IMG/VR virus record: IMGVR_UViG_3300037587_000516
Span: 23,127 to 87,126 of that record
DNA: 64,000 nt
Source: a virus
Strand: one strand, 5' to 3'
Shown in pieces: positions 1-64,000 of this stretch. The translations under genes were made by a program, and so were the position numbers. The first letter of the stretch is position 1, and every line of letters begins with the position of its first letter. Below the pieces are notes generated by a model. The model was given only the letters and a program-made list of their open reading frames with translations, searched no databases and had not been told where the DNA came from.

Positions 1-1503
1 CAAAGTCACCACGTAAAAATGCTACCAGAGATAATCAAACCTAGGAAGTCTAGAAAGTTTTTAGTATCTGATGATTTGATGGGATGGGCTGATGCAATTA
101 AAGCATTACTTAGATCGTATATGTGTGGAAAATCTATGCCTAGGTTTGACTTCTCGGACATAAGGCCAAAGGGGACACCACTAAAAACTGCCGGAGGGCT
201 TGCGCCAGGTCCAGTCCCGTTGTCATTGTGTCTAAACAAGATACAAGCAATACTAGATGAAAAGGAAGAGTTCTCGAAACTAACAACACTAGAGTGTCAT
301 GATATTATGTGCCACATAGCAGATAGCGTTATGAGCGCCGGGATTCGCAGATCTGCCACTATAAGTTTCTTTGACATGGACGATGATGATATGTTGACAT
401 GTAAGTATGGAAGTTGGTGGGAAACCAATCCCCAGAGAGGCAGAGCCAATAACAGTGTGGTTATTGTGAGACATAGAGTTAATAAGTCTGACTTTATGGG
501 ACTGTGGGAGAAAATAAAAGCAAGTGGAAGTGGTGAGCCTGGGATATATTTAACTAACAATAAGGACATTATGGCCAACCCATGTAATGAGTTGAGCTTA
601 AAAGCTAATCAAATGTGTAATCTAACCGAGATAAATCTTGGTAATATATCCGATCAACAAGATCTAAATAACAGAGCCAAGGCTGCGTCTTTCATAGGAA
701 CACTACAAGCATCTTACACTGATTTTCATTATTTGAGAGATGAGTGGAAAGAGGTGTCAGAAAAGGATTCTCTTATCGGAGTAGGGTGTACTGGGATAGC
801 ATCTGGCTGTTTTAAAGAACTAAGCCTAGTAGAAGCGGCTAAGTGTGTTAACGAAGAAAATGAACGGGTAGCGGGTGTTATTGGAATAAATAAAGCATCT
901 AGAACTAATTGCATTAAGCCCAGCGGGTCATCTAGTATTGTACTAGGGTGCTCTAGTGGAATACATGCATGGCACTCTAAGTATTACATAAGAAGGGTCC
1001 GAGTGGGAAAAGATGAGCCTATTTATGGTTATTTGGTACAAAATCACCCAGAACTATTAGAAGATGATATATTAGACGCTAAAAAAACTGCAATTATAAC
1101 TGTACCAGTGGAAGCCCCAGACGGATCAATAACCAGAGAAGAGTCTGCTATAGACTTATTGGAGAGGGTAAAGTTATTCCACAATGACTGGATTAGACCT
1201 GGACACAGAAAAGGAGATAACACTAATAACGTATCAGCAACTGTTAGTATTAAAGATGATGAATGGGATGATGTTGCAGAGTGGATGTGGAGTAACAGGA
1301 ACAGTTATAATGGGTTAAGTATTCTTCCCCATTCTGACCACACTTACACTCAGGCACCGTTTGAGGAGATCACTAAAGAGGAGTTTGAAGAGCTATCAAA
1401 ACACCTGACAGATATTGATTTATCTAATATAATAGAAGAAGAAGACGGCACAGATTTATCTGGGGAAATTGCGTGTAGTGGTGGCTCTTGTGAAATTAGA
1501 TAA
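1..1503 (+). CDS. nrdJ: Class II (adenosylcobalamin) ribonucleoside-triphosphate reductase, 5' part missing
   Basis: Reduces ribonucleotides to deoxyribonucleotides for phage DNA synthesis with a B12 cofactor and no second subunit. The frame is open at the left window edge, so the N-terminal part lies outside; about 500 codons are visible against roughly 740 for the family. Visible marks are RRSATISFFDMDDDD and WWETNPQRGRANNSV, the active-site motif NPCNEL (the Cys forms the thiyl radical; NPC-G-E is more usual), CNLTEINLGN, NCIKPSGSSS, and the C-terminal redox Cys pair in ACSGGSC. The C-terminus is intact. A homing endonuclease gene overlaps its last bases. Class is inferred from motifs and single-chain form. 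Confidence 0.9.
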   Translation, partial: QSHHVKMLPEIIKPRKSRKFLVSDDLMGWADAIKALLRSYMCGKSMPRFDFSDIRPKGTPLKTAGGLAPGPVPLSLCLNKIQAILDEKEEFSKLTTLECHDIMCHIADSVMSAGIRRSATISFFDMDDDDMLTCKYGSWWETNPQRGRANNSVVIVRHRVNKSDFMGLWEKIKASGSGEPGIYLTNNKDIMANPCNELSLKANQMCNLTEINLGNISDQQDLNNRAKAASFIGTLQASYTDFHYLRDEWKEVSEKDSLIGVGCTGIASGCFKELSLVEAAKCVNEENERVAGVIGINKASRTNCIKPSGSSSIVLGCSSGIHAWHSKYYIRRVRVGKDEPIYGYLVQNHPELLEDDILDAKKTAIITVPVEAPDGSITREESAIDLLERVKLFHNDWIRPGHRKGDNTNNVSATVSIKDDEWDDVAEWMWSNRNSYNGLSILPHSDHTYTQAPFEEITKEEFEELSKHLTDIDLSNIIEEEDGTDLSGEIACSGGSCEIR

Positions 1504-1990
1504 CTATATGGTAATACTTGGGACTAAAAAAGAGCGAATTCTAATAGACTGCGAAGATTTTGCTAAATATTCTGGTTATAACTGGAATTGTTATAGTGGA
1601 TATGCAAGTAGATTCACAAGAGATACTGAAACAAAAAAACTAATCAGACACCTAATGCATAGAGGTATAATGAACAACCCAAGCTCTAGTGTGGATCACA
1701 TAAACGGAAATGGACTAGACAACAGAAGGATTAATCTGAGAGTGTGCACAACACAACAAAATAGCTGCAACAGAAAAAGTGCGAAAGGGTCTTACTCTAG
1801 GTACCTTGGAGTAGCTTACCACAAGAGAGACAAAAGGTGGCAGGCACAGATACGCACAAACAAAAAGCGGATATACTTAGGATATTTTAAAACAGAAAAA
1901 GAAGCAGCAGATGCTTATGACACAGCTGCTGAAAAATATCATGGAGAGTTTGCAAGATTAAATAGAAACATTAAGGACGGTAACGAATGA
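1490..1990 (+). CDS. HNH homing endonuclease with AP2 DNA-binding domain
   Basis: Free-standing homing endonuclease. The N-terminal half has the HNH core (LMHRGIM, then VDHINGNGLDNRRINLR and CTTQQNSCNR); the C-terminal half is an AP2 domain (YLGVAYHKRDKRWQAQI, YLGYFKTEKEAADAYD, AAEKYHGEFARLN). GTG at 1490 is chosen because a weak GGTGG precedes it and the protein then begins VKLDNYMVILGTK; ATG at 1508 is the alternative. It overlaps the reductase gene by 14 bases and is a likely selfish insertion next to it. About 166 residues. Confidence 0.85.
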   Translation: MKLDNYMVILGTKKERILIDCEDFAKYSGYNWNCYSGYASRFTRDTETKKLIRHLMHRGIMNNPSSSVDHINGNGLDNRRINLRVCTTQQNSCNRKSAKGSYSRYLGVAYHKRDKRWQAQIRTNKKRIYLGYFKTEKEAADAYDTAAEKYHGEFARLNRNIKDGNE

Positions 1991-2010
1991 CTGAATATTA
2001 CAGAAATAAC

Positions 2011-2039
2011 TTGACATATCCCAAAACATAGGAGATAAT
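2011..2039 (+). promoter_or_regulatory. Sigma70-like promoter, near-leaderless
   Basis: TTGACA at 2011-2016, 17 bp spacer, GATAAT at 2034-2039. The start codon of the next gene is at 2046, about where transcription would begin. An AGGAG overlaps the -10, so messages from further upstream would have an RBS while the local transcript would be leaderless. Confidence 0.6.
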
Positions 2040-2045
2040 ATTAAC

Positions 2046-2270
2046 ATGAATAAAACAGAAGAATTGCTAGACTTATTACTAACCGCGCCAAAATCACAAA
2101 TAGGCATAACCACATATACCAGACTCCAGCAAGTAAAAGAATCTGCCGAAGAAAAGAGAGCCGAAATGTTGGAAGAAGTGATCAAGGACAGCGAATTGTT
2201 TAATCAAGACTCTGAGTTTGCAGTGATGACAATGAAGATTTTATTGAAGTTAGCAAAGGACGATAAATAA
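2046..2270 (+). CDS. Small protein of unknown function (74 aa)
   Basis: Not recognised. Charged, mostly helical-looking protein (EELLDLLLTAPKS, KESAEEKRAEMLEEVIKD). ATG at 2046 follows AGGAG by about 11 bases and lies at the expected +1 of the promoter at 2011. First gene of a short run with the next two. Confidence 0.6.
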   Translation: MNKTEELLDLLLTAPKSQIGITTYTRLQQVKESAEEKRAEMLEEVIKDSELFNQDSEFAVMTMKILLKLAKDDK

Positions 2271-2280
2271 GGAGACTTAA

Positions 2281-2541
2281 ATGATATACCAATTAACTAA
2301 AGTTAAAAAAACAGAGCCGCAGGAAGTTACCACTGAGTATGTAAAGGTGGGCCAGGTTATTAGAGGAACATTTCCAGAAAAGCCACAAGTAGGAAACGCT
2401 TTTCTTTTTATAGCAACGCGGTATAGCGAATCAGTGGCAACCAGTACTGTAATGGAAGTTGATTCCGATGTTGAGCCCGGCATAACTTACATAACTACTA
2501 GAAATAGTGTCTACAAGCTAGAAGAATCCAGTGACGCTTGA
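2281..2541 (+). CDS. Small protein of unknown function (86 aa)
   Basis: Not recognised. ATG at 2281 is preceded by AAGGAGACTTAA, a strong RBS. Beta-rich sequence with several V/T/Y stretches and no TM or signal peptide. Its end overlaps the GTG of the next gene by 11 bases, suggesting coupled translation. Confidence 0.6.
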   Translation: MIYQLTKVKKTEPQEVTTEYVKVGQVIRGTFPEKPQVGNAFLFIATRYSESVATSTVMEVDSDVEPGITYITTRNSVYKLEESSDA

Positions 2542-2839
2542 AACCTATAGAACATTAGAAGTTGGAGATGAAATTCACCTAACGCAGAAACATAGAAATT
2601 GGTTAGTTGAAAGCATGTTTGAAATGCATTCCGTTCGGGGCAACATCCTAAAAAGTGACACTAGTATTATCCAATGTGCAACAGAGGCAGCAGGTTTGTA
2701 TGAAAAAATTATAGTGATAGACTTATTATGTGATGTTGGGGGCGGAGATCCTAGAATGCGAGTAAGGTTTGAATATTCAGATGGAAGCAGTAGACACACA
2801 GTATTAGGGTATGATTCTGTTTACCAAAGGAGGCAGTAG
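2531..2839 (+). CDS. Small protein of unknown function (102 aa)
   Basis: Not recognised. GTG start at 2531 inside the end of the previous gene. Contains VGDEIHLTQKHRNW and GGGDPRMRVRFEYSDG, suggesting a compact beta domain. The stop is directly followed by the GTG start of the AAA ATPase, whose RBS lies in this gene's last codons. Confidence 0.6.
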   Translation: MTLETYRTLEVGDEIHLTQKHRNWLVESMFEMHSVRGNILKSDTSIIQCATEAAGLYEKIIVIDLLCDVGGGDPRMRVRFEYSDGSSRHTVLGYDSVYQRRQ

Positions 2840-4153
2840 GTGTTAGGGCAGCTTAATGAGATATTTATACAATTTAACGAGTTTGCCAAATCCAGCCCGG
2901 TCGTAGCCGGTATTGCTGGACTTTGGGGTGCCAGCGTAGTTACGTTTTTCCTCAGAGGCATACCTAGCCGAATCTTTGAGTTCATAAAGCGCCAAACTAC
3001 CACAACCCTAGTAGTAAACAATCACGATAACGTATACTATTCTTTTCTTAAGTGGTCAACGGAAAATAACCTGAACACTCTAGTTAGAAATCTCCACTTT
3101 GGTAACAATAAAGATGGATATGGGAAAGGCAGGATAACCATAGGATATGGTCAATCCTTTTTCTTTTTTGGCAGACACATATTTAGAATGTCCCGCAATA
3201 AAGAGGACGCGGCACAAACTAGAGAAGTCAAAGAGTCCATAACCGTCACGGTTTTGGGAAGAAACCATAAGATATTTGATCAACTGTTTACTAAGATACT
3301 AGAAATGGAAAAAAAGGACCGCGAGAAGAAAAAAGAGACGTTAGAAATAAACGTATGGAGACATGACTATTGGAGAACTGGTTGTACCACATATCTTAGA
3401 CCAATGTCAACTATAATACTAAACAAAGAAACCCGCAACAATATAACAGGTCACATTGATGAATTTCTGTCCGATAAAGACTGGTATATGAAGAATGGGA
3501 TTCCATATAGGACCGGCATTTTACTTTCGGGACCACCAGGGACCGGAAAAACGTCATTACTAAAAGGACTTTGTACTCACTACGGAAAAGACCTGTATTT
3601 GCTTCAATTAGATGGATTAACTGACAAATCGTTTTTAGACGCCCTGTCAAGCGTACCACCGGGTTCTGTGATTGCCATTGAGGACATAGACACCTGCCAT
3701 GCATCGAGCAGCAGAGTGACTCCTGTGGCCAAATCACCCGCTAGAGCAGAATTTGAAAGAGCAGTGGGAATAAACGAAGTTGAGGCAACCAAAGATGATT
3801 CAACTTCCTCCATGGGATTAACCCTGTCCGGACTTTTAAACGGCATTGACGGAGTTGCCAGCGGAGATGATAGAATACTAATTGCTACAACAAATCACCC
3901 CGAAAAGCTGGACCCGGCATTAATTAGAGACGGTAGATTTGATTTGAAAGTGGAAATTGGATATGTTTCAATGGAAATGCTCCACTCATTTTTTGAAAAG
4001 TTCTACCCAGATACTAAAATACCAAGTGATTACAAGATTAAAGCTGGTATAGCTCCTTGTGAAGTCCAAACGCTGATTTTCAAGAATCGGGATAACCCGG
4101 AAATAGTTTTGGAGAAACTGCTTGACAAGCCTGGCAAAACTGTGCAATACTAA
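2840..4153 (+). CDS. BCS1-like AAA+ ATPase with N-terminal membrane segment
   Basis: AAA+ ATPase of the BCS1 type. In mitochondria BCS1 translocates folded Rieske protein; phage relatives have no agreed role. GTG start at 2840 after AAAGGAGGCAG, a near-perfect RBS. A hydrophobic stretch near residues 15-35 (VVAGIAGLWGASVVTFFL) is a likely membrane anchor. A central BCS1-type N domain is followed by Walker A GPPGTGKT (about residue 230), Walker B VIAIEDID (about 277) and the sensor/arginine region ATTNHPEKLDPALIRDGRFD (about 352-371). At 437 aa it is of normal family length. Membrane placement is inferred. Confidence 0.8.
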   Translation: MLGQLNEIFIQFNEFAKSSPVVAGIAGLWGASVVTFFLRGIPSRIFEFIKRQTTTTLVVNNHDNVYYSFLKWSTENNLNTLVRNLHFGNNKDGYGKGRITIGYGQSFFFFGRHIFRMSRNKEDAAQTREVKESITVTVLGRNHKIFDQLFTKILEMEKKDREKKKETLEINVWRHDYWRTGCTTYLRPMSTIILNKETRNNITGHIDEFLSDKDWYMKNGIPYRTGILLSGPPGTGKTSLLKGLCTHYGKDLYLLQLDGLTDKSFLDALSSVPPGSVIAIEDIDTCHASSSRVTPVAKSPARAEFERAVGINEVEATKDDSTSSMGLTLSGLLNGIDGVASGDDRILIATTNHPEKLDPALIRDGRFDLKVEIGYVSMEMLHSFFEKFYPDTKIPSDYKIKAGIAPCEVQTLIFKNRDNPEIVLEKLLDKPGKTVQY

Positions 4154-4170
4154 ATAAAAGGAGAGAGATT

Positions 4171-4284
4171 ATGACACCAGAAATAGCACTAATACTAAAG
4201 ATTGTAGGGATTGTGTGTTTTACACATAGCATGTATACGTTTGGTCTTTTTGATTATAGTATTAACAAGAAGGAAGAGTTATGA
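4171..4284 (+). CDS. Tiny hydrophobic protein (37 aa)
   Basis: ATG at 4171 after AAAGGAGAGAGATT, a strong RBS. One hydrophobic segment (IALILKIVGIVCF) then a short polar tail. The stop overlaps the ATG of the next gene as ATGA at 4281. Probably a single-pass membrane peptide; function unknown. Confidence 0.6.
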   Translation: MTPEIALILKIVGIVCFTHSMYTFGLFDYSINKKEEL

Positions 4285-4574
4285 GTTCATTAATGGCCGG
4301 AACACTTATGATAGCATTTGGCATAGTAATTATAGCCGCCGTTATAATACTGGATATAACAGGAAAGATAAATATAGGACCAAAATTAGCAGCGATTCCT
4401 CCGGAAGAAGTTCCGGAATGTTGGAGAGTTAAGAAGGTTGAGCATGTGTTTTATACTGACGACACAAATGAAATTTACATAATGGACGGAAGTTGGAGAG
4501 CAACTCAGCATTCGAGGTTAATTAGTGGCGAAGTTGAACAAATCGAAGGCTTAATATTTTTGGGCGAGCTGTGA
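4281..4574 (+). CDS. Membrane-anchored small protein (97 aa)
   Basis: Not recognised. N-terminal TM segment (residues about 5-27, LMIAFGIVIIAAVIIL) followed by a soluble domain with ECWRVKKVEHVFYTDD. AGGAAGAG RBS lies within the previous gene. The stop overlaps the GTG start of cassette copy 1, and the last residues IFLGEL resemble the YLGEL end of the gene before copy 2. Confidence 0.65.
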   Translation: MSSLMAGTLMIAFGIVIIAAVIILDITGKINIGPKLAAIPPEEVPECWRVKKVEHVFYTDDTNEIYIMDGSWRATQHSRLISGEVEQIEGLIFLGEL

Positions 4575-4840
4575 AAACAATAATAAGAGATAATGTTTGG
4601 ACCAGACCAACTAAATTCACCGGAATAGTTGAATCTAAGAATGGAGATAAGGCTTGGTATTTGAATGGAGAATACCATAGAGTTGACGGACCTGCTCTTG
4701 AATGTGCTAATGGCACTGGGTATTGGTGGCTAAATGGCTCACATATATTAGAAACAGAGCATTCTAAAAGAACAGCTTATTTAAGAACTACTTTGGGTAA
4801 GTTGATATTTAATGAGCATTTTAAGTTGGAAGAGTCATGA
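4571..4840 (+). CDS. RVDGPA-cassette protein, copy 1
   Basis: First of fifteen paralogues. 89 aa, MKTI-type head. FTGIVES is followed by one repeat (WYLNGEYHRVDGPALE), a WWLNGS half-repeat and the constant tail RTAYLRTTLGKL. GTG start overlaps the previous stop. The 3' end carries GGAAGA instead of the GGAGGA of most copies. No function is known; the repeats resemble the W-YLNG-HR-DGPA repeats seen in other phage and giant-virus proteins. Confidence 0.85.
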   Translation: MKTIIRDNVWTRPTKFTGIVESKNGDKAWYLNGEYHRVDGPALECANGTGYWWLNGSHILETEHSKRTAYLRTTLGKLIFNEHFKLEES

Positions 4841-4980
4841 AAAAGTTAGTATTTGTATTCTTTGATAATTATATCGGCGACTTTGTTGAAATGACCCCAA
4901 CAGAGAAGAACTTGCATCAATTGTTTAGCACTAGAAACTCTAGTTTTTATTCGCATTTAACTTATTTGGGAGAGCTATGA
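4837..4980 (+). CDS. Small protein of unknown function (47 aa)
   Basis: ATG at 4837 overlaps the stop of cassette copy 1 (ATGA), whose end supplies the GGAAGA RBS. The stop overlaps the ATG of copy 2 in the same way. Reads MKKLVFVFFDNYIGDFVE at the start and YLGEL at the end. Sandwiched between two cassette copies; function unknown. Confidence 0.6.
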   Translation: MKKLVFVFFDNYIGDFVEMTPTEKNLHQLFSTRNSSFYSHLTYLGEL

Positions 4981-5246
4981 AAGTGTTTAAAGGGTGGTTT
5001 GGTGAAAAACCAGATAATTTCACAGGAATTGTCGAAGAGCCAGATGGAAGTAAGCGTTGGTGTTTAAATGGCCTACTTCATAAGGTTGACGGACATGCTG
5101 TTGAGTGGTACAACGGAAATAAGTTTTGGTGTTTGAATGGTAATTATATGACAGAAATAGAACACACTAAAAGAACAGCGTGGATAAAAACTACTTTGGG
5201 CAAATTGATATTTAATGAGCATTTTAAATTGGAGGACAAATGTTAG
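4977..5246 (+). CDS. RVDGPA-cassette protein, copy 2
   Basis: 89 aa, FKGWF-type head. Its single repeat is degenerate (HKVDGHAVEW in place of HRVDGPAIEW), then FWCLNGNYMTEIEH and the full tail. The end TTGGAGGACAAATG gives the RBS and start codon of the next gene. ATG overlaps the previous stop. Confidence 0.85.
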   Translation: MKVFKGWFGEKPDNFTGIVEEPDGSKRWCLNGLLHKVDGHAVEWYNGNKFWCLNGNYMTEIEHTKRTAWIKTTLGKLIFNEHFKLEDKC

Positions 5247-5374
5247 GATTATTAATAGGCATTGTAATTGGGCTTGGCATAGCAGTTATTGTTGTCAAGT
5301 ACAAAAAAGAATTATTACCTATAAAAATTAAAAAGGACGAATCAAATGATAAAAGAAGGAATAGTTCTAAGTAA
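5240..5374 (+). CDS. Single-pass membrane peptide (44 aa)
   Basis: ATG at 5240 begins inside the last codons of cassette copy 2, using its GGAGG. TM helix at residues 2-18 (LGLLIGIVIGLGIAVIV) followed by a Lys-rich tail. Ends inside the next gene. Topology suggests a small inner-membrane peptide; function unknown. Confidence 0.6.
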   Translation: MLGLLIGIVIGLGIAVIVVKYKKELLPIKIKKDESNDKRRNSSK

Positions 5375-6152
5375 GGGCGGAAAGTTATTTAAAACAGATT
5401 GGTTGTATAATGAAAAAACAGAAGAGGGCGAATTAGTTACTTTTGACGCAACTGATATAGCTCCCAGACTGTTATTTGAAACTGTCAGCTTTGACGATGA
5501 CGTAACTTTGCGGGACATATTTCGACTGCTGAATAGGCACATTGATATACTGGAGCCCCTTTTAGGAAACTGGTGTAGAGAGTTAACTGCCGAAGCGTTG
5601 TCTGGAATTGGACCGGCGTATTCTAACAAGTATGATGCCGAAGGAATTGAGTATTTAGAACTTACTCATTCGTTTGGGGAAAATACTTGGGACGGACACA
5701 CAGAAAGTTTTGGGAACATTTACCCTGATTTTGGCGGAAAGGGTTTCATGTTAAAAGAAGATGCTACTCATGGAGACCATACTGGACCAGAGGGCGTAAC
5801 TATTGGACATGAGGCGGGTAGTAGAATAAGTTGGGGACTGGAATTATCTTCTCCAAATACATTAATCAACATACCCATAAAACTAAACCCAAATACTGAA
5901 ATATACCATACGGATTTATCAGAAGAACGTACCATAAAGTCGGACAAGGTTGCTACGTTGAACAACTTGGGGTTTTCGTTAGGGCAGATTTTGTATGGGA
6001 TTGTGTGGGAGTTAACTTTTAATGGTCCGCCAGAAGTTAGAGACGACTTAAAAGCGGAGCTAACCGGCCAAGTAAAAGAAATTACTGGAGAGGTAGAAAA
6101 GCCAAAAGGGTCTCATTTATCAGTAGTTAGAAATGGTGAAGAAAAAACTTGA
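5346..6152 (+). CDS. Phage protein of unknown function (268 aa)
   Basis: Not recognised. ATG at 5346 after AAAGGACGAATCAA. Mixed soluble protein: an acidic N-terminal part (TFDATDIAPRLLFETVSFDDD), a Gly-rich central part with HGDHTGPEGVTIGHEAG, and a Lys/Glu-rich C-terminus. No TM or signal peptide. The -35 box of the following promoter overlaps its stop region. Confidence 0.65.
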   Translation: MIKEGIVLSKGGKLFKTDWLYNEKTEEGELVTFDATDIAPRLLFETVSFDDDVTLRDIFRLLNRHIDILEPLLGNWCRELTAEALSGIGPAYSNKYDAEGIEYLELTHSFGENTWDGHTESFGNIYPDFGGKGFMLKEDATHGDHTGPEGVTIGHEAGSRISWGLELSSPNTLINIPIKLNPNTEIYHTDLSEERTIKSDKVATLNNLGFSLGQILYGIVWELTFNGPPEVRDDLKAELTGQVKEITGEVEKPKGSHLSVVRNGEEKT

Positions 6153-6177
6153 CATTGAACTTTGGTAGGAGTAGTAT
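6149..6177 (+). promoter_or_regulatory. Sigma70-like promoter before cassette copy 3
   Basis: TTGACA at 6149-6154, 17 bp spacer, TAGTAT at 6172-6177. The ATG of cassette copy 3 is at 6184, so the expected transcript starts at or next to the start codon. AGGAG overlaps the spacer and -10. Confidence 0.55.
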
Positions 6178-6183
6178 TAGGTT

Positions 6184-6519
6184 ATGAAGATATTTAAAGG
6201 GTGGTTTCGTGAAAGACCAAAAAACTTCACAGGAATAGTCGAAGATACAGGCGGCGATAAGTATTGGTATTTGAATGGTAAGTGGCATAGAGTTGACGGA
6301 CCTGCTTTTGAGTGTAAAGACGGCAGTAAGGTGTGGTATTTGAATGGGGAAAGGCATAGAGTTGACGGACCTGCTATTGAGTGGTCTGGTGGTGGTAAGT
6401 ATTGGTGTTTGAATGGTGAATATATGTCAGAAGAAGAGCATTATAAAAAGACAGCTTACCTTAGGACTACTTTGGGTAAGCTAATATTTAATGAGCATTT
6501 TAAATTGGAGGAAGGGTGA
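6184..6519 (+). CDS. RVDGPA-cassette protein, copy 3 (two repeats)
   Basis: 111 aa, FKGWF-type head with two complete HRVDGPA repeats (HRVDGPAFECKDG, HRVDGPAIEWSGG) and the full tail. One of four two-repeat copies. Has its own promoter. The 3' GGAGGAAGG serves the GTG of the next gene, overlapped as GTGA. Confidence 0.87.
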   Translation: MKIFKGWFRERPKNFTGIVEDTGGDKYWYLNGKWHRVDGPAFECKDGSKVWYLNGERHRVDGPAIEWSGGGKYWCLNGEYMSEEEHYKKTAYLRTTLGKLIFNEHFKLEEG

Positions 6520-6743
6520 AAGAAAGAACTCAATTAGTATTAGCCGGTTATATTTTAGATGGTAAGTTTGATTTTTCTGTAGACCTTCCTTTTGTTAAAG
6601 TTGAACTAACTAGTTCGGAAATGAGAAAGTTAATTAACATGGAATATGGAATTAGATCTAAAAGATCTAGAATTATTAAAAAATACATGACTAGATTAAT
6701 TAATGTTTTCTGTATAGAAATTGTAAAGGATCTGATAAAATGA
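6516..6743 (+). CDS. Small basic protein of unknown function (75 aa)
   Basis: GTG start at 6516 overlapping the stop of cassette copy 3. Basic C-terminal half (RSKRSRIIKKYMTRLIN). Not recognised. Its end overlaps the ATG of the kinase gene. Confidence 0.6.
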   Translation: MKERTQLVLAGYILDGKFDFSVDLPFVKVELTSSEMRKLINMEYGIRSKRSRIIKKYMTRLINVFCIEIVKDLIK

Positions 6744-7222
6744 AAAATCACATTATTACACTAATTGGCATACCAAATAGTGGGAAGACTACATTTGCTG
6801 ATAAACACTACCCGGACTATACTAGAATATCCTGGGATGATACGATGCTAGAGCTTTACCCAGCAGAAACGTATGGGGAGTCGTTTAAATTGGCAAAACC
6901 TTATTCTATGGACATTTTGGACATAACTCGCAAGAGGCTCTCAGAGGCCCTAGAGCGCAAGGAAAACATAGTCCTTGACCTGACCCATCTTAAGCGTAAA
7001 ATGCGCTCAGATCACCTGTCAGAGGTTCCTGAGAGCTATAAAAAGACCGCCGTGGTTTGTGTGGTTCCAGTTGGGGACATTTATGCTAGAAATGAGGCGC
7101 GGGTTAAGATTGGTAAGCACATAGATTTTAAGATACTAGAAGGTATGTTACGGCAGTATGAAGAGCCGACTAAAGAAGAGTTTGATGAGATAATCTTTAA
7201 TTGTAATTCAGGAGTAAACTAA
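6740..7222 (+). CDS. P-loop kinase of the polynucleotide kinase type
   Basis: ATP-binding protein of the AAA_33/T4 PNK 5'-kinase group. Walker A GIPNSGKTTF at residues 10-19, ISWDDTMLELYP as the lid/base region, a Walker-B-like NIVLDLTHL, and an Arg-containing ARNEAR. At 160 aa it covers only the kinase domain, with no phosphatase domain. Likely phosphorylates 5' ends of nucleic acid; substrate is inferred from the family. ATG follows AAGGAT. Confidence 0.75.
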   Translation: MKNHIITLIGIPNSGKTTFADKHYPDYTRISWDDTMLELYPAETYGESFKLAKPYSMDILDITRKRLSEALERKENIVLDLTHLKRKMRSDHLSEVPESYKKTAVVCVVPVGDIYARNEARVKIGKHIDFKILEGMLRQYEEPTKEEFDEIIFNCNSGVN

Positions 7223-7584
7223 TGTTTGGGTTTAAAATTGTTCGGGAAGATGAGTATAATGAACTAGAAAAAGCAGCTACTCTTCACCAAAGAGTTTATA
7301 CGCTAGATAGGTGGTTTTCTGGATGGAAAGACCTAGATATTATATGGAACTACTTAACAGGAAAAGACAATACAAGCGACACATGGTCGTTGCGACAAAG
7401 TTATGCGGACAAAAGAAAAACAGGAATATATGGAACAACCCTTGAAGAGCAGAATTCGGAATTAATAAAAATACTAGAAATGGGATCAAATTTAGATAAC
7501 TATAATATTACTACGTTTGGTGAGCTTTGTGGCCCGGTTATGGAAATGAAAGAGGCACTACAAAAAGCAAAGGCAATGATATGA
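7222..7584 (+). CDS. Phage protein of unknown function (120 aa)
   Basis: Not recognised. ATG at 7222 after AGGAGTAAACTA. Aromatic-rich middle (DRWFSGWKDLDIIWNYL) and helical C-terminus. Overlaps the next gene as ATGA. Confidence 0.6.
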   Translation: MFGFKIVREDEYNELEKAATLHQRVYTLDRWFSGWKDLDIIWNYLTGKDNTSDTWSLRQSYADKRKTGIYGTTLEEQNSELIKILEMGSNLDNYNITTFGELCGPVMEMKEALQKAKAMI

Positions 7585-7841
7585 AAAAGCCTAGAGAATT
7601 TACTATTATATATGATGGTATGAACGACCGACCAGTTGGTGCCGAGAATGGACGAAAACGGTCAACCGCAAGTGGCGGAGGTAGCATGGTCTGTATTCCG
7701 GTTATTGAAAAGTCTGCCTACAATAAGGTGATTAAAGCACTAAAATACTATAAAGAAATGGGAACTGCTGATGAGTTCTATTTTGGATGGGATGGCCATG
7801 AGGTTGCGGAAAAGGCGTTAAAAGAGTTGGGGGAAAAATAA
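7581..7841 (+). CDS. Phage protein of unknown function (86 aa)
   Basis: Not recognised. ATG at 7581 (MKKPREFTIIYDG) overlapping the previous stop is preferred over a longer reading from 7527. A Gly/Ser loop (STASGGGS) separates a beta N-terminus from a helical C-terminus. Confidence 0.6.
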   Translation: MKKPREFTIIYDGMNDRPVGAENGRKRSTASGGGSMVCIPVIEKSAYNKVIKALKYYKEMGTADEFYFGWDGHEVAEKALKELGEK

Positions 7842-7844
7842 AGC

Positions 7845-7873
7845 TTGACAAATCAGATAAAATGAGTTATATT
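7845..7873 (+). promoter_or_regulatory. Sigma70-like promoter for the nuclease/recombination genes
   Basis: TTGACA at 7845-7850, 17 bp spacer, TATATT at 7868-7873. Predicted start near 7880; the next ATG is at 7893 with an AAAGGAA RBS between them. A conventional leadered promoter. Confidence 0.7.
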
Positions 7874-7892
7874 AAATAAAAGGAAACGTAAT

Positions 7893-9014
7893 ATGAGACT
7901 ATCACACAGCGCCATTCAAAAGTACTTAACGTGCGCCGCTCAATATGATGCCCACTATAATCTTAAGATCCGCTCTGAGAAGTTAGGAAGTCCTTTGTTG
8001 TTTGGAACTGCTGTGGATGAAGCCCAAGGCATTATGCTGCTTAGTAAGATGGATGATGCCGATTTAACGGACGAAGAACGGGCAACTATGGACAGAGATC
8101 CGTTTGACGTATTTGATTACCACTTAACAATGAAGGTAATTAAGCAAGATATTGGACCAGAGGATATAAGAACCTCTCCATATATTGAGTATTTTGGAAG
8201 TGATTTTGAGCCCGGGGTTCTTTTAGAAGAAGACTGGGTTAAATTAGAGCAGTTCATAAAAAATGCCGGGTACGAGGCAGATGATCCGGAAGAGTTGTTT
8301 ACAATACTAAAAGGTAAGATTAAAGAAGGAGACGCATCATTAACAGATCAGTGTTATTTTAACTATGCATCGTGGTTATCGTTGAGAAGAAAAGGGCACT
8401 TAATGCTTGAGTTGTACCGCGATAAGATCATGCCGTTGATTGACAGGGTTTATAGTATTCAAAGGAAGGTTGATTTGCCAAACGAAAATGGCGATGAGAT
8501 CATTGGGTATATTGATATTGAGGCATCTTTAGTTGGACATGAGGGTATTTTCACAATTGATAATAAAACTTCTGGGCCAAAGTATAAGCAGAGTGATATA
8601 AATGACAAGGGTCAATTAGTATTATACGATGAGTTTACCCAGAATGGTCAAGCTGCATATATAGTGCTACTGAAAAAGCCCAAGTTAATTAAACACAAAA
8701 CCTGCTTGTCTTGTGAGGGTACTACTACTAGATCAGTTAAAAAGTGCGCGGCAGAGGTAGAAGGAGTTCGTTGTAATGGCGAATTCTCCAATGAAATCGA
8801 GATAGAGCCCGAAATGCAGTATCAGATTTTAACTGGTGACATAGATGAAGAAAAAAAAGATTTGCTATTTGAACAGATTGATGATATACTAAGTAAAATT
8901 GAAGCGAAAGAGTTTCCTCAGAATAGAGATGCTTGTTTTCAGTTTGGAAAACCTTGCGCATATTTTAACTACTGTAGAAATGGTAGTATGGAAGGTTTGG
9001 GGAAAGTAAAATGA
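7893..9014 (+). CDS. RecB-like PD-(D/E)XK nuclease
   Basis: Nuclease of the RecB/Cas4 group, likely a phage DNA exonuclease working with the ERF annealing protein downstream. The start MRLSHSAIQKYLTCAAQYD is typical. Core residues appear in GYIDIEA (about 204-210) and TIDNKTSG (about 220-227), then GQLVLYDEF as the Q-x-x-x-Y motif. Several Cys (CLSC, KKC, GVRC, KPCAYFNYC) could hold zinc or an Fe-S cluster. 373 aa. Own promoter upstream; stop overlaps cassette copy 4. Confidence 0.8.
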   Translation: MRLSHSAIQKYLTCAAQYDAHYNLKIRSEKLGSPLLFGTAVDEAQGIMLLSKMDDADLTDEERATMDRDPFDVFDYHLTMKVIKQDIGPEDIRTSPYIEYFGSDFEPGVLLEEDWVKLEQFIKNAGYEADDPEELFTILKGKIKEGDASLTDQCYFNYASWLSLRRKGHLMLELYRDKIMPLIDRVYSIQRKVDLPNENGDEIIGYIDIEASLVGHEGIFTIDNKTSGPKYKQSDINDKGQLVLYDEFTQNGQAAYIVLLKKPKLIKHKTCLSCEGTTTRSVKKCAAEVEGVRCNGEFSNEIEIEPEMQYQILTGDIDEEKKDLLFEQIDDILSKIEAKEFPQNRDACFQFGKPCAYFNYCRNGSMEGLGKVK

Positions 9015-9355
9015 AGGTGTTTAAAGGGTGGTGTAAGGATAGACCACATAAATTCACGGGAATTGTTGAAACTCCAGGTGGCACTAAGTATTGGTATTTG
9101 AATGGTGAATTTCATAGAGTTGACGGACCTGCTATTGAATATTCTAAGGGTGGTAAGTCTTGGTATTTGAATGGAGAAAGACATAGAGTTGACGGGCCTG
9201 CTATTGATTGGACAGATGGAAGTAAGTCTTGGTTTTTGAATGGTGAGTATATGACAGAGGAAGAGCATGCTAAAAGAACAGCTTATCTTAGGACTACTCT
9301 TGGTAAGTTGATATTTAATGAGCATTTTAAACTGGAGGAAAACAGTGTCAACTAA
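9011..9355 (+). CDS. RVDGPA-cassette protein, copy 4 (two repeats)
   Basis: 114 aa, FKGW-type head (FKGWCKDR). Two repeats (HRVDGPAIEYSKG, HRVDGPAIDWTDG), a FLNGEYMTEEEH half-repeat and the tail. The 3' CTGGAGGAA is the RBS for the GTG at 9345, which lies within this gene's last codons. Confidence 0.87.
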   Translation: MKVFKGWCKDRPHKFTGIVETPGGTKYWYLNGEFHRVDGPAIEYSKGGKSWYLNGERHRVDGPAIDWTDGSKSWFLNGEYMTEEEHAKRTAYLRTTLGKLIFNEHFKLEENSVN

Positions 9356-9644
9356 AGCAGAAGTAGAAAAAGAGAATAAAACATTGCGGGCTGAAATTCG
9401 TGAATTGCGTAAAGCCTCAAAAGAATCTAGCGCCTCATTAGAGGGGATGCCCTTTACTGGGATCGGAGTTGGATTAGATAGTGATGGAAAATTTAACCTT
9501 GTTCATATCAAGTTTGATCTTGAAAGTAAGTCCGCAGCAGTTGCAGAAACTTTGCGGGTAATGGATTACGCTCCGGAAACGGCAGGGTATGCAAAAACCG
9601 CATTAGTTGATGAAATAATTAGACTCAGTAAGGAGAGAAAGTAA
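9345..9644 (+). CDS. Coiled-coil protein of unknown function (99 aa)
   Basis: GTG at 9345 (VSTKAEVEKENKTLRAEIRE) is chosen because it sits just after GGAGGA of cassette copy 4. The N-terminal 35 residues are a coiled coil, followed by a beta-rich part. Lies directly before the ERF gene and may be a recombination accessory; this is inference. Confidence 0.6.
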   Translation: MSTKAEVEKENKTLRAEIRELRKASKESSASLEGMPFTGIGVGLDSDGKFNLVHIKFDLESKSAAVAETLRVMDYAPETAGYAKTALVDEIIRLSKERK

Positions 9645-10381
9645 TGAGTAAAAAACAAACACCGGAAGAAATGATGGGCGAATTAACGCATGAGCAATTA
9701 GTAGAGCAGTTGAGCAACTCTTTGCAGGTTAACGAAAACATGAAAGCAAACCAACAGGGCTTGATTGACGAAAGTAAACAGCTTCGTAACCAGATAGATT
9801 CACTAAGTGCAGGAAAGTCTATTTACGGAAAGTTGTTGGCTGTTAAAAGAGACTTGGGGTATGTTGCGAAAGACCAAAAGAATTCGGGTCAGGGCTGGAT
9901 GTTTCGTGGAATAGATCAGTTTCTAAATGCAATAAAGCCTCTGTTAGATACTCATGGAGTTGGTATTTCAACTAAAGTGGTACAGAATGCAGAAGAATAT
10001 AAGCTAAACGAAAAGACTGGAAAGTATGCTAAGAATACTAGGCTTATTATGGAGTATATATTCTTTGCGGAAGATGGCTCAACAGTTAGCTGCCAAATGC
10101 CAGCAGAAGGTGTGGACCCCGGAGATAAGGGCACTAATAAGGCGCTATCAGCAGCATTGAAATACTGCCTAATCCAAACGTTCGCTGTTCCAACTAAAGA
10201 TACTGCGGAAGCTGATAGTGAGAATCCTACAAATGATAGCGGAAAGGTTTCGGGAAAAGCTACTGCCACAAAAACAGTTACTCCAACAGGTGAAAAAGCA
10301 GCGGCTGCCCCAGCAAAGAAGTCATTTAGAAGAAAATCTGTAGCTAAAACTCCGGAGGCATCTAGTGACATCGACCTCTAA
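9644..10381 (+). CDS. erf: ERF-family single-strand annealing protein
   Basis: Anneals complementary single strands during phage recombination. After a coiled-coil N-terminus (residues 1-60), the ERF core reads GQGWMFRGIDQFLNAIKPLL and later DKGTNKALSAALKYCLIQTF. The C-terminal tail is a Lys/Ala/Thr-rich linker ending in an acidic tip, as is common for such proteins. 245 aa. Adjacent to the RecB-like nuclease, forming a plausible exonuclease/annealase pair. Confidence 0.85.
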   Translation: MSKKQTPEEMMGELTHEQLVEQLSNSLQVNENMKANQQGLIDESKQLRNQIDSLSAGKSIYGKLLAVKRDLGYVAKDQKNSGQGWMFRGIDQFLNAIKPLLDTHGVGISTKVVQNAEEYKLNEKTGKYAKNTRLIMEYIFFAEDGSTVSCQMPAEGVDPGDKGTNKALSAALKYCLIQTFAVPTKDTAEADSENPTNDSGKVSGKATATKTVTPTGEKAAAAPAKKSFRRKSVAKTPEASSDIDL

Positions 10382-10742
10382 AGAAGTAGTGGACCAAGAT
10401 TTGGCCAAAGAAGAAAAGGCAGAAGAAGCTCCGGAAATCTCAACGTTGGACCAATTAAGCGGAGCATTTAACGCTAATCTTAATGAGAGCCTTAATTTAA
10501 TCGGCTCTATGTCCAAGAATGGATTGCAGAGAGTTATAAAAGTATTGCTGGCATACCCCTTGCTTCATGAAGACTTGGGGGTCACCATTGATAAAGAGCA
10601 AGAAGTTAGATTAGCTCAGCTAGGTGTTGACATTCAGCATATTAAGTTTAGTATGACAATGGAAAGCATGGGCATTGATACTAAAGAGTTAGCAAAAGAA
10701 GTAGATGAAAGTAAAGAAGTAACTAAACAGGAAAAGGAATAA
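10365..10742 (+). CDS. Acidic helical protein of unknown function (125 aa)
   Basis: GTG at 10365 after CCGGAGGCATCTA, within the end of the ERF gene. Very acidic termini with a hydrophobic middle (LQRVIKVLLAYPLLHEDLG). Not recognised; operon position suggests a replication or recombination accessory. Confidence 0.6.
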   Translation: MTSTSKEVVDQDLAKEEKAEEAPEISTLDQLSGAFNANLNESLNLIGSMSKNGLQRVIKVLLAYPLLHEDLGVTIDKEQEVRLAQLGVDIQHIKFSMTMESMGIDTKELAKEVDESKEVTKQEKE

Positions 10743-10744
10743 AC

Positions 10745-11080
10745 ATGGCAAAGAAGTATTCAAAAGTTGGAGCAATTAAGCTATCCAAAGGCGGCGAAGG
10801 AAAAGTATCCAAGCTCTATATTAACCTAAACGCAGACAAAGACAAAGAAGGAAAAGTTAATATAGCTAGTATCAAGGCTCTTCACGCTGCACTTGGTTCG
10901 TTGATTGACAACCCAAATGACGGAGACAATCAGTATGGGGTCAGTCTTATGATTGAAAAGCCTCAGGATTCACTGCGCCGCCTTAACGAGTTAGGGTATA
11001 TTGATGATGATAAACTAGAAGCTCGTATAGAAGGTGTTCCAGATTGGTTAAAGTATGAAATTACATTAGTTCACGAATAA
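10745..11080 (+). CDS. Phage protein of unknown function (111 aa)
   Basis: ATG at 10745 after GGAATAAAC. Beta-rich, Lys-rich (VGAIKLSKGGEGKVSKLYINLN). Could be a small single-strand DNA-binding protein given its neighbours, but no OB-fold motif is identified. Last gene before a terminator. Confidence 0.6.
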   Translation: MAKKYSKVGAIKLSKGGEGKVSKLYINLNADKDKEGKVNIASIKALHAALGSLIDNPNDGDNQYGVSLMIEKPQDSLRRLNELGYIDDDKLEARIEGVPDWLKYEITLVHE

Positions 11081-11162
11081 AATTAAAGTGGTTGGATAAT
11101 CCACTAGTATCAACAGCATGTACTCTCAGCTAAAAAATATCCGCAAAATTCCTCCCTTTTGG

Positions 11163-11190
11163 GGTCCGGCAGAAATGTCGGGCCTTTTTT
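11163..11190 (+). terminator. Rho-independent terminator
   Basis: Arms GGTCCGGC (11163-11170) and GTCGGGCC (11177-11184) pair over 8 positions with two G-U pairs around the loop AGAAAT, followed by TTTTTT at 11185-11190. It ends the nuclease/ERF unit. Confidence 0.85.
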
Positions 11191-11203
11191 ATTGAGAAAA
11201 GGG

Positions 11204-11232
11204 TTGACTTAATGTCAGAAACCTAGTATGCT
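11204..11232 (+). promoter_or_regulatory. Sigma70-like promoter for the primase-helicase/polymerase unit
   Basis: TTGACT at 11204-11209, 17 bp spacer, TATGCT at 11227-11232, directly after the terminator. The following GTG at 11250 has CGGAGG as RBS. Confidence 0.6.
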
Positions 11233-11249
11233 TAAGAAACGGAGGTATC

Positions 11250-11447
11250 GTGGAAGTAACACAAAAACAAATCAACTTAATTAGAAGCGTAGCAATTGGT
11301 ATAATCAAAGAAATGCCGAGCCGATTAATTTGGGAAGATACTGAAAGAGAAGTAGACCCAACAGATAGAGCAGCGATTGCTTATATAGACGCAATTGGAA
11401 AAGTATTACATCTGGACTTTGAAATCAATACAAAAAGGAAGAAATAA
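11250..11447 (+). CDS. Small protein of unknown function (65 aa)
   Basis: GTG start at 11250 after ACGGAGGTATC. Helical, with a short basic end (NTKRKK). Not recognised. Its stop shares a base with the next ATG. Confidence 0.55.
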   Translation: MEVTQKQINLIRSVAIGIIKEMPSRLIWEDTEREVDPTDRAAIAYIDAIGKVLHLDFEINTKRKK

Positions 11448-11671
11448 TGTCAAATAGTATGTTGGAATCAAGCAAAGAGGCGAATCAGGAACGTAAACGG
11501 AAACGATTAGAAGAGATGGTTAAAGCTGTTGTTGCTGGAGCTGACAACACATCCGAAGCGGGTTGTTGGGAAATACTTAACACAGCTCAGTATTTAATAA
11601 GTATAATAGACGAAAAAATGGCAGCAGACATAAAAGCGGATGAAGAGAAATTTAAAGGTGGAGCAAAATGA
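11447..11671 (+). CDS. Small helical protein of unknown function (74 aa)
   Basis: ATG at 11447 after AGGAAGAAATA. Charged N-terminal helix (QERKRKRLEEMVKAVV). Not recognised. Overlaps the HNH-type gene as ATGA. Confidence 0.55.
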   Translation: MSNSMLESSKEANQERKRKRLEEMVKAVVAGADNTSEAGCWEILNTAQYLISIIDEKMAADIKADEEKFKGGAK

Positions 11672-12120
11672 AACTGACAATTGAATTAGTGCCAAAAACA
11701 TGTTGGTTTAGTAATGTTAGATCCCAAGTAACAAAAGCCGACTGGGAAATCCTAAAGAAAGAAACTTCAAAAAACGCAAAAAGAAAGTGCGAAATTTGTG
11801 CAGGGCGAGGACCAAAATGGCCAGTTGAGTGTCATGAAGTATGGAGTTATGACGACAAGAAAAAAATACAAAAGTTAGAAAGGTTGATTGCGTTATGCCC
11901 GTCGTGTCATGAAGTTAAACATATCGGGTTCGCAGGAACGCGAGGCAGGTCTTATATTGCAACCGAACATCTGGCTAATGTAAATGACATATCTGTAGAT
12001 GATGCGACTGATTACGTTCACGGTGCATTTGTTTTATGGAGAGACAGATCACAATACAATTGGGAGCTTGATATTTCATGGCTAGATAATCGCGGAATAG
12101 AGTATGGGGATAGATCATAA
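11668..12120 (+). CDS. HNH-type nuclease-like protein
   Basis: 150 aa with a treble-clef zinc site: CEICAGRG and later LCPSCHEVKH, plus VECHEVWSYDD supplying the HNH histidine. This arrangement is common in free-standing phage HNH proteins. Start ATG overlaps the previous stop. Could be a homing endonuclease or a replication-associated nuclease; it ends immediately before the primase-helicase gene. Confidence 0.7.
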   Translation: MKLTIELVPKTCWFSNVRSQVTKADWEILKKETSKNAKRKCEICAGRGPKWPVECHEVWSYDDKKKIQKLERLIALCPSCHEVKHIGFAGTRGRSYIATEHLANVNDISVDDATDYVHGAFVLWRDRSQYNWELDISWLDNRGIEYGDRS

Positions 12121-14142
12121 ATGACAAATAAGGAGAAACGAGTGTACCGAAGATTATGTAAAACACTAGATAACAAGGGGGAGTTAATCCCCGCCACTGA
12201 CGATGTTTATTCGCATATTAAAAACAAGAACGTAGACCATTATTTAAGCGTGTACAGCTATAATGAGAGCCAAAAGAAAACGTTCTATTCAAAAGTGGAA
12301 AAGTTAGTAGACGGGAAGATAATTGAAACCATAAACGGAGCCGCCGGAATTAGTGATGTGTTCACAAATCAATTCATACTAGACTTTGATATTGATAAGC
12401 TAGCCGGGACTTCATTAGAAGATATAAAAGTTGATACTATAGAAGCAATTAGAAGGTTAAAAGAGAGTGGTATTTCTGAAGAAGCAATTCAGCTGACCTT
12501 TTCTGGAAATAAGGGGTTCGGTATTACAGTTGACATTAATCAGGACTTAACCCCGGATGCACATAAGAAAATGGCCAAGAATCTAATGGGAGACCTATCG
12601 TCGTTCGATACCCGGGTCTACAACGCATCTCGCATACTAAGAGTCTCGTATACTAAACACCAGAGTAGCGGCTTGTTTAAAATGCCTATGGGGATTTCTG
12701 AGCTAGAAGAGTCAATTGAGACAATCCAAGAATGGGCTAAAGACGTTGATGCATCTGATACTATGACATACTCTAGAATAACACTGCCGATTAGTATTAT
12801 GAAGTTGGCGGAGATTAAGCCGGAGCGCAAGAAAGTTGAAGGGTTGACATTAGAAGCTGGGGTTTGTACCTTGGACTTCAATAAAAAGCCCAAGTTCTTG
12901 TCAGACTGGAAGTTTGCAATCTCTGAGGGATACTTTCCTCCGGGAGCAAGAAACTACGCCTTGTTGATACTAGCGGCAACTTATGCTGGGTGCGGGTTTA
13001 ATAAAGAAGCTACGTATAGACTACTAAAAGCAGCTGCGGAGCTTCAATCAGTTAAGTTTGGCGTAGATCGTTTCTCTGATGATGAAATTTGGAAGAACAT
13101 GGTTAGCGTTGTGTATGATCCTAGCTGGCAGGGTGGAACATTTGCGGAAGATAATTTCCCGGATGAACTGTCTGATTACCTTGAGTCAATTGGAGTAAAC
13201 CGCGCAGCGTCTGAGGATACCGAAGATCGAATGATCGAGAAACTTGGAGATGGGTTTGACTCGTTTGCCGCATATGCTAAAACGATAGAAGAGCATACGA
13301 TTAAGACCGGCATTCCTGAGTTAGACGAGAGGCTAAAAATGAGAGCGGGTCAGTTGATCTTCTTATTGGCACCTCCCTCAGTTGGGAAAACCAGCGCTTT
13401 GATAACTGTTCTCAACAACACCAGTAAGGACGGGATAACCTCATACTTCTCTAGTATGGATATGTATGTTCACGAGATATACAAGAAACTGATACAAAGA
13501 CATACTAAATTAACTGAGGATGAAGTATTTGATGTGTTTATTCGTGAGGACGAAGAGAAAATGGAGGAGTTTCGTAACATACTAAAAGAAGAGTATGGAA
13601 ACGTTAACCTTTGCTATAAGTCCGGCGAATCTGTTGGTGAGATGCGCAGATCTATTGAGCGCATTGAGAATCAAACCGGAAAGCGCATTGATCTAGTAGC
13701 AGTTGACTATTTGGAGCTAGTTTTGACAGAAGCTGGTGATCCAACGGCAGCTACAGCAGAGGCGGCTCAGAAACTGCGTGAGCTTGCGAATGAGGGGCGT
13801 GTTGTGATTTGCCTACTCCAACCCAATAAAAACAACTCGCATCCCACAGAGCCTATCACGTCGTTTAACGCAGCTAAAGGAAGTTCTAGTATAAGTCAAG
13901 CATGTACAGCATTTTTAACGTGCAATAGGCCCGGAATGGACTCAACTAACGATAACATTGATGATCACTTCTTTAGTATGAACTGCGTTAAGAACAGAAA
14001 CGGGAACCTATTTGCAATTAACATGGGTTGGGATGGTCCAACTCAGACATTTTATTCTCTGGATGATCAACAGAAAGAGAGATTAAAGAATTTGAGACAA
14101 CGGCAGCAAGAGAAAAAGGCTGTTGATGCGGGGAGTTTATAA
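12121..14142 (+). CDS. AEP-type primase fused to a DnaB/RecA-like helicase
   Basis: Replicative primase-helicase, 673 aa. The N-terminal half carries archaeo-eukaryotic primase marks: FILDFDID (about residue 85, metal-binding acidic pair) and FSGNKGFG (about 128). A helical linker follows (PPGARNYALLILAATYAG, about 278). The C-terminal half is a RecA-fold helicase: Walker A APPSVGKTS (about 416), Walker-B-like DLVAVDYLEL (about 523), ICLLQPNKNN, and KNRNG near the end. T7 uses a TOPRIM primase in this position instead, so the AEP domain is notable. ATG directly follows the previous stop. Confidence 0.8.
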   Translation: MTNKEKRVYRRLCKTLDNKGELIPATDDVYSHIKNKNVDHYLSVYSYNESQKKTFYSKVEKLVDGKIIETINGAAGISDVFTNQFILDFDIDKLAGTSLEDIKVDTIEAIRRLKESGISEEAIQLTFSGNKGFGITVDINQDLTPDAHKKMAKNLMGDLSSFDTRVYNASRILRVSYTKHQSSGLFKMPMGISELEESIETIQEWAKDVDASDTMTYSRITLPISIMKLAEIKPERKKVEGLTLEAGVCTLDFNKKPKFLSDWKFAISEGYFPPGARNYALLILAATYAGCGFNKEATYRLLKAAAELQSVKFGVDRFSDDEIWKNMVSVVYDPSWQGGTFAEDNFPDELSDYLESIGVNRAASEDTEDRMIEKLGDGFDSFAAYAKTIEEHTIKTGIPELDERLKMRAGQLIFLLAPPSVGKTSALITVLNNTSKDGITSYFSSMDMYVHEIYKKLIQRHTKLTEDEVFDVFIREDEEKMEEFRNILKEEYGNVNLCYKSGESVGEMRRSIERIENQTGKRIDLVAVDYLELVLTEAGDPTAATAEAAQKLRELANEGRVVICLLQPNKNNSHPTEPITSFNAAKGSSSISQACTAFLTCNRPGMDSTNDNIDDHFFSMNCVKNRNGNLFAINMGWDGPTQTFYSLDDQQKERLKNLRQRQQEKKAVDAGSL

Positions 14143-15104
14143 TGAATATTTTAGTTAAAATGAAGTTCGGATCACATATGTATGGGACTAACGTTGCTAC
14201 TAGCGACACAGACTATAAAGCAATTTATATTCCGTCAGCAGATGACATACTTATGCAAAGAGCCCGAAAGGTTATTCATGAGAATACCAATAAAACCAAC
14301 ACCAAAAACAGCAATAAAGATGTAGATACTGAATATATTAGCATACAACGGTATATGGAATTACTATTGGAGGGTCAAACTATGGCATTGGATATGTTAT
14401 TTGCCCCGGACGATATGATTCTAGAAGGAGGGGATCGGAAACTTTGGGACTATATTCGCAATAATAAGAAGGAGTTTCTTCATTCTGGAGTGTTGTCTTT
14501 TGTGGGATACTGTAGAACCCAGGCAAATAAGTATGGGATTAAGGGCTCTAGAATGAGTGCAATTAAAGAAGCATTGGGATTATTTAATCTCGTCGTAAAC
14601 GGGACAAATAGGTTAGAAGATATTAATTATACAGACCTATTAGAAAATGATCATATTAAAATGGTTGATTGTAAAGGACCAAATAATAAAACAGAGCCAC
14701 ATCTTGAAATTTGTAATCGCAAATTTGGGATGAGAACAAAGGTTGAGAATATTATCTTTACGCTAGAAAAGATTTATGATGGGTATGGGCACAGAGCTAA
14801 GTTGGCAGAAAAGAATGAAGGAATTGACTGGAAGGCATTAATGCATGCGGTTAGAATTCAGTATCAAGCAAAAGAATTACTATCAACTGGACATATAACA
14901 TTTCCTAGACCAGAAAAGGATTTACTTTTAGATATTAGAAACGGCAAATTGGACTATAAAGTTGTTGCTCGAATTATTGAGGATGGTCTTGATGAATTAG
15001 AACAAATGGAGTCAAACCTACCTAAGAAACCTAATAAGGAGTTTGCTGATAAACTAGTTTGTGATGTCCATCATTCAGAGATTCAGAAGAGGGGGAGCTT
15101 ATGA
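14142..15104 (+). CDS. Nucleotidyltransferase of the RlaP/YcgL type
   Basis: Pol-beta-fold nucleotidyltransferase, 320 aa. The N-terminus shows the active-site pattern GSHMYGTNVATSDTDYK (residues about 7-23; G-S...S-D-x-D). Substrate unknown for phage members. ATG follows GGGGAGTTTATA inside the helicase gene end and shares a base with its stop, so it is probably co-translated. Confidence 0.7.
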   Translation: MNILVKMKFGSHMYGTNVATSDTDYKAIYIPSADDILMQRARKVIHENTNKTNTKNSNKDVDTEYISIQRYMELLLEGQTMALDMLFAPDDMILEGGDRKLWDYIRNNKKEFLHSGVLSFVGYCRTQANKYGIKGSRMSAIKEALGLFNLVVNGTNRLEDINYTDLLENDHIKMVDCKGPNNKTEPHLEICNRKFGMRTKVENIIFTLEKIYDGYGHRAKLAEKNEGIDWKALMHAVRIQYQAKELLSTGHITFPRPEKDLLLDIRNGKLDYKVVARIIEDGLDELEQMESNLPKKPNKEFADKLVCDVHHSEIQKRGSL

Positions 15105-15403
15105 GACTAGAAGAAATTGCGGCACACTATCAGAAGACAGGGGAGTTTTTGCCAGAAGGATTTGAATTTATGGTTGACTATTTCATTGAGAACATCCAAG
15201 GAATGCACGAAGAGTACATTTCAGAGTTTAATGAAGATAGCGTACCGTTTCAAGTTCATGTGCTACAGAGACTAAATGACTGGCAGATCGAAAGCGGGTT
15301 TGCTAGAGAATATACTCCAGAAGAAGTCGAAGAAATGATAGGAGATGATGATCTGGATATTAGTATAGGAGAGGAAGATGATAACGATCCGTGGATTAAT
15401 TAG
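15101..15403 (+). CDS. Acidic protein of unknown function (100 aa)
   Basis: ATG at 15101 overlaps the previous stop with GGGGGAG as RBS. Strongly acidic C-terminus (EEVEEMIGDDDLDISIG). Not recognised. Overlaps the zincin gene by 26 bases. Confidence 0.6.
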   Translation: MRLEEIAAHYQKTGEFLPEGFEFMVDYFIENIQGMHEEYISEFNEDSVPFQVHVLQRLNDWQIESGFAREYTPEEVEEMIGDDDLDISIGEEDDNDPWIN

Positions 15404-15740
15404 TGCGGCGGCTCTTGTTTCGGTGGGGATGATGCTGAACGAGGTAATAACGTACTCAACTACACCAACCATAACAGAGCAGATACTGGTCCCATACAAA
15501 CAGGCGTTTATGGACATGGTAAAGCACACTGGTATGCACCTTGATCTTAACACAATCAAGTTTGAATCACTACCCAACAATACTATAGGAATCTGTAACC
15601 CATTGATGTTGGAGATTAAAATAGACCCCGTATACTGGAGCACAGCGGACGAGAAAGAGAGAATTGCCGTAACTTTTCATGAGTTCAACCACTGTATTTG
15701 TTTGGATCTTGTTCATGCTGAAGGTGAGTTTGAGGACTAG
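15378..15740 (+). CDS. Exported zincin-type metalloprotease, reading frame broken before its C-terminus
   Basis: 120 aa to the stop. Residues 1-27 are a signal peptide or membrane anchor (GLISAAALVSVGMML). The zinc site is VTFHEFNHCICLDLVH (HExxH plus a downstream His). The frame stops at TAG just before a second-frame SIMN (AGT ATT ATG AAC at 15740-15751), which would be the Met-turn of such peptidases, followed by 25 more codons. The protein is therefore a truncated zincin, or is completed by a +1 frameshift at GAC-TAG-T. Confidence 0.65.
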   Translation: MITIRGLISAAALVSVGMMLNEVITYSTTPTITEQILVPYKQAFMDMVKHTGMHLDLNTIKFESLPNNTIGICNPLMLEIKIDPVYWSTADEKERIAVTFHEFNHCICLDLVHAEGEFED

Positions 15741-15828
15741 TATTATGAACACTGTATTGCCAGATAGTGCATGTTTGGGTGAGCATTGGGCAGAGTATAT
15801 GGCGGACTTGATAAAAAGGTGTGAATAA
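15741..15828 (+). pseudogene. Frameshifted C-terminal piece of the zincin, or tiny separate gene
   Basis: From ATG at 15745 the frame reads MNTVLPDSACLGEH and ends at TAA 15826-15828, 27 residues. Read from 15740 it begins SIMNTVLP, like the Met-turn strand expected after HExxH in the preceding gene, displaced by one base. No convincing RBS precedes the ATG. The TAA shares a base with the ATG of cassette copy 5. Confidence 0.55.
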
Positions 15829-16094
15829 TGAAAACTATTAAAGTGAACAACTATTTTAATGTCCCAATTAAATTTACTGGTATTGCTGATTTTGACAGCG
15901 GCACTTTAGTTTGGTTTTTGGATGGAAGGAGACATAGAGTTGATGGACCTGCTGTTGAATATGCTGATGGCATTAAGGTTTGGTGGTTGAATGGTGAGTT
16001 TGTGTCAGAAGAAGAACATGCTAAAAGAACTGCTTATCTTAGGACTACTCTTGGTAAGTTGATATTCAATGAGCATTTTAAATTGGAGGAATAG
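15828..16094 (+). CDS. RVDGPA-cassette protein, copy 5
   Basis: 88 aa, MKTI-type head. One repeat (FLDGRRHRVDGPAVEYADG; Asp replaces Asn in the usual LNG), WWLNGEFVSEEEH and the full tail. FTGIADFDSG deviates from the usual FTGIVE. The end TTGGAGGAATAGATG supplies the RBS of the DNA polymerase gene. Confidence 0.86.
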   Translation: MKTIKVNNYFNVPIKFTGIADFDSGTLVWFLDGRRHRVDGPAVEYADGIKVWWLNGEFVSEEEHAKRTAYLRTTLGKLIFNEHFKLEE

Positions 16095-18614
16095 ATGACC
16101 GATTATTATATAGATGACCAAGAAGCTGCTGATGATTTTCTGGCGTATATCAAAGAAGATGGTATTACGTTAAAGCCAGAGAAGTTCGCAAATAATAATA
16201 TGTATGCTATAGCCTCTGATGGAAATCGCTATATAATTGAACACAAGTTTGGTAAATTAATTAGCCCTTATATTAAAACTAAGCCCAGTGTATTAAAAGT
16301 GGGGGGCGGAAAAAATTCTGTGCAGCATTCCGTAAAAAAGGATTATAAAATAGCATTAACGAATAAAGATAGGGCTAGTATGGAGGCTCACATTAATGAG
16401 TTTGATGTGCATGCATTTGATGTAGAGACTACTGGGCTTAATGTTAGGAAAGAGACCGTTATAGGCTTTTCCGTTTGCGGAAAGGAAGGAACTTCGTTCT
16501 ATTACCCCCTATATCAGTGGCTAAACGACACTCTTGAGCCTATAGAAAGCAACCTAGAGAAGTGCAACCACTTTTTGATGTTACTAAAAGACAAAAAGCT
16601 AGTAACTTGGAACGGATCGTTTGATACTAGGATTACAAAGAATGATCTAGGAGTTGACTTAATTTCCTCCATATACGCCGACGGAATGCTGCTAAAACAC
16701 ACCCTACAAGAAGATGGGCCCTTCGGATTAAAAGCAACTGGGGTTGAAATACAAGAGCACATAGGACTTAACGTAGAAGAAGATGCAAATAAAGAGCAGA
16801 TAGCTCTGAAGGCTAATATAGAAAAGAACGGCGGGTCAACTACAAAGAAAAACTATCAGATGTTTATGGCTGATCTAGAAGTTCTTGGGATCTATGGGTG
16901 CGCAGATGCTGATTTGACTTTGAGAATATACCACTACTACTTAGAGAAGTTGCGGGAAGAGGGATTAGAGGAGTTCTTTTTTGAAGATGAAGTAATGCCG
17001 CTGTATAAAGAAGTCACTATTCCTATGGAAGAAAATGGGGTGGCTATAAACATGGAGTTGTTGCAGAATACTAAGGATGAGATAGAGGAGGATATATTAG
17101 CTTTGAGAGAGAACGTAATATCTTCTCTCATGGAGACGGAGTACTTTGCAGATTGGTTAACTGAGGTAGCAACCAAAAAGTTCCCAGCAAAACCTACTGG
17201 AAAATTTGTACAGGAAATAATACGCCAGCATGAATTAGACTTGCCGGAACTTGCTCCTCATGGACCCATTCCTATTAGAAAATACAGTATTGCTAAAAAG
17301 GGCGTAGAAAGTTTGCCGGACAGCCTAGCAAAAAGCTTTATACAAAGAAAAGAACTAGACTACTCATCTCTTAATTTGGTGGATATTTCCATAAAGTTGT
17401 GGAAGGAAAAAGAAGGGTCTCTTATAAACATATCGTCCAAGCCTCAACTGATGTCGTTAGTATTTGGTAAGATGGGAGTTAAGCCTCTTTCTAAGACTGA
17501 GAAAGGAACTCCTCAATTTAATGATACTATGGTTGAATACTTGGCGGATAACGGACATGAGTGGGCGTCTATTTTAAGAAACTACAATAGGCTAATTAAA
17601 ATACGCGGGGCTTATGTGGACAGGTTTTTGGACGGGCATGAGGACGGTAAGTTTTACTTTTCTTATAAGCAACATGGCACTATTAGTGGCAGGTATGGGT
17701 CTGATGCACAGCAGCTTCCTAGGCCTATGGAAGAAGGCCAGGATGCTGAGGTAGTATTAAAGTATGTGAATAGAATCCGCAAGTTTTTCATAAGCGGAGA
17801 AGATAGAATATTCATTGACTCAGATTACGAAAGTCTTGAGCCCCATGTATTTGCCCATGTTTCTGGAGATAAAGGGCTTATAGACATATTCAACAAAGGA
17901 CATGACTTCTATTCCACTATTGCAATTGCTACTGAGGAGTTAGAAGGAGTTAGTGCAGATAAAAGTGCGGACAATTATCTAGGGAAGGTTGATAAACAAA
18001 AGAGACAGACGGCTAAAGCATATGCTCTCGGGGTTCCATATGGAATGACCGGATTCGCTTTAGGAAAGACTTTGGACATAGACACTGAGGAGGCAGAAGT
18101 CCTCATAGACAACTACATGGAGTCGTACCCTCAGCTTAAAAGCTGGATGGATAAGTCTAAGAAACACGCTCAAGATTTTGGCTATATTTCCTCAGAGGCA
18201 GGTAGGATCAGGCATCTACCACAGGTAAAAGAGATATATGCAGTACACAAAGACAGGCTACTAAGCTTCAAGTACAGAGCTAGAGTATCTAAAAGATTCG
18301 GCAGAGAAGAAATTAAATCAAAGTACAGAGATTATAAGAACGGAGTAAACAACAGTAGGAACTTTCAAATACAGTCTTTATCCGCCAGCATAGTAAATAG
18401 AGCGGCCATAGCCATAAATAGGGAGTTCAAAGAAAGGGGTATAAATGGATACTGCTGTGCCCAAGTACACGATCAACTTATACTAGATGTACCAGAAAGC
18501 TCAAAAGACGTATGTAAGGAGATTGTTAGGGATATGATGGAGAACACTACTAAATTATCACTAAGCATAAAAGCTCCGCCAGAATTTGGTAGAAACTGGC
18601 AAGAAGCGCATTAA
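16095..18614 (+). CDS. polA: Family A DNA polymerase with 3'-5' exonuclease
   Basis: Replicative DNA polymerase, 839 aa. Exo motifs: FDVETTGL (about 108-115), WNGSFDTRI (about 175), YGCADADLTLRIY (about 275). Polymerase motifs: SGRYGSDAQQLPR, motif A DSDYESLEP (about 575), motif B RQTAKAYALGVPYG (about 636), motif C QVHDQL (about 790). The residue matching E. coli Phe762 is Leu, and motif C has HDQ rather than the usual HDE. Its RBS is the 3' end of cassette copy 5. Confidence 0.93.
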   Translation: MTDYYIDDQEAADDFLAYIKEDGITLKPEKFANNNMYAIASDGNRYIIEHKFGKLISPYIKTKPSVLKVGGGKNSVQHSVKKDYKIALTNKDRASMEAHINEFDVHAFDVETTGLNVRKETVIGFSVCGKEGTSFYYPLYQWLNDTLEPIESNLEKCNHFLMLLKDKKLVTWNGSFDTRITKNDLGVDLISSIYADGMLLKHTLQEDGPFGLKATGVEIQEHIGLNVEEDANKEQIALKANIEKNGGSTTKKNYQMFMADLEVLGIYGCADADLTLRIYHYYLEKLREEGLEEFFFEDEVMPLYKEVTIPMEENGVAINMELLQNTKDEIEEDILALRENVISSLMETEYFADWLTEVATKKFPAKPTGKFVQEIIRQHELDLPELAPHGPIPIRKYSIAKKGVESLPDSLAKSFIQRKELDYSSLNLVDISIKLWKEKEGSLINISSKPQLMSLVFGKMGVKPLSKTEKGTPQFNDTMVEYLADNGHEWASILRNYNRLIKIRGAYVDRFLDGHEDGKFYFSYKQHGTISGRYGSDAQQLPRPMEEGQDAEVVLKYVNRIRKFFISGEDRIFIDSDYESLEPHVFAHVSGDKGLIDIFNKGHDFYSTIAIATEELEGVSADKSADNYLGKVDKQKRQTAKAYALGVPYGMTGFALGKTLDIDTEEAEVLIDNYMESYPQLKSWMDKSKKHAQDFGYISSEAGRIRHLPQVKEIYAVHKDRLLSFKYRARVSKRFGREEIKSKYRDYKNGVNNSRNFQIQSLSASIVNRAAIAINREFKERGINGYCCAQVHDQLILDVPESSKDVCKEIVRDMMENTTKLSLSIKAPPEFGRNWQEAH

Positions 18615-18628
18615 TTTACACAAAAAGC

Positions 18629-18657
18629 TTTACAAAGGCGAATAGCTGTAGTACATT
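18629..18657 (+). promoter_or_regulatory. Candidate promoter for the triple cassette cluster
   Basis: TTTACA at 18629-18634, 17 bp spacer, TACATT at 18652-18657, between polA and cassette copy 6. A TAGTAT follows at 18657. GGGAG at 18664-18668 is the RBS for the ATG at 18676. Confidence 0.5.
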
Positions 18658-18675
18658 AGTATATGGGAGTTGGAT

Positions 18676-19014
18676 ATGAAAACAATAAAAGTGGACGACA
18701 ATTGGCATAAGCCAGATAAATTCACAGGAATTGCTGAATATCCTAATGGCGATGAGTATTGGTATTTGAATGGTAAATATCATAGAGTCGACGGACCTGC
18801 TATTGAATATGCTGGTGGTGGTAAGTATTGGTATTTGAATGGTAAAATGCATAGAGTTGGCGGACCTGCTGAGGAATGGTCAGATGGTAGTGAGTTTTGG
18901 TTTTTGAATGGTGAGATGCTAACAGAAGAAGAGCATGATAAAAGAACAGCCTATTTAAGAACTACATTAGGCAAACTAATATTCAATGAGCATTTTAAGT
19001 TGGAGGACTCGTGA
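18676..19014 (+). CDS. RVDGPA-cassette protein, copy 6 (two repeats)
   Basis: 112 aa, MKTI-type head. Two repeats, the second altered (HRVGGPAEEW), then FLNGEMLTEEEH and the tail. ATG at 18676 is favoured over TTG at 18670 because GGGAG lies 7 bases upstream. First of three tandem copies; the end GGAGGACTC plus GTG starts copy 7. Confidence 0.87.
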   Translation: MKTIKVDDNWHKPDKFTGIAEYPNGDEYWYLNGKYHRVDGPAIEYAGGGKYWYLNGKMHRVGGPAEEWSDGSEFWFLNGEMLTEEEHDKRTAYLRTTLGKLIFNEHFKLEDS

Positions 19015-19280
19015 GAGTATTTAAAGGGTGGTTTGGTGACGAACCAGATAATTTCACCGGAATTGTTGAGTCTGAGAATGGGGACAGGGCTTGGTGTTTG
19101 AATGGTGAATGTCATAGAGTTGACGGACCTGCTATTGAGTGGGGTGATAGTGGAAGTTGGTCGTGGTATTTGAATGGTGTGATGATAACAGAGGAAGAGC
19201 ACACTAAAAAGACAGCGGGGTATAGAACTACCTTGGGAAAATTGATTTTTAATGAGCATTTTAAATTGGAGGAGAAATGA
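19011..19280 (+). CDS. RVDGPA-cassette protein, copy 7
   Basis: 89 aa, FKGWF-type head, GTG start overlapping copy 6's stop. One repeat (HRVDGPAIEWGDS) followed by a longer SGSWSWYLNGVM stretch and the tail (KTAGYRTTLGKL). The end GGAGGAGAAATGA starts copy 8. Confidence 0.87.
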   Translation: MRVFKGWFGDEPDNFTGIVESENGDRAWCLNGECHRVDGPAIEWGDSGSWSWYLNGVMITEEEHTKKTAGYRTTLGKLIFNEHFKLEEK

Positions 19281-19630
19281 AGGTATTTAAAGGGTGGTTT
19301 GGAGATCAACCAGATAACTTTACTGGGATTGTTGAAACTCCGCGTGGTAATAAGTATTGGTATTTAAATGGTGAGAGACATAGAGTGGGTGGACCTGCTA
19401 GTGAATATCCTGGTGGCAGTAAGCGGTGGTATTTGAATGGACTAAGACATAGAGTTGACGGACCTGCTAGTGAATGGGCTGATGGCACTGAGATTTGGTA
19501 TTTGAATGATGTAGAAATGACAGAAGATGAGCACACTAAAAGGACCGCTTGCTATAGAACTACCTTGGGTAGATTAATACTAAAAAAAGAAGGGCATTTT
19601 AAACTACAAACTGAGGAGGAATCAGTATGA
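19277..19630 (+). CDS. RVDGPA-cassette protein, copy 8 (two repeats, altered tail)
   Basis: 117 aa, FKGWF-type head. Repeats read HRVGGPASEYPGG and HRVDGPASEWADG. The tail diverges: TTLGRLILKKEGHFKLQ replaces LIFNEHFKLEE, with six extra residues ending TEEESV. Even so, GAGGAGGAATC at the 3' end preserves an RBS for the next gene. Confidence 0.85.
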   Translation: MKVFKGWFGDQPDNFTGIVETPRGNKYWYLNGERHRVGGPASEYPGGSKRWYLNGLRHRVDGPASEWADGTEIWYLNDVEMTEDEHTKRTACYRTTLGRLILKKEGHFKLQTEEESV

Positions 19631-19812
19631 CAGAAGCGGAAATGGAAGAGGTATTGTATGATGAAGAGACTAGTAGTGTGGAGGAGTTTGAGATATATGA
19701 CTTGCGGGATAGGATAGCTGAGCTGGAGAATAAGATAGAATATGCCAAGTCTAATCTGCTGGAGCACATGGAAGAAGAAGCTATTGCGGAAATATTTGGC
19801 GAAAAAGATTGA
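19627..19812 (+). CDS. Acidic coiled-coil protein (61 aa)
   Basis: ATG at 19627 overlaps the stop of cassette copy 8. Almost entirely Glu-rich helix (DLRDRIAELENKIEYAKS). Not recognised. The TTGACA of the next promoter overlaps its last codons. Confidence 0.6.
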   Translation: MTEAEMEEVLYDEETSSVEEFEIYDLRDRIAELENKIEYAKSNLLEHMEEEAIAEIFGEKD

Positions 19813-19837
19813 CAATAGTATGATAGTATGATAACAT
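19809..19837 (+). promoter_or_regulatory. Candidate promoter for the pyrophosphatase leader
   Basis: TTGACA at 19809-19814, 17 bp spacer, TAACAT at 19832-19837. Transcription would begin near 19844, giving a leader of about 175 nt before the next start codon. Confidence 0.5.
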
Positions 19838-19843
19838 AGTATT

Positions 19844-20002
19844 AAGAATGGGCGTCACATACGTCACTACATTCTAGTTACGGAAAATCTTATACTAGCC
19901 TAATAGGGCTAGAATATTCTTTATGAGTTCAAACTAGAGCAACCTGATGGAATAGGGAAGCTCTGGAAACACGGGATTGGTTACCCTAAGTAACCATTTT
20001 TT
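19844..20002 (+). ncRNA. Structured leader or small RNA upstream of pyrophosphatase
   Basis: Gene-free stretch with ordered hairpins: CTAGCC/GGCTAG (19895-19900 with 19907-19912); CTAGAGC/GCTCTGG (19934-19940 with 19960-19966, one G-U) enclosing AACCTGATGGAATAGGGAA; then a terminator-like hairpin at 19979-20002. The layout of promoter, folded region, terminator and RBS fits a riboswitch or attenuator, or a separate small RNA. No known class is recognised. Confidence 0.45.
19979..20002 (+). terminator. Terminator hairpin in the pyrophosphatase leader
   Basis: GGTTAC (19979-19984) pairs with GTAACC (19990-19995) around CCTAA, followed by ATTTTTT to 20002. It lies 17 bases before the start codon at 20020, so it would have to be read through, or be conditional, for upstream transcripts to express the gene. 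Confidence 0.65.
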
Positions 20003-20019
20003 AACCAAAGGAAAAACAA

Positions 20020-20448
20020 ATGTTAGTAACAATGAAAGTTGAAATTGTAGCTGGATCAAAAGAGAAGTGGGAAGTTGACAAAGGTACTGGTGAACTTAAA
20101 TTAGATAGGGTAATCGAAATCCCTTACCCTTACAACTATGGGTATATAAAAGGAACCTTGGCTGAAGATAACGACCAATTGGATGTGTTTTTAATAGGGA
20201 CATCCGATAAATTAATCCCGGGGTCTACTATTGAAGTTGAGGTTAGGAATATTATTGAGATGATTGATAATGACGAAGTTGATCATAAGATAATTGCAGC
20301 TTTGCCGAACACATTGATTAAGTTCCATGAAACTGATAAAGTTAAAAAGTTTCTTATGGATTATAAAACTGGGGTTGTTGTTGGTAGATGTTTGGGTCCA
20401 GCTGCGGCAGAAGAGTATGTTAAGTTTTGCAGAGAAAGGAATAAATAG
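20020..20448 (+). CDS. ppa: Soluble inorganic pyrophosphatase (family I)
   Basis: Hydrolyses pyrophosphate released by DNA synthesis. Conserved features: KEKWEVDKGTG and LDR near the N-terminus, PYPYNYGYI (36-43), metal-binding D50, D52 and D55 in EDNDQLDVF, D83/D88/K90 in IDNDEVDHK. At 142 aa it is shorter than the 175 aa bacterial enzyme but contains the whole active site. RBS AAAGGAA lies just after a terminator-like hairpin. Confidence 0.85.
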   Translation: MLVTMKVEIVAGSKEKWEVDKGTGELKLDRVIEIPYPYNYGYIKGTLAEDNDQLDVFLIGTSDKLIPGSTIEVEVRNIIEMIDNDEVDHKIIAALPNTLIKFHETDKVKKFLMDYKTGVVVGRCLGPAAAEEYVKFCRERNK

Positions 20449-21701
20449 TGTCTTATAATGATGATAGTATTAAGTATTTGAAAGTATTGCGGGAAGAGAC
20501 TGGTCTCGATTGGGTCGAAATAACGGAGGCTTGGAATGAAAAGTTTGCGGACCAGTATGGAAGTAAAACACTTAATGCTTTGCGGAAAACTTACCGTAGA
20601 TACCAAGATGATGATATAACTGATGATGTGCTTATTAAGAATATGCAGACTGCGTTTACTGCTAAGAAAACTGCTAGTAAGCTGCGCAAAGAAAATAAGG
20701 CGTTAACTGAAGACTCAATTTCTTCAGAAGCGTTTTTGTCTGAGCTGTTAGATATCAACAAAAAAGCCCCAATCAAATACCACAAAAAGGTAAAACTAAT
20801 TAAATCGAAAAAGGTCGCAAGAACTATTGTGGCTCATGTTAGTGATACTCATATTGGATGTAACATACATAAGGATGAGCAGGGTGGAGCAAATGAATAC
20901 AATCCAACAATTGCGGCTAGAAGATTTGCTCTTTATTTTAAGACATTGGCTGAGTACAAGGTAGATCACAGAGACGAAACTGATTTAGTATTGGTGTTGA
21001 ATGGTGATATTTTTGCTGGGATAATTCACAACCAGGAATCAGTTGATCCCATGTCTACTCAATTTTCTAGCGCACTTAGGATATTTACCCAAGGCATTTC
21101 TTATTTAGCCCAGCACTTTAAAAACATCACTGTAGTATGTACTTCGGGTAACCATGATAGGTTTATAACGAAGACTGATAAAGGTAGACAGATGGATCAA
21201 AAATGGGATTCATTTACAACAATGCTGTATTCGTCACTACAACAAGGGTTTAGGGATTATAAGAGTATTGAGTTTATTATACCCGAAAGTCCATACGCTA
21301 GATTGTTAGTACAAGGCCATTGGTTGTTTATCACTCACGGCGACACGGTAATCAACTTAGGAAATCCTAGTAAGTCGATAAACGTAGAAGCTATTACAAA
21401 CCAAGTAAACAACTTTATAACAGGTAGCGGAGTTGATATTGATGTCCTTATGGTAGGGCATGTACACAAGGAACTATTCTTTACCTTAAACAACGGAGTT
21501 AGCCTAGCAATTAACGGAACGTTGTCAGGAAACGATAGTTTTTCACAAAGCATAGGTTACCTAGTAAACAGATCATGCCAGCAGTTTTTTGAAATGACCC
21601 CAGAGTTTAAGATGGGAGATATGAGATTTGTTGATTTAACAGCAGCTGACGACGATAAATCGTTAGAAAAGATTATTGAGCCGCTTAAGGGCAAGTTTTA
21701 A
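20448..21701 (+). CDS. Calcineurin-type phosphoesterase/nuclease (SbcD/Mre11-like)
   Basis: 417 aa, probable DNA exo/endonuclease. An N-terminal HTH-like region (DWVEITEAWNEKF, SKTLNALRKTYRRYQ) may bind DNA. The phosphoesterase motifs follow in order: SDTHIG (about 131), NGDIF (about 184), SGNHD (about 234), THGD (about 296), GHVH (about 337). Many phages carry this gene beside replication genes. GTG start at 20448 after AGAAAGGAATAAATA. Confidence 0.8.
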   Translation: MSYNDDSIKYLKVLREETGLDWVEITEAWNEKFADQYGSKTLNALRKTYRRYQDDDITDDVLIKNMQTAFTAKKTASKLRKENKALTEDSISSEAFLSELLDINKKAPIKYHKKVKLIKSKKVARTIVAHVSDTHIGCNIHKDEQGGANEYNPTIAARRFALYFKTLAEYKVDHRDETDLVLVLNGDIFAGIIHNQESVDPMSTQFSSALRIFTQGISYLAQHFKNITVVCTSGNHDRFITKTDKGRQMDQKWDSFTTMLYSSLQQGFRDYKSIEFIIPESPYARLLVQGHWLFITHGDTVINLGNPSKSINVEAITNQVNNFITGSGVDIDVLMVGHVHKELFFTLNNGVSLAINGTLSGNDSFSQSIGYLVNRSCQQFFEMTPEFKMGDMRFVDLTAADDDKSLEKIIEPLKGKF

Positions 21702-22319
21702 ATGTTGGTTGACGGAGGTACTAAAACATGTAGCGAATGTAGAATGACGAAATGCATTTCTCTGTTTCACAGAAATAGGTCTAAAAAGGATGGGCGTAGC
21801 AGACTCTGTGCGGAATGTAAAACACAAATAGCAAGAAAATGGGCAGCTGCCAATAAAGAAAAGAAGGCTAAACACAACAAGAAGTACGCGGCTAAAAACA
21901 AAGAAAAGATCGCCGCATACAAAGTAAAATACTACGAAGAAAACAAAGACAAAATAAACGCATACAGAAAGAACAGAAAGGAAACCAACACACAATTCCG
22001 ACTAGAGTGCGCGCTGCGCATTAGAATCAACAAAGTAATAAACAGAGGATACAAAGTTGGATCAGCAGTGGACGACCTAGGATGCACTTCAACAGAGTTG
22101 AAGGCATACCTTGAGTCCAAGTTTGAAGCCGGGATGAGTTGGGAGAACTGGTCCCAGTATGGATGGCACATTGATCACATCAAGCCGCTGTCCAGCTTTA
22201 ACCTAGAGGACCGCGAAGAGTTTTTAGAAGCATGTAACTATACTAACCTACAACCACTATGGGCGGAAGATAATTTGAAAAAAGGAAGTAAGTTGGAGGC
22301 AAACAATGGGAATTCGTGA
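21702..22319 (+). CDS. HNH endonuclease with N-terminal zinc finger
   Basis: 205 aa. The N-terminus has a CxxC pair twice (CSECRMTKC, CAECK), then a long Lys-rich helix, and the C-terminal HNH domain WHIDHIKPLSSFNL with NLQPLWAEDNLKKGSK. This architecture is typical of mobile phage HNH genes. ATG directly follows the phosphoesterase stop. The 3' end contains GGAGG, the RBS for the next gene. Confidence 0.85.
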   Translation: MLVDGGTKTCSECRMTKCISLFHRNRSKKDGRSRLCAECKTQIARKWAAANKEKKAKHNKKYAAKNKEKIAAYKVKYYEENKDKINAYRKNRKETNTQFRLECALRIRINKVINRGYKVGSAVDDLGCTSTELKAYLESKFEAGMSWENWSQYGWHIDHIKPLSSFNLEDREEFLEACNYTNLQPLWAEDNLKKGSKLEANNGNS

Positions 22320-22845
22320 TGACGAAATCAACAGACTAAAGAAATACGCCGAGGGACTCGGCATTAAAATCACCCTTGTCCCATTCTACAGAGGTTCCGG
22401 CGGCGGCGAATGGGACATGAGCAGCAGAGAGATAACCATATATACTAGAGACGACTGGTCCAAAACGGACTACATACTAACTATACTACACGAATTAGGA
22501 CACCACCTAGACTGGGTATACAACGACAAAAAGGACAGCGCCATATCATACAAAGCATACGCGATGCTAAACCAAGGACACATGTATGGTCCTAGGTTGG
22601 ATATGTCACAGAAGTATAGGGATGTGTTGTTGGCCGAGGAAGAAGCCGGGGTTTACTACATGGACATACTGCACAAAGAGCTTGATTTAAAAATACCGCT
22701 ATGGAAAGTTAAAATGCAACAAGAGCTGGACTTGTATGATTATGTGTGTCTTAGTAAAGAGGGCCGATTTTCTACTACAAAAGAATACCGAGCCCACAGG
22801 AAAACGATAAAAGCGCACTATAAAAAAACGTATGGAGATGTATGA
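22306..22845 (+). CDS. Zincin metallopeptidase-like protein A
   Basis: 179 aa. Zinc site ILHELGHHLDW (HExxH) with a likely third ligand in LLAEEEAGVYY. The preceding strand SGGGEWDMSSREITIY matches SGGGEVNVDTRLITIS in the gene at 63304, so the two are paralogues. No signal peptide. Substrate unknown; zincins of this type in phage may cleave host regulatory proteins, but that is speculative. ATG follows GGAGGCAAACA. Confidence 0.7.
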   Translation: MGIRDDEINRLKKYAEGLGIKITLVPFYRGSGGGEWDMSSREITIYTRDDWSKTDYILTILHELGHHLDWVYNDKKDSAISYKAYAMLNQGHMYGPRLDMSQKYRDVLLAEEEAGVYYMDILHKELDLKIPLWKVKMQQELDLYDYVCLSKEGRFSTTKEYRAHRKTIKAHYKKTYGDV

Positions 22846-23063
22846 AAAAATCTGATATGATTAAAGAGCTAGCAGGTTGGTTTGAAGTCGAATTTAACGA
22901 AAACCCACAGGATTCTATAGTATCAGCTAAGCGAATGTTAGAGTTTGTAGAGCATCTTGGAATGGTATCAGAAGAGTGGCTCGAAGAAAGCATTAAGAAA
23001 AATCTTGAGAACTTTGGTGTAGAAATTCATAACGAAATATATGGGGAGCCGGAGGAAAAATGA
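22842..23063 (+). CDS. Small acidic protein of unknown function (73 aa)
   Basis: ATG at 22842 overlaps the previous stop. Helical and acidic (RMLEFVEHLGMVSEEWLEESI). Not recognised. Its end GGAGGAAAAATGA starts cassette copy 9, so here the RBS is provided by a non-cassette gene. Confidence 0.6.
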   Translation: MKKSDMIKELAGWFEVEFNENPQDSIVSAKRMLEFVEHLGMVSEEWLEESIKKNLENFGVEIHNEIYGEPEEK

Positions 23064-23344
23064 AAACAATAAAGCTAGAGTCAGTTTGGAGTGGGCCAGA
23101 TAATTACACCGGAATTGTTGAAAATCCATATGGTGATAAGGTTTGGTTTTTGAATGGTCTAAGACATAGAGTTGATGGACCTGCTTGTGTGTGGGATGAT
23201 GGAGATGAGTGGTGGTATTTGACTGATGAGTATATGACAGAGGAAGAGCACAGTAAAAGAACTGCTTACTTAAGAACCACACTAGGCAGACTTATACTAA
23301 AAGAACACTTTACATTAGGAGATGAAAATGCAAGTAAAGATTAA
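23060..23344 (+). CDS. RVDGPA-cassette protein, copy 9 (altered tail)
   Basis: 94 aa, MKTI-type head (KLESVWSGPDNYTGIVE; Tyr replaces Phe of FTGIVE). One repeat (HRVDGPACVWDDG), WWYLTDEYMTEEEH, then a changed tail: TTLGRLILKEHFTLGDENASKD. Overlaps the dUTPase start; its TAGGAG is the dUTPase RBS. Confidence 0.85.
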   Translation: MKTIKLESVWSGPDNYTGIVENPYGDKVWFLNGLRHRVDGPACVWDDGDEWWYLTDEYMTEEEHSKRTAYLRTTLGRLILKEHFTLGDENASKD

Positions 23345-23750
23345 GCGTCTGCACCCAGACGCGAAAATACCCCAAAAAGCCCACCAAGGGGATGCTGGAT
23401 TTGATCTAGTAGCTGTCACAAAAGAACTAACCCCACAAGGTTATATTGAAATGAAAACCGGCCTTGGCTTCGAGATCCCTCCGGGCCACATGGGGTTGCT
23501 GTTTCCAAGGTCTAGTATATCAAATACTAAAATGACCTTGACCAATTCTGTCGGTGTACTTGATGAGAATTTTAGAGGAGATGTTAGCTTTAGATTTAAG
23601 CCCGCAACTTCTGGAAAAGGTGGGTATGAAATAGGAGACAAAATAGGCCAACTAGTAATCATGCCTTATCCTAGTATTGAGTTAGTTGAAGTTGATGAGC
23701 TAGATGAAACTGATCGTGGAACTGGTTCCTATGGGTCGTCTGGAAAATGA
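23328..23750 (+). CDS. dut: dUTPase
   Basis: Hydrolyses dUTP to dUMP, keeping uracil out of phage DNA and feeding dTMP synthesis. All five trimeric dUTPase motifs are visible: DAGFDL, PRSSIS, GVLDENFRGDV, KIGQLVIMP, and a C-terminal RGTGSYGSSG (usually RGxGGFGSTG). ATG at 23328 is preferred over 23322 because TAGGAG lies at proper spacing. About 140 aa. Overlaps cassette copies on both sides. Confidence 0.92.
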   Translation: MQVKIKRLHPDAKIPQKAHQGDAGFDLVAVTKELTPQGYIEMKTGLGFEIPPGHMGLLFPRSSISNTKMTLTNSVGVLDENFRGDVSFRFKPATSGKGGYEIGDKIGQLVIMPYPSIELVEVDELDETDRGTGSYGSSGK

Positions 23751-24016
23751 AAACAATTAAAGTAAAGTATTGGCTTGATAGACCTTGTAATTTCACGGGG
23801 ATTGTTGAATGTTATAATGGAGATAATATTTGGCTTTTGAATGGTAAAAGGCACAGAGTAGACGGACCTGCTAGTGAATGTGCCGGTGGTGATAAGTATT
23901 GGTTTTTGAATGGTGTTCGTATGACAGAAGAAGAGCATTATAAAAGGACAGCGTGGACTAGGACTACATTAGGTAAATTGATATTCAATGAGCATTTCAC
24001 ATTAGACGGAGAGTAG
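23747..24016 (+). CDS. RVDGPA-cassette protein, copy 10
   Basis: 89 aa, MKTI-type head. One repeat (LLNGKRHRVDGPASECAGG), FLNGVRMTEEEH, and a tail with AWTRTTLGKLIFNEHFTLDGE. The end GGAGAGTAGATG supplies the next gene's RBS. ATG overlaps the dUTPase stop. Confidence 0.86.
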   Translation: MKTIKVKYWLDRPCNFTGIVECYNGDNIWLLNGKRHRVDGPASECAGGDKYWFLNGVRMTEEEHYKRTAWTRTTLGKLIFNEHFTLDGE

Positions 24017-24220
24017 ATGGACTGTGTAAACATAAAGCCAATATTAGCAGCAATAAAATACCTGTGCGACAAAAGTCCACATTTATATTACAGCTCCCAA
24101 AGAGACGGGATCGTTAATTTGTATCAGTGGTATGATCCTTATTGCCAAGGATTAAAACAGTGGAATAAATCTTTAACTATAAACATGTACACAAATCAAA
24201 TGGACGGGAGATTAGATTGA
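24017..24220 (+). CDS. Small protein of unknown function (67 aa)
   Basis: ATG at 24017 shortly after GGAG of cassette copy 10. Tyr- and Cys-containing, no clear motif (LYYSSQRDG, LYQWYDPYCQG). Not recognised. Confidence 0.55.
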   Translation: MDCVNIKPILAAIKYLCDKSPHLYYSSQRDGIVNLYQWYDPYCQGLKQWNKSLTINMYTNQMDGRLD

Positions 24221-24468
24221 AGGGAAAATCCAAAGTTCCAGAAAAAGCAACCACAGACAAGCTACGTTACTATAAAGGCGTTGTCAAAGAACTTACAAAA
24301 GAATTGCGGAATCTAAAGGATAGGGTCGGTGATTTGGAAACACAGATGTCTAAGATATACACAAACCCGAAAAAGTATACTAAAACTAAAGCTAGTATAG
24401 ATGAAAGAGAGCGGGAATTGCTTTTGAAAAAATATAACCCGGATTATAAAAAGGATGGAGAGAAATGA
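24217..24468 (+). CDS. Basic coiled-coil protein (83 aa)
   Basis: TTG start at 24217 overlapping the previous stop. Lys/Glu-rich helix with a heptad-like middle (LTKELRNLKDRVGDLETQMS). Not recognised. Its end GGAGAGAAATGA starts cassette copy 11. Confidence 0.55.
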   Translation: MKGKSKVPEKATTDKLRYYKGVVKELTKELRNLKDRVGDLETQMSKIYTNPKKYTKTKASIDERERELLLKKYNPDYKKDGEK

Positions 24469-24731
24469 AGGTGTTTAAAGGGTGGACTTGGAATATGCCA
24501 AATAATTTCACTGGCATTGTTGAAAACAATAGTGGTAATAAGCATTGGTATTTGAATGGTGAGAAGCATAGAGTTGACGGACCTGCTATTGAATATGTTG
24601 GCGGAGTTAAGGCCTGGTTTTTGAATGGTGAGCGTGTGACAGAGGAAGAGCATTATAAAAAGACAGCTTATCTTAGGACTACTCTTGGTAAGTTGATATT
24701 TAATGAGCATTTTAAACTGGAGGAAGCGTGA
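24465..24731 (+). CDS. RVDGPA-cassette protein, copy 11
   Basis: 88 aa, FKGW-type head (FKGWTWNMPNNFTGIVE). One repeat (HRVDGPAIEYVGG), FLNGERVTEEEH, full tail. Its last ~75 nucleotides are nearly identical to those of copy 4 (9266-9340). GGAGGAAGC plus GTG starts the following HNH gene. Confidence 0.88.
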   Translation: MKVFKGWTWNMPNNFTGIVENNSGNKHWYLNGEKHRVDGPAIEYVGGVKAWFLNGERVTEEEHYKKTAYLRTTLGKLIFNEHFKLEEA

Positions 24732-25171
24732 AAGACGAAGAGCTTAATCCAAAATTAAAGTCGTTTGTGGTGAATTTGCTTCGTGCCGGAACGTTTAAAT
24801 GGAAGGCAAGAAATACGGCAAAGAAGAGATACAAAGCCCAGAATGGTTTCTTTAAGAACGGCAACCCTAAGTATGGATATTACTGTGCTAAGTGCAAGGA
24901 CGTATTTAAGTCCGGAGAAGTTCAAATGGACCACCTCCACGCTGTTGTTAGCCCACTTCATGGATTTGTTGGGCTAAATACCTACGCTAATCGTATGTAT
25001 TGTGACGAATGGGGGTATATATGCTTGTGTCCAGGGTGCCACAGTACCAAGACAAAAATTGAATTAGAGTTTCGCACAGCATTTCGGGCACTTAGAGCAG
25101 CTGGAGCATCAGATCCAGAGCTAGAAGCAGAATATTACAGATTTTTAAAAGAATATGAAGAAAAGACTTGA
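24728..25171 (+). CDS. HNH endonuclease
   Basis: 147 aa. Zinc/HNH core YYCAKCKDVFKSGEVQMDH and later CLCPGCHSTKT. GTG start overlaps the stop of cassette copy 11, whose GGAGG is the RBS. A plausible free-standing homing endonuclease. Its end carries the TTGACA of the next promoter. Confidence 0.8.
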   Translation: MKDEELNPKLKSFVVNLLRAGTFKWKARNTAKKRYKAQNGFFKNGNPKYGYYCAKCKDVFKSGEVQMDHLHAVVSPLHGFVGLNTYANRMYCDEWGYICLCPGCHSTKTKIELEFRTAFRALRAAGASDPELEAEYYRFLKEYEEKT

Positions 25172-25196
25172 CAATAACAACAAACTATAGTATGAT
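25168..25196 (+). promoter_or_regulatory. Strong sigma70-like promoter
   Basis: TTGACA at 25168-25173, 17 bp spacer, TATGAT at 25191-25196. Predicted start near 25203, with AAAGGAAAAAAG as RBS before ATG 25224. Confidence 0.75.
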
Positions 25197-25223
25197 TAAA
25201 TAATCAATGAAAGGAAAAAAGAT

Positions 25224-25586
25224 ATGTCAGGAGTAGGAAATTCGGGAGAAAGGAATGAAGCAATTGCTAGTGGAGTAATTGCCGCAGATGTTGCAACCGC
25301 AAGTGATGCAATTCAACTTCAACCCCAAGCCCACAATAAGTTTTTAGTAATGCAGGTTTCATCAAGAACCGACGGAACATTTATCCCTAAAGTTCAACAT
25401 TCTGTTGATGGATCAGTATGGGAAGATTTAGTGGCTGGAACAGGACTAAGTGCAAACGGAATGGAAAGTATTCCGTTTCCGATTACTGGTAATTTGCCAT
25501 ATGTTCGTGCGGTAGTTACGTCATCAGTAACAACAACTGGAGCAACAATCGCGGCTTTCTTTGTTCACGCTAACCCAATTAGATAA
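25224..25586 (+). CDS. Phage protein of unknown function, possibly structural (120 aa)
   Basis: Ser/Thr/Ala/Val-rich beta sequence without charge clusters (FLVMQVSSRTDGTFIPKVQ), like small virion or carbohydrate-binding domains. It has its own strong promoter far from the virion block, so it may be an abundant early or accessory protein. Function not recognised. Confidence 0.6.
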   Translation: MSGVGNSGERNEAIASGVIAADVATASDAIQLQPQAHNKFLVMQVSSRTDGTFIPKVQHSVDGSVWEDLVAGTGLSANGMESIPFPITGNLPYVRAVVTSSVTTTGATIAAFFVHANPIR

Positions 25587-25598
25587 TCAGGAGAATTA

Positions 25599-26420
25599 AT
25601 GAAAATACTATTATTTTTACTAGCGTTTATTCCGGGAATGGCGTTAGCCACCGGACCAGAACTAATTACACTAACTGCTGAAAATACAATATCGCTTAGG
25701 GACTCAGTAAATTGGTCTAGTATATCACAACTACAATACCAACTATTACAAAAAGCGGCTAGGCTAGACGATGACGAGCCAATTTATTTAGTATTAGACA
25801 CACCAGGCGGATCTGTTTCTGCCGGTGAAATGTTTATTGAAACACTAAAAGGAGTAAAACAACCAGTCCACACTATAGTTATATTTGCAGCATCAATGGG
25901 ATTTCAGATTACCCAATCAACTGACTTCCGTCACATTCTATCAAGCGGCACATTAATGTCACATAGAGCAACCGTTGGTATTAACGGACAAATAGATGGT
26001 GAATTAGAATCTAGGTTGTCCTATTATAAAAAAGCAGTTGGTGAAATGGAAGTTAGATCGGCTAAGCGTGTTGGGATGAGCATTGTTGATTACAAAGCCA
26101 AGATTTTAAATGAATGGTGGGAAGTAGGAAAAAATGCTGTTACAAACAAGATGGCAGACAGCGTAGTTGCTGTTAAGTGCAGTGATGATTTGGTTAAGCG
26201 GGTGGTTTCTAGGAGAATTAAGTCTCTCTTTGGCAGTCGTCTTGTTATGTTTTCTGCTTGCCCATTAATCACAACTCCAATTGCTAAAGCAAAACGAAGT
26301 CACAATAACAAACTCAATAATACCAACAATGCCCAAATGGACCTATACATGGATCGGCTGTTTTTTAATAAGCGCAGCTTTTTGAATAATTACATTAATA
26401 CCGGAATGTTTAATCAGTAA
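25599..26420 (+). CDS. Secreted ClpP/SppA-like serine protease
   Basis: 273 aa. Signal peptide MKILLFLLAFIPGMALATG with a likely cleavage after ALA. The crotonase-fold protease core shows DTPGGSVSAGE (oxyanion loop, 68-77), FAASMGF with the likely nucleophile Ser99, and LMSHRA with His122. The part after about residue 190 is basic and Asn-rich. Export to the periplasm is unusual for a phage ClpP-fold protease, which is normally a prohead protease. RBS AGGAGAATTA. Confidence 0.75.
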   Translation: MKILLFLLAFIPGMALATGPELITLTAENTISLRDSVNWSSISQLQYQLLQKAARLDDDEPIYLVLDTPGGSVSAGEMFIETLKGVKQPVHTIVIFAASMGFQITQSTDFRHILSSGTLMSHRATVGINGQIDGELESRLSYYKKAVGEMEVRSAKRVGMSIVDYKAKILNEWWEVGKNAVTNKMADSVVAVKCSDDLVKRVVSRRIKSLFGSRLVMFSACPLITTPIAKAKRSHNNKLNNTNNAQMDLYMDRLFFNKRSFLNNYINTGMFNQ

Positions 26421-26680
26421 TGGAAGTGTTTAAAGGGTGGCTTGTAGATAGACCAGATAAATTCACTGGGATTGTCGAAAGACCAGATGGTGATAAGTTT
26501 TGGTGTTTGAATGGTGGGTGGCATAGAGTGGATGGACCTGCTATTGAATGGTTCGATGGTGCTACGTATTGGTTTTTGAATGGTGTGTATATGACAGAAG
26601 AAGAGCATTATAAAAGAACAGCTTATCTTAGAACTACATTAGGTAAGCTAATATTTAAGGAACAATCGAAATTAATATGA
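26420..26680 (+). CDS. RVDGPA-cassette protein, copy 12 (degenerate end)
   Basis: 86 aa, FKGW-type head (MEVFKGWLVDR). One repeat (HRVDGPAIEWFDG), FLNGVYMTEEEH, then the tail decays after KLIFKEQSKLI, losing both NEHFKLEE and the GGAGG. The next ATG still overlaps its stop. Confidence 0.85.
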   Translation: MEVFKGWLVDRPDKFTGIVERPDGDKFWCLNGGWHRVDGPAIEWFDGATYWFLNGVYMTEEEHYKRTAYLRTTLGKLIFKEQSKLI

Positions 26681-27087
26681 GCATCAAAGACTTAACAACA
26701 GAAGAATTATTAGAATCAGTAGGCAAAGCAAAGCCTACTGTTTTTAATTTTTCAAACGAGAATAAGAGTATTCGGGATTTTATCCAGGATCTTGGGATTG
26801 CTGACGGCAAGACTAGAGTTCCGGGACATCGTTTATATTACGAATACAGAAAGCTCTGGAGACCTACCGGAGTTAAGATCACTAAGATAGACTTCCTAAG
26901 AAGGTTCAATAGATATTTTAAAGTACAAAGAACAAAATCAACTAGATACTATATGCTTAAACGAGGTATATTCAGTTTAGATAAGGACATCATAGACAAT
27001 GCCAAAAAGTTCGACGAAAGATACGAAAATAAAATCAGAAAAAAAAGAGAGCAGAAGATCAAAGGAAAAGTTCCCAGCACTGAATAA
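26677..27087 (+). CDS. Basic phage protein, possibly DNA-binding (136 aa)
   Basis: Not recognised. ATG overlaps the stop of cassette copy 12. An acidic N-terminus is followed by a very basic half (KITKIDFLRRFNRYFKVQRT and a Lys-rich C-terminus), suggesting nucleic acid binding. The next gene overlaps its last 89 bases. Confidence 0.55.
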   Translation: MSIKDLTTEELLESVGKAKPTVFNFSNENKSIRDFIQDLGIADGKTRVPGHRLYYEYRKLWRPTGVKITKIDFLRRFNRYFKVQRTKSTRYYMLKRGIFSLDKDIIDNAKKFDERYENKIRKKREQKIKGKVPSTE

Positions 27088-27610
27088 GCGATATAATTTA
27101 CGAATGCGTTTAGACTACATAGAGCCCGATTATGTAAATGGAGTACAGGATGAAAAGGGCAATTTAGTTATCCCGCCTTTAGATGAGGAAGCTAAGAGGT
27201 TCTTAAATCGCTATTACGAAGAAGTAATCAATGCCAATTTTCTACATGATAAAGAACTAAAAGCAATCCATAATAAAATGAAGCCGCTTAAAAAGAAGAT
27301 GCAGCTAACTTTGGATGAAGAATCCGAACTTGATTATTTACAATTTCAGTATTTTGAAAGGGCGGATGAGGTATTACTATACGCAGATGAGGAAGATCAG
27401 CGAAAGGTGTATGGAGAAAACAATGCTCGGAATCGTTGTATTTACAACCGCAGTAAGGCAGCAGGAATGCTTGATGGCATAAACGTTTCAACATTCAATG
27501 AAGAAAGCGAGACTAATACTGTGTGTCCAGAAAGTGGAGAGAAGCTTGCAATAGACAAACAAGAACACCAGCGTAAGTATATACTAAGAAAGAAGTCCAA
27601 GAAACTTTAG
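26999..27610 (+). CDS. Conserved-looking phage protein of unknown function (203 aa)
   Basis: From ATG 26999 a Lys-rich leader of about 30 residues precedes RLDYIEPDYVNGVQDEKG; ATG at 27104 is an alternative start. Helical middle and EDQRKVYGENNARNRCIYN. It resembles a protein found in many tailed phages, but no function is known to me. Last + strand gene of the block; its end overlaps the end of the convergent - strand gene by 27 bases. Confidence 0.6.
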   Translation: MPKSSTKDTKIKSEKKESRRSKEKFPALNKRYNLRMRLDYIEPDYVNGVQDEKGNLVIPPLDEEAKRFLNRYYEEVINANFLHDKELKAIHNKMKPLKKKMQLTLDEESELDYLQFQYFERADEVLLYADEEDQRKVYGENNARNRCIYNRSKAAGMLDGINVSTFNEESETNTVCPESGEKLAIDKQEHQRKYILRKKSKKL

Positions 27611-27922
27611 TATTGATACAATCTTGTCACTAAAAAAATACCCGCCGCCTCCAAGAGTACTGAGTGCTGTGGTCCATTTTGCTCCACCTATAACATAGGC
27701 CTTTAATCTGGCTTTGAATTCCTCTTCTTTTTCCAGGGCTTCTATTCGTGTTCTATTCTGAACAACACCTTCAATGTGATTAGCTAAGTCTTCAGTGTTC
27801 TTCTTAACATCAGATCCCAAATCGTGTAGCATCGTAGAGTGTTCATACAAGACCTCTGTGGTCTTTTTCTGATCCTCACGAACTTCTTTGAGCAAATCAA
27901 TTACTAGTTTATTATCTGACAT
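27584..27922 (-). CDS. XhlA-like membrane protein
   Basis: 112 aa. An N-terminal coiled coil (residues about 1-65, VREDQKKTTEVLYEHSTML) is followed by one C-terminal hydrophobic segment (WTTALSTLGGGGYFF, SILKFLGLL). This layout matches haemolysin XhlA-type lysis accessory proteins. Last gene of the virion block, overlapping the + strand gene tail to tail with no room for a terminator. Confidence 0.6.
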   Translation of the reverse strand: MSDNKLVIDLLKEVREDQKKTTEVLYEHSTMLHDLGSDVKKNTEDLANHIEGVVQNRTRIEALEKEEEFKARLKAYVIGGAKWTTALSTLGGGGYFFSDKIVSILKFLGLLS

Positions 27923-27934
27923 TATGTTCTCCGT

Positions 27935-30205
27935 TTATTTCACTTCATCTTTAGTTAAACTGTCAACCATTTCCCGAAAGGCGGGTTGTTGATATAACCC
28001 AAATAAAATTGCTTGTCTTGATCGCTCCGATGCGTTTGCTGCTTTCTTAAGAGGCTCAAGGAATATTTTGTTAGCAGCTGATTCTCCACTTTGTATTTGG
28101 CTAACTACGCTATTAATTGTCTCAGGGGATGCCTCTATAATATCTAGAGACTTATCTGCCATACTAACCTTAGAAGGAGCTTTACTAACTGACTTTGCAA
28201 CTGCCTTAGCGCCTCGTACAGGGGCACCAGCAACAACGCCAATTGCATTACTCACCTTGTTTACTAAACTCGATGCAGTACCTACTAGGGCTCTAAACGA
28301 AGCACTCTCAGGAACGTGTTCCATCGGCTGGGATAGCTGATGTAATCGCCTAAGTTCCATAATTTCAGTATTTATAGAGTTAGCAAGTTCGGGGTCAACC
28401 TTTCTCAACTGCTTCATAATAACACTCTTGTCGGACAGTGGGTTATTATCACTGGTCCCAGAGATGAACGTAGCCAACTTTTGTTGGTTACCTATCTTAT
28501 CGGTTTCAAGTTTCGCCATTTTCCTAAGCTTCAAATGCTCACTAACATTTAGTAGTGAAGTAAGCTTCTTATTTACAGCATCAAGTGGTTGTTTGATCTC
28601 TTTAGCCGCGCCAGATAATTTGTCTTTTATTGCTACTGATGCTTGAGTTGCTGCTTCTGTAACTTCAGCTGGTAGATTATCCTTTTTAGCTATTGATGAG
28701 TATCGCTTTAGTAATCCCTGTAGCCTAGCTGCTTGCTCGGTGGAGAGACTCTCTGCGTTTAATGACGAAGGAACATCTGTTACAATTGCCTTAATCTGAC
28801 CACTAGTTAAATCTTGTGATGATAACACTTCACGACCAGATCCCGGATCAATAGTTCTTTGTATCTTACTTGGGTTTGGTCTAACGACAGGAGCCGCTGC
28901 TATTTTCTCGCCAGTCTTTCTAAATGCAGCACCAACACCCGGTGCTATTGTTGGGATGCCTTCTACAATCCCCTCAGCTACTTCTTCTGGCACTTCACTT
29001 GCTTTAACCGCGTTTACAATTGCTTGCTTTTGAAGCTTGTGTTGGGCTTCAGCTGCGGGATCTCTTAATCCTGATTTAATCAAATCCTTCTCAAGACGAT
29101 CCATTGCCTTTTTTGTTGCAACTCCATCGCCTAAGTAATCATCAAGTACATTTAGAAACTTAGCAGCATCAGCTTGTTCTGTCTTACTATCAATAGACGA
29201 AACCAATCTCCTTGCTTTTTCCAAATCATCCCTAGTGTTTATTTTAATACCAGCTTCATCTATCTTCTGAAGTATTGCTTTTTTGCCAGAACCAAGTGAC
29301 ATTAGTTTTGTGTTTAGCTCTTTGGCAAATTTGCCAGCAGCCGTTGCAATTTTCTGATTAGTTACATCGTTGTCCAGAGTAATACCTTTAACTCCAAATG
29401 AGAAACTATCAAGTGCATTTTGAATTCCGGGTACTTTTAATATAACACCCTTAACTACCTGACCTACTCCTGTTATACCGGCTCCCATTGCAGCACCTAA
29501 AGTTCCACCAACAACAGCTTCTTTAATAGTACCAGCAACATCACCTTCAAGTAAACTAGCATCGCCCATTGCTACACTAGAAATAGCCCCAAATTTAAGA
29601 CCTTCTCTTGATGCCAGCGCAACGGATTTAGCACGTTGTGCATCTCTAAGTATTTTGTATCTACGAAAGTCATCTAATTTCTTAGCTTTTTGTGCAAGCT
29701 TGCCTGTTTTAGTAATATCAGCGACACCCTTCATGCTAGGGAGCACTTTAGCAACAGTTGCCCCAACTTTGCCCATCTTTGCTATTGCTGCGCCAGGGAT
29801 TGGAGTGGCTACTCCACCAACCAACTCCGCTGCTATAAATGCACCGGGATGAGCTTCTTGTGCTACACCTTCGCGCTCTCTTTGTCCAGCACGACCTTCT
29901 TTGTATGCTTTAAGCAGCTCTTCGCCAGACAACGTTGGACCTTCACCTGACAAACTTATATCTGTTATTGGTCCACCAACCCCAGTAAGCCCCACAAGTC
30001 GTCCACCAGCCTCAAAAGCTCCCGCCAATTGACCACTAGCACCCAATGTAATTCCCCGTGTCGCCCCTTGCAAGACGCTCTCCGCCACCTCTACCGCTGG
30101 CTCTGGAGAAGCGGCTAGTTCTTCGGGCGTAAACTCAGTATCATCAAACAGAGCCTCGTCATATACTGTATCTTCAAATAATGAATCGTCTAATTTATCT
30201 GCCAT
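27935..30205 (-). CDS. Internal virion (ejection) protein, 756 aa
   Basis: Large Ala/Gly/Lys-rich protein with an acidic N-terminus (DDSLFEDTVYDEALFDD), a Gly-rich hydrophobic region (residues about 120-260, with GGTLGAAMGAGITGVG), and a long helical C-terminus. Position at the end of the virion operon, after the transglycosylase gene, and composition suggest a podovirus ejection protein that enters the host envelope with the DNA. No catalytic motif is seen. Confidence 0.6.
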   Translation of the reverse strand: MADKLDDSLFEDTVYDEALFDDTEFTPEELAASPEPAVEVAESVLQGATRGITLGASGQLAGAFEAGGRLVGLTGVGGPITDISLSGEGPTLSGEELLKAYKEGRAGQREREGVAQEAHPGAFIAAELVGGVATPIPGAAIAKMGKVGATVAKVLPSMKGVADITKTGKLAQKAKKLDDFRRYKILRDAQRAKSVALASREGLKFGAISSVAMGDASLLEGDVAGTIKEAVVGGTLGAAMGAGITGVGQVVKGVILKVPGIQNALDSFSFGVKGITLDNDVTNQKIATAAGKFAKELNTKLMSLGSGKKAILQKIDEAGIKINTRDDLEKARRLVSSIDSKTEQADAAKFLNVLDDYLGDGVATKKAMDRLEKDLIKSGLRDPAAEAQHKLQKQAIVNAVKASEVPEEVAEGIVEGIPTIAPGVGAAFRKTGEKIAAAPVVRPNPSKIQRTIDPGSGREVLSSQDLTSGQIKAIVTDVPSSLNAESLSTEQAARLQGLLKRYSSIAKKDNLPAEVTEAATQASVAIKDKLSGAAKEIKQPLDAVNKKLTSLLNVSEHLKLRKMAKLETDKIGNQQKLATFISGTSDNNPLSDKSVIMKQLRKVDPELANSINTEIMELRRLHQLSQPMEHVPESASFRALVGTASSLVNKVSNAIGVVAGAPVRGAKAVAKSVSKAPSKVSMADKSLDIIEASPETINSVVSQIQSGESAANKIFLEPLKKAANASERSRQAILFGLYQQPAFREMVDSLTKDEVK

Positions 30206-30212
30206 AATTATC

Positions 30213-32156
30213 CTATTTTACCAGTTGGTATTTACCTTTGGTTGCATTCCATTTATACTTTTTTCCATCTTTTTCAACTTCATCGCCATATGGGGCAGCT
30301 TTTTGTTGTGGTGCTTCTGGAGCATCCATTGTTGATTGAAAAAGGTCTCTCAAATCTTCATTAATGGCAACCCCTTCCTTGTCTTTACGGGTGAAGATTG
30401 GCTGTAATGTGGTATACATTTTACGTTGTGTACCAGTTAGGTTCTCTTTCCAGTAATCACGCTGGCCTATTAACTGCTCTTCAAAGTGTTGTATAAATTC
30501 TTTGTTTAAGTATGTTTCTGGAGATCCCATTAAATACTGCTTTATTGAATTCGCATCTCCAGCAATGGTACTTGGAATTAATCCGTGAATAGCATCTCTG
30601 GTAGCTTGGTTTCCGCCTTGTAATGTAGACGCCATAACCGTAGCTAATTCTTCCGCAATCTGCTCAGAAGGTACAAACTTACCTTTTCTAATACTTTCAA
30701 TTACTCGTAGTCCATCTCTAGACAATGTTTCTCTTAGTAGAGACTTTGCGTACACTGATCTAGCACCTTTAAGTCCAGCAAGCTTTTCTGATATATCCCT
30801 AACTGCCTTTTCATCCTTCATTCGAACACCAGCTTGGTGTCTAGCATCCGTTTCTTTTCGCTTCGCTTTACTTTCTTCAATTCTAGTACGGGCTAATTCT
30901 TTTGCTGATGCTGCTTGCGCTAGTTTAAACTCAGTTGGGTTTCTATTAACTAGAAGATGCCCACGAGATTCAACATCATGCTCCGCCCAAGTATCAGGAA
31001 CCTTTATACCAAACGCAGATTCTAAATTTGCCCTAGCTCGAACAGATGCTCCATCATCCGCATCCATTGAATACTTACTTGCCTTCTTTTGTTTGCCTTG
31101 TAGTTGTTTCAGTAAACTAAGCTTACCTTTTAGTGCTTGTACATCTGGACCAGGAGCCATCTCATCAAGAGTCGGAGCTTTATATGTTTGAGCAGGTGCT
31201 CTAACTTCAGCACCTAGTGCAGCAGAGGCTCCACCAGCAGCGTATTGAGCGCCAAACTTAGATAACCCTTCTACAACCTTTAGCAACACCTGTTTCTTTT
31301 TTGCTTCATTTCTGCTTTGTGATGCGTCTTTGTATTCATTTAGTATGTCTTGGTACTCTTTTTGGACATCAATGTTATCCATCTGTTTTATTGTTTTGTA
31401 TGATTGAAGGTCTTGCTCATTGGCATTTACTTCAGTTAATATATCTTTATCTATATCGTCTAAGATACCATCATCCTGCTCTTCAACTGGAGCAATTGGT
31501 TGCTCAATTGGCTGTGCTGCTGGGGCAACTGTCTGAGGCGGCTCCCTATCAAAAGGACCAAACTCATCATTGTCATCGACGAATCCATCAACTAACCCGC
31601 CTTCTTGAAATGATGGTTGTGCAGTTGGTTGAAGAGATGATACTTCTACCGGTTGTGTAGGTTGAACAATTGGTTGCTCAACAGGAGCTTCAATAGGCTG
31701 TTCTAAAGGCTGTATTCTAGACTTTACGTTCTTCAAATAAGCATCCACAGTAGGCAAAGTCTCTTCCTTACCTAATAGTTCTCTATTTATTGTTTTAGTA
31801 ACGCCTTGATTGTGTGCTTTAATTGCCATGTCATTTAATTGATCAGGAGTTAATTGGATACCGTTCTTTTTGGCTACCCTTCTAATTCGTTGTTTGTTAT
31901 CAACATACAACGCCGCCCCTGCTAGTTTATTAAAATCAGGATTCTCTAGTAGTTTAGGAAGGTCTTTCTTTTTAACATTCTTTCCTTCCCATTTTTTAGG
32001 AAGTAATCCTTGTTTATACAATCCCCTTGCTGTTTCTTTTTGGATCTGCATAAGACCAATAGATTCCCCAGCATCTCCTATAACAGTTGGTCTGCCACTG
32101 GATTCTTGTTGAACTATGGACTGCATTAATCTAGGATCAATATTATCATTTGCCAT
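30213..32156 (-). CDS. Internal virion protein with N-terminal lytic transglycosylase
   Basis: 647 aa. Residues 1-130 form an SLT domain: catalytic Glu18 in IVQQESSG, then GDAGESIGLMQIQ and AIKAHNQG. It would cut peptidoglycan locally during DNA entry, like T7 gp16. A Pro/Gln-rich linker (residues about 150-220, PIEAPVEQPIVQPTQ) is followed by a long helical region ending in KYKWNATKGKYQLVK. Shares a base with the upstream gene's stop. Confidence 0.8.
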   Translation of the reverse strand: MANDNIDPRLMQSIVQQESSGRPTVIGDAGESIGLMQIQKETARGLYKQGLLPKKWEGKNVKKKDLPKLLENPDFNKLAGAALYVDNKQRIRRVAKKNGIQLTPDQLNDMAIKAHNQGVTKTINRELLGKEETLPTVDAYLKNVKSRIQPLEQPIEAPVEQPIVQPTQPVEVSSLQPTAQPSFQEGGLVDGFVDDNDEFGPFDREPPQTVAPAAQPIEQPIAPVEEQDDGILDDIDKDILTEVNANEQDLQSYKTIKQMDNIDVQKEYQDILNEYKDASQSRNEAKKKQVLLKVVEGLSKFGAQYAAGGASAALGAEVRAPAQTYKAPTLDEMAPGPDVQALKGKLSLLKQLQGKQKKASKYSMDADDGASVRARANLESAFGIKVPDTWAEHDVESRGHLLVNRNPTEFKLAQAASAKELARTRIEESKAKRKETDARHQAGVRMKDEKAVRDISEKLAGLKGARSVYAKSLLRETLSRDGLRVIESIRKGKFVPSEQIAEELATVMASTLQGGNQATRDAIHGLIPSTIAGDANSIKQYLMGSPETYLNKEFIQHFEEQLIGQRDYWKENLTGTQRKMYTTLQPIFTRKDKEGVAINEDLRDLFQSTMDAPEAPQQKAAPYGDEVEKDGKKYKWNATKGKYQLVK

Positions 32157-33760
32157 TATTTTTTCTCACCGGTTCCCATTAAAACTTCTAGCGCTTTTAT
32201 TCTTGCGTTAGTGTCTTTCTGTGCTTGCTTCATTTGCTCGCCCTGCTCACTCATTTTTTTATGCTCGTCAACCAATCCTCTAGCCAATGGCTCTTTTTTG
32301 TTAGGAACTCCGCCGTCTGCGAACGTTAAATTCTCCATAGACTGAGCTTGGTCAGCAATTCCAACTCTAACTTCTTCCGGGGCTCTTTCTCCAGGACCGC
32401 CGTAACCTTCTGCATCTAAATCAGGAAGCATAGCTGGCTCAACTATATCCTCATCCCCAAGTCCGGATAGATCTCTGTATCCCTTTAGTAACTCCATTAA
32501 TCTCTGTTGTTGCTCAATGTTTAATACCATCTCACCAGAATTAACTTTTGCATCAACTCTGTCACCTTCAAAATCATCACCAGGAACAACGTCACCTTCT
32601 AGATACCTATCTTCGTCAGGAACTGGAACTCCTCCGCCAGCGTATCCGTCTACAGCTCCGCCGTGCTCGTAACCCTCTACCGTTCCACCATCTTCATATC
32701 CAGCAACTCCACCATCTTCTGCATTAAACTCACCAATCTTGCTGTAGTCAGTAGGAGCGGGGGGCTTGTACGCCTCTGGTTGCTTAGTAGCTTTGCTACT
32801 GCCTCCACCAAATGCACCTATTAATGTACCAGCAGCGCCAGTCATTGCAGCACCCTGTTGGATTCTACCAGCAGCAGCAGCTTGTCCGGCTTCTAATGTT
32901 CTAGCAGCAGCAGTATCTTGTGCTTGTGCTGTACCAGTAATTGCAGACGCAATTGACTTTTCTTTTGCCATGCGGTTTTGTAGATCTTGCTGAATCAATG
33001 CTTGGTTATGAATTTCTTGTTGTTGTGAAGCAGCGGCTCTTTGTTGTTCAATTTGCTGCTGACTACTTAAATTAGCTCCTTCAATCTGAGCCCGCTGTGC
33101 GGCGTTAAATCTAGCAATTGCATCAGCAGATTGTGCGGTTTGAGCTTGTTCGCCAAATTCCTGACCTCTAATACTACCGGCCATTCCAGCACCTTGTGTA
33201 ATCGCCTGTAAAGCCCTCTGTTGGGCTTGTCCTGACAACTGAGCCTGTGCCATAGCTCTTCGCTCAGCTCCTGCCTGTGAGGAGCTTAGGCGCTGTGCTA
33301 GCTCCATACCACTACCACCAACACCACGTTCAGCCATACTCTGTAAGATAGACTTATCCCTAGCCTGCGCTTCTCCAGCAACACTACGTTGCATCATCAT
33401 TTGTTGTGCTTTTTCTGCATCAGTTAACCCTGCCTCAGTAAACTGCTGCATGGATTCTAATGCTCCCATCTGAGCATCTTTTAGTCGGGGGTCTGCCGTA
33501 ATACCTTCCATTGCCGAGGGTCCAAGGTCCCTAATCTCTTGAAGACCAACTAATTCGGGAGATTCTAGTACGATCTTTTGTGCTTCAATCGTTGGTATCC
33601 CAACCGCCTCAAGTCTACGAATCGCCTCTTCTCTAGACGCCATTGCACTTGCGCTTTGTTGCTCTGAAAGAGCAGAAGCGTCAGCGGCATCACCACGAGC
33701 CCTACGCCCTTGTTCGACCTGATTTACTAATGCTGCACCTGCAACAACTGCCGTAGCCAT
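32156..33760 (-). CDS. Ala/Gln-rich internal virion protein (534 aa)
   Basis: The N-terminal 320 residues are Ala/Gln-rich helix (QQIEQQRAAASQQQEIHNQ). The middle has Gly-rich repeats (YEDGGTVEGYEHGGAVDGY) leading to DRVDAKVNSGEMVLNIEQQQ, a module common in phage tail and inner proteins. The C-terminus is a charged helix. Lies between the GNAT and transglycosylase genes. Probable core/ejection component. Confidence 0.6.
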   Translation of the reverse strand: MATAVVAGAALVNQVEQGRRARGDAADASALSEQQSASAMASREEAIRRLEAVGIPTIEAQKIVLESPELVGLQEIRDLGPSAMEGITADPRLKDAQMGALESMQQFTEAGLTDAEKAQQMMMQRSVAGEAQARDKSILQSMAERGVGGSGMELAQRLSSSQAGAERRAMAQAQLSGQAQQRALQAITQGAGMAGSIRGQEFGEQAQTAQSADAIARFNAAQRAQIEGANLSSQQQIEQQRAAASQQQEIHNQALIQQDLQNRMAKEKSIASAITGTAQAQDTAAARTLEAGQAAAAGRIQQGAAMTGAAGTLIGAFGGGSSKATKQPEAYKPPAPTDYSKIGEFNAEDGGVAGYEDGGTVEGYEHGGAVDGYAGGGVPVPDEDRYLEGDVVPGDDFEGDRVDAKVNSGEMVLNIEQQQRLMELLKGYRDLSGLGDEDIVEPAMLPDLDAEGYGGPGERAPEEVRVGIADQAQSMENLTFADGGVPNKKEPLARGLVDEHKKMSEQGEQMKQAQKDTNARIKALEVLMGTGEKK

Positions 33761-33761
33761 A

Positions 33762-34097
33762 CTACTCTCCTATTTCTTTCTTTAAATAAATAATATCTTT
33801 ATCACAATACAATAATGAAAATCCAAGTGATAATTGAAACTTCATTGAAGAGGTTGCTGTTGATAATGCGGGAATAATCGATCCCTTAATATAAGTACAT
33901 CCCTCAGCTTTTGCCATATCCGTAGCAATTTTGTCATAATCAGTAGCAACGTTTTGCCGACGAAATTCTTTTTTAACGAATACCTCTTGTACATAAAACT
34001 CAGCTCCTGTTATTTGGTATATAAAGAACCCCTTTTCATCTTCATGAATTTTGCGATTCGTTAATTCTTCTAAATATAAACCATAACTAGATTTCAT
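33762..34097 (-). CDS. GNAT-family acetyltransferase-like protein
   Basis: 111 aa. YVQEVFVKKEFRRQNVATD fits the GNAT beta4 strand and acetyl-CoA binding loop (R-R-x-N-V-A in place of the common R/Q-x-x-G-x-G/A). The C-terminus KFQLSLGFSLLYCDKDIIYL matches the final GNAT strands. Placed among ejection protein genes, as in several podoviruses; the target is unknown. Confidence 0.6.
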   Translation of the reverse strand: MKSSYGLYLEELTNRKIHEDEKGFFIYQITGAEFYVQEVFVKKEFRRQNVATDYDKIATDMAKAEGCTYIKGSIIPALSTATSSMKFQLSLGFSLLYCDKDIIYLKKEIGE

Positions 34098-34100
34098 ATA

Positions 34101-35789
34101 CTACCTTCCATAATTCCGTAAACTGGAAAGATATGCTTGTCTTTGTTGTTCCTTTTGTGCTGATTCTTCTGGAGTTAAACCTACTTGCTTAATGTGTTCT
34201 CCCGTTTGAAAATCAGTAGAACCTATGTTATATCTCTGCCTAATGTCTTGGTATTGTTGGGCTTCGTCAGTAAACCCACCTCCCACTTTCTTGGATATCC
34301 AATCTTGTTTTATTTTAGCTATTTCCTGTGGAGTAAAAGTTTCACCAGCAGCTTGTCGTCTTTCTATGGACAGGTTAGCAGTTCTTTCTGCGTTCTCTAC
34401 CATACTTCTAGTACTCATGGCTTGTTGTGGAGTTAATCCAGACATAAGGTTTTGAAGTTCAGTTTCATAATCCTGCCGCTTTTGTTCAACGCCTGCTTGA
34501 AAATCACCAGCTTGTGTAAACAATTGTTGACCGCCAGCTTGTAGATTTTGATCAACACCACCGCCCAATTGAGTTAATGCATTTAGCTGTGCGGCTTGCT
34601 CTGCGGTTCTAAAAGAACCTTCGCCCAACTGGTTAAATCTAATATAGTCAGCAATATTCTCTCCATATAATTCACCAGTCATACCAGACATGCCTAACGT
34701 TTTGAACTGTTCTGGAGTTAATTGCTGACCACTTGCTACTGCGGATTGTAATGCAGCTTGTTGTTGTTGTGCAGTTGATAAACCAGCAGCAACGTCTTCC
34801 TGAACTCCAGCACGCCTTGCTGCAACAGCCTCCGTTGCCTGTGTTGCAATGTCTCCACGTTGCGCAGCTTGTTGTGCAAGCCTTGTTTGAACATCAGTTC
34901 CTAATGTACCAACCTGAGTACCAAGACCACTAGCCGCTTCCCTTGCTGATCTAACGCCACTGGCTCGCTGGGCAGCATCTCCACCAAGTAACAGTGTATC
35001 AAGTGCTTTTTGTCCACCAGTATATCTAGAACTCTGTTTTCCAACGGTTCTTTCTAGCTCCTCTTCACGACCAGCTGCCGTTCCAAATCCCTTTGCTCTA
35101 CGTTCTAATTCACTTGCTTGTGCCCGTTGCCGTGATAGCTCCGGGGCAATTATTTGTTGACCACCAGTTCCAGTTCTTAATCTATTAAATCTCTCAATGT
35201 CAGATTCTCCAGCACCACCAGCACCAGCTTGAGCAACAGTTTGTTGAACAAATGGCTGTGCAGCTTCTAATCTAGCCTGTTCTTGAGTAATTTGTGAACC
35301 AGCTCCTAATGCTGTTTCTCGTTGACCCGCAACATCTTGTCTTAGCGCTTGTGTCTCTTTACCAAATCCACCGGTTATTTGCTGTGATAATTGCTCTGTT
35401 TTTGGCACATTTGCTTCGATATACTGCTTTGGGTTAACAAACGACCCACTACCAGCCGGAGCATCAGATGACTCTGGTTGTGCTCCCGGTACAGTTGCGC
35501 CCGCCGGAGCCTGTCCACCAATAGCCGCACTTTGGGTTGACGCTGAAACTTCATCCTCATCGTCCTCTTCACTCACTACACCGCCAGTTACAAACTTCTG
35601 GGGTTCCCGTGAGTTAGTCCTACGCTCAGCTAACTGCTTGATACTACGTTGATAAGGGTACACAGGGGCCTGCTGTGGGGCAGGTTGTGCTGGTTGTTTT
35701 GACAGGTCGATGGACTCTCCAATAGGAGGCTGTTCCAACGGTTTCATTAGACTTTTCTTCTTTTTGTCTGTATCAGACTCAATTGCCAT
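34101..35789 (-). CDS. Gln/Ala-rich internal virion protein (562 aa)
   Basis: ATG at 35789 (MAIESDTDKKKK) follows TTTGGAGAATTTA and is preferred over a TTG four codons upstream. Pro/Gln-rich N-terminus, then long Ala/Gln/Gly helices (RLAQQAAQRGDIATQATEA), C-terminus QQRQAYLSSLRNYGR. No enzyme motif. Composition and place suggest a core/ejection protein. A late-type promoter motif lies 44 bases upstream. Confidence 0.6.
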   Translation of the reverse strand: MAIESDTDKKKKSLMKPLEQPPIGESIDLSKQPAQPAPQQAPVYPYQRSIKQLAERRTNSREPQKFVTGGVVSEEDDEDEVSASTQSAAIGGQAPAGATVPGAQPESSDAPAGSGSFVNPKQYIEANVPKTEQLSQQITGGFGKETQALRQDVAGQRETALGAGSQITQEQARLEAAQPFVQQTVAQAGAGGAGESDIERFNRLRTGTGGQQIIAPELSRQRAQASELERRAKGFGTAAGREEELERTVGKQSSRYTGGQKALDTLLLGGDAAQRASGVRSAREAASGLGTQVGTLGTDVQTRLAQQAAQRGDIATQATEAVAARRAGVQEDVAAGLSTAQQQQAALQSAVASGQQLTPEQFKTLGMSGMTGELYGENIADYIRFNQLGEGSFRTAEQAAQLNALTQLGGGVDQNLQAGGQQLFTQAGDFQAGVEQKRQDYETELQNLMSGLTPQQAMSTRSMVENAERTANLSIERRQAAGETFTPQEIAKIKQDWISKKVGGGFTDEAQQYQDIRQRYNIGSTDFQTGEHIKQVGLTPEESAQKEQQRQAYLSSLRNYGR

Positions 35790-35832
35790 TAAATTCTCCA
35801 AATATGGGCGGCTTATTAAAAAACAAACCTCT

Positions 35833-35846
35833 TATATAGTTGTTAA
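35833..35846 (-). promoter_or_regulatory. Late-type promoter motif, copy 1
   Basis: On the - strand: TTAACAACTATATA. It overlaps the stop of the upstream gene and precedes the ejection protein gene at 35789 by 44 bases. Confidence 0.55.
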
Positions 35847-36253
35847 TTACCTATAATCATCACTGTAAAATCGTACTTATTATCAGCCTGTAACCCGCTA
35901 ATATTGTTTACCTTTACCACAAGTTTAGACCTTGTTGCTGAAATAAAGGGCGTAGACGTAGGAAACAGGCTCCCGTCGGTCCTATTTACTGCTGAAATGA
36001 CAATAAACCCAGCAACATTGGTCTGTGTAACCTTAAACAGATTATTACCAACTGGGGTCCCGGAAGAATCAACAGTCATACTAAATGTCGTAACCTCTTG
36101 ATTTAAGTTATCAAAATCAATATTTCCATTCATTGTACCAACAACTTGGTCCATAAATCTATTAAGGGTAAACGCCAGTTTGTCGATGACATCGTGGTAT
36201 TTCTTAGGATAATCCTCTTTTAGTATACGCCTTATGTTATCTAACTGTGGCAT
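35843..36253 (-). CDS. Probable tail-associated protein (136 aa)
   Basis: N-terminal helix (DNIRRILKEDYPKKYHDVIDK) followed by beta-rich sequence ending VKVNNISGLQADNKYDF. ATG shares a base with the stop of the large tail protein gene. Likely a small tail or fibre-adaptor protein; family not recognised. Confidence 0.55.
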   Translation of the reverse strand: MPQLDNIRRILKEDYPKKYHDVIDKLAFTLNRFMDQVVGTMNGNIDFDNLNQEVTTFSMTVDSSGTPVGNNLFKVTQTNVAGFIVISAVNRTDGSLFPTSTPFISATRSKLVVKVNNISGLQADNKYDFTVMIIGN

Positions 36254-39200
36254 TAAATACCCCTGTATGCTCTAGTTGAGTACGCCCTTGGCTCAAGTGA
36301 AATCCCCAAAATACTGAAAATCTCTCTGGCATTTATATGCGTAAATTTAACGGAAATATATCGACATCGTTGCTTTTGTCTTGGAATTAGGGTCCTAAAA
36401 GGAACGTCAGTCCCTTCTCCACCCCAGGCAGATTCTCCCCAAGGAAAGCTTCCCCAAAAACCAACGCCTCTACCATTAAACTTTAGATCGCCGAAATCCT
36501 TACTGAGGTCGGTTGAGAAGGACAGAGTTGCTGAGACGAAGTTATTTTGATCTAGGACCAAGGTTCCTTCAGCAACTTGCTTAAGAGACTCTGGGCTACC
36601 AAAATGCTGTGGCGCATATTCTACAGTAGACTTAATACCAATAAAATCAGTAATAGGTCCAAATAGAAAGGGCATTGCATATTCAAGAGTTAGAACAGCT
36701 GCTGTAGCATCTATACTATTTATCACTGCTTCAAATAATGTGCCCTCTGATATTGTTTGATAATCAAAAAACCCAGTACCGGCTGAAAGATTTAACTCAC
36801 CAATAAAAGTATTGTAATCATCTCCAATTTGTGTAAACGTAACTCCTGTTGGAACAGAGTAACTTGTTGTAGCATCGTCAGTGTTAACCTTCGTTACCAG
36901 CGCTAATAACTGCGCAGCAGAATCGGCACCAACCGTAAGTTCTAATGTTGATTCATAATCAATATCGTCCAATAAAACATCAGTATCTAGTTTTCTAAGT
37001 AGTCGATTAAACTTAGCCAACGTGACCTGCTGAAGTTGAGTAATAACATCACCAGGATTCATATTAAGGGAGGTTGCTACTCGTATCTCAACAGAGTCGG
37101 CAGGAACTGTTTGGACAATGATCGTTGCAACAAAATCATCATCAGCATGATCGGTTCTATCATTCAGTTTACGTTCTTTGCGAACAAACGATGTTCCGCC
37201 AGCGGATATATACAGCTTATCGTCAGCTGGATTAACAACCGCATTTGTTGCATCTAGGCCAGTCCACCTAACCCACCCGCTATTAAACGTATTGTATCTA
37301 TAGACTTGAGTTCCGAATGTGTCTGGTTCTGCTGATGGCATCCATAATAAGTATGATCTATCAGTTTCATACCCAACCCCAAATGCTGCGGTTCTAACAT
37401 TAAATTGATTTCCGGATACCCCAAAGATCTTATCTTCAATCCGTCTTGAAATAACACCAACGCCAGTATCAGCAACAGTGGCAACGCCCTGTGTTGACAG
37501 CATGTATATTTGGTTATTTAAGTTAGCAGCGCTATCTGGTGCTATAATACTAACTGAATCATCTAATAGTCTCACCGAAAAATTGGGAGCTATAGTTCCT
37601 GTTAATATGAAAACCCCATCTGTTTTCAATATAAATAGATTATCACGAAGAGCAATGATTCTTTCGATTGGCTCATCTTTTCCACCAACGTCAATAAAGT
37701 TAACTATAGGAACTGCTTCTGGTCGTCCGTTTTTTGAAAAGTATACTCTATTAGGACTAACTTCGTTATCAGCAGTTTGTCGTATTTCAAATACTCGCCC
37801 TGTTGATGTTGCATCAAATGTTTCGGCAATATCAAATTCCGTAACGGATTGAATGTTAGTAATTTCGTATTTACCAAATGCTGCATTTGTTGTGTTATAA
37901 ATAAAAACTTCATTACCAACCACATATCCATGACTCAACGTTGTTGTAACTCTAATGGTCCCAACTGCCGGTTCCGACATTGACGCAACAACAATAGCCT
38001 GATCCATAATTGGATTAAATTGATTTGTTATACTAGCAGTATCGTCCTGTAGCCCAATATAGAACTCTGTATCAGACAATGCCTTGCCCTCAAGTAGAAT
38101 CAGCCCAGGAAGATCGTCTTCGCTTGATAAATAACTGGCGTTAACAATCCCGTTAGTATCTGCGTTTATTATTCTAACCAAAGATCGAGCAGACTCATCA
38201 ATAGACTGTGCGATGGATACTAGACTAGATAGTAAAACGTCACCACCAGCAGCAGTATCCGCCGTTTCTCCAGTACCTTGGGTAATAGAACCAATTGCCC
38301 ATGCTCCACCAAGTGAGTTTACTGTAGCATCATCTGCTTTTCCGTTTTTACTGGCGACTATTGTTACTGAGCCAGTATTGTCTGTTACAGCAAAATCTAA
38401 AGAAAAGGTTGCATTTCCAGTAAGTATTGATTCAACTTGAGCCGATGTTCCAGCAGCAGTATCAGCCACTCCGGAAATATCAACTCGAATGCCAATTCGC
38501 CCAACAATTGCGGGATCTGTATCAGAACCAGTTGTGTCCATCCAGACATAGTATTTTCTTTCGTTAGTTGCTGAGTTCAATAGTATATGTCCAGCAGCAG
38601 TTGTATTTGTTCTGGAATCACATGTTATTGGCGTAGTCTCAATTGACCCAACAAAGGTATATTCTCGATCAACAGTTGCGTTTCCAATTACAAATTTAGA
38701 AACTCCACTAGTTAATGCCGAAACGCCAAGTAATGTAAATTGTTGTCTATAAATTGTTTGTGTGTTTGCATAGAATGTTGAGCCACGAAAGTTAGCAATG
38801 TCGTTTGCCAATGGCGGCTTATCATTCGCCTGTAGAATACCATCACCACTAACGGGGTTTGTATATAAAAGAACTCCGGACTCTCTAAAGCTATCTGGCA
38901 ATTCATCTGTAATGGAAATAGTCCCGGCTGAAATCTCGGCGGAAGTAAGGTTCGACTCGAATACAAGATTCATTTCATCACCGGGCGCAATATTATCTAG
39001 ATCGCCGATTACTGAAACAGTACTAAGCCCTGTTCTATATACTTGGTAGAAAAAGTCAGTAGTATTTGCACTGTCCGGGATGATATAAGTAAGATCAACG
39101 TTTGCTTCTAAAGTTTCGTCGGTGTTTACAACAACCAACCGTAAGCTTGGAGCACCAAGAAGTAAGTTATTATTTTCATCTCGCTTGCCCCAAACAATTC

Positions 39201-39714
39201 TATAAGCAACTCCGCTAAGTGCGGGCAAAAATGCACCGATAGAGTAACTAACGACTCCCGAAATATCTAATGCTTTCGGCATACCGGCATCAACAATAAA
39301 CCCTGCTGTAGTTGTAAAGTTTGTAGCTCCTCCAGTTAATGTTCCGCCTATCTTTTTAATTCCGTCACTACTTGTAAAATACAAATTACTATTTGCTTCT
39401 ACATACTTAATGCGAATGTCAGACTCAACCTCGGTAAAGCTGCCGGAAAATGCAGTAAACACTCCAGTTCGGGCATCGTCTTCAAATTCTAATGTTGTTC
39501 CGTAGTGGCGAAGAATTCTGTCTTTGTATGTAAGCAGTGATTTTATTTGAACATCGCCAGATGTTGTGTTTCCATACTCGGACATTCCTCGTCTTGGTTG
39601 CACAGTATCGCGTCTGTCAATAACTATATTGTCAGCAACTTTTAGTGCTCCTTCTGAGAGCCCCAATTCGTTATGGTATGTTTCAAGGCCTCTAGCTTTG
39701 AGAAGGGAGCTCAC
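36253..39714 (-). CDS. Large tail protein, probable tubular B/nozzle type (1153 aa)
   Basis: The N-terminal region LGLSEGALKVADNIVIDRR and VQPRRGMSEYG resembles openings of podovirus nozzle proteins, which list rows of beta repeats on the tail tube. The rest is Thr/Ser/Val/Asp-rich beta sequence. At 1153 aa it is larger than T7 gp12 (about 790). It follows the neck gene, interrupted only by a GIY-YIG endonuclease gene. Role inferred from place, size and composition. Confidence 0.6.
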   Translation of the reverse strand: MSSLLKARGLETYHNELGLSEGALKVADNIVIDRRDTVQPRRGMSEYGNTTSGDVQIKSLLTYKDRILRHYGTTLEFEDDARTGVFTAFSGSFTEVESDIRIKYVEANSNLYFTSSDGIKKIGGTLTGGATNFTTTAGFIVDAGMPKALDISGVVSYSIGAFLPALSGVAYRIVWGKRDENNNLLLGAPSLRLVVVNTDETLEANVDLTYIIPDSANTTDFFYQVYRTGLSTVSVIGDLDNIAPGDEMNLVFESNLTSAEISAGTISITDELPDSFRESGVLLYTNPVSGDGILQANDKPPLANDIANFRGSTFYANTQTIYRQQFTLLGVSALTSGVSKFVIGNATVDREYTFVGSIETTPITCDSRTNTTAAGHILLNSATNERKYYVWMDTTGSDTDPAIVGRIGIRVDISGVADTAAGTSAQVESILTGNATFSLDFAVTDNTGSVTIVASKNGKADDATVNSLGGAWAIGSITQGTGETADTAAGGDVLLSSLVSIAQSIDESARSLVRIINADTNGIVNASYLSSEDDLPGLILLEGKALSDTEFYIGLQDDTASITNQFNPIMDQAIVVASMSEPAVGTIRVTTTLSHGYVVGNEVFIYNTTNAAFGKYEITNIQSVTEFDIAETFDATSTGRVFEIRQTADNEVSPNRVYFSKNGRPEAVPIVNFIDVGGKDEPIERIIALRDNLFILKTDGVFILTGTIAPNFSVRLLDDSVSIIAPDSAANLNNQIYMLSTQGVATVADTGVGVISRRIEDKIFGVSGNQFNVRTAAFGVGYETDRSYLLWMPSAEPDTFGTQVYRYNTFNSGWVRWTGLDATNAVVNPADDKLYISAGGTSFVRKERKLNDRTDHADDDFVATIIVQTVPADSVEIRVATSLNMNPGDVITQLQQVTLAKFNRLLRKLDTDVLLDDIDYESTLELTVGADSAAQLLALVTKVNTDDATTSYSVPTGVTFTQIGDDYNTFIGELNLSAGTGFFDYQTISEGTLFEAVINSIDATAAVLTLEYAMPFLFGPITDFIGIKSTVEYAPQHFGSPESLKQVAEGTLVLDQNNFVSATLSFSTDLSKDFGDLKFNGRGVGFWGSFPWGESAWGGEGTDVPFRTLIPRQKQRCRYISVKFTHINAREIFSILGISLEPRAYSTRAYRGI

Positions 39715-40415
39715 TATAAATCTCCTTTATAATACGAAAAAGTATAACCACCAGCAGTTTTGCGTTTTCCAAGCACCACTTTGTTTATTGATCTAGAATC
39801 TATGTTTAATATCTCACCGGCATCTTTTTGTGAGGGAAATATTCTATTTAATTCATTACAAATAATGGGCTTTTTCATAGCATTTGCTCTTTTTATTTTT
39901 TCTTTCTTTGTTTGTATTCGACCGCGATTTGCATCACCAATCTTCTTTTTTCTTTCTTCAGAACACGGAACTCCTTGAAAATGATGCCCGTTTTCCTTCA
40001 TGCGCAACTTTGTGCGAATACTAATCTGTAGTCTTGCTTCTGGGTTTTCTTTATAATATTCTTTTAGTTTATCAGAAATCCTTTTTCTACTTTCATCCGA
40101 TACTGAAGCTAGCGTGGTTCCGTCACCGCCATCTAAGTGGTTGTTTAGCTTACAGTTCTTTTTGCGAAAATACCTAATCCAATAAGCCTCTTGCTTAACT
40201 CCCTGTTCTACAGTTCCACACGTTTCTATAATTTTCATAATAGGCCTCATGTCATTATTTCTTAGATGTAGAACCCAGTTTGTGTTTCTAGTCCTAGATC
40301 TTTTTAAATGATACATATTTATGTGCTCTTTGTACCGACGCTTGGGATTACAAGAAAAACCAACATATCGCAACTTACCGTCCCTAGGATCAAATAGTCC
40401 ATAAACAAAATACAT
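39714..40415 (-). CDS. GIY-YIG homing endonuclease
   Basis: 233 aa. N-terminal GIY-YIG nuclease: YFVYGLFD and RYVGFS, catalytic Arg in CNPKRRYKEH, Glu in KQEAYWIRYF. NUMOD3-like repeats follow (SEERKKKIGDANRGR), and a C-terminal HTH with SQKDAGEILNIDSRSIN. A free-standing selfish gene inserted between two tail genes, sharing a base with one and abutting the other. Confidence 0.87.
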   Translation of the reverse strand: MYFVYGLFDPRDGKLRYVGFSCNPKRRYKEHINMYHLKRSRTRNTNWVLHLRNNDMRPIMKIIETCGTVEQGVKQEAYWIRYFRKKNCKLNNHLDGGDGTTLASVSDESRKRISDKLKEYYKENPEARLQISIRTKLRMKENGHHFQGVPCSEERKKKIGDANRGRIQTKKEKIKRANAMKKPIICNELNRIFPSQKDAGEILNIDSRSINKVVLGKRKTAGGYTFSYYKGDL

Positions 40416-41405
40416 TTAGAGCCCTCTTCTTCTATAGAGTTTGTTACTAAGCGATGACTTAAGTATACTATGACGGTTGGAAATCTTGACCGCGGCTCCT
40501 TCGACACGGTTATCTATAAGTGACCCTGCATTATATTCCATTTTCTCTAGCTCTTTTGAAGCATTCTGCATTCCCTCAGTATCACCAAGCGCTTCTAACA
40601 TCTTGACCGCAACTCTTTGTGCAAGTATCGGATGCAATTCAGCTGGCAATTGGGGAACGATAGTCTCTTCTTCTTTTAGTATCATGTCCCCAACAGCAAA
40701 TGTTAATGCCTTCGGAGTTATACTAAATAGATCTATTGTAAGTAGCTGGTCGTTGTCAAAAGTAACAGTCTTTGCTACGGAATCAGTGCCGGTTGCTGTT
40801 CGATCAAAGCCCAATATTTTATTTGGAGATCTTCCTTGTATGAAGTCAAAGACCGTTGTAACATTAAAATGCTGTGGGAAGTCATTTACTGTAAATACCG
40901 TTTGAGTTGCACCGACTGCGATATTAGTAATTGTCCCCGCCCGCTTATCATCAACTAAGTTGTTTGGTCGAAGATAGTAGGACATTCTCAAGGAGCCGTT
41001 TGAGATCTGGTTCTGCATAATAACAACGTCATCATTTTCTAAATAGAAAGTTAGAAATTGGTTATTAGTATAGTTGCCTTGATACTCTGGTCGATCCTCT
41101 AGGCTAACTCTAGTCATTTCATACTGAGTCCCCGCGTTATCAATAAACTGAACATCCCGAAGTTTATTGCCTACTGATCTATATGGTATTTTATATCTGA
41201 TTTGATCGGCTGCTAATGAAATATCTTCATCAATAACATAATGCTCTTCATGGAACCTAAGGACCATTGGTAGTATGTGTATAGCCAGTTCTTCGTTCAT
41301 GATGTCGATAATATCTTCATCAGTGAACGTTGACTGATCTCTTGGTATCATACCACGACGTAGTGACGTCTTTATTAATGCTTCGGTTGTTAGTACTTTA
41401 CTCAT
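40416..41405 (-). CDS. Probable neck/tail tubular A-type protein (329 aa)
   Basis: Soluble alpha/beta protein with TFTDEDIIDIMNEELAIHIL near the N-terminus and LPAELHPILAQRVAVKMLEAL near the C-terminus. These helical features are typical of podovirus head-tail connectors or tubular A proteins. Located between the LamG/fibre genes and the nozzle gene. Role inferred. Confidence 0.55.
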   Translation of the reverse strand: MSKVLTTEALIKTSLRRGMIPRDQSTFTDEDIIDIMNEELAIHILPMVLRFHEEHYVIDEDISLAADQIRYKIPYRSVGNKLRDVQFIDNAGTQYEMTRVSLEDRPEYQGNYTNNQFLTFYLENDDVVIMQNQISNGSLRMSYYLRPNNLVDDKRAGTITNIAVGATQTVFTVNDFPQHFNVTTVFDFIQGRSPNKILGFDRTATGTDSVAKTVTFDNDQLLTIDLFSITPKALTFAVGDMILKEEETIVPQLPAELHPILAQRVAVKMLEALGDTEGMQNASKELEKMEYNAGSLIDNRVEGAAVKISNRHSILKSSLSNKLYRRRGL

Positions 41406-41415
41406 TTAATCCTTC

Positions 41416-41661
41416 TTACATGTGCTTTTTAATATAGTCGCGAAGAGCATCTGCATCCATAGAATCCAAATCCATATCGTGATCATAATGATCTTCGTCC
41501 ATTTTTGAATCAAGAACTTCTTCTGCTTTTTCTAATCCGGCACGCAGACCTTTTTCGTCTTTAGCGATAATGGTCGCCTTTACTGGAGCGTCACCCATTG
41601 ATCCTATCATTTTTCTAAACTTTTGTAGAGCTTCTCTTTTTGCCTTTACTTCTTTTTTCAT
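41416..41661 (-). CDS. Small charged protein (81 aa)
   Basis: Basic N-terminal helix (KKEVKAKREALQKFRKM) and acidic C-terminus (MDEDHYDHDMDLDSMDADA). Not recognised. RBS CGGAGAAATAA. Possibly a virion or assembly helper. Confidence 0.55.
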   Translation of the reverse strand: MKKEVKAKREALQKFRKMIGSMGDAPVKATIIAKDEKGLRAGLEKAEEVLDSKMDEDHYDHDMDLDSMDADALRDYIKKHM

Positions 41662-41684
41662 TTATTTCTCCGTGTTATTTTATA

Positions 41685-41924
41685 TTAGGCAGTGTCGCCA
41701 GTTTTCCATGTGCCATTATCCATTTCAACTCTAGCGGCGGTAGCGTCCAATACTGTATATCTGAGCTTATATAGTGCCATAGGTATACTTTCAACGTTAA
41801 ATGACAACATAACATATAATGTGTCGATTGTAGTTGCTACACTAAACGGATTACATGTGCCAGAAACAGTTAATATCTCTTGCGTTAAATCAGTAACCGC
41901 TATTTTAAAGTAACATTTAACCAT
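41685..41924 (-). CDS. Small beta-rich protein (79 aa)
   Basis: ATG at 41924 (MVKCYFKIAVTDLTQE) overlapping the end of the LamG gene is preferred over 41948. Alternating beta strands and C-terminal MDNGTWKTGDTA. Not recognised; probably a small virion protein. Confidence 0.55.
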   Translation of the reverse strand: MVKCYFKIAVTDLTQEILTVSGTCNPFSVATTIDTLYVMLSFNVESIPMALYKLRYTVLDATAARVEMDNGTWKTGDTA

Positions 41925-43626
41925 TTGGCACCTCAGTTTCAATATCACCTGCGGTCATATTTGTCATTGTTCCTTGTATCCCACCCTCAACATCCTCAAG
42001 TATGGGGAATACATCATTGAGGCCATCTCCCATTCTATTCCAATATTTTAAATTTGTTGTTATTGGACTAACCCCTTGGTCTTGTAAATCAATAGGAAAC
42101 CCTGCATTATACATAGAAGATATTTCTCCGGATGTTAATAATACATTATGCAAAGATACCTCATCCACATTTCCCGGACCAAACGTATTACCCCCACCAG
42201 TACGACCACCAATTCCCATATTAACAGCAGTTGATGTATCAGTAAGTAAGGCATCGTTTTGTACATCAAGACCAATAACCACTACACCATCTGTATATAT
42301 AGTTACACCAGAAGCAAGTCCTGATCCATTATAGGTAAATGACATCATATGCCAGAATCCATCATCAAACTCCGGCAATGCGGGGGCTCTAACTCTAATT
42401 CGATCACTTACGCCCCCAGTTCCCTTAAGTTCTACTGTCATTCTGTTATTTGCTAGATACACTCGCCATCCAGGATTAGTGCCGCCTTGTTTTTCAAAAA
42501 ACGTTACTCCGGTCGGAGCGCTGGCAGATGTTTTACACCAAAACACCCAACTAGCTGCTTCTGTTCTGAAATCAAAGCTTTGTGTAACATCATGATCAAC
42601 ATCAATGAATTCATTAACTCCACCAAACTGTACAGAAAACGTATTTAAAAATGGAGGGTCTGGGAATAGTGCTTCTTTATTGTCCCAAATTTGATCATAA
42701 GTAATAACATCATTGGCGTATTGTTTAAGGACTAGGTTTCCAGAAATAGTTGTTCTGGAGATTTGCCATACAGCAGAACTTGTTGCCGCATCTAAATCGT
42801 GTGTTTTTCCCTCAAATGTAGATGCTCCAAGTGTTTGCGTTAATGTGTAGTATGTAGGATCTTCTGCTTGTTTTATATTTAATAGTGTATCAGGACCAAT
42901 TAATGTACTTGCTTGAAAATTAGTACCGTCTCCCGGTCTAATTGAATCTCTAGAGTGGGTTAGATTGCGGATATTCTTAACCGGCTCATCTACTATATTC
43001 TCACCACTATCTGTGATAATTGTTAGTATATTACCATCTGCATCATAGGTAATCCGGGCTGTATCTACAATGTCCGTAGCACCCTGTGTAACGGTAGTTA
43101 CGGCAAATCCAGTATCAACGTCAGAAGAGTCCGTTGTGGCTCCTCTAAGCACTGCTGTGACGGTTAATGTTGTTCCTAATACCTCAGGCACCAAGTCAAC
43201 AGAACCCGTTACATGGGCTAATATGGCGTTATTTGTTGCTAATACAATAACAGCCGCCGGATCGTTAGGAAGTATGGCAGTTTCTATGTACCTAATAATA
43301 CCAGTATCAGATGGAGCCGGGGTTCCTGATCCAACGTTATACCATATTATGTATTGTAAGGAGTCTTTGCCCGCGAATATATTAAAACTTGTTGCATCTA
43401 AAGAACTAGAAACATCATCGATAGCAACAACCTTAGTGACTTCACATTCGCTATCATATAAGTATTGGATTGTATCAACAGATCCGTCAACATTGTATGT
43501 ATAAGTAGTGGAGTTATAGTCAACATTAATCGCATCTACCCGATGCGAATTAGATTCTGGCTGATACGCAGTTCGGTGCTGTTGAACCGCGTCAAGTTGT
43601 GATTTGTCTATCTTCTCAGTACTCAC
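41917..43626 (-). CDS. LamG-domain tail fibre or appendage protein (569 aa)
   Basis: Residues about 330-530 form a LamG/concanavalin-like lectin domain: FSVQFGGVNEFIDV, SWVFWCKTSAS, GFWHMMSFTYNG and NVDEVSLHNVLLTSGEISS. The N-terminal 300 residues are virion-type beta sequence. Such domains bind glycans, so this is a candidate receptor-binding or capsid decoration protein. Confidence 0.7.
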   Translation of the reverse strand: MSTEKIDKSQLDAVQQHRTAYQPESNSHRVDAINVDYNSTTYTYNVDGSVDTIQYLYDSECEVTKVVAIDDVSSSLDATSFNIFAGKDSLQYIIWYNVGSGTPAPSDTGIIRYIETAILPNDPAAVIVLATNNAILAHVTGSVDLVPEVLGTTLTVTAVLRGATTDSSDVDTGFAVTTVTQGATDIVDTARITYDADGNILTIITDSGENIVDEPVKNIRNLTHSRDSIRPGDGTNFQASTLIGPDTLLNIKQAEDPTYYTLTQTLGASTFEGKTHDLDAATSSAVWQISRTTISGNLVLKQYANDVITYDQIWDNKEALFPDPPFLNTFSVQFGGVNEFIDVDHDVTQSFDFRTEAASWVFWCKTSASAPTGVTFFEKQGGTNPGWRVYLANNRMTVELKGTGGVSDRIRVRAPALPEFDDGFWHMMSFTYNGSGLASGVTIYTDGVVVIGLDVQNDALLTDTSTAVNMGIGGRTGGGNTFGPGNVDEVSLHNVLLTSGEISSMYNAGFPIDLQDQGVSPITTNLKYWNRMGDGLNDVFPILEDVEGGIQGTMTNMTAGDIETEVPNG

Positions 43627-43634
43627 TTAGTTTC

Positions 43635-43793
43635 CTATTTGTCTTCTTTTTTTGTTAATCCGGCTTTTAACTTCTTAGCTAACTCCACTACAATTTGTAG
43701 TAACGAGTTAGATTTAAGCTTAGGGCTGAGCGCCATCGCTTCTGATACAGCCAATAGTGCTGCTAAAATGATTACTATACTTTCGCTATCCAT
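43635..43793 (-). CDS. Small hydrophobic-start protein (52 aa)
   Basis: ATG at 43793 after AGGAAAAATAT. N-terminal hydrophobic helix (IVIILAALLAVSEAMAL) then a basic tail (KKLKAGLTKKEDK). It could be a small membrane peptide within the tail operon. Not recognised. Confidence 0.6.
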   Translation of the reverse strand: MDSESIVIILAALLAVSEAMALSPKLKSNSLLQIVVELAKKLKAGLTKKEDK

Positions 43794-43802
43794 ATATTTT
43801 TC

Positions 43803-44207
43803 CTATTCTGGTTTTGGGTATTTTAATTTAACTTCTGCCCGCGTTGCTTTAACCGCGTCTAACTTCGCGGGCCTACCTTCTTTATCTTCTATAAGCGCTT
43901 CGATTACATCAAGCTCACTGGGGTATTCTGCCCGGCGTTTTTCTTTGTATTCAACTGCCAGGTCTGCAACATACTTAGCGTGTCTAAGGTTGTCTTTAAG
44001 TTCTTGCTTAGCTAGTGAGACAACCGCGTGTTGGCCAGATACTTGTCCAGTATCTGGGTCGACAGTATCAACTACTTTTAGTATATCAATGTCTGTTATT
44101 TCTTTCCCGTCAACGACCGGCACAGGGCAAATTGTCCCTGCGGCAGATGTTCTGTCTTCTGTTTTGAGTATAGTTGGGTCGTTTAAGTCTTTTAATACAT
44201 AATACAT
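43803..44207 (-). CDS. Fibre-associated or tail assembly protein (134 aa)
   Basis: ATG shares a base with the stop of the large fibre gene. A beta N-terminus (VLKDLNDPTILKTED) and a charged helical C-terminus (DNLRHAKYVADLAVEYKEKR) resemble phage fibre assembly or adaptor proteins. Family not identified. Confidence 0.5.
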   Translation of the reverse strand: MYYVLKDLNDPTILKTEDRTSAAGTICPVPVVDGKEITDIDILKVVDTVDPDTGQVSGQHAVVSLAKQELKDNLRHAKYVADLAVEYKEKRRAEYPSELDVIEALIEDKEGRPAKLDAVKATRAEVKLKYPKPE

Positions 44208-47200
44208 TATTGTATTCTCCTTGCTGAGATTTTGTACGACACAAATAAGTTAGTTGTGCTAGTTTCCGCAAATGCTTTTAGATAATAGGTTTCGGTAGAC
44301 GTTACTACTATTCCCCGTCTGTCCACAAACAAGCTATCTCTGTCGCCTGATGTAGTGCCTTTTTCAGTAAACACATATTCTATCCCTTCACTACCAGCAG
44401 ACACATTTCCTGCAACATTATTTATCCCAATAAGAACACCTCCTGTTGTAGTTGCTCCGTTGCTCCTATATACAGCTTGTGATGTTATATCCCACGTGCC
44501 GGGGGACAATTCTATAGACGTTAAATCTCCCCAAAAGGACGCTGCTGTGGTGTAAGTTTGAGAAGTTGCACTAGCTTCAATCAATTCTGATGTGCCGAAG
44601 ACACTGAACACAGAGAAGTCTGGGCGGTATGCAATACTAAATTTTGATCCTGTTGTTGAAGATGTATAGGAAGGTGAGGCACCAGTACTTAGGCCTTGAA
44701 CTTCAACAATGTCACCCCGAGTAACGGATAACATTCCACTTATTTCAGGTACTAGTCTAGTAGTAGCGCCGGTGCTACTAATTGATCCTATTACAGACTC
44801 TCCGGTAGTTGTATTTAAGATTCTAATACCTACCGTTCTAGACGTTGCTGATGTAAATGAAATCTCAATGAATGCATTCACATCTATTTCACCGGTACGG
44901 GCAGCAACCCATTGGCCGGTAGACTCATTGTATAAACTAAACTTATCAGTTACACTTGAAAACTTTGTAACGTTAAACGTACCTGAAATAGTTCCGGTAG
45001 GTGCTTGAACAGACTCGGTTTTGGTGAAAATTGTTTGGATTCCAAACTCACTTGTTGAAAGTGATGCGGTTGGTTCCCAACCGTCTATTGGTACTCTAAA
45101 CCTTACAGAAACCGTAGAACCAACATTACCAAAAGACCCATATGCAGACCCTGTAGTTCCAACAAATTGAGGTGCCCCAACATCATCAGCTACAATTAAC
45201 CCAAAATTAGTTGAGTCTAGCGCCACTGCATGACCTGTTGCTGCCCCGTTTGCTGTATCACTAGAGCTAGCAGCACCTTCCATTATTTCTCTAGTACCGT
45301 TAGTACCAACCCACTGTTTTACTGTATTTATCGCTAAGCCCGGCGGTAATGAAAATTGATAACGTCCAGAACCCGCTGTACCTGCTGTTGTTTGCTGATA
45401 CGTGTATGCAACAACTAAAAATTCACCATCACGCCATATGTAGGCAAGGTTTGTAAAAACTGTACCTAATGTTGGGTTGGTTGTTGACCCTGTAATAACC
45501 GGGACGTATGTACCCAAAAAAGCACTAATATGACCCGGCACTACTTCATCTGGACCAATTTTCATTGAGTCTATTGTGATTTTTGACGCTACACTAGGCG
45601 CTGATAAAACTTTCATTCTTAACGCATATGTGTTTGCATCATCATCTAATTGCACCCGACTATGAAATTTTACCTTGCCTGAACTAGATAGTATCTTACC
45701 GTCTAATTCATCAATTAACGGAATGTCAGCAGCGGTCGCATCCAATCGCCTTAAAACAAATTGAACATCATTAGTAGTAAAATTAGCATCTGTGAAATAT
45801 TCAAAACTAATAGGCAGAATTTTAGAACCCTCAACATCAATAGCATCAACATCGTCCATTGAAAAATCAACAAAGTCAGCAGTTGTTGCACCAGTTCCGA
45901 TTGTTAGCTTTAGGGATTGCGTTCCTCGAAGAGGATCTGTAGTTTCTAATGCTTTTGTTATGTTTCCCGTAACCGTTACATCAGCAGAATCAACTTCAAA
46001 GTCAGTATTCTTTATATAGTTAATTCCGCCTTGGCCTCCGCCGCCGCCTTCTCCAGGAACCCAGTTTGAGCCGTCCCACGTTAGGACTTCGGCAACGTTA
46101 GGAGCAGCAGTTGTTGTATCAATGTCAGATAAATCATCGGCTCCAATTGTAATAGTGTTTGCTACTGCTGTGATTGTTTTATTTGTTAGTGTTACGGCTG
46201 CTGCATTCTTAGTGACATCACTAGTATTGTCTACATTTCCTAGCCCAACATCGCCTTTTACAATTCCTGTGGGAGAGTTAACTACTGGTGCAGTTAGTGT
46301 CTTGTTTGTTAGAGTTGCGACCGCAGCATCTTTTGTTGCGTCGCTGGTATTATCAACATTACCAAGCCCAACGTCACCCTTTACTATGCCAGTTGGGGTG
46401 TTGATTACAGGACTTGTTAATGTCTTATTTGTAAATGTTTGTGTTGATGAAACATCGGCAACTTCTTTTTCTGCTGCAAGTGCTCCAATTTTAAACTTAG
46501 AAGCAAGGACATCTTCGTATACTAAAGACCCATCGGTTCCAGTTCGTTCAACGGTAAGTCCGGCACCCTCAGATGAGGCATCGTTTCCAGTATCGTTTAA
46601 TGTGATGTTCTTATCGGTGACGTCCATATTAGTTGTGTTAATGGTCGTAGTAGTTCCGTTAACCGTAAGGTCGCCAGTAACTATTAAGTCCCCGCCCATT
46701 GTTAGATCATTGACTCCAGTAATGTCGTCTAGATCACTAACTGTAATACCAGAATCCTGAATGTCAGTAGTTCCGTCAGCCTTCATTAGTCGGTTATCAG
46801 TAAGTCCGGTTACAGTAACAGCAGCATCAAGTTGAGTTTGGATTGCAGAAGTAACCCCATTGAGATGGCCAAATTCTGTATTACTGACTGAGGCATCGTG
46901 AATCTTCGCGGCATCAATAGCAGCGGCGGCCTTTATGTCAGCGTTTTCAATGTTTGTAATTGAGTTGCCGGTTCCGTCAGCATCGAATGTCTTATTAGTC
47001 AACGTATCTGTTGTTGCCTTGCCTACTAATGTATCAGTAGCATTGGGAATTGTTACAACCCGATTGGCGGTCTGTGATGATGTAACTGTTGTTTTTGTGC
47101 CGGTTGTCCCAGCAGCATTGAAATCAATCTCAAGTGTTGCATCAGCAGCATCTTGGATTGAGAATGCATCATCCTGCGCGGCAATGGTATTAGTATCACC

Positions 47201-47623
47201 TATAGTTTTATTTGTTAGAGTATCAGTTGTTGCTTTACCTACTAGCGTATCGGTTGCGTCCGGCACTGTTATTACTCTGTTTGCTGTTTGTGAGCTGGTT
47301 ATAGTGGTCTTAGTGCCAGTTGTACCCGCCGCATCAAAGTCTATTTCAAGGGTCGCGTCTGCGGCGTCTTGAATCGAGAATGCGTCATCTTGAGCCGCTA
47401 TTGTATTAGTATCGCCAATTGTTTTGTTTGTGAGAGTCTGTGTTTGTGTGTTAGTTACTACCTCTCTATCAGCGGCTTCAACGTGTGTTTTAATCTTATC
47501 GTCAAACACCCACAAACTTCCCTCAATCGAATCAGTTGGATCAGCAACTTGTGGATTAGGCCCGCTGTCAAATGGTGAAATGACAATTCCCTTATTAACT
47601 CGTTTAAAATCGTTATCTGACAT
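44207..47623 (-). CDS. Tail fibre protein with tandem repeats (1138 aa)
   Basis: Residues 63-134 and 135-206 are two nearly identical 72-residue repeats (TLTNKTIGDTNTIAAQDDA). A second repeat pair carries PTGIVKGDVGLGNVDNTSD, a motif typical of phage fibre shafts. VTGDLTVNGTTTTINT is also a common fibre signature. The C-terminal half is Ser/Thr/Gly-rich beta sequence, the likely receptor-binding part. Starts 10 bases after the preceding gene. Confidence 0.8.
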   Translation of the reverse strand: MSDNDFKRVNKGIVISPFDSGPNPQVADPTDSIEGSLWVFDDKIKTHVEAADREVVTNTQTQTLTNKTIGDTNTIAAQDDAFSIQDAADATLEIDFDAAGTTGTKTTITSSQTANRVITVPDATDTLVGKATTDTLTNKTIGDTNTIAAQDDAFSIQDAADATLEIDFNAAGTTGTKTTVTSSQTANRVVTIPNATDTLVGKATTDTLTNKTFDADGTGNSITNIENADIKAAAAIDAAKIHDASVSNTEFGHLNGVTSAIQTQLDAAVTVTGLTDNRLMKADGTTDIQDSGITVSDLDDITGVNDLTMGGDLIVTGDLTVNGTTTTINTTNMDVTDKNITLNDTGNDASSEGAGLTVERTGTDGSLVYEDVLASKFKIGALAAEKEVADVSSTQTFTNKTLTSPVINTPTGIVKGDVGLGNVDNTSDATKDAAVATLTNKTLTAPVVNSPTGIVKGDVGLGNVDNTSDVTKNAAAVTLTNKTITAVANTITIGADDLSDIDTTTAAPNVAEVLTWDGSNWVPGEGGGGGQGGINYIKNTDFEVDSADVTVTGNITKALETTDPLRGTQSLKLTIGTGATTADFVDFSMDDVDAIDVEGSKILPISFEYFTDANFTTNDVQFVLRRLDATAADIPLIDELDGKILSSSGKVKFHSRVQLDDDANTYALRMKVLSAPSVASKITIDSMKIGPDEVVPGHISAFLGTYVPVITGSTTNPTLGTVFTNLAYIWRDGEFLVVAYTYQQTTAGTAGSGRYQFSLPPGLAINTVKQWVGTNGTREIMEGAASSSDTANGAATGHAVALDSTNFGLIVADDVGAPQFVGTTGSAYGSFGNVGSTVSVRFRVPIDGWEPTASLSTSEFGIQTIFTKTESVQAPTGTISGTFNVTKFSSVTDKFSLYNESTGQWVAARTGEIDVNAFIEISFTSATSRTVGIRILNTTTGESVIGSISSTGATTRLVPEISGMLSVTRGDIVEVQGLSTGASPSYTSSTTGSKFSIAYRPDFSVFSVFGTSELIEASATSQTYTTAASFWGDLTSIELSPGTWDITSQAVYRSNGATTTGGVLIGINNVAGNVSAGSEGIEYVFTEKGTTSGDRDSLFVDRRGIVVTSTETYYLKAFAETSTTNLFVSYKISARRIQ
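47006..47437 (-). repeat. Two tandem 216-bp coding repeats in the fibre gene
   Basis: The halves 47222-47437 and 47006-47221 encode the 72-residue repeats. The proteins are almost identical, but the DNA differs at many third codon positions, pointing to an old duplication kept by selection on the protein. Confidence 0.75.
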
Positions 47624-47633
47624 TATTTACCCT

Positions 47634-48089
47634 TTATTGCGCTTTTGTTTTGGCTGAATATTGTATAGTTCCGCCACCCAGTATTGCATCTGAGAAATAC
47701 TGAACCTGTCCGGCAGAATTGATCTCAAAGTCCATTCCTGCGTCTCCTGTGTTCTCGAAGCTGAATTCCCATGAGCTACCGTTCCATGCACCAGTCATTG
47801 TGCCAGCCATCACTGTAGAGCCTCTGAGGACGTTAAAATCGACCACAAATGATCGTACTAGGGATGTTGAGAACTTTAGTATTGAGGCCCCGACTCCTAT
47901 GTCAACTGCTGTGCTTTGGTTATCTAAGATCGTAGCAGATGTCAATGAAATGTCATTTGGCCCAGATAATGTACCTAGCAGGTCTGTGACTGCTTCGGCC
48001 CAATCTGTGCTCTCTTCGCCCCATCCAGCGGCTGTGCCTTGTACTGGGTATAAGAAGGTTGTTGAACCAATTGTTAAACTTTTACTCAT
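47634..48089 (-). CDS. Virion protein, probably fibre/tail associated (151 aa)
   Basis: ATG at 48089 (MSKSLTIGSTTFLYPVQG) after AGAGGATATT is preferred over a longer reading. Beta-rich, with GAWNGSSWEFSFENTG. It directly precedes the large fibre gene and directly follows a late-type promoter, so it heads the tail/fibre transcript. Confidence 0.6.
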   Translation of the reverse strand: MSKSLTIGSTTFLYPVQGTAAGWGEESTDWAEAVTDLLGTLSGPNDISLTSATILDNQSTAVDIGVGASILKFSTSLVRSFVVDFNVLRGSTVMAGTMTGAWNGSSWEFSFENTGDAGMDFEINSAGQVQYFSDAILGGGTIQYSAKTKAQ

Positions 48090-48106
48090 AATATCCTCTG
48101 ATTGCC

Positions 48107-48122
48107 TATATTTAGTTGTTAA
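48107..48122 (-). promoter_or_regulatory. Late-type promoter motif, copy 2
   Basis: On the - strand: TTAACAACTAAATATA, 18 bases before the ATG at 48089 and just downstream of the capsid terminator. This is where a promoter for the tail genes is needed. Confidence 0.65.
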
Positions 48123-48154
48123 ATCGCATAAATTACATTCATGCATAAAACACA

Positions 48155-48184
48155 TAAAAAAAGGGAAGGAACCTAATCCTTCCC
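48155..48184 (-). terminator. Rho-independent terminator after the major capsid gene
   Basis: On the - strand GGGAAGGA and TCCTTCCC (48163-48170 with 48177-48184) pair perfectly around a 6-base loop, followed by a T run (A run at 48155-48162 on the + strand). It isolates head from tail gene transcription. Confidence 0.85.
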
Positions 48185-48215
48185 CTTTATACTCTCGGTT
48201 ACGTGGTCCTAGCTA

Positions 48216-49463
48216 TTAGGCTACGGGCACGCTGAGGTCATCTATGACCGAATTCCGTCCAGGAGCAGTACAAAACAACGCCTGATCAGTATAAGCACGA
48301 AGCTCATATCCGTTAGAATCGTTAAGTAGTCTGAAGAACTCGCCTTCAAAGCCAGGTTGCTTGAACGTGATGTCAGATGATCCGACTCTCATGAATTCGT
48401 CCATGCAGAGAACATAGGCACTACCCGCCTTAACGTAGATAGAAGAAACTATCTTGATTGCTCCATTTTGAGAATAGAACATGATTTCTTTGTGACCAGC
48501 GGTCGCTTTAGAATCAGAATAAGAACTGTCATACATACGCTTAGCATCTTGCTCAGCCAAAAGAACGTCGAACTGAAGTGGGTTAATTAAAACCATAACT
48601 TCTTGGTCGCCAAGTCCTTTTTCAACTAAACGAGTGATTGCTCGTGTAATTACCGCAAAACTAAGAGCACGAGGTGTTCCGCCGTTTGCTGACACGTTAC
48701 CCTGCCATAGGTTGAAAGAAGAAGCAGAAATGTTAAATAGAGTTCCAGTATTACGGATGATGCTATCAACTCCGTCAAACTCATTACCATTTGCGCCCTT
48801 GTAGAAGATTACATCTCCGTCTAGAACAACACCATCAGCACCAACTGTCAAAGTGATTGATCTGTCGTCGAAACTTACAGAAGCAATCTCAAGGTTAGCA
48901 ACACGTAGAGATGTAAGATCTGATTGGTAGATATCAACTAACATAGTTTCAGCACCAGACCAGATACCAGGAGCCCAAGTAGCGTCAGTAATGTCAATTA
49001 TCTCGTCACCAGAAACGTTTCCGTCAACAGTTCCGTTTCCACGCTTTCCATAAAGCAATTGAACTTCCATTCGTCTAGCAATCGAACGCAACATGTTAGC
49101 AACAAGGTGCTTAGTTGCCTTCTCAAAAGAGGCGTTAGAGTTCAATGATCTAGAAGCGGCACCAACAGAAAGAACAGAACGAAGGATCATTTCAAATCCC
49201 TGTACTTGTGCATCTTTCATTTGACCGGCAATAGAGCTATTCAACGCAAAAGCGTCGCCATTTGGTCCACCATAAGTGATACCGTGCTCTAAACCAAGTA
49301 CAACTGGTTGATGGTAAAGATTACCCAGTGCTTTGGATTCCTTATTAAAAGGGATCATGTTATAAAGTTTTACTCCGTCAGGAATAAGATTTTCGATTTT
49401 ATCCGCATAGACTTCTTTGAACATTCCGTTCAGTGTGTCTATCGTATTTGCAGTTTGACTCAT
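48216..49463 (-). CDS. Major capsid protein (415 aa)
   Basis: Size, place after scaffold and decoration genes, and sequence style fit a tailed-phage major head protein: an N-terminal helix (ANTIDTLNGMFKEVYADKI), RSLNSNASFEKATKHLVANML, LLYGKRGNGT, and a C-terminal domain with DEFMRVGSSDITFKQPG. Followed by a strong terminator, as expected for a very highly expressed gene. Confidence 0.8.
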   Translation of the reverse strand: MSQTANTIDTLNGMFKEVYADKIENLIPDGVKLYNMIPFNKESKALGNLYHQPVVLGLEHGITYGGPNGDAFALNSSIAGQMKDAQVQGFEMILRSVLSVGAASRSLNSNASFEKATKHLVANMLRSIARRMEVQLLYGKRGNGTVDGNVSGDEIIDITDATWAPGIWSGAETMLVDIYQSDLTSLRVANLEIASVSFDDRSITLTVGADGVVLDGDVIFYKGANGNEFDGVDSIIRNTGTLFNISASSFNLWQGNVSANGGTPRALSFAVITRAITRLVEKGLGDQEVMVLINPLQFDVLLAEQDAKRMYDSSYSDSKATAGHKEIMFYSQNGAIKIVSSIYVKAGSAYVLCMDEFMRVGSSDITFKQPGFEGEFFRLLNDSNGYELRAYTDQALFCTAPGRNSVIDDLSVPVA

Positions 49464-49476
49464 TTAGAATCTCCTA

Positions 49477-49890
49477 TTAAAAGTCTTTAGCTTTTATTGG
49501 TAAACAGATTGCGACTTGTGCGCCAGTGATTGAATCTGTGGTTAAGTTCAGTGCAGCAGCTGCGGCGATGTTTACATCGACAGTTACTACTCGTGACCCT
49601 GCTGTTCCGCTTATAACTGCGTCTTTAATCCAAATATCGGACTCTTCTGCGGTTGCGACAACTCCAAGTGCCATGAATGTGATACCAGCTCCCCGATCTG
49701 AATCTAAAGCTACATCAGCAGCTGCTTCAAAACCTGAAAGTACGAATCCTGTAGCAGTTCCTACTACGGTTAGTCCCGGTATATCGATAGTGGAATCAGT
49801 TGCTCCATCTAATGTTACTAAAGCAGTTGTTTGGTACGTGCTTAGCTCTCTATCGTGTAATTGGGGACTTTTTACGACAACTTCTGCCAT
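49477..49890 (-). CDS. Probable head decoration/structural protein (137 aa)
   Basis: Ala/Val/Thr-rich beta protein (TDSTIDIPGLTVVGTATG) between scaffold and capsid genes. RBS CAGGAGAAATAATT. Composition and place suggest a capsid decoration or stabilising protein. Preceded by a leader of about 140 nt with a late-type promoter motif at its start. Confidence 0.6.
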   Translation of the reverse strand: MAEVVVKSPQLHDRELSTYQTTALVTLDGATDSTIDIPGLTVVGTATGFVLSGFEAAADVALDSDRGAGITFMALGVVATAEESDIWIKDAVISGTAGSRVVTVDVNIAAAAALNLTTDSITGAQVAICLPIKAKDF

Positions 49891-50071
49891 AATTATTTCT
49901 CCTGTGATTAGTTAAAAATATAAAATACATTATACATCTACTACTTTTCCACAGTGCTGGTATCTCTAAATCCTAGAAGGGTATTAGAGAGCCATATTGC
50001 TTACTGACCAATAAATAGAATAATCTCTATATTTAGTTGTTAAAACTACTTGACAAATTATAAAAAATGTG
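49891..50071 (-). other. Long leader between scaffold and head genes
   Basis: No gene. It contains the late-type motif at 50028-50043, an inverted repeat TCTCTAA/TTAGAGA (49963-49969 with 49984-49990) that would form a hairpin in the - strand mRNA, and AT-rich sequence up to the RBS. A + strand TTGACA-17-TATTTA (50050-50078) faces the other way. Confidence 0.5.
50028..50043 (-). promoter_or_regulatory. Late-type promoter motif, copy 3
   Basis: On the - strand: TTAACAACTAAATATA, identical to copy 2 over 16 bases. It precedes the head protein gene (49890) by 138 bases and would drive decoration and major capsid genes. Confidence 0.65.
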
Positions 50072-51043
50072 CTATTTAATACCATTCTTCATAAAATCTC
50101 GTAAACTTTGCTTCTTTGTTGGGGCCATAACTTCTTCCTTTTTGCCAGTATCTCTTACCTTATTCAGGTTAGCAGGCATCTTGCTAAGTCGTTGTTTTCT
50201 AAGGCGATCTGTGATTTGCTTGCCCATAAACTCTTCTAAAAACTTATCTGGCATTTGCTCCATAAACTCTCTCATTTCAGAGTGAATTTCTTTTTCAACA
50301 GTTGGCATAACATCCTTAGCTGTGGCGTTTTCAAACCCATTATCAATGGCAAACATCAGTGCATCAGCAACTCTTTTCATTACATACGGAGCCTTTGGAA
50401 GCTGAGATGTTGATGATATTGCCTCAGTAATTTCAACCTTTAGGTCACTTTCTGCCTGTTTTTGTAGTACTTGGAAGTCAGATGTTTGTTTATCTTCGTC
50501 CTGTTTCTTGAGTTTGGCCCGAAGTGCTTCAAGTTCACGACTCTGATCTTCTCTCTCGATTTGCTCTGGGCTCTTCTGAAGCTGCTCTATCTGCTGTTGG
50601 ATTCTGGCCTCAGCCATCTCATCTGGGTCCATGCCCATCTCAGCCATAACTCCCCATGGATCATCCACAAGTCTCTGTGCTTCGCTGTTGAACAACTTCT
50701 CCATTTCTGCGGACTTGTGCATAGCACTTTGTCCAGCCTCAGCCATTTGAAGTCTTCGTATAATATCAGCTTCGTTGCTAAAATCTAGCTCAACATCCTT
50801 ATCTTCGCCGTTTACTTTGATTTTGTATGTTCTTATTAGGCTTTTGATTTCTGCATCAGATGCACCAGCCTCAACAGCCTCTTCAATTACCTCAGCAACT
50901 TCGTCTATTTGGTCGGCACTTAATTCGCCGCCCTCTCCACCAGCAGCTTCTACAACTACTGCCTCTACATCACCAGAGCCAATCTCTGTTGATACTTCTT
51001 CACTTGATACTTCAGCCGCAGCTGATCCGTCTTCTGTAGACAT
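50072..51043 (-). CDS. Scaffolding protein (323 aa)
   Basis: Acidic Ala/Glu-rich N-terminus, a long charged helical middle (ARIQQQIEQLQKSPEQIERE, RELEALRAKLKKQDEDK), and a basic C-terminus (RLRKQRLSKMPANLNK, KKQSLRDFMKNGIK). This is the usual form of an internal scaffold that binds capsid through its basic tail. Located between portal and capsid genes. Confidence 0.75.
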   Translation of the reverse strand: MSTEDGSAAAEVSSEEVSTEIGSGDVEAVVVEAAGGEGGELSADQIDEVAEVIEEAVEAGASDAEIKSLIRTYKIKVNGEDKDVELDFSNEADIIRRLQMAEAGQSAMHKSAEMEKLFNSEAQRLVDDPWGVMAEMGMDPDEMAEARIQQQIEQLQKSPEQIEREDQSRELEALRAKLKKQDEDKQTSDFQVLQKQAESDLKVEITEAISSTSQLPKAPYVMKRVADALMFAIDNGFENATAKDVMPTVEKEIHSEMREFMEQMPDKFLEEFMGKQITDRLRKQRLSKMPANLNKVRDTGKKEEVMAPTKKQSLRDFMKNGIK

Positions 51044-51059
51044 TTTATTCTCCTGTCGT

Positions 51060-51110
51060 CCGTCTTATGATGGGACGTTAGTTAACCGCCTGATTATTCA
51101 GGTAGGTTTA
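51060..51110 (-). repeat. Paired intergenic element, copy A
   Basis: Shares CCGTCTTATGAT-x-GGA-xx-TTAGTTAACC and TAGGTTTA with copy B at 51443. It can form a hairpin with outer AACC/GGTT and inner CCTGA/TCAGG pairs. Sits just upstream of the scaffold gene. Confidence 0.65.
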
Positions 51111-51428
51111 AGGTCTTGCAAAATACGATAATTCAGCCTGTTCGTCTTTACTAATCGTATCTATATTATTAATAATTTTTTGTAATTGAAGCAGTCGTTG
51201 TTTGTATACATCAACCTTATCATTCAGTCTTGTAATAGTTTGTTCTTGGTTTGCGTTCTTATTTTTTAGTAAAAACAGTTCGGCAGAGTTTTCTTGTTTA
51301 AAAGTATCTAATCTCATCCGCAACGCTATTGATAATGATGCAACAAAATCATCAACATCATTCAACTCTTCTTCTTTCTGGGAAGTTTGTTTTTCAAACT
51401 CTTTTATTGTTATCTTTTCGTCTTTCAT
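51108..51428 (-). CDS. Coiled-coil protein (106 aa)
   Basis: Nearly all charged helix (EKQTSQKEEELNDVDDF, LNDKVDVYKQRLLQLQKII). ATG after CGAGGAAATAA. Not recognised; place between portal and scaffold suggests a head assembly or internal head protein. Confidence 0.6.
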   Translation of the reverse strand: MKDEKITIKEFEKQTSQKEEELNDVDDFVASLSIALRMRLDTFKQENSAELFLLKNKNANQEQTITRLNDKVDVYKQRLLQLQKIINNIDTISKDEQAELSYFARP

Positions 51429-51442
51429 TTATTTCCTCGTAT

Positions 51443-51491
51443 CCGTCTTATGATAGGATATTAGTTAACCATCCATTATTGGGTAGGTTTA
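51443..51491 (-). repeat. Paired intergenic element, copy B
   Basis: Related to copy A with the same ends and a different hairpin stem (AACC...GGTT outer pairs kept). Sits just upstream of the coiled-coil gene at 51428, in the same position as copy A to the scaffold gene. Confidence 0.65.
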
Positions 51492-51499
51492 TTAAATGT

Positions 51500-51694
51500 T
51501 TATTTACCTTTTCTTAATTTCTTTAGTGCATCATACCTTGCATTCTCTGCTAATTGTTCTTTAGTGGGACCACATGCAACCCCACCATCCTTAAATACGT
51601 GTCGATTTGGAGTTCCCTTTGTGCCGGTTCCGCCAACAGCTTCTCCTCCACCAATAGTTCCACCATATCTATATTTATCCTTTTTAGATGACAT
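51500..51694 (-). CDS. Small Gly-rich protein (64 aa)
   Basis: Gly/Thr-rich N-terminal half (RYGGTIGGGEAVGGTGTKG), basic end (DALKKLRKGK). ATG shares a base with the preceding stop. Not recognised; similar short Gly-rich proteins occur in phage head operons. Confidence 0.55.
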   Translation of the reverse strand: MSSKKDKYRYGGTIGGGEAVGGTGTKGTPNRHVFKDGGVACGPTKEQLAENARYDALKKLRKGK

Positions 51695-52005
51695 TAGACC
51701 CCCTTCTTATAGCTACAGTTAACGCCAGTAACCCTGTTAGAATTATCCCGGATCTCTTTACTAAAAGAAACCCCGAGTTTCTCTAACCTCGTCTTAACGT
51801 GTCGTTTTAGTACGTGAATGTTATTAACTCCTTCACCACCAGTATACTTTCTACCACTATTAAGATTCTTAATTGTGTATTCACAAGCAACAGTGTCTAA
51901 TTGTATTTGGTACTTTGCATCCGTGGATTCGCTCTTAATATCACGAACCGACTGCATAATTCCATCATTCTTTGTTTTCTGATACCGTATTCTTGACTTA
52001 GCCAC
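51694..52005 (-). CDS. Basic protein of unknown function (103 aa)
   Basis: GTG at 52005 (VAKSRIRYQKTKNDG) just after the portal stop, with GGGAG 6 bases upstream. ATG at 52044 inside the portal gene is less likely. Basic, with GRKYTGGEGVNNIHVLKR. Not recognised. Confidence 0.55.
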   Translation of the reverse strand: MAKSRIRYQKTKNDGIMQSVRDIKSESTDAKYQIQLDTVACEYTIKNLNSGRKYTGGEGVNNIHVLKRHVKTRLEKLGVSFSKEIRDNSNRVTGVNCSYKKGV

Positions 52006-52006
52006 A

Positions 52007-54091
52007 TTAAACTCCCGTTTCCGTTGCTGACGTTGGTTTTCCATCTGGCGACTGAGCTGGCTGTGGTTGGCTAGGGAGAATCGCACCTTGTGTTTGCGAC
52101 ATACCTGCCTCCGGCGTTGGAGCCGACGGTACACTACCGGGACCGGCAGGACCAGCAGCATCAGGAGCAGCGTTCTCAGGGCTTATCGCAGACCCAGCAG
52201 GAGGTCCTAATGGTTGTTGACCAAGCATTGCTAGTAAGTTAGGATCAGTTTCTTGAAGTAACTTAATATGTTCTTGTATGTGCCCCAATACTCTTTCCGA
52301 AAGAACCTCATCCAATCTCAACTGGGGATCGGCTAGTACGTTACTATGTTCTTTAATGTGTAACGAGTGATTATCAGTTGCAATTGCTACCACCTTGGTT
52401 TTTCCGTCAGCAAGACTTTCGTTTTCCGACTTAATTAGTTCAACCTGACCACTAATCCCTTCGGTTAGTGACTCTAATCTACCAGTCTCCATAACTGAAA
52501 TATACTGCTCTGGAGACAGCTTGTCGCCATACATCTGTAACATTTGCTCAGCCATTTGAACTTTACCGGCAGTAGTATTAGATAAGGCGTTCCCCGCAGA
52601 AACAATAACTCTATTTACCGTGTCAAGATCGTCACCAGTAAACTCTCTCATTTCTGATCGGTTGTTCTGCCCAGCAATTGCCGCAATTCTTGGAACAGAC
52701 CCAAAATCTTTTAGCATATTAATTAAGCCGGTTCCGACATCTTCAATTAGTTGTATGTATTGTTGTTGAAGTCCCGACATAAATTCCAATGCTTGGGACT
52801 GAACTAGAGCTAATGCTGTACCAGACTTTAAGCTGGCTTCTGGATTACCACGAGCAACTGAGTTAACTCCTGAGATAGTCTCCATTACTTGCTCTAGTTG
52901 TTTCATGAAGTTAAATATTTCAGCAGGAGTTTGTGTAAGGTTTAGTGGCTCTGGCTTACCCGCTTGAGCATTTCCTTCAATTACATTCAATCCACCACCA
53001 AGTTGATTAACGTTTATGTCAACTCCGCGAGGAACCCAAATGTTTTGAACACCAAATGCATTTTGATTTGTAAGTGCTGTTGAATATAAGCTATTTACCG
53101 CATCTTGTATTGGAAGAATGTCGAACATATTAGTATAGCCATATGCCGTTCCTAAGATATCAGATGGCGTAATTCTATAGACAGGAAGATCTCTATAAGG
53201 CATTGGGGAATCCGACAATACTATATCATCATCTAGATACAAAAGATATCTTCCGTTAGGCATGGACTCTGATCGTTTGTGGTAGAATTCGTAGACAGGT
53301 ATATCTACTGTTTTATCGTAACTTGAGCCAACTAGTTTAAATTTGGACATATCGCTCTTTGTACTTAGCCCTTTTATCTCTTTAGCAAGTTCTGGGTATT
53401 TTGCTGCTACGTCAAATTTATTTTTCCAGCTTCTTGTAATTACCCAATCGAGTTCTTTCGCATCTTCTTTTGTGCTGTCAAATACAACATCAAAGACACT
53501 TAGGTTAGTGAACTTAACGTCACCTTCTCTTATTTCTGTATTAGTTTCCTCGTTGTAATCATAGACTTCACCTGCCATAGAGTTCCACTCCATTTTGATG
53601 AATCCTGATCCCATTGCAATTGCTTGCTCTGTTGCATTACGAAAATACTTCTCTAACTTCTTTTCGCGCATGTAATAATCAAGAAGTCCGTTAGCTAGTC
53701 TTGTTTGTACTAAAGACTTATAGTCTGAATTTGTAGACCTAGCACTAAAGCTAGGCCTATTGGCTGTGACCATAACCAAAATATGTTCTGCTATGTTTCT
53801 GAAGTGATTAATTGGCAAATGTGTTAATTCGCCCTGCTCACCTCCAAAGGTTATTGAATGTCCGCCGCCAATGTCGTCAAAATATGCGCCATAGTATGCC
53901 AACCAGCAACGTTTTACTTTGTCGAGATAGTTATTATTTGTTAGCGTTTGAAACCAATCGTCAGCTCGCCTTCGCAAAACTGCAACCGCTTCATCCGCAG
54001 GTTTTTGTGCAAAATATTCGTTTTCAAAGCCGACTTCATTATTAGTGCTTGCACTAGATGAAGATCCACCCCGTCCGCCTGCATATGTCAT
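52007..54091 (-). CDS. Portal protein (694 aa)
   Basis: Dodecameric portal for DNA packaging. Located directly downstream of the large terminase gene. Large podovirus/P22-type portal length. Typical portions: ADDWFQTLTNNNYLDKVKR and ITFGGEQGELTHLPINHFRN near the N-terminus, TEQAIAMGSGFIKMEW, and the core GNPEASLKSGTALALVQSQA with a helical region after it. The Pro/Gly/Gln-rich C-terminal 70 residues look disordered. Confidence 0.85.
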   Translation of the reverse strand: MTYAGGRGGSSSSASTNNEVGFENEYFAQKPADEAVAVLRRRADDWFQTLTNNNYLDKVKRCWLAYYGAYFDDIGGGHSITFGGEQGELTHLPINHFRNIAEHILVMVTANRPSFSARSTNSDYKSLVQTRLANGLLDYYMREKKLEKYFRNATEQAIAMGSGFIKMEWNSMAGEVYDYNEETNTEIREGDVKFTNLSVFDVVFDSTKEDAKELDWVITRSWKNKFDVAAKYPELAKEIKGLSTKSDMSKFKLVGSSYDKTVDIPVYEFYHKRSESMPNGRYLLYLDDDIVLSDSPMPYRDLPVYRITPSDILGTAYGYTNMFDILPIQDAVNSLYSTALTNQNAFGVQNIWVPRGVDINVNQLGGGLNVIEGNAQAGKPEPLNLTQTPAEIFNFMKQLEQVMETISGVNSVARGNPEASLKSGTALALVQSQALEFMSGLQQQYIQLIEDVGTGLINMLKDFGSVPRIAAIAGQNNRSEMREFTGDDLDTVNRVIVSAGNALSNTTAGKVQMAEQMLQMYGDKLSPEQYISVMETGRLESLTEGISGQVELIKSENESLADGKTKVVAIATDNHSLHIKEHSNVLADPQLRLDEVLSERVLGHIQEHIKLLQETDPNLLAMLGQQPLGPPAGSAISPENAAPDAAGPAGPGSVPSAPTPEAGMSQTQGAILPSQPQPAQSPDGKPTSATETGV

Positions 54092-54102
54092 ATTACTACC
54101 TC

Positions 54103-54118
54103 TGTATTAAGTTGTTAA
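54103..54118 (-). promoter_or_regulatory. Late-type promoter motif, copy 4
   Basis: On the - strand: TTAACAACTTAATACA, with AGAGG after it, 12 bases before the portal ATG at 54091. It overlaps the terminase stop. Confidence 0.5.
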
Positions 54119-55566
54119 TTCTTTATATTTAAAATTTTCTTTACAACGGATGCTAGTCCGCCGCCATCTTCTTGGGCCAATTGTGATTGAAAGATATTAT
54201 CTCCCATTGCCATACCCCAGTTCTTTGGGTATGGGTTTTTAGACCTCACTAAGTTTCTGACTAAATAAATCAGGGCATCAAGGGCGTCTGCATGCCCTCC
54301 CTCAACTTTAAAGTCAGGAGTGTCTGGTAATCTAGTAAATGCTTTGTGGTTTTTATCCCACATGCAATTCTCTATATGGTATATAAGATGGACACATTTT
54401 GGATTTATTATAATTTGTTTATTTCCAACCATCATTCTCACTTGGTTTATCTGAGCCTCTTTATTGTCTTTTGCGGTTGCAATAAAAGTAAGGTTGTGTG
54501 ACACTATCAAATCGTTCATCATTATCAAATTATTATCCATAACCCTCATATAAGTAGGTTTTGCTTCATTTGTAACTTTATCATAAAAATTAAGAAGCTC
54601 TTTTTCTCTAATACCATTAGCAACTGCTTCAGTCGTCATGCCGCTTAACACTAATTCATCTTCAATTACTAAAGTGGCTTTCGCAAAGTCCCAATACGCA
54701 AATAGATAAACAGTTAAATCTTTAAACCCAACATCACCAGAAGTATATGTGTCAAAGAATCTTGGCCTCTCCCACTCTCTAACTATAGCCTCTTTGTTTT
54801 TTCCAAACTCAGGAATAACAACAGCATCATCATCGTTTACAATCTCACACATATACTCACGTTTAAATTGCGGATCATCGAACCCAGATGGGAATCGAGC
54901 AGCAATTTGCTCAATCTTAGCATCAGACATAGATGGGTTATCATATATAGTTAGCTTTAGTAGAGTCCCGGCAGCTTCTGCTGGCCTTACGAACTTTAGT
55001 ATGAAGTCATGCTGGGATGTTTTAGATGGCGTTGAGATAAGAATCACCTTGCCGTCAGTTGTATCAGTAGTTGGAGCCAGTATTGAGTTCACCACATATT
55101 CTAAGTGATCACAGAAACCAGCTTCGTCAACGATACAAAGATCCGCGCTTCCTCCTCGTAAGGCTTCGTGCGACCCATTATCTGTTCCAGCAAATTGAAT
55201 TTGAGATCCGTTTGGAAAAACGTACATCTTATCATTCTCTTTAAACTCTGGTTGCATGTCTGGAGGACAGTCTGCAATTATTGTTTTCATATTCGGCAGC
55301 ACAATTGTCTTCACCATCTTTAATCGAGGACAAATGTACTTTACAATTGCATCAGGCTTAGTCATACAAAGCTCTACCGCCTGAACTAAAAGCTCATAAG
55401 ACTTTCCTTGTCGTCGAGAAGCCAGTATTGTAATAATGTCCCGGCCATCTTTGTATATGAAGTCCCGGATTAGTTTCTGGTTATCCCGTCGTTTATAATC
55501 AAGAGCACCACGACGCCATAATTCTCGTATGGCCTGTTTGCGTTCAATGTCAACCTTTGCTCCCAT
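54115..55566 (-). CDS. terL: Terminase large subunit (483 aa)
   Basis: DNA packaging motor. ATPase: Walker A SRRQGKS (50-56), Walker B LCIVDEAG (143-150), coupling motif ISTPS. Nuclease: acidic residue in SGDVGFKD and a C-terminal GHADALDALIY. Position directly after the small subunit candidate and before the portal. Full family length. Confidence 0.93.
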   Translation of the reverse strand: MGAKVDIERKQAIRELWRRGALDYKRRDNQKLIRDFIYKDGRDIITILASRRQGKSYELLVQAVELCMTKPDAIVKYICPRLKMVKTIVLPNMKTIIADCPPDMQPEFKENDKMYVFPNGSQIQFAGTDNGSHEALRGGSADLCIVDEAGFCDHLEYVVNSILAPTTDTTDGKVILISTPSKTSQHDFILKFVRPAEAAGTLLKLTIYDNPSMSDAKIEQIAARFPSGFDDPQFKREYMCEIVNDDDAVVIPEFGKNKEAIVREWERPRFFDTYTSGDVGFKDLTVYLFAYWDFAKATLVIEDELVLSGMTTEAVANGIREKELLNFYDKVTNEAKPTYMRVMDNNLIMMNDLIVSHNLTFIATAKDNKEAQINQVRMMVGNKQIIINPKCVHLIYHIENCMWDKNHKAFTRLPDTPDFKVEGGHADALDALIYLVRNLVRSKNPYPKNWGMAMGDNIFQSQLAQEDGGGLASVVKKILNIKN

Positions 55567-55568
55567 TC

Positions 55569-55928
55569 TTACCCTTTAACCAATTTCTCTAGATCTTTAT
55601 CGGACAGCTTCTTAGTTTTATTCTGTGCACCAACTCGAATATTCTCTCCACGGGCTAATTTAAGATTCTTATGTAGAACGTCTAGGTTCTTTACCTCGTC
55701 GTTGGACAATTCTCGACCATCTGAGGCTTGTCTAAGTCTATTTATCTGGGTTACGCATATACTTTCCTCGTCACTAACCATACTGGGATCAGCACCTTCG
55801 TCAATCTCTTTTAATAGTATCTGGTATTTAGTTAGTTGGTTTGTAAGTTTCTGGACTTCGTTCCGAAGGGCTTTTATCTCCAGCTCCTTCTCCATGTCTA
55901 GTATTTTACCTTCCCCATTTGAATTCAT
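55569..55928 (-). CDS. Probable terminase small subunit (119 aa)
   Basis: ATG at 55928 after GGGAG is preferred over two GTG codons upstream. N-terminal coiled coil (EIKALRNEVQKLTNQLTKY), then VSDEESICVTQINRLRQAS and NDEVKNLDVLHKNLKLAR. It lies immediately before terL, where the small subunit is expected. Role inferred from place and helical build. Confidence 0.6.
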   Translation of the reverse strand: MNSNGEGKILDMEKELEIKALRNEVQKLTNQLTKYQILLKEIDEGADPSMVSDEESICVTQINRLRQASDGRELSNDEVKNLDVLHKNLKLARGENIRVGAQNKTKKLSDKDLEKLVKG

Positions 55929-56253
55929 CACCACTCCCAGTTTTTTTGTTTGTCATAGCAAGGTTCAAAGTTGATACCTTGGTTTCAAAGTCTACCATCC
56001 TAGCAACTTGAAGCTTGTCCAGAGCTTCTATCTTAGAAACCATCTCTTCTTGGAGTTTAACAAACTTGTCAGATACTTCTTGACTAAAGTCAGGTTTCTT
56101 GATATGATCTAGATACAGCTTAAAACCAAACAATACGGAGATGGCAACAATTGCAACTGCGTCAAATATAGAGGCGGGTTGGACAAGAGTCTTCCCAATA
56201 CTCAAAATCAATAGTAAAAACGGCAGATTGTTTTGTTTTAGCATATTTTTCAC
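55906..56253 (-). CDS. Membrane protein heading the virion operon (115 aa)
   Basis: GTG at 56253, 8 bases after CGGAG. Two hydrophobic segments (LPFLLLILSIG, FDAVAIVAISVLFGFKLYL) followed by a helical soluble domain (KFVKLQEEMVSKIEALDKL). The first gene of the - strand block. Could be a lysis or envelope protein; not recognised. Confidence 0.6.
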   Translation of the reverse strand: MKNMLKQNNLPFLLLILSIGKTLVQPASIFDAVAIVAISVLFGFKLYLDHIKKPDFSQEVSDKFVKLQEEMVSKIEALDKLQVARMVDFETKVSTLNLAMTNKKTGSGDEFKWGR

Positions 56254-56282
56254 TTGCTTTTCTCCGGGGTGTGTGTTATGAT
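56254..56282 (+). promoter_or_regulatory. Sigma70-like promoter of the right + strand block
   Basis: TTGCTT at 56254-56259, 17 bp spacer, TATGAT at 56277-56282. The transcript would start near 56289, inside the oppositely oriented late-type motif at 56284-56299. Confidence 0.6.
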
Positions 56283-56283
56283 A

Positions 56284-56299
56284 TATACTAAGTTGTTAA
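56284..56299 (-). promoter_or_regulatory. Late-type promoter motif, copy 5
   Basis: On the - strand: TTAACAACTTAGTATA, 31 bases before the GTG at 56253. It is placed to drive the terminase genes and lies against the divergent + strand promoter. Confidence 0.6.
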
Positions 56300-56316
56300 A
56301 AACAGCAAGGAATCGT

Positions 56317-56577
56317 ATGAAAACAGAAGAACTTAATGAACTGCTCTATAATATACTGAATGTACAGGACAAAATAGAATTGCAAAATATAGTCCTTGGG
56401 CTAGAGAGCAAATTCATGAACGATGAGCTAAGTGATGAAGGTGCTGTTTCGATTCAAATGGCAACAAGTATAAAAAGTAACGAATTCGCCATTTTGGAGG
56501 TTTTGGATATGCTTAGTGAAATTGCCTTAGCGTCAGCTGGTGGAATAGAAGTCCCAGATAACGATAAGTTGCATTAG
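56317..56577 (+). CDS. Acidic helical protein of unknown function (86 aa)
   Basis: ATG at 56317 after AAGGAATCGT is preferred over a reading that begins inside the promoter. Helical (LNELLYNILNVQDKIELQ). Not recognised. Stop abuts the ATG of cassette copy 13. Confidence 0.6.
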   Translation: MKTEELNELLYNILNVQDKIELQNIVLGLESKFMNDELSDEGAVSIQMATSIKSNEFAILEVLDMLSEIALASAGGIEVPDNDKLH

Positions 56578-56862
56578 ATGAAAATATATAAAGGCGATCT
56601 TTTTGATAGACCAGACAACTTCACCGGAATTGTGATAACTTCACACAATAATGAGATTTGGTTTTTAAATGGTGAAGCACATAGAGTTGATGGACCTGCT
56701 TTTGTGGGACCACATGGAACGTATTGGTGTTTGTTTGGCTACACTGTAACGGAAGAAGAGCACAACAGAAGAACAGCGTGGACTAGAACAACGATAGGAA
56801 AACTGATCCTGAGCCAGCCCCATTTTGGGCTAGATTCTGAGGATGAGGGTGTAGCAAAATAA
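56578..56862 (+). CDS. RVDGPA-cassette protein, copy 13 (most diverged)
   Basis: 94 aa. Head KIYKGDLFDRPDNFTGIV, one repeat (HRVDGPAFVGPHG), a WCLFGYTVTEEEH half-repeat, and a tail changed to TTIGKLILSQPHFGLDSED. It ends without GGAGG, and a promoter rather than a coupled gene follows. Confidence 0.8.
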   Translation: MKIYKGDLFDRPDNFTGIVITSHNNEIWFLNGEAHRVDGPAFVGPHGTYWCLFGYTVTEEEHNRRTAWTRTTIGKLILSQPHFGLDSEDEGVAK

Positions 56863-56865
56863 AGC

Positions 56866-56894
56866 TTGACATTTCAGCTCGATTCTGCTATAGT
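56866..56894 (+). promoter_or_regulatory. Sigma70-like promoter of the lysis genes
   Basis: TTGACA at 56866-56871, 17 bp spacer, TATAGT at 56889-56894. Predicted start near 56901 gives an 87-nt leader before the holin ATG at 56988, containing GTGAC and GTCAC arms that could pair. Confidence 0.7.
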
Positions 56895-56987
56895 ATAGGA
56901 TGACAGATGAGCTTGTTCAACTGTAGAAAAATTAGTGACGGATGTCTAGCGAAGTCGGATACCCATGTGTCACCTGAGGAGAAACGT

Positions 56988-57380
56988 ATGAGTGTGTTTT
57001 CGTGGATAGGAGATCTGTTCGGCCCAATTTCAGAACTGGTAGACGAAGTTTATTTTTCCGGGGAAGAAGAAGCCCAAGCCAAAGCTAAGATGGCCGAGAT
57101 AAAGAGCAAGATGGCCCAGATCGAAGCCCAGGTCGCAACAAAGACGCTAGAATTTCAATCTGAGCTGGTTAAGGCAAATACTAAAATAGCCACAGCAGAG
57201 CAGGAGCATGGGAATTGGCTGAGCAAATCGTGGAGGCCAGTGTGCTCTTTGGGCAGCTTTACAATGCTGATGTTGATGGGAATCGGGTATATTCCCTTTA
57301 ATGAGTACTTGTCAGTAATGTTTGGATCGTTTCTTGGAATTCATGGCGGCGGTCGATCATACGAAAAGACGAAGAAATAG
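56988..57380 (+). CDS. Holin of the 3-TM (GTA holin) type
   Basis: 130 aa. ATG at 56988 (MSVFSWIGDLFGP) after GAGGAGAAACGT is preferred over 56907. An amphipathic coiled-coil middle (KMAEIKSKMAQIEAQV) leads to NWLSKSWRPVCSLGSFTML, hydrophobic helices, and a C-terminal GIHGGGRSYEKTKK. The WRP...GRS-EK signature matches the holin family of gene transfer agents and phages. Heads the lysis genes behind a strong promoter. Confidence 0.75.
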   Translation: MSVFSWIGDLFGPISELVDEVYFSGEEEAQAKAKMAEIKSKMAQIEAQVATKTLEFQSELVKANTKIATAEQEHGNWLSKSWRPVCSLGSFTMLMLMGIGYIPFNEYLSVMFGSFLGIHGGGRSYEKTKK

Positions 57381-57404
57381 ACTAATATATAGAAAGGAAC
57401 TAGA

Positions 57405-57602
57405 ATGAGCAAAATAAAGAAAATACAAGAACTTAGGGTATTAAGTGCCCCGTGGGAAAACAACAAGATACTTTTGGACAAGCTTAACGAGGTCATTGAC
57501 GCCCTAAACTCCATATCTGAGCCGGAAGTAAAGAAAGCGCCGGTAGCAACAAAGCCGAAAAAGCCAAAGAAAGAGAAGCCCGTAGTCTCTAAAGAGGAGT
57601 AA
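57405..57602 (+). CDS. Small Lys/Pro-tailed protein (65 aa)
   Basis: ATG after AAAGGAACTAGA. Helical N-terminus (WENNKILLDKLNEVIDALN) and a C-terminal stretch of Lys, Pro and Glu (KPKKPKKEKP). Soluble. Not recognised. Confidence 0.6.
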   Translation: MSKIKKIQELRVLSAPWENNKILLDKLNEVIDALNSISEPEVKKAPVATKPKKPKKEKPVVSKEE

Positions 57603-57606
57603 GTGT

Positions 57607-57729
57607 ATGAACCTATCCGGCCTGTTAGCCCAAGATCCAAGCTGGGCAAGCCCAGAGATGGTTATTCTGTTTGCTGTATTAATAGTTATGTGCGTAGTTA
57701 CCTCAGGAAAAGGGAGGAGAAAAGGATGA
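57607..57729 (+). CDS. Single-TM peptide in the lysis region (40 aa)
   Basis: ATG at 57607 after AGAGGAGTAAGTGT. Polar N-terminus, one TM helix (MVILFAVLIVMCVV), and a basic end (SGKGRRKG). The stop overlaps the ATG of cassette copy 14. Its form fits a small second holin or regulator, but that is only positional inference. Confidence 0.6.
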   Translation: MNLSGLLAQDPSWASPEMVILFAVLIVMCVVTSGKGRRKG

Positions 57730-57995
57730 AAACAATAAAGCTAGGTGACTATTGGGATAGGCCGGATAATTTTACAGGGATTGTTGAAGACCGATACGAC
57801 AATAAGTATTGGTGTTTGAATGGCAAAAGACATAGAGTTGACGGACCTGCAATTGAATGGTCAGATGGAGATAAGGAATGGTTTATGAATGGTGAGCAGA
57901 TAACAGAGGAAGATCATGCTAAAAGAACAGCGTGGACCAAAACTACGCTAGGTAAGTTGATATTCAATGAGCATTTTAAATTGGAGAGCACATGA
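57726..57995 (+). CDS. RVDGPA-cassette protein, copy 14
   Basis: 89 aa from ATG 57726 after AGGAGAAAAGG; a longer in-frame extension to 57603 overlaps the TM peptide and lacks family similarity. MKTI-type head, one repeat (HRVDGPAIEWSDG), FMNGEQITEEDH and the tail. The end TTGGAGAGCACATG starts the next gene. Confidence 0.87.
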   Translation: MKTIKLGDYWDRPDNFTGIVEDRYDNKYWCLNGKRHRVDGPAIEWSDGDKEWFMNGEQITEEDHAKRTAWTKTTLGKLIFNEHFKLEST

Positions 57996-58258
57996 AAAAA
58001 GCATTAATTATCGCAGGGTTAGTCATTGGGCTAGCATTTGGTGTAGTTGGGGTATCAAAGGCCATCGGTGTAGTATCCCAGGTTACTACAGTAATAACAC
58101 AAGTTGCGGTAATCACCGAAGCAATGGACAGGCAGAAGGCCAAGCTCGCTAAGTTTGAGAAAACGGTAGGCGACCTGACAAAGAAGATAGATAAGCTGAA
58201 GGAAATCAAAATCCCCAGCCCACCAAAAGCACCAAAGCTTCCGAGTATCAGCATATGA
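57992..58258 (+). CDS. Membrane-anchored coiled-coil protein (88 aa)
   Basis: ATG overlaps the stop of copy 14 and uses its GGAG. N-terminal TM (ALIIAGLVIGLAFGVVGV), coiled coil (KFEKTVGDLTKKIDKLKE), and a Pro-rich end. An inner-membrane spanin-like shape next to an endolysin, but no partner o-spanin is identified. Confidence 0.6.
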   Translation: MKKALIIAGLVIGLAFGVVGVSKAIGVVSQVTTVITQVAVITEAMDRQKAKLAKFEKTVGDLTKKIDKLKEIKIPSPPKAPKLPSISI

Positions 58259-58602
58259 AGTACGTCATATTTGCATTTGTACTAATATATAGTATAGAAG
58301 TGTTTCCTGACCGGACCCCGATTGACCAGATACTGAGAACCATCGAAACGTCAACCGGGTGCAAAATGATAGTCACATCAGGATTTCGCACAAAGGCTCA
58401 TAATACTAGAGTAGGCGGAGCTAAGAACAGTTTTCATCTATATGGAAGAGCATTGGATATTGTGCCTAAGGACAAAAAGTGTATTAGTATTAAGAAGTTG
58501 GGCAAGATTGCTTGTAAGATTACCTCTGTAATAACATACAAGTACCATGCCCATATCGACAACAGAGCCAAGCCGCTCTGTATCTTGGGCAGGTATAAAT
58601 GA
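58255..58602 (+). CDS. Exported M15-family peptidase, probable endolysin
   Basis: 115 aa. N-terminal signal or signal-anchor (MKYVIFAFVLIYSIEVF). Zinc peptidase motifs TSGFRTKAHN, NSFHLYGRALDIV (H-x6-D) and YHAHIDNR (H-x-D) match M15_3 D,D/L,D-carboxypeptidase-like enzymes that cleave peptidoglycan peptides. Together with the holin upstream this forms the lysis unit. Stop overlaps cassette copy 15. Confidence 0.8.
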   Translation: MKYVIFAFVLIYSIEVFPDRTPIDQILRTIETSTGCKMIVTSGFRTKAHNTRVGGAKNSFHLYGRALDIVPKDKKCISIKKLGKIACKITSVITYKYHAHIDNRAKPLCILGRYK

Positions 58603-58871
58603 AAACAATAAAACTAAGCACAACCGAAAAAACTCCGGATAATTTCACAGGAATTATAGAAGAGCCAGATGGTAATAAGTATTGGTTTTTAAATGGTAAG
58701 GAACATAGGGTTGACGGACCTGCTGTTGAATTTGCTGATGGTACTATTAAGAAGTGGTATTTGAATGGTATGAAAGTGACAGAAAAAGAGCATATTAAAA
58801 GAACAGCTTATTTAAGAACTACTTTGGGCAAATTGATATTCAATGAGCATTTTAAATTGGAGGACACATGA
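58599..58871 (+). CDS. RVDGPA-cassette protein, copy 15
   Basis: 90 aa, MKTI-type head (KLSTTEKTPDNFTGIIEE). One repeat (HRVDGPAVEFADG) with an extra TIKKWYLNGM stretch, then VTEKEHIKRTAYLRTTLGKL and the full end. GGAGGACACATG starts the next gene. Rightmost copy in the window. Confidence 0.87.
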   Translation: MKTIKLSTTEKTPDNFTGIIEEPDGNKYWFLNGKEHRVDGPAVEFADGTIKKWYLNGMKVTEKEHIKRTAYLRTTLGKLIFNEHFKLEDT

Positions 58872-59422
58872 TAAGGTATGTATTCTGTAAAGATAGGATA
58901 GCGTATAGTGTTTTTATTAACACTCTACTTACTAGAGGAGTTGACGTCGTTGACTACATGTACGCTTCTAGGTCTGATTTTGTTCACGGAATGTTGGTTG
59001 GTGCTTATAAGGTTGTAATCCTTGGGTCATTTGCATCCAATCCTGATTTTGAAGAGATTAAGGAGCTGTTAAGGTCTGAAGGATATACTGGCGGATTTCC
59101 AGGAACTCCTCGATTTGGACGTGGGGGAGTTCTTCCTCCTGGTATAACTGGTCACGACACCGTACAAATCGTATATACTAATATCGGGGACTTTGTGTCC
59201 AGAGAGCAACCAGATTACACAACAATAGGAGTGGACCCTTCTTTTAGATTTACCGCCCCAACCTCAGGAACGTACACGTCTCACACAATAACAGTCCCTG
59301 GCGGCACTAATAACACGACTATTGATATCCCAGATAGCTTGGTGCCAGACGAATATTCGTCTGGTATTCATCAGCAGCTGTATCAAGAGCTGCTTGACCT
59401 ACAAGGAGAAGACGATGTTTGA
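58868..59422 (+). CDS. Phage protein of unknown function (184 aa)
   Basis: The N-terminal 70 residues look like a compact alpha/beta domain (YKVVILGSFASNPDFEEI). A Gly/Pro-rich linker (FPGTPRFGRGGVLPPG) leads to a Thr-rich beta part. Not recognised. Coupled to cassette copy 15. Confidence 0.6.
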   Translation: MIRYVFCKDRIAYSVFINTLLTRGVDVVDYMYASRSDFVHGMLVGAYKVVILGSFASNPDFEEIKELLRSEGYTGGFPGTPRFGRGGVLPPGITGHDTVQIVYTNIGDFVSREQPDYTTIGVDPSFRFTAPTSGTYTSHTITVPGGTNNTTIDIPDSLVPDEYSSGIHQQLYQELLDLQGEDDV

Positions 59423-59645
59423 GTTAATTGGCAAAGGTGTGGTATTTATAGGCACATCTATATATAGTATGGTTTTATCGTTTTTAATTTGGCAATTGTC
59501 GATTGCAAGAATTGCGCGTGCAAAAATCCTACAGTTTCCTATTGAGTCGGACGAATCTTCAGAAGATACTCTTCATAGATATATCAAGTTCTTCCAGAAA
59601 AAGCAACTGCCTACCAAGAAAAACACACCTGGGAGAGTGTCATGA
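59415..59645 (+). CDS. Single-TM protein (76 aa)
   Basis: ATG at 59415 after AAGGAGAAGACG, overlapping the previous stop. N-terminal TM (GVVFIGTSIYSMVLSFLIWQL) with a basic cytoplasmic tail. Not recognised. Confidence 0.6.
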   Translation: MFELIGKGVVFIGTSIYSMVLSFLIWQLSIARIARAKILQFPIESDESSEDTLHRYIKFFQKKQLPTKKNTPGRVS

Positions 59646-59845
59646 TGGGACGCAACTGCTCCGAGGTTAAATTAACAGGAGAAATTAAATACAGAAGTGG
59701 GTGGTTTGGCAAAGTAATTCTTCAAGTAGAGATTGTTGTAGAGAGTCAGGATGAATATTCTCTAGCTACTCATGAATATAACGATTGGCGGGATGCGAGA
59801 ATTGAAGACATGTCTTTTATAATCAAATTTAACAACAATATGTAG
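59642..59845 (+). CDS. Small protein of unknown function (67 aa)
   Basis: ATG overlaps the previous stop with GGGAG upstream. Short beta-rich protein (WFGKVILQVEIVVESQDEY). Last + strand gene before a long gene-free stretch. Confidence 0.55.
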   Translation: MMGRNCSEVKLTGEIKYRSGWFGKVILQVEIVVESQDEYSLATHEYNDWRDARIEDMSFIIKFNNNM

Positions 59846-60219
59846 AGTGTATAAATTAATTGGACACAGAAGTTACATATGTTCGTTAGTATTTAGACAT
59901 AAAGAACAACACCTCGATATGCAGTATTCTGTTGTCTATTCATCCCAAAGAACGGAGAGGTTCCATTCTGGGCTCAAATTCACCAATTATTATAAGATCC
60001 CGGCCTAGTATCGGCACACAGATGCTCCAAAATCGTTCGAGGATTGGATCTAAGGGCTTTTTAGGCAAAATGTGACCCTATGTATGGCTTGTGGTGTAAA
60101 ACTCGTACACGGCGGCCTGGGCAGTGCGCCCAAACCTCATAAAATTAAAATGTAGTGGATTTTTGAGCATAAAAATACAACGGTGTATTAATTAGCCCGG
60201 CATTATGTTGGTATATTTA
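59846..60219. other. Gene-free stretch between convergent genes (374 bp)
   Basis: No credible ORF or tRNA. Possible structure: ACAACA and TGTTGT arms around a GATATGCAGTATTC core near 59908-59938, and a TGGGC/GCCCA hairpin near 60118-60132. No clear terminator with a T run was found. Could hold an origin, a packaging site or a small RNA. Confidence 0.5.
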
Positions 60220-60471
60220 CTAGTATTTCTTGTAACCAGCATCTCTAATTGCTTGACGGCGAGCTTTTGTTTGTTTTTTGCGATCTTCAGCGTCAGGATC
60301 ACTAGCTAGATCTCGCTTACTCATCGCTTTTTGCATTTCTGCAAGCTTAGAGTGGGTCTTTTCTTGGCGCTCTTTTTTAGTTCCCTTTAAGTATTCATGA
60401 TCTACTGGCTTTTTTTTCTTTTCTTCTTCAATGTAAGTCCCTCTTAATTTGGACCATTTTACTTTGGGCAT
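60220..60471 (-). CDS. Basic, highly charged protein (83 aa)
   Basis: ATG at 60471 (MPKVKWSKLRGTYIEE) after AAAGGATATGAG is preferred over 60504. Lys/Arg/Glu-rich helix throughout (KKERQEKTHSKLAEMQK). Possibly nucleic-acid binding; not recognised. A late-type promoter lies 64 bases upstream. Confidence 0.6.
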   Translation of the reverse strand: MPKVKWSKLRGTYIEEEKKKKPVDHEYLKGTKKERQEKTHSKLAEMQKAMSKRDLASDPDAEDRKKQTKARRQAIRDAGYKKY

Positions 60472-60534
60472 CTCATATCCTTTTAAAAATCTATATATTA
60501 TCACTTCGTCAAGGCATTGGTTGTTGTTCAGCCT

Positions 60535-60550
60535 TATATATAGTTGTTAG
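60535..60550 (-). promoter_or_regulatory. Late-type promoter motif, copy 6
   Basis: On the - strand: CTAACAACTATATATA, between the genes at 60471 and 60564. Confidence 0.6.
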
Positions 60551-60563
60551 AAGTATCGTAGTA

Positions 60564-60677
60564 TTAGGGCAAACGAAGAGCATTGCAGATCCTCTCAAAC
60601 TCTTTTAGCTCTTCTGGCGTCATGTCTTCTGGTCGTTTTACCTGTGATTTCGTGGGCTTATCTGAGTTTTCGCTCAC
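60564..60677 (-). CDS. Small charged peptide (37 aa)
   Basis: GTG at 60677 overlaps the stop of the preceding gene as GTGA. Reads MSENSDKPTKSQVKRPEDM then a helix (TPEELKEFERICNALRLP). Not recognised, but the coupling supports it. Confidence 0.5.
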   Translation of the reverse strand: MSENSDKPTKSQVKRPEDMTPEELKEFERICNALRLP

Positions 60678-60928
60678 TTCTGGTCTTCTCTCAGCGTTAC
60701 ATTTCCATATACTGGGCAGTATTCTTTGTGTAGGTTGTTATTGCTATCAGCAATTTGCCCACCACATTCACACCTTGGCCCAACCTCAGGCTTTGATATT
60801 GCTAGCTCATATCCAATCCACGCATCTAATGTGTCGTTGGTCCCGGCAGGAAGGGGACTTGGCTTTGCTGTCTCTTTTGGTAGAAGAGTTCCTCCCCAAA
60901 AGTCAGCTAAATCTATGTCATCACTCAT
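60674..60928 (-). CDS. Small putative zinc-binding protein (84 aa)
   Basis: ATG at 60928 after TGGAGATTAA. Contains CECGG and a later C in KEYCPVYG, a possible zinc knuckle, plus DIDLADFWGGTLLPKE. Not recognised. Confidence 0.6.
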   Translation of the reverse strand: MSDDIDLADFWGGTLLPKETAKPSPLPAGTNDTLDAWIGYELAISKPEVGPRCECGGQIADSNNNLHKEYCPVYGNVTLREDQK

Positions 60929-61006
60929 TTAATCTCCATTCCACGTTGTGTTCCGGTTAGTCGGATTTACTTCGTAATCCTCCCAATGCCGACTAATCGT
61001 ATACAT
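60929..61006 (-). CDS. Possible micro-ORF (25 aa)
   Basis: ATG at 61006 to TAA at 60929-60931, which directly abuts the next ATG. It fills the gap between two genes exactly. An inverted repeat of about 10 bp (60955-60964 with 60989-60998) lies inside it, so it may instead be a structured leader. RBS weak. Confidence 0.35.
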   Translation of the reverse strand: MYTISRHWEDYEVNPTNRNTTWNGD

Positions 61007-61017
61007 TGGACCCGCGA

Positions 61018-61167
61018 CTATTTTTTAACCCTTCGCGCCTTTACTTTACGCTTCCTTGTGATATTTCTATCATGAATGACATCTTGTAGTGCATCAATTA
61101 GTATATCCGGAGAAAGGGGAGCCCGCGCCAATTGTTCCTCTTTTGATAATTTGGGTTTTTTCTTCAT
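61018..61167 (-). CDS. Small basic protein (49 aa)
   Basis: ATG at 61167 after TTAGGAGAATAGT, a good RBS. Basic ends (MKKKPKLSKEEQ, RKRKVKARRVKK) around a short helix. Possibly nucleic-acid binding. Divergent from the gene at 61257. Confidence 0.6.
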   Translation of the reverse strand: MKKKPKLSKEEQLARAPLSPDILIDALQDVIHDRNITRKRKVKARRVKK

Positions 61168-61221
61168 ACTATTCTCCTAAGTTGCCTTTAGAATAGCACA
61201 TCCCAAGCATAAAGTCAAGTC

Positions 61222-61250
61222 TTGACAAATACTAAATAGTATGTTAGTAT
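61222..61250 (+). promoter_or_regulatory. Sigma70-like promoter with leaderless start
   Basis: TTGACA at 61222-61227, 17 bp spacer, TAGTAT at 61245-61250, and the ATG at 61257 seven bases after the -10. No Shine-Dalgarno is present, so the transcript is expected to start at the AUG. Confidence 0.6.
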
Positions 61251-61256
61251 AGTGGT

Positions 61257-61505
61257 ATGAATGAATTTGAATATAAAGGCAAGACCGTTAGACAGATGTA
61301 CGACTCAACTACAGAGAGATACTCATATATATGCGATGGTAAGTTGCTAAAAACGATACGTGAATTGGAAATCCACATACAACCCAGCTACTTAGCGCAA
61401 TCTAATAAGAAGAAGCCCGCGAAGAGCGGTAAGAAAAAACAGGGGATGCCGGATAAGGGCAATCCCCAGGAACCTTTTCTACGCTTGGTAGATAGGCAAA
61501 AATAG
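61257..61505 (+). CDS. Small basic protein from a leaderless promoter (82 aa)
   Basis: N-terminal beta/helix domain (YKGKTVRQMYDSTTERYSYI) and a Lys-rich tail (NKKKPAKSGKKKQG). Not recognised. A - strand reading frame overlaps its last 104 bases. Confidence 0.6.
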   Translation: MNEFEYKGKTVRQMYDSTTERYSYICDGKLLKTIRELEIHIQPSYLAQSNKKKPAKSGKKKQGMPDKGNPQEPFLRLVDRQK

Positions 61506-61611
61506 AGGTCTCTAGCGTTTTATACCTGCTATAACCTCTCCGAGTTACGCCCATGCCCTGAACATAACCAGTGTGGTAACCGAAATCACCATGGGGGCCG
61601 GGCATCAGCAT
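61402..61611 (-). CDS. Possible small Gly/Tyr-rich protein (69 aa), antisense overlap
   Basis: ATG at 61611 after TTTTGGGAAT. The part outside the overlap (MLMPGPHGDFGYHTGYVQG) looks protein-like, and a late-type motif lies 23 bases upstream, but the second half is antisense to the gene at 61257. Uncertain. Confidence 0.35.
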   Translation of the reverse strand: MLMPGPHGDFGYHTGYVQGMGVTRRGYSRYKTLETSIFAYLPSVEKVPGDCPYPASPVFSYRSSRASSY

Positions 61612-61633
61612 ATTCCCAAAAGTTATTCGGATG

Positions 61634-61649
61634 TATATTTAGTTGTTAG
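61634..61649 (-). promoter_or_regulatory. Late-type promoter motif, copy 7
   Basis: On the - strand: CTAACAACTAAATATA. Its TAA doubles as the stop codon of the TM peptide gene at 61639-61773. Confidence 0.6.
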
Positions 61650-61773
61650 AACAGAACATTGTTGCGAATACTGCACATAGTGCAAATACAAAGACCTCTC
61701 CAGGAGCTACCGCAGCGCATATAGCAACCGCCCCCCAAATCCCAAACACCGCTATTCCTGATCCTATTGTCAT
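61639..61773 (-). CDS. Hydrophobic membrane peptide (44 aa)
   Basis: ATG at 61773 after TTGGAGGTAAATAG, a strong RBS. Almost wholly hydrophobic (GIAVFGIWGAVAICAAVAP, FVFALCAVFATMF) with two likely short TM segments. Follows the secreted protein gene without a gap. Confidence 0.65.
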   Translation of the reverse strand: MTIGSGIAVFGIWGAVAICAAVAPGEVFVFALCAVFATMFCSNN

Positions 61774-61968
61774 CTATTTACCTCCAAGTAGTTGTTTTTT
61801 ATTAAGAATACAGTGAGGTAATAACATAGCTCTAGGAAACGTGGTCCTAGTCGTGCACTTTACATAATACTGCTGGCATTCTAAAATGCCCTTATCTGGT
61901 GCTTTGCTGTATGCACTTACCCCAGGACTTGCACATAACATTGCTATTGCTAATACTAGTTCTGACAT
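61774..61968 (-). CDS. Exported Cys-containing protein (64 aa)
   Basis: Signal peptide (ELVLAIAMLCASPGVSA, cleavage probably after VSA). The mature part is short with three Cys (ILECQQYYVKCTT, PHCILNK), suggesting a disulfide-bonded periplasmic peptide. Coupled to its neighbours. Confidence 0.6.
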   Translation of the reverse strand: MSELVLAIAMLCASPGVSAYSKAPDKGILECQQYYVKCTTRTTFPRAMLLPHCILNKKQLLGGK

Positions 61969-62154
61969 CTATTCCTTCTTTCCGCATGTCGCGTGATAAT
62001 CTAAGCTATTGTTTTTAGTGAACTTCTTAAGATGCCACTGCTTGCCATACAGCGTTGTGCATCTCTTAGAGGCCTGTGAGCACATCTTTAGATCTAGCAC
62101 GACCCACGGCATGGAGGACAGGTTAATTAGTATGGCGGCTGCACAGCTGATCAT
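61969..62154 (-). CDS. Exported Cys-containing protein (61 aa)
   Basis: ATG at 62154 overlaps the stop of the lipoprotein gene (ATGA), with GGAG 8 bases upstream. Hydrophobic N-terminus (ISCAAAILINLSSM), then a basic region with three Cys (KMCSQASKRC, YHATCGK). Periplasmic location inferred. Confidence 0.55.
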   Translation of the reverse strand: MISCAAAILINLSSMPWVVLDLKMCSQASKRCTTLYGKQWHLKKFTKNNSLDYHATCGKKE

Positions 62155-62495
62155 TTTGGACACTCCATTTCTTTTTTTAGGTTCATTCTATTGTGAATTT
62201 CCGCCACATAATCGAATCGGGTCCACCCATAACATTGTAATGAATTCACGCAGTTATCCTTATCAAACACATCGCAGACTACTGAAATTGTGCATTTTTC
62301 TAATCCTCTCTCATTTCCTTTTTTCCATGTGTGAATGTGACCAGCCCAATGCCTAAAGCATTTGTTTAGGTATTTCTCAGCAGCGGGTCTCGAGGCTTGA
62401 ACTTTTTGTTCTAGTATTTTATTGTCCGCCAGTATGTCCTCAGCACTTGGAGAGCACCCAACCAGCAATAATGACAGTAATATTAAATACTTCAT
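62151..62495 (-). CDS. Lipoprotein (114 aa)
   Basis: ATG at 62495 after AAAGGAGATTAT. Lipobox in MKYLILLSLLLVGCSPS (Cys14). The mature domain is charged with several Cys (KCFRHWAGHIH, KCTISVVCDVF, NCVNSLQCYG), probably disulfide-bonded in the periplasm. Heads a - strand run of exported proteins. A candidate envelope or superinfection factor; function unknown. Confidence 0.7.
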   Translation of the reverse strand: MKYLILLSLLLVGCSPSAEDILADNKILEQKVQASRPAAEKYLNKCFRHWAGHIHTWKKGNERGLEKCTISVVCDVFDKDNCVNSLQCYGWTRFDYVAEIHNRMNLKKEMECPK

Positions 62496-62572
62496 ATAAT
62501 CTCCTTTGTATATAACCACACTACCATACTAGTGTATTAAAAGCAAGGGCTATTTAAAAAAATATATGGGGC

Positions 62573-62601
62573 TTGACATTTTAATAAGGCTGTGCTACAG
62601 T
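62573..62601 (+). promoter_or_regulatory. Sigma70-like promoter
   Basis: TTGACA at 62573-62578, 17 bp spacer, TACAGT at 62596-62601. Predicted start near 62608, then AAGGAG and ATG at 62622. Divergent to the lipoprotein gene at 62495. Confidence 0.65.
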
Positions 62602-62621
62602 ATTAGTATAAGGAGTAAGTT

Positions 62622-62816
62622 ATGAAAAAGATAATATTGTTTTCCCAGACCTACTGTGTTGAATCATTGAATGACCTTCAGCGCGATATAGTTGAGTCGT
62701 TAGACCCAAGATTCAACGATACAGTGAATTATCTGCCAGAAGGTGAGCACGGGCTCATTCCCGGCACATTTAAAGTAACGATGGAATGGACTCCTGACGA
62801 AGATGGGGATAACTAG
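62622..62816 (+). CDS. Small protein of unknown function (64 aa)
   Basis: ATG after AAGGAGTAAGTT. Begins MKKIILFSQTYCVESLND and ends acidic. Not a clear signal peptide. First gene of a + strand run of membrane-linked proteins. Confidence 0.6.
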   Translation: MKKIILFSQTYCVESLNDLQRDIVESLDPRFNDTVNYLPEGEHGLIPGTFKVTMEWTPDEDGDN

Positions 62817-63101
62817 ATGAAAATACTAATGATTTTAATATTGGGCACACTATTAACAGGCTGCGACCCTTATGTTGATAAGTATGGAATAACAGGTGAG
62901 GTTACGGTTAGTGGATTTAATTCTAAAGAAGGCGCAGTAATATCAGTTAGGAGCAAGGCTTTGGTAATATGTAAAAGAAATGGATATACGTCTATCAGAG
63001 AACTTAGTATTGTTACTGTAGGTAATAGCAGTCCAAAGTTTGGCGCGATCTTTATAGGAGAGTGTTATGGGAAAGTGAAGGGTAAAGATGAGAATAATTA
63101 A
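62817..63101 (+). CDS. Lipoprotein (94 aa)
   Basis: Lipobox in MKILMILILGTLLTGCDPY (Cys16, followed by Asp, which can act as an inner-membrane retention signal in enterobacteria). The mature part is beta-rich with two further Cys (VICKRNGY, GECYGK). Not recognised. Confidence 0.7.
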   Translation: MKILMILILGTLLTGCDPYVDKYGITGEVTVSGFNSKEGAVISVRSKALVICKRNGYTSIRELSIVTVGNSSPKFGAIFIGECYGKVKGKDENN

Positions 63102-63303
63102 AGGGTTAGCCGGAATGTTTATTGGGGTGTGTATATCAATCATCATGCCATTCATATTGGCATATACTTGCTATAAGCAAGATAAATGGCCCACAGACGA
63201 AGCATATGTTGAAGAAGCTGGTGGTATTTGTAGAGAACCATTAGCCCCGCCTATGCTAACGGAGGAAGACATGGTACTACTTGAAGAGGATGAGGATATT
63301 TAG
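63088..63303 (+). CDS. Single-TM protein with acidic tail (71 aa)
   Basis: ATG at 63088 within the end of the lipoprotein gene. TM helix (GMFIGVCISIIMPFILAYT) then an acidic soluble part (LTEEDMVLLEEDEDI). Not recognised. Confidence 0.6.
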   Translation: MRIIKGLAGMFIGVCISIIMPFILAYTCYKQDKWPTDEAYVEEAGGICREPLAPPMLTEEDMVLLEEDEDI

Positions 63304-63750
63304 ATGAAACCCTGGTATAGCCAACCTGTTACAGATGAGGACGTCAAAGAAGCCAGGGGCTTCCTAGCCGTATTTGGGGCCAGGCTGCACATCAGACCAG
63401 TTTCGGGTGGAGGCGAAGTCAACGTAGATACTAGGCTAATTACAATATCCCCACTAGAAAAGAAATACATCTCCTCGTTCTGGAGCCTCATTCTACACGA
63501 GCTACAGCACATACTGTGCTTCCAGGCCGGGCTATATAAGAACTTCCATAATTATAAGGAACACCTCACTGCCGCTGAGACGCGCAGGTTCAGGCGCATT
63601 GCGCTTAAGGCAGAACTATTTGTGGATAAACGTGCGGAATTAATGATGATTGACTACTTCCCTGGTGTGCCGTATTGCGGCGTATATAGAAATGCTGGGG
63701 AAATAAAGTGGTTCCGTGAGAACTATTTGGATAAATACTATAAAGGATAA
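63304..63750 (+). CDS. Zincin metallopeptidase-like protein B
   Basis: 148 aa. Zinc site ILHELQHILCF with a likely third ligand Glu in KAELFVDKRAELMM. SGGGEVNVDTRLITIS before it matches the gene at 22306, so the two are paralogues about 41 kb apart. No signal peptide. The ATG follows the preceding stop directly, with GGATATTTAG as a weak RBS. Confidence 0.7.
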   Translation: MKPWYSQPVTDEDVKEARGFLAVFGARLHIRPVSGGGEVNVDTRLITISPLEKKYISSFWSLILHELQHILCFQAGLYKNFHNYKEHLTAAETRRFRRIALKAELFVDKRAELMMIDYFPGVPYCGVYRNAGEIKWFRENYLDKYYKG

Positions 63751-63754
63751 GTGT

Positions 63755-63934
63755 ATGAAAATACTAGAGAATGTAACGACAGTGCTACTTGCCATATTGT
63801 CTGTGGCTTTAATTATGGGAGTCCTTTTTGGTCCTCTGCTAGTGACTCTTTATTTGGGGGATTCAGCCCCTGACTGGCTTGTTCTAGTATCGCTTGGTTG
63901 GGCATTTGTTTTGTCTGGGGCGGTGATGACATGA
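63755..63934 (+). CDS. Small two-TM membrane protein (59 aa)
   Basis: ATG at 63755 after AAAGGATAAGTGT. Two hydrophobic helices (VLLAILSVALIMGVLFGPLL and WLVLVSLGWAFVLSGAVM) separated by GDSAPD. Not recognised. Confidence 0.6.
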   Translation: MKILENVTTVLLAILSVALIMGVLFGPLLVTLYLGDSAPDWLVLVSLGWAFVLSGAVMT

Positions 63935-64000
63935 AATTACGGTGGTATGTAGAAGAAGAATGGAGAGTAACGGGAGATATTAATTGGGATGGGGAGACTT
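63931..64000 (+). CDS. Unknown gene cut by the window end
   Basis: ATG overlaps the previous stop (ATGA). Reads MKLRWYVEEEWRVTGDINW and continues beyond the window. Too short to identify. Confidence 0.5.
   Translation, partial: MKLRWYVEEEWRVTGDINWDGET

Follow-up and report, generated by a model that had tools for sequence, protein, structure and literature searches.

A zincin gene in a phage genome whose reading frame is probably broken ahead of the Met-turn

Introduction

Why should a small zinc peptidase (zincin) gene stop shortly after its zinc site, with a segment fitting the Met-turn one base further on in another frame? The question is raised by a locus in a 64,000-nucleotide stretch of viral DNA, here called the window, which forms part (positions 23,127 to 87,126) of the 87,126-base IMG/VR virus record IMGVR_UViG_3300037587_000516. 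An earlier note on this DNA had proposed either a recent frameshift mutation or programmed +1 frameshifting. Phage contigs often contain a single broken accessory gene, and as a broken gene the locus would be ordinary and of small importance; if programmed shifting were true, the known bacterial +1 shift sites would gain a new type, one at UAG. Weighing relatives, sequence profiles and the features of the junction, we favour a recent loss-of-function mutation, with an assembly error less likely and programming very unlikely.

Two frames within a replication block

The zincin gene lies within a tightly packed replication block, with the gene order and features listed below (window positions; the zincin features are on the plus strand).

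12121-14142: DnaB-like helicase-primase
14142-15104: nucleotidyltransferase
between the nucleotidyltransferase and the zincin: 100-aa open reading frame (ORF)
15378-15740, plus strand: frame-0 part of the small exported zincin gene (ORF; profile match)
15673-15740, plus strand: both frames open, with the frame-breaking length change within, probably just 5' of the SIM motif (open +1 frame, short loop, missing Cys)
15678-15695, plus strand: HEFNHC zinc motif, with two zinc-ligand His, Glu and an invariant Cys (alignment A1)
15714-15716, plus strand: third His in frame 0, six residues past HC instead of five (relatives)
15738-15740, plus strand: TAG stop of frame 0, preceded by GAC (sequence)
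15739-15828, plus strand: displaced C-terminus in the +1 frame, with the SIM Met-turn motif, C-x15-C and a TAA stop (family profiles)
15828-16094: small HRVDGPA-repeat gene, directly after the zincin
16095-18614: DNA polymerase A

Frame 0 begins directly after a Shine-Dalgarno sequence, AGGAGAGGAAG, that makes a strong ribosome site, and its 120-aa product carries a hydrophobic N-terminal helix, IGIC, IDPVYW and HEFNHC, with H101, E102, H105 and C106 falling in invariant columns of A1, an alignment of 43 small exported family members. The hydrophobic helix supports the predicted export of the protein, as had been claimed for it. As also described earlier, the frame ends in GAC (15735-15737) and TAG (15738-15740), and one base on, the +1 frame, open as far back as 15673, reads the SIMN segment: SIMNTVLPDSACLGEHWAEYMADLIKRCE (SIMN...KRCE; 15739-15825), 29 codons long, followed by a TAA (15826-15828) that runs into the start codon of the next gene (ATG, 15828).

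That next gene belongs to a small paralogous family (WYLNG..HRVDGPA.E ... TLGKLIFNEHFKLEE) of about 25 ORFs spread over the 87-kb record, often head to tail, with members in the window at 4571-4840, 6184-6519, 15828-16094, 18670-19014, 19011-19280, 19277-19630, 24465-24731, 57603-57995 and 58599-58871, and others on L061/L062. Their common end often provides the ribosome site for the following gene, and the one paralog tested had no PHROG match. Elsewhere in the window, two ORFs (26677-27087 and 26999-27610) that adjoin a head maturation protease overlap by 89 bases in different frames, and neither has a PHROG match.

Relatives read straight through

Direct tblastn searches of phages, plasmids and IMG/VR with frame 0 or with the joined chain gave zero relatives, so we built two frame-blind DNA patterns, in which HExxHC is followed 36-66 bases on by [ST]IM in any frame. 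These returned 50 IMG/VR loci, 47 of them true relatives (some being copies of one gene), and both motifs share a single open frame in all 47, as they do in about 27 of about 27 relatives in bacterial GTDB genomes; the split arrangement thus occurs in 0 of about 74 relatives across the two collections. The other three loci, L038, L043 and L055, were discarded as chance pattern matches. L038 has a natural end soon after the third His and was weighed as a case against a broken gene, but its family match is weak (15.6 bits) and its SIMN belongs to the start of the next gene. In a second sample, picked by the upstream part only (n=24), the frames were likewise continuous, with a SIM-type motif in 13 and a related YMNPY/FMYP end in frame in the other 11. 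Degenerate scans built from A1 were abandoned, conservation being insufficient. The comparison of homologues proposed in the earlier note returned continuous frames, and the SIM-containing class held none of the homologues that would have spoken against a broken gene, those ending at the same TAG.

The searches turned up no near-identical virus, and the ancestral unbroken allele was thus not seen. The closest viruses by polymerase, at 48% identity, are Flavobacterium phage immuto, L002 and L003; no copy of the zincin gene was found in L002 or L003, and none is annotated near the polymerase of immuto.

Homology of the displaced tail

Against a profile of the 43 intact relatives, the frame-0 protein scored 50.6 bits and the tail alone 19.0 bits, the latter at C-terminal profile positions 116-143, which directly continue the part matched by frame 0, and the joined chain of frame 0 plus tail reached 74.5 bits. 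With a C-terminal profile, the tail scored 31.0 bits, whereas the best of 2000 shuffles reached 10.4, and of the 2356 six-frame fragments of the 87-kb record the tail alone matched significantly (E 2e-8). The codon score was also highest in the frame of the tail (0.11 versus −0.64 and −0.91). As a negative control we used L038, in which a SIMN happens to follow a stop, and its chance tail scored just 1.5-2.9 bits. Finally, the HExxHC-then-[ST]IM pattern matched the window once, at 15678-15750, a match that spans 24 codons plus one base, with none expected by chance. On these profile comparisons, the tail at 15739-15825 is real homology, not chance.

Departures of the window copy from its relatives

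Beyond the frame itself, the window copy departs from its family in several places. The third His follows HC by five residues in all 87 distinct relatives, whereas the window copy has six; in six of the 87, the residue preceding the third His is also His. With this extra residue between the second and third ligand His, the earlier description of the remainder as intact is not quite accurate. With the frames joined, the loop from HC to SIM has 14 residues versus a mode of 17 in relatives, a length that would be tolerable alone, since the natural loops of L031, L050, L056 and L087 span 12-13 residues and contain no Cys. Two positions before SIM, most relatives have Pro or Cys and the window copy has Glu. 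As to the Cys residues around SIM, 44 relatives have neither the upstream nor the downstream one, and four have the downstream one only, each with a second Cys further on; the window copy keeps the downstream Cys, and the C-x15-C spacing found in L037, L107, L109 and L110, and lacks the partner at −2/−3 before SIM. The nearest tail is that of L060, a CPKSIMN protein (GACYGTHHGEYIADL versus SACLGEHWAEYMADL). Signs of decay are confined to the frame and to these local departures: frame 0 keeps a good ribosome site and is interrupted by no second stop, and the tail is clean.

What may have broken the frame

All intact relatives that were found have an uninterrupted frame, and the window copy is therefore most likely broken. 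We consider it probable that the gene is one for a small membrane-anchored, extracytoplasmic zinc peptidase, its frame broken by a small indel in the loop that leads from the third zinc ligand to the Met-turn, with a net change that would not be a multiple of three. The loop most likely lost sequence, Cys included: given the short loop, the lone later Cys and the CPKSIMN of L060, the loss of a short loop stretch of such a length would be the simplest reading. Translation would then halt at the TAG (15738-15740) and yield a 120-residue chain that lacks the Met-turn and the last helix and could probably neither hold nor use zinc; as translation stops before the Met-turn, the truncated product is probably inactive. 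The tail would have been left out of frame, not yet worn away, and we infer a real and recent mutation in the virus population. Of the two origins first proposed, then, mutation gains from the continuous relatives and the further departures, and programming loses for want of a slippery site, a stimulator or a split relative.

A sequencing or assembly error, in which the gene is continuous in the virus and the contig gained or lost bases at the junction, would also account for the continuous relatives, and the one available copy of the locus comes from a metagenomic IMG/VR contig; we nevertheless regard such an error as unlikely. The junction has no homopolymer or repeat, and a single-base error would not explain all at once why the ligand spacing is six residues, the loop short and the Cys missing. 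In addition, no second gene with a split frame was noticed among the closely spaced genes of the 87-kb record, a mild argument against poor sequence quality.

Programmed +1 ribosomal frameshifting at GAC_TAG would join both parts and set the amount of full-length zincin, an explanation that draws on the clean state of the two parts, on the fit of the joined chain to the family from end to end (74.5 bits), on its pLDDT of 84 in AlphaFold2, on the stop codon at the switch point, as in prfB, and on an SD-like AGGTGA 10 bases 5' of the TAG. Yet we hold it to be very improbable, and it seems just as doubtful that a previously undescribed +1 recoding site here would yield a little full-length exported zinc protease beside the truncated form. 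None of the about 74 relatives uses the GAC_TAG split, and the joined product would retain a lone Cys and the six-residue ligand spacing. At known bacterial +1 stop sites, CUU or three or four identical bases precede the stop and the P-site tRNA re-pairs (PMC10885494), and in prfB, AGGGGG lies three bases 5' of the CTTT slippery sequence, with UGA as the shift stop in over 99% of cases and UAA in the rest (PMC12421855). Compared with these descriptions, the site reads GAC_T and has no slippery P-site codon before the stop; tRNA-Asp on a P-site GAC cannot re-pair with ACU. In GAAGGTGAGTTTGAGGACTAG, an AGGGGG-type stimulator three bases before the shift codon is absent, and the spacing of the SD-like AGGTGA, about ten bases from the TAG, is wrong. 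The RNA downstream folds no better than its shuffles (z −0.49), which leaves no downstream stimulator beyond chance.

Two variants of recoding were also set aside. A slip further upstream, at TTT_G, is disfavoured because AGG (85 of 13046 codons) would have to stand where the far commoner GAG (373) does now. With TAG reassigned to sense, the frame past the TAG would read YYEHCIAR*, and TAG ends many other genes of the record.

Finally, it is scarcely credible that the two parts are made independently, the first as a truncated, exported protein and the second as a 27-residue peptide from ATG 15745, for although GAGG lies 9 bases 5' of that ATG and a stop 4 bases upstream would allow re-initiation, the peptide would have no export signal beside an exported first part, the tail matches the family at positions of one chain, and the split is seen in no relative.

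A widespread family of small exported phage zincins

As a by-product, the search for relatives uncovered a group of small exported phage zincins that is widespread and barely curated. Its members, mostly lipoproteins, follow the pattern HELGHC-x5-H...(C/P)xSIM(Y/N)P...Y..EL and occur in diverse phages and in genomes of Saprospiraceae, other Bacteroidota, Bdellovibrionota and Oligoflexia. Coverage by Pfam and PHROGs is weak: PF18894 (PhageMetallopep) matches 33 of the 44 members of A1 at E 0.01 or better, and PF18894 and a few PHROGs (phrog_87, metallo-protease) weakly match many family members. Functionally, intact members would work outside the cytoplasm as membrane-anchored zinc peptidases, and no consistent partner gene was found among their neighbours in six other phages.

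In all 31 family members that have the upstream Cys, a Cys at −2/−3 of SIM pairs with another shortly after it (the loci listed for the pair are L018, L019, L034-L037, L045, L047, L048, L051, L060, L107, L109, L110 and L112), and this co-occurrence suggests a conserved disulphide clamped around the Met-turn. A distinct subclass (L100, L101, L103, L105, L106, L108, L111, L113, L114, L116 and L117) has a plain membrane anchor and a terminus near a conserved Cys, with an HHVDxxxNYMNPY end replacing SIMYP. The virus from which the window comes also carries a second zincin-type gene (L062:5449-6540, about 17449-18540 of the record), whose 363-aa protein combines a HELDH metallopeptidase-like part with a VWA-like part (DTSGSVS) and matches the zincin profile weakly, at 22 bits.

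Comparison with known systems

Set against the family in A1, the window copy shares IGxC, IDxxYW, HExxHC, SIMN, the Y..DL tail and an N-terminal membrane segment, and its HCxC and C-x15-C pattern is that of L037, L107, L109 and L110. It differs in having its frame broken before SIM, with the Met-turn and C-terminal helix in the +1 frame, in the x6 rather than x5 between HC and the third His, in a short loop without Cys or Pro, in the Asn of HEFNHC and in the absence of a lipobox Cys. Its match to PF18894 spans IDPVYW...HEFNHC and is weak (17.7-17.9 bits, E 0.003), below the curated gathering cut-off of 23.7 bits. Structurally, the best fold matches of the joined model are among the minigluzincins and selecases, namely proabylysin (4jiu) and selecase (4qhi) at a TM of 0.44 of the query, but with E values of 0.01-0.1 (best 0.013) and 15% identity, these are not significant; the predicted fold is consistent with a small zincin core. 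With prfB (RF2), the locus has in common a +1 switch directly at a stop codon, but it lacks the CUUU slippery run and an AGGGGG at the right place, has TAG and not TGA, and stands in an arrangement that its relatives do not conserve.
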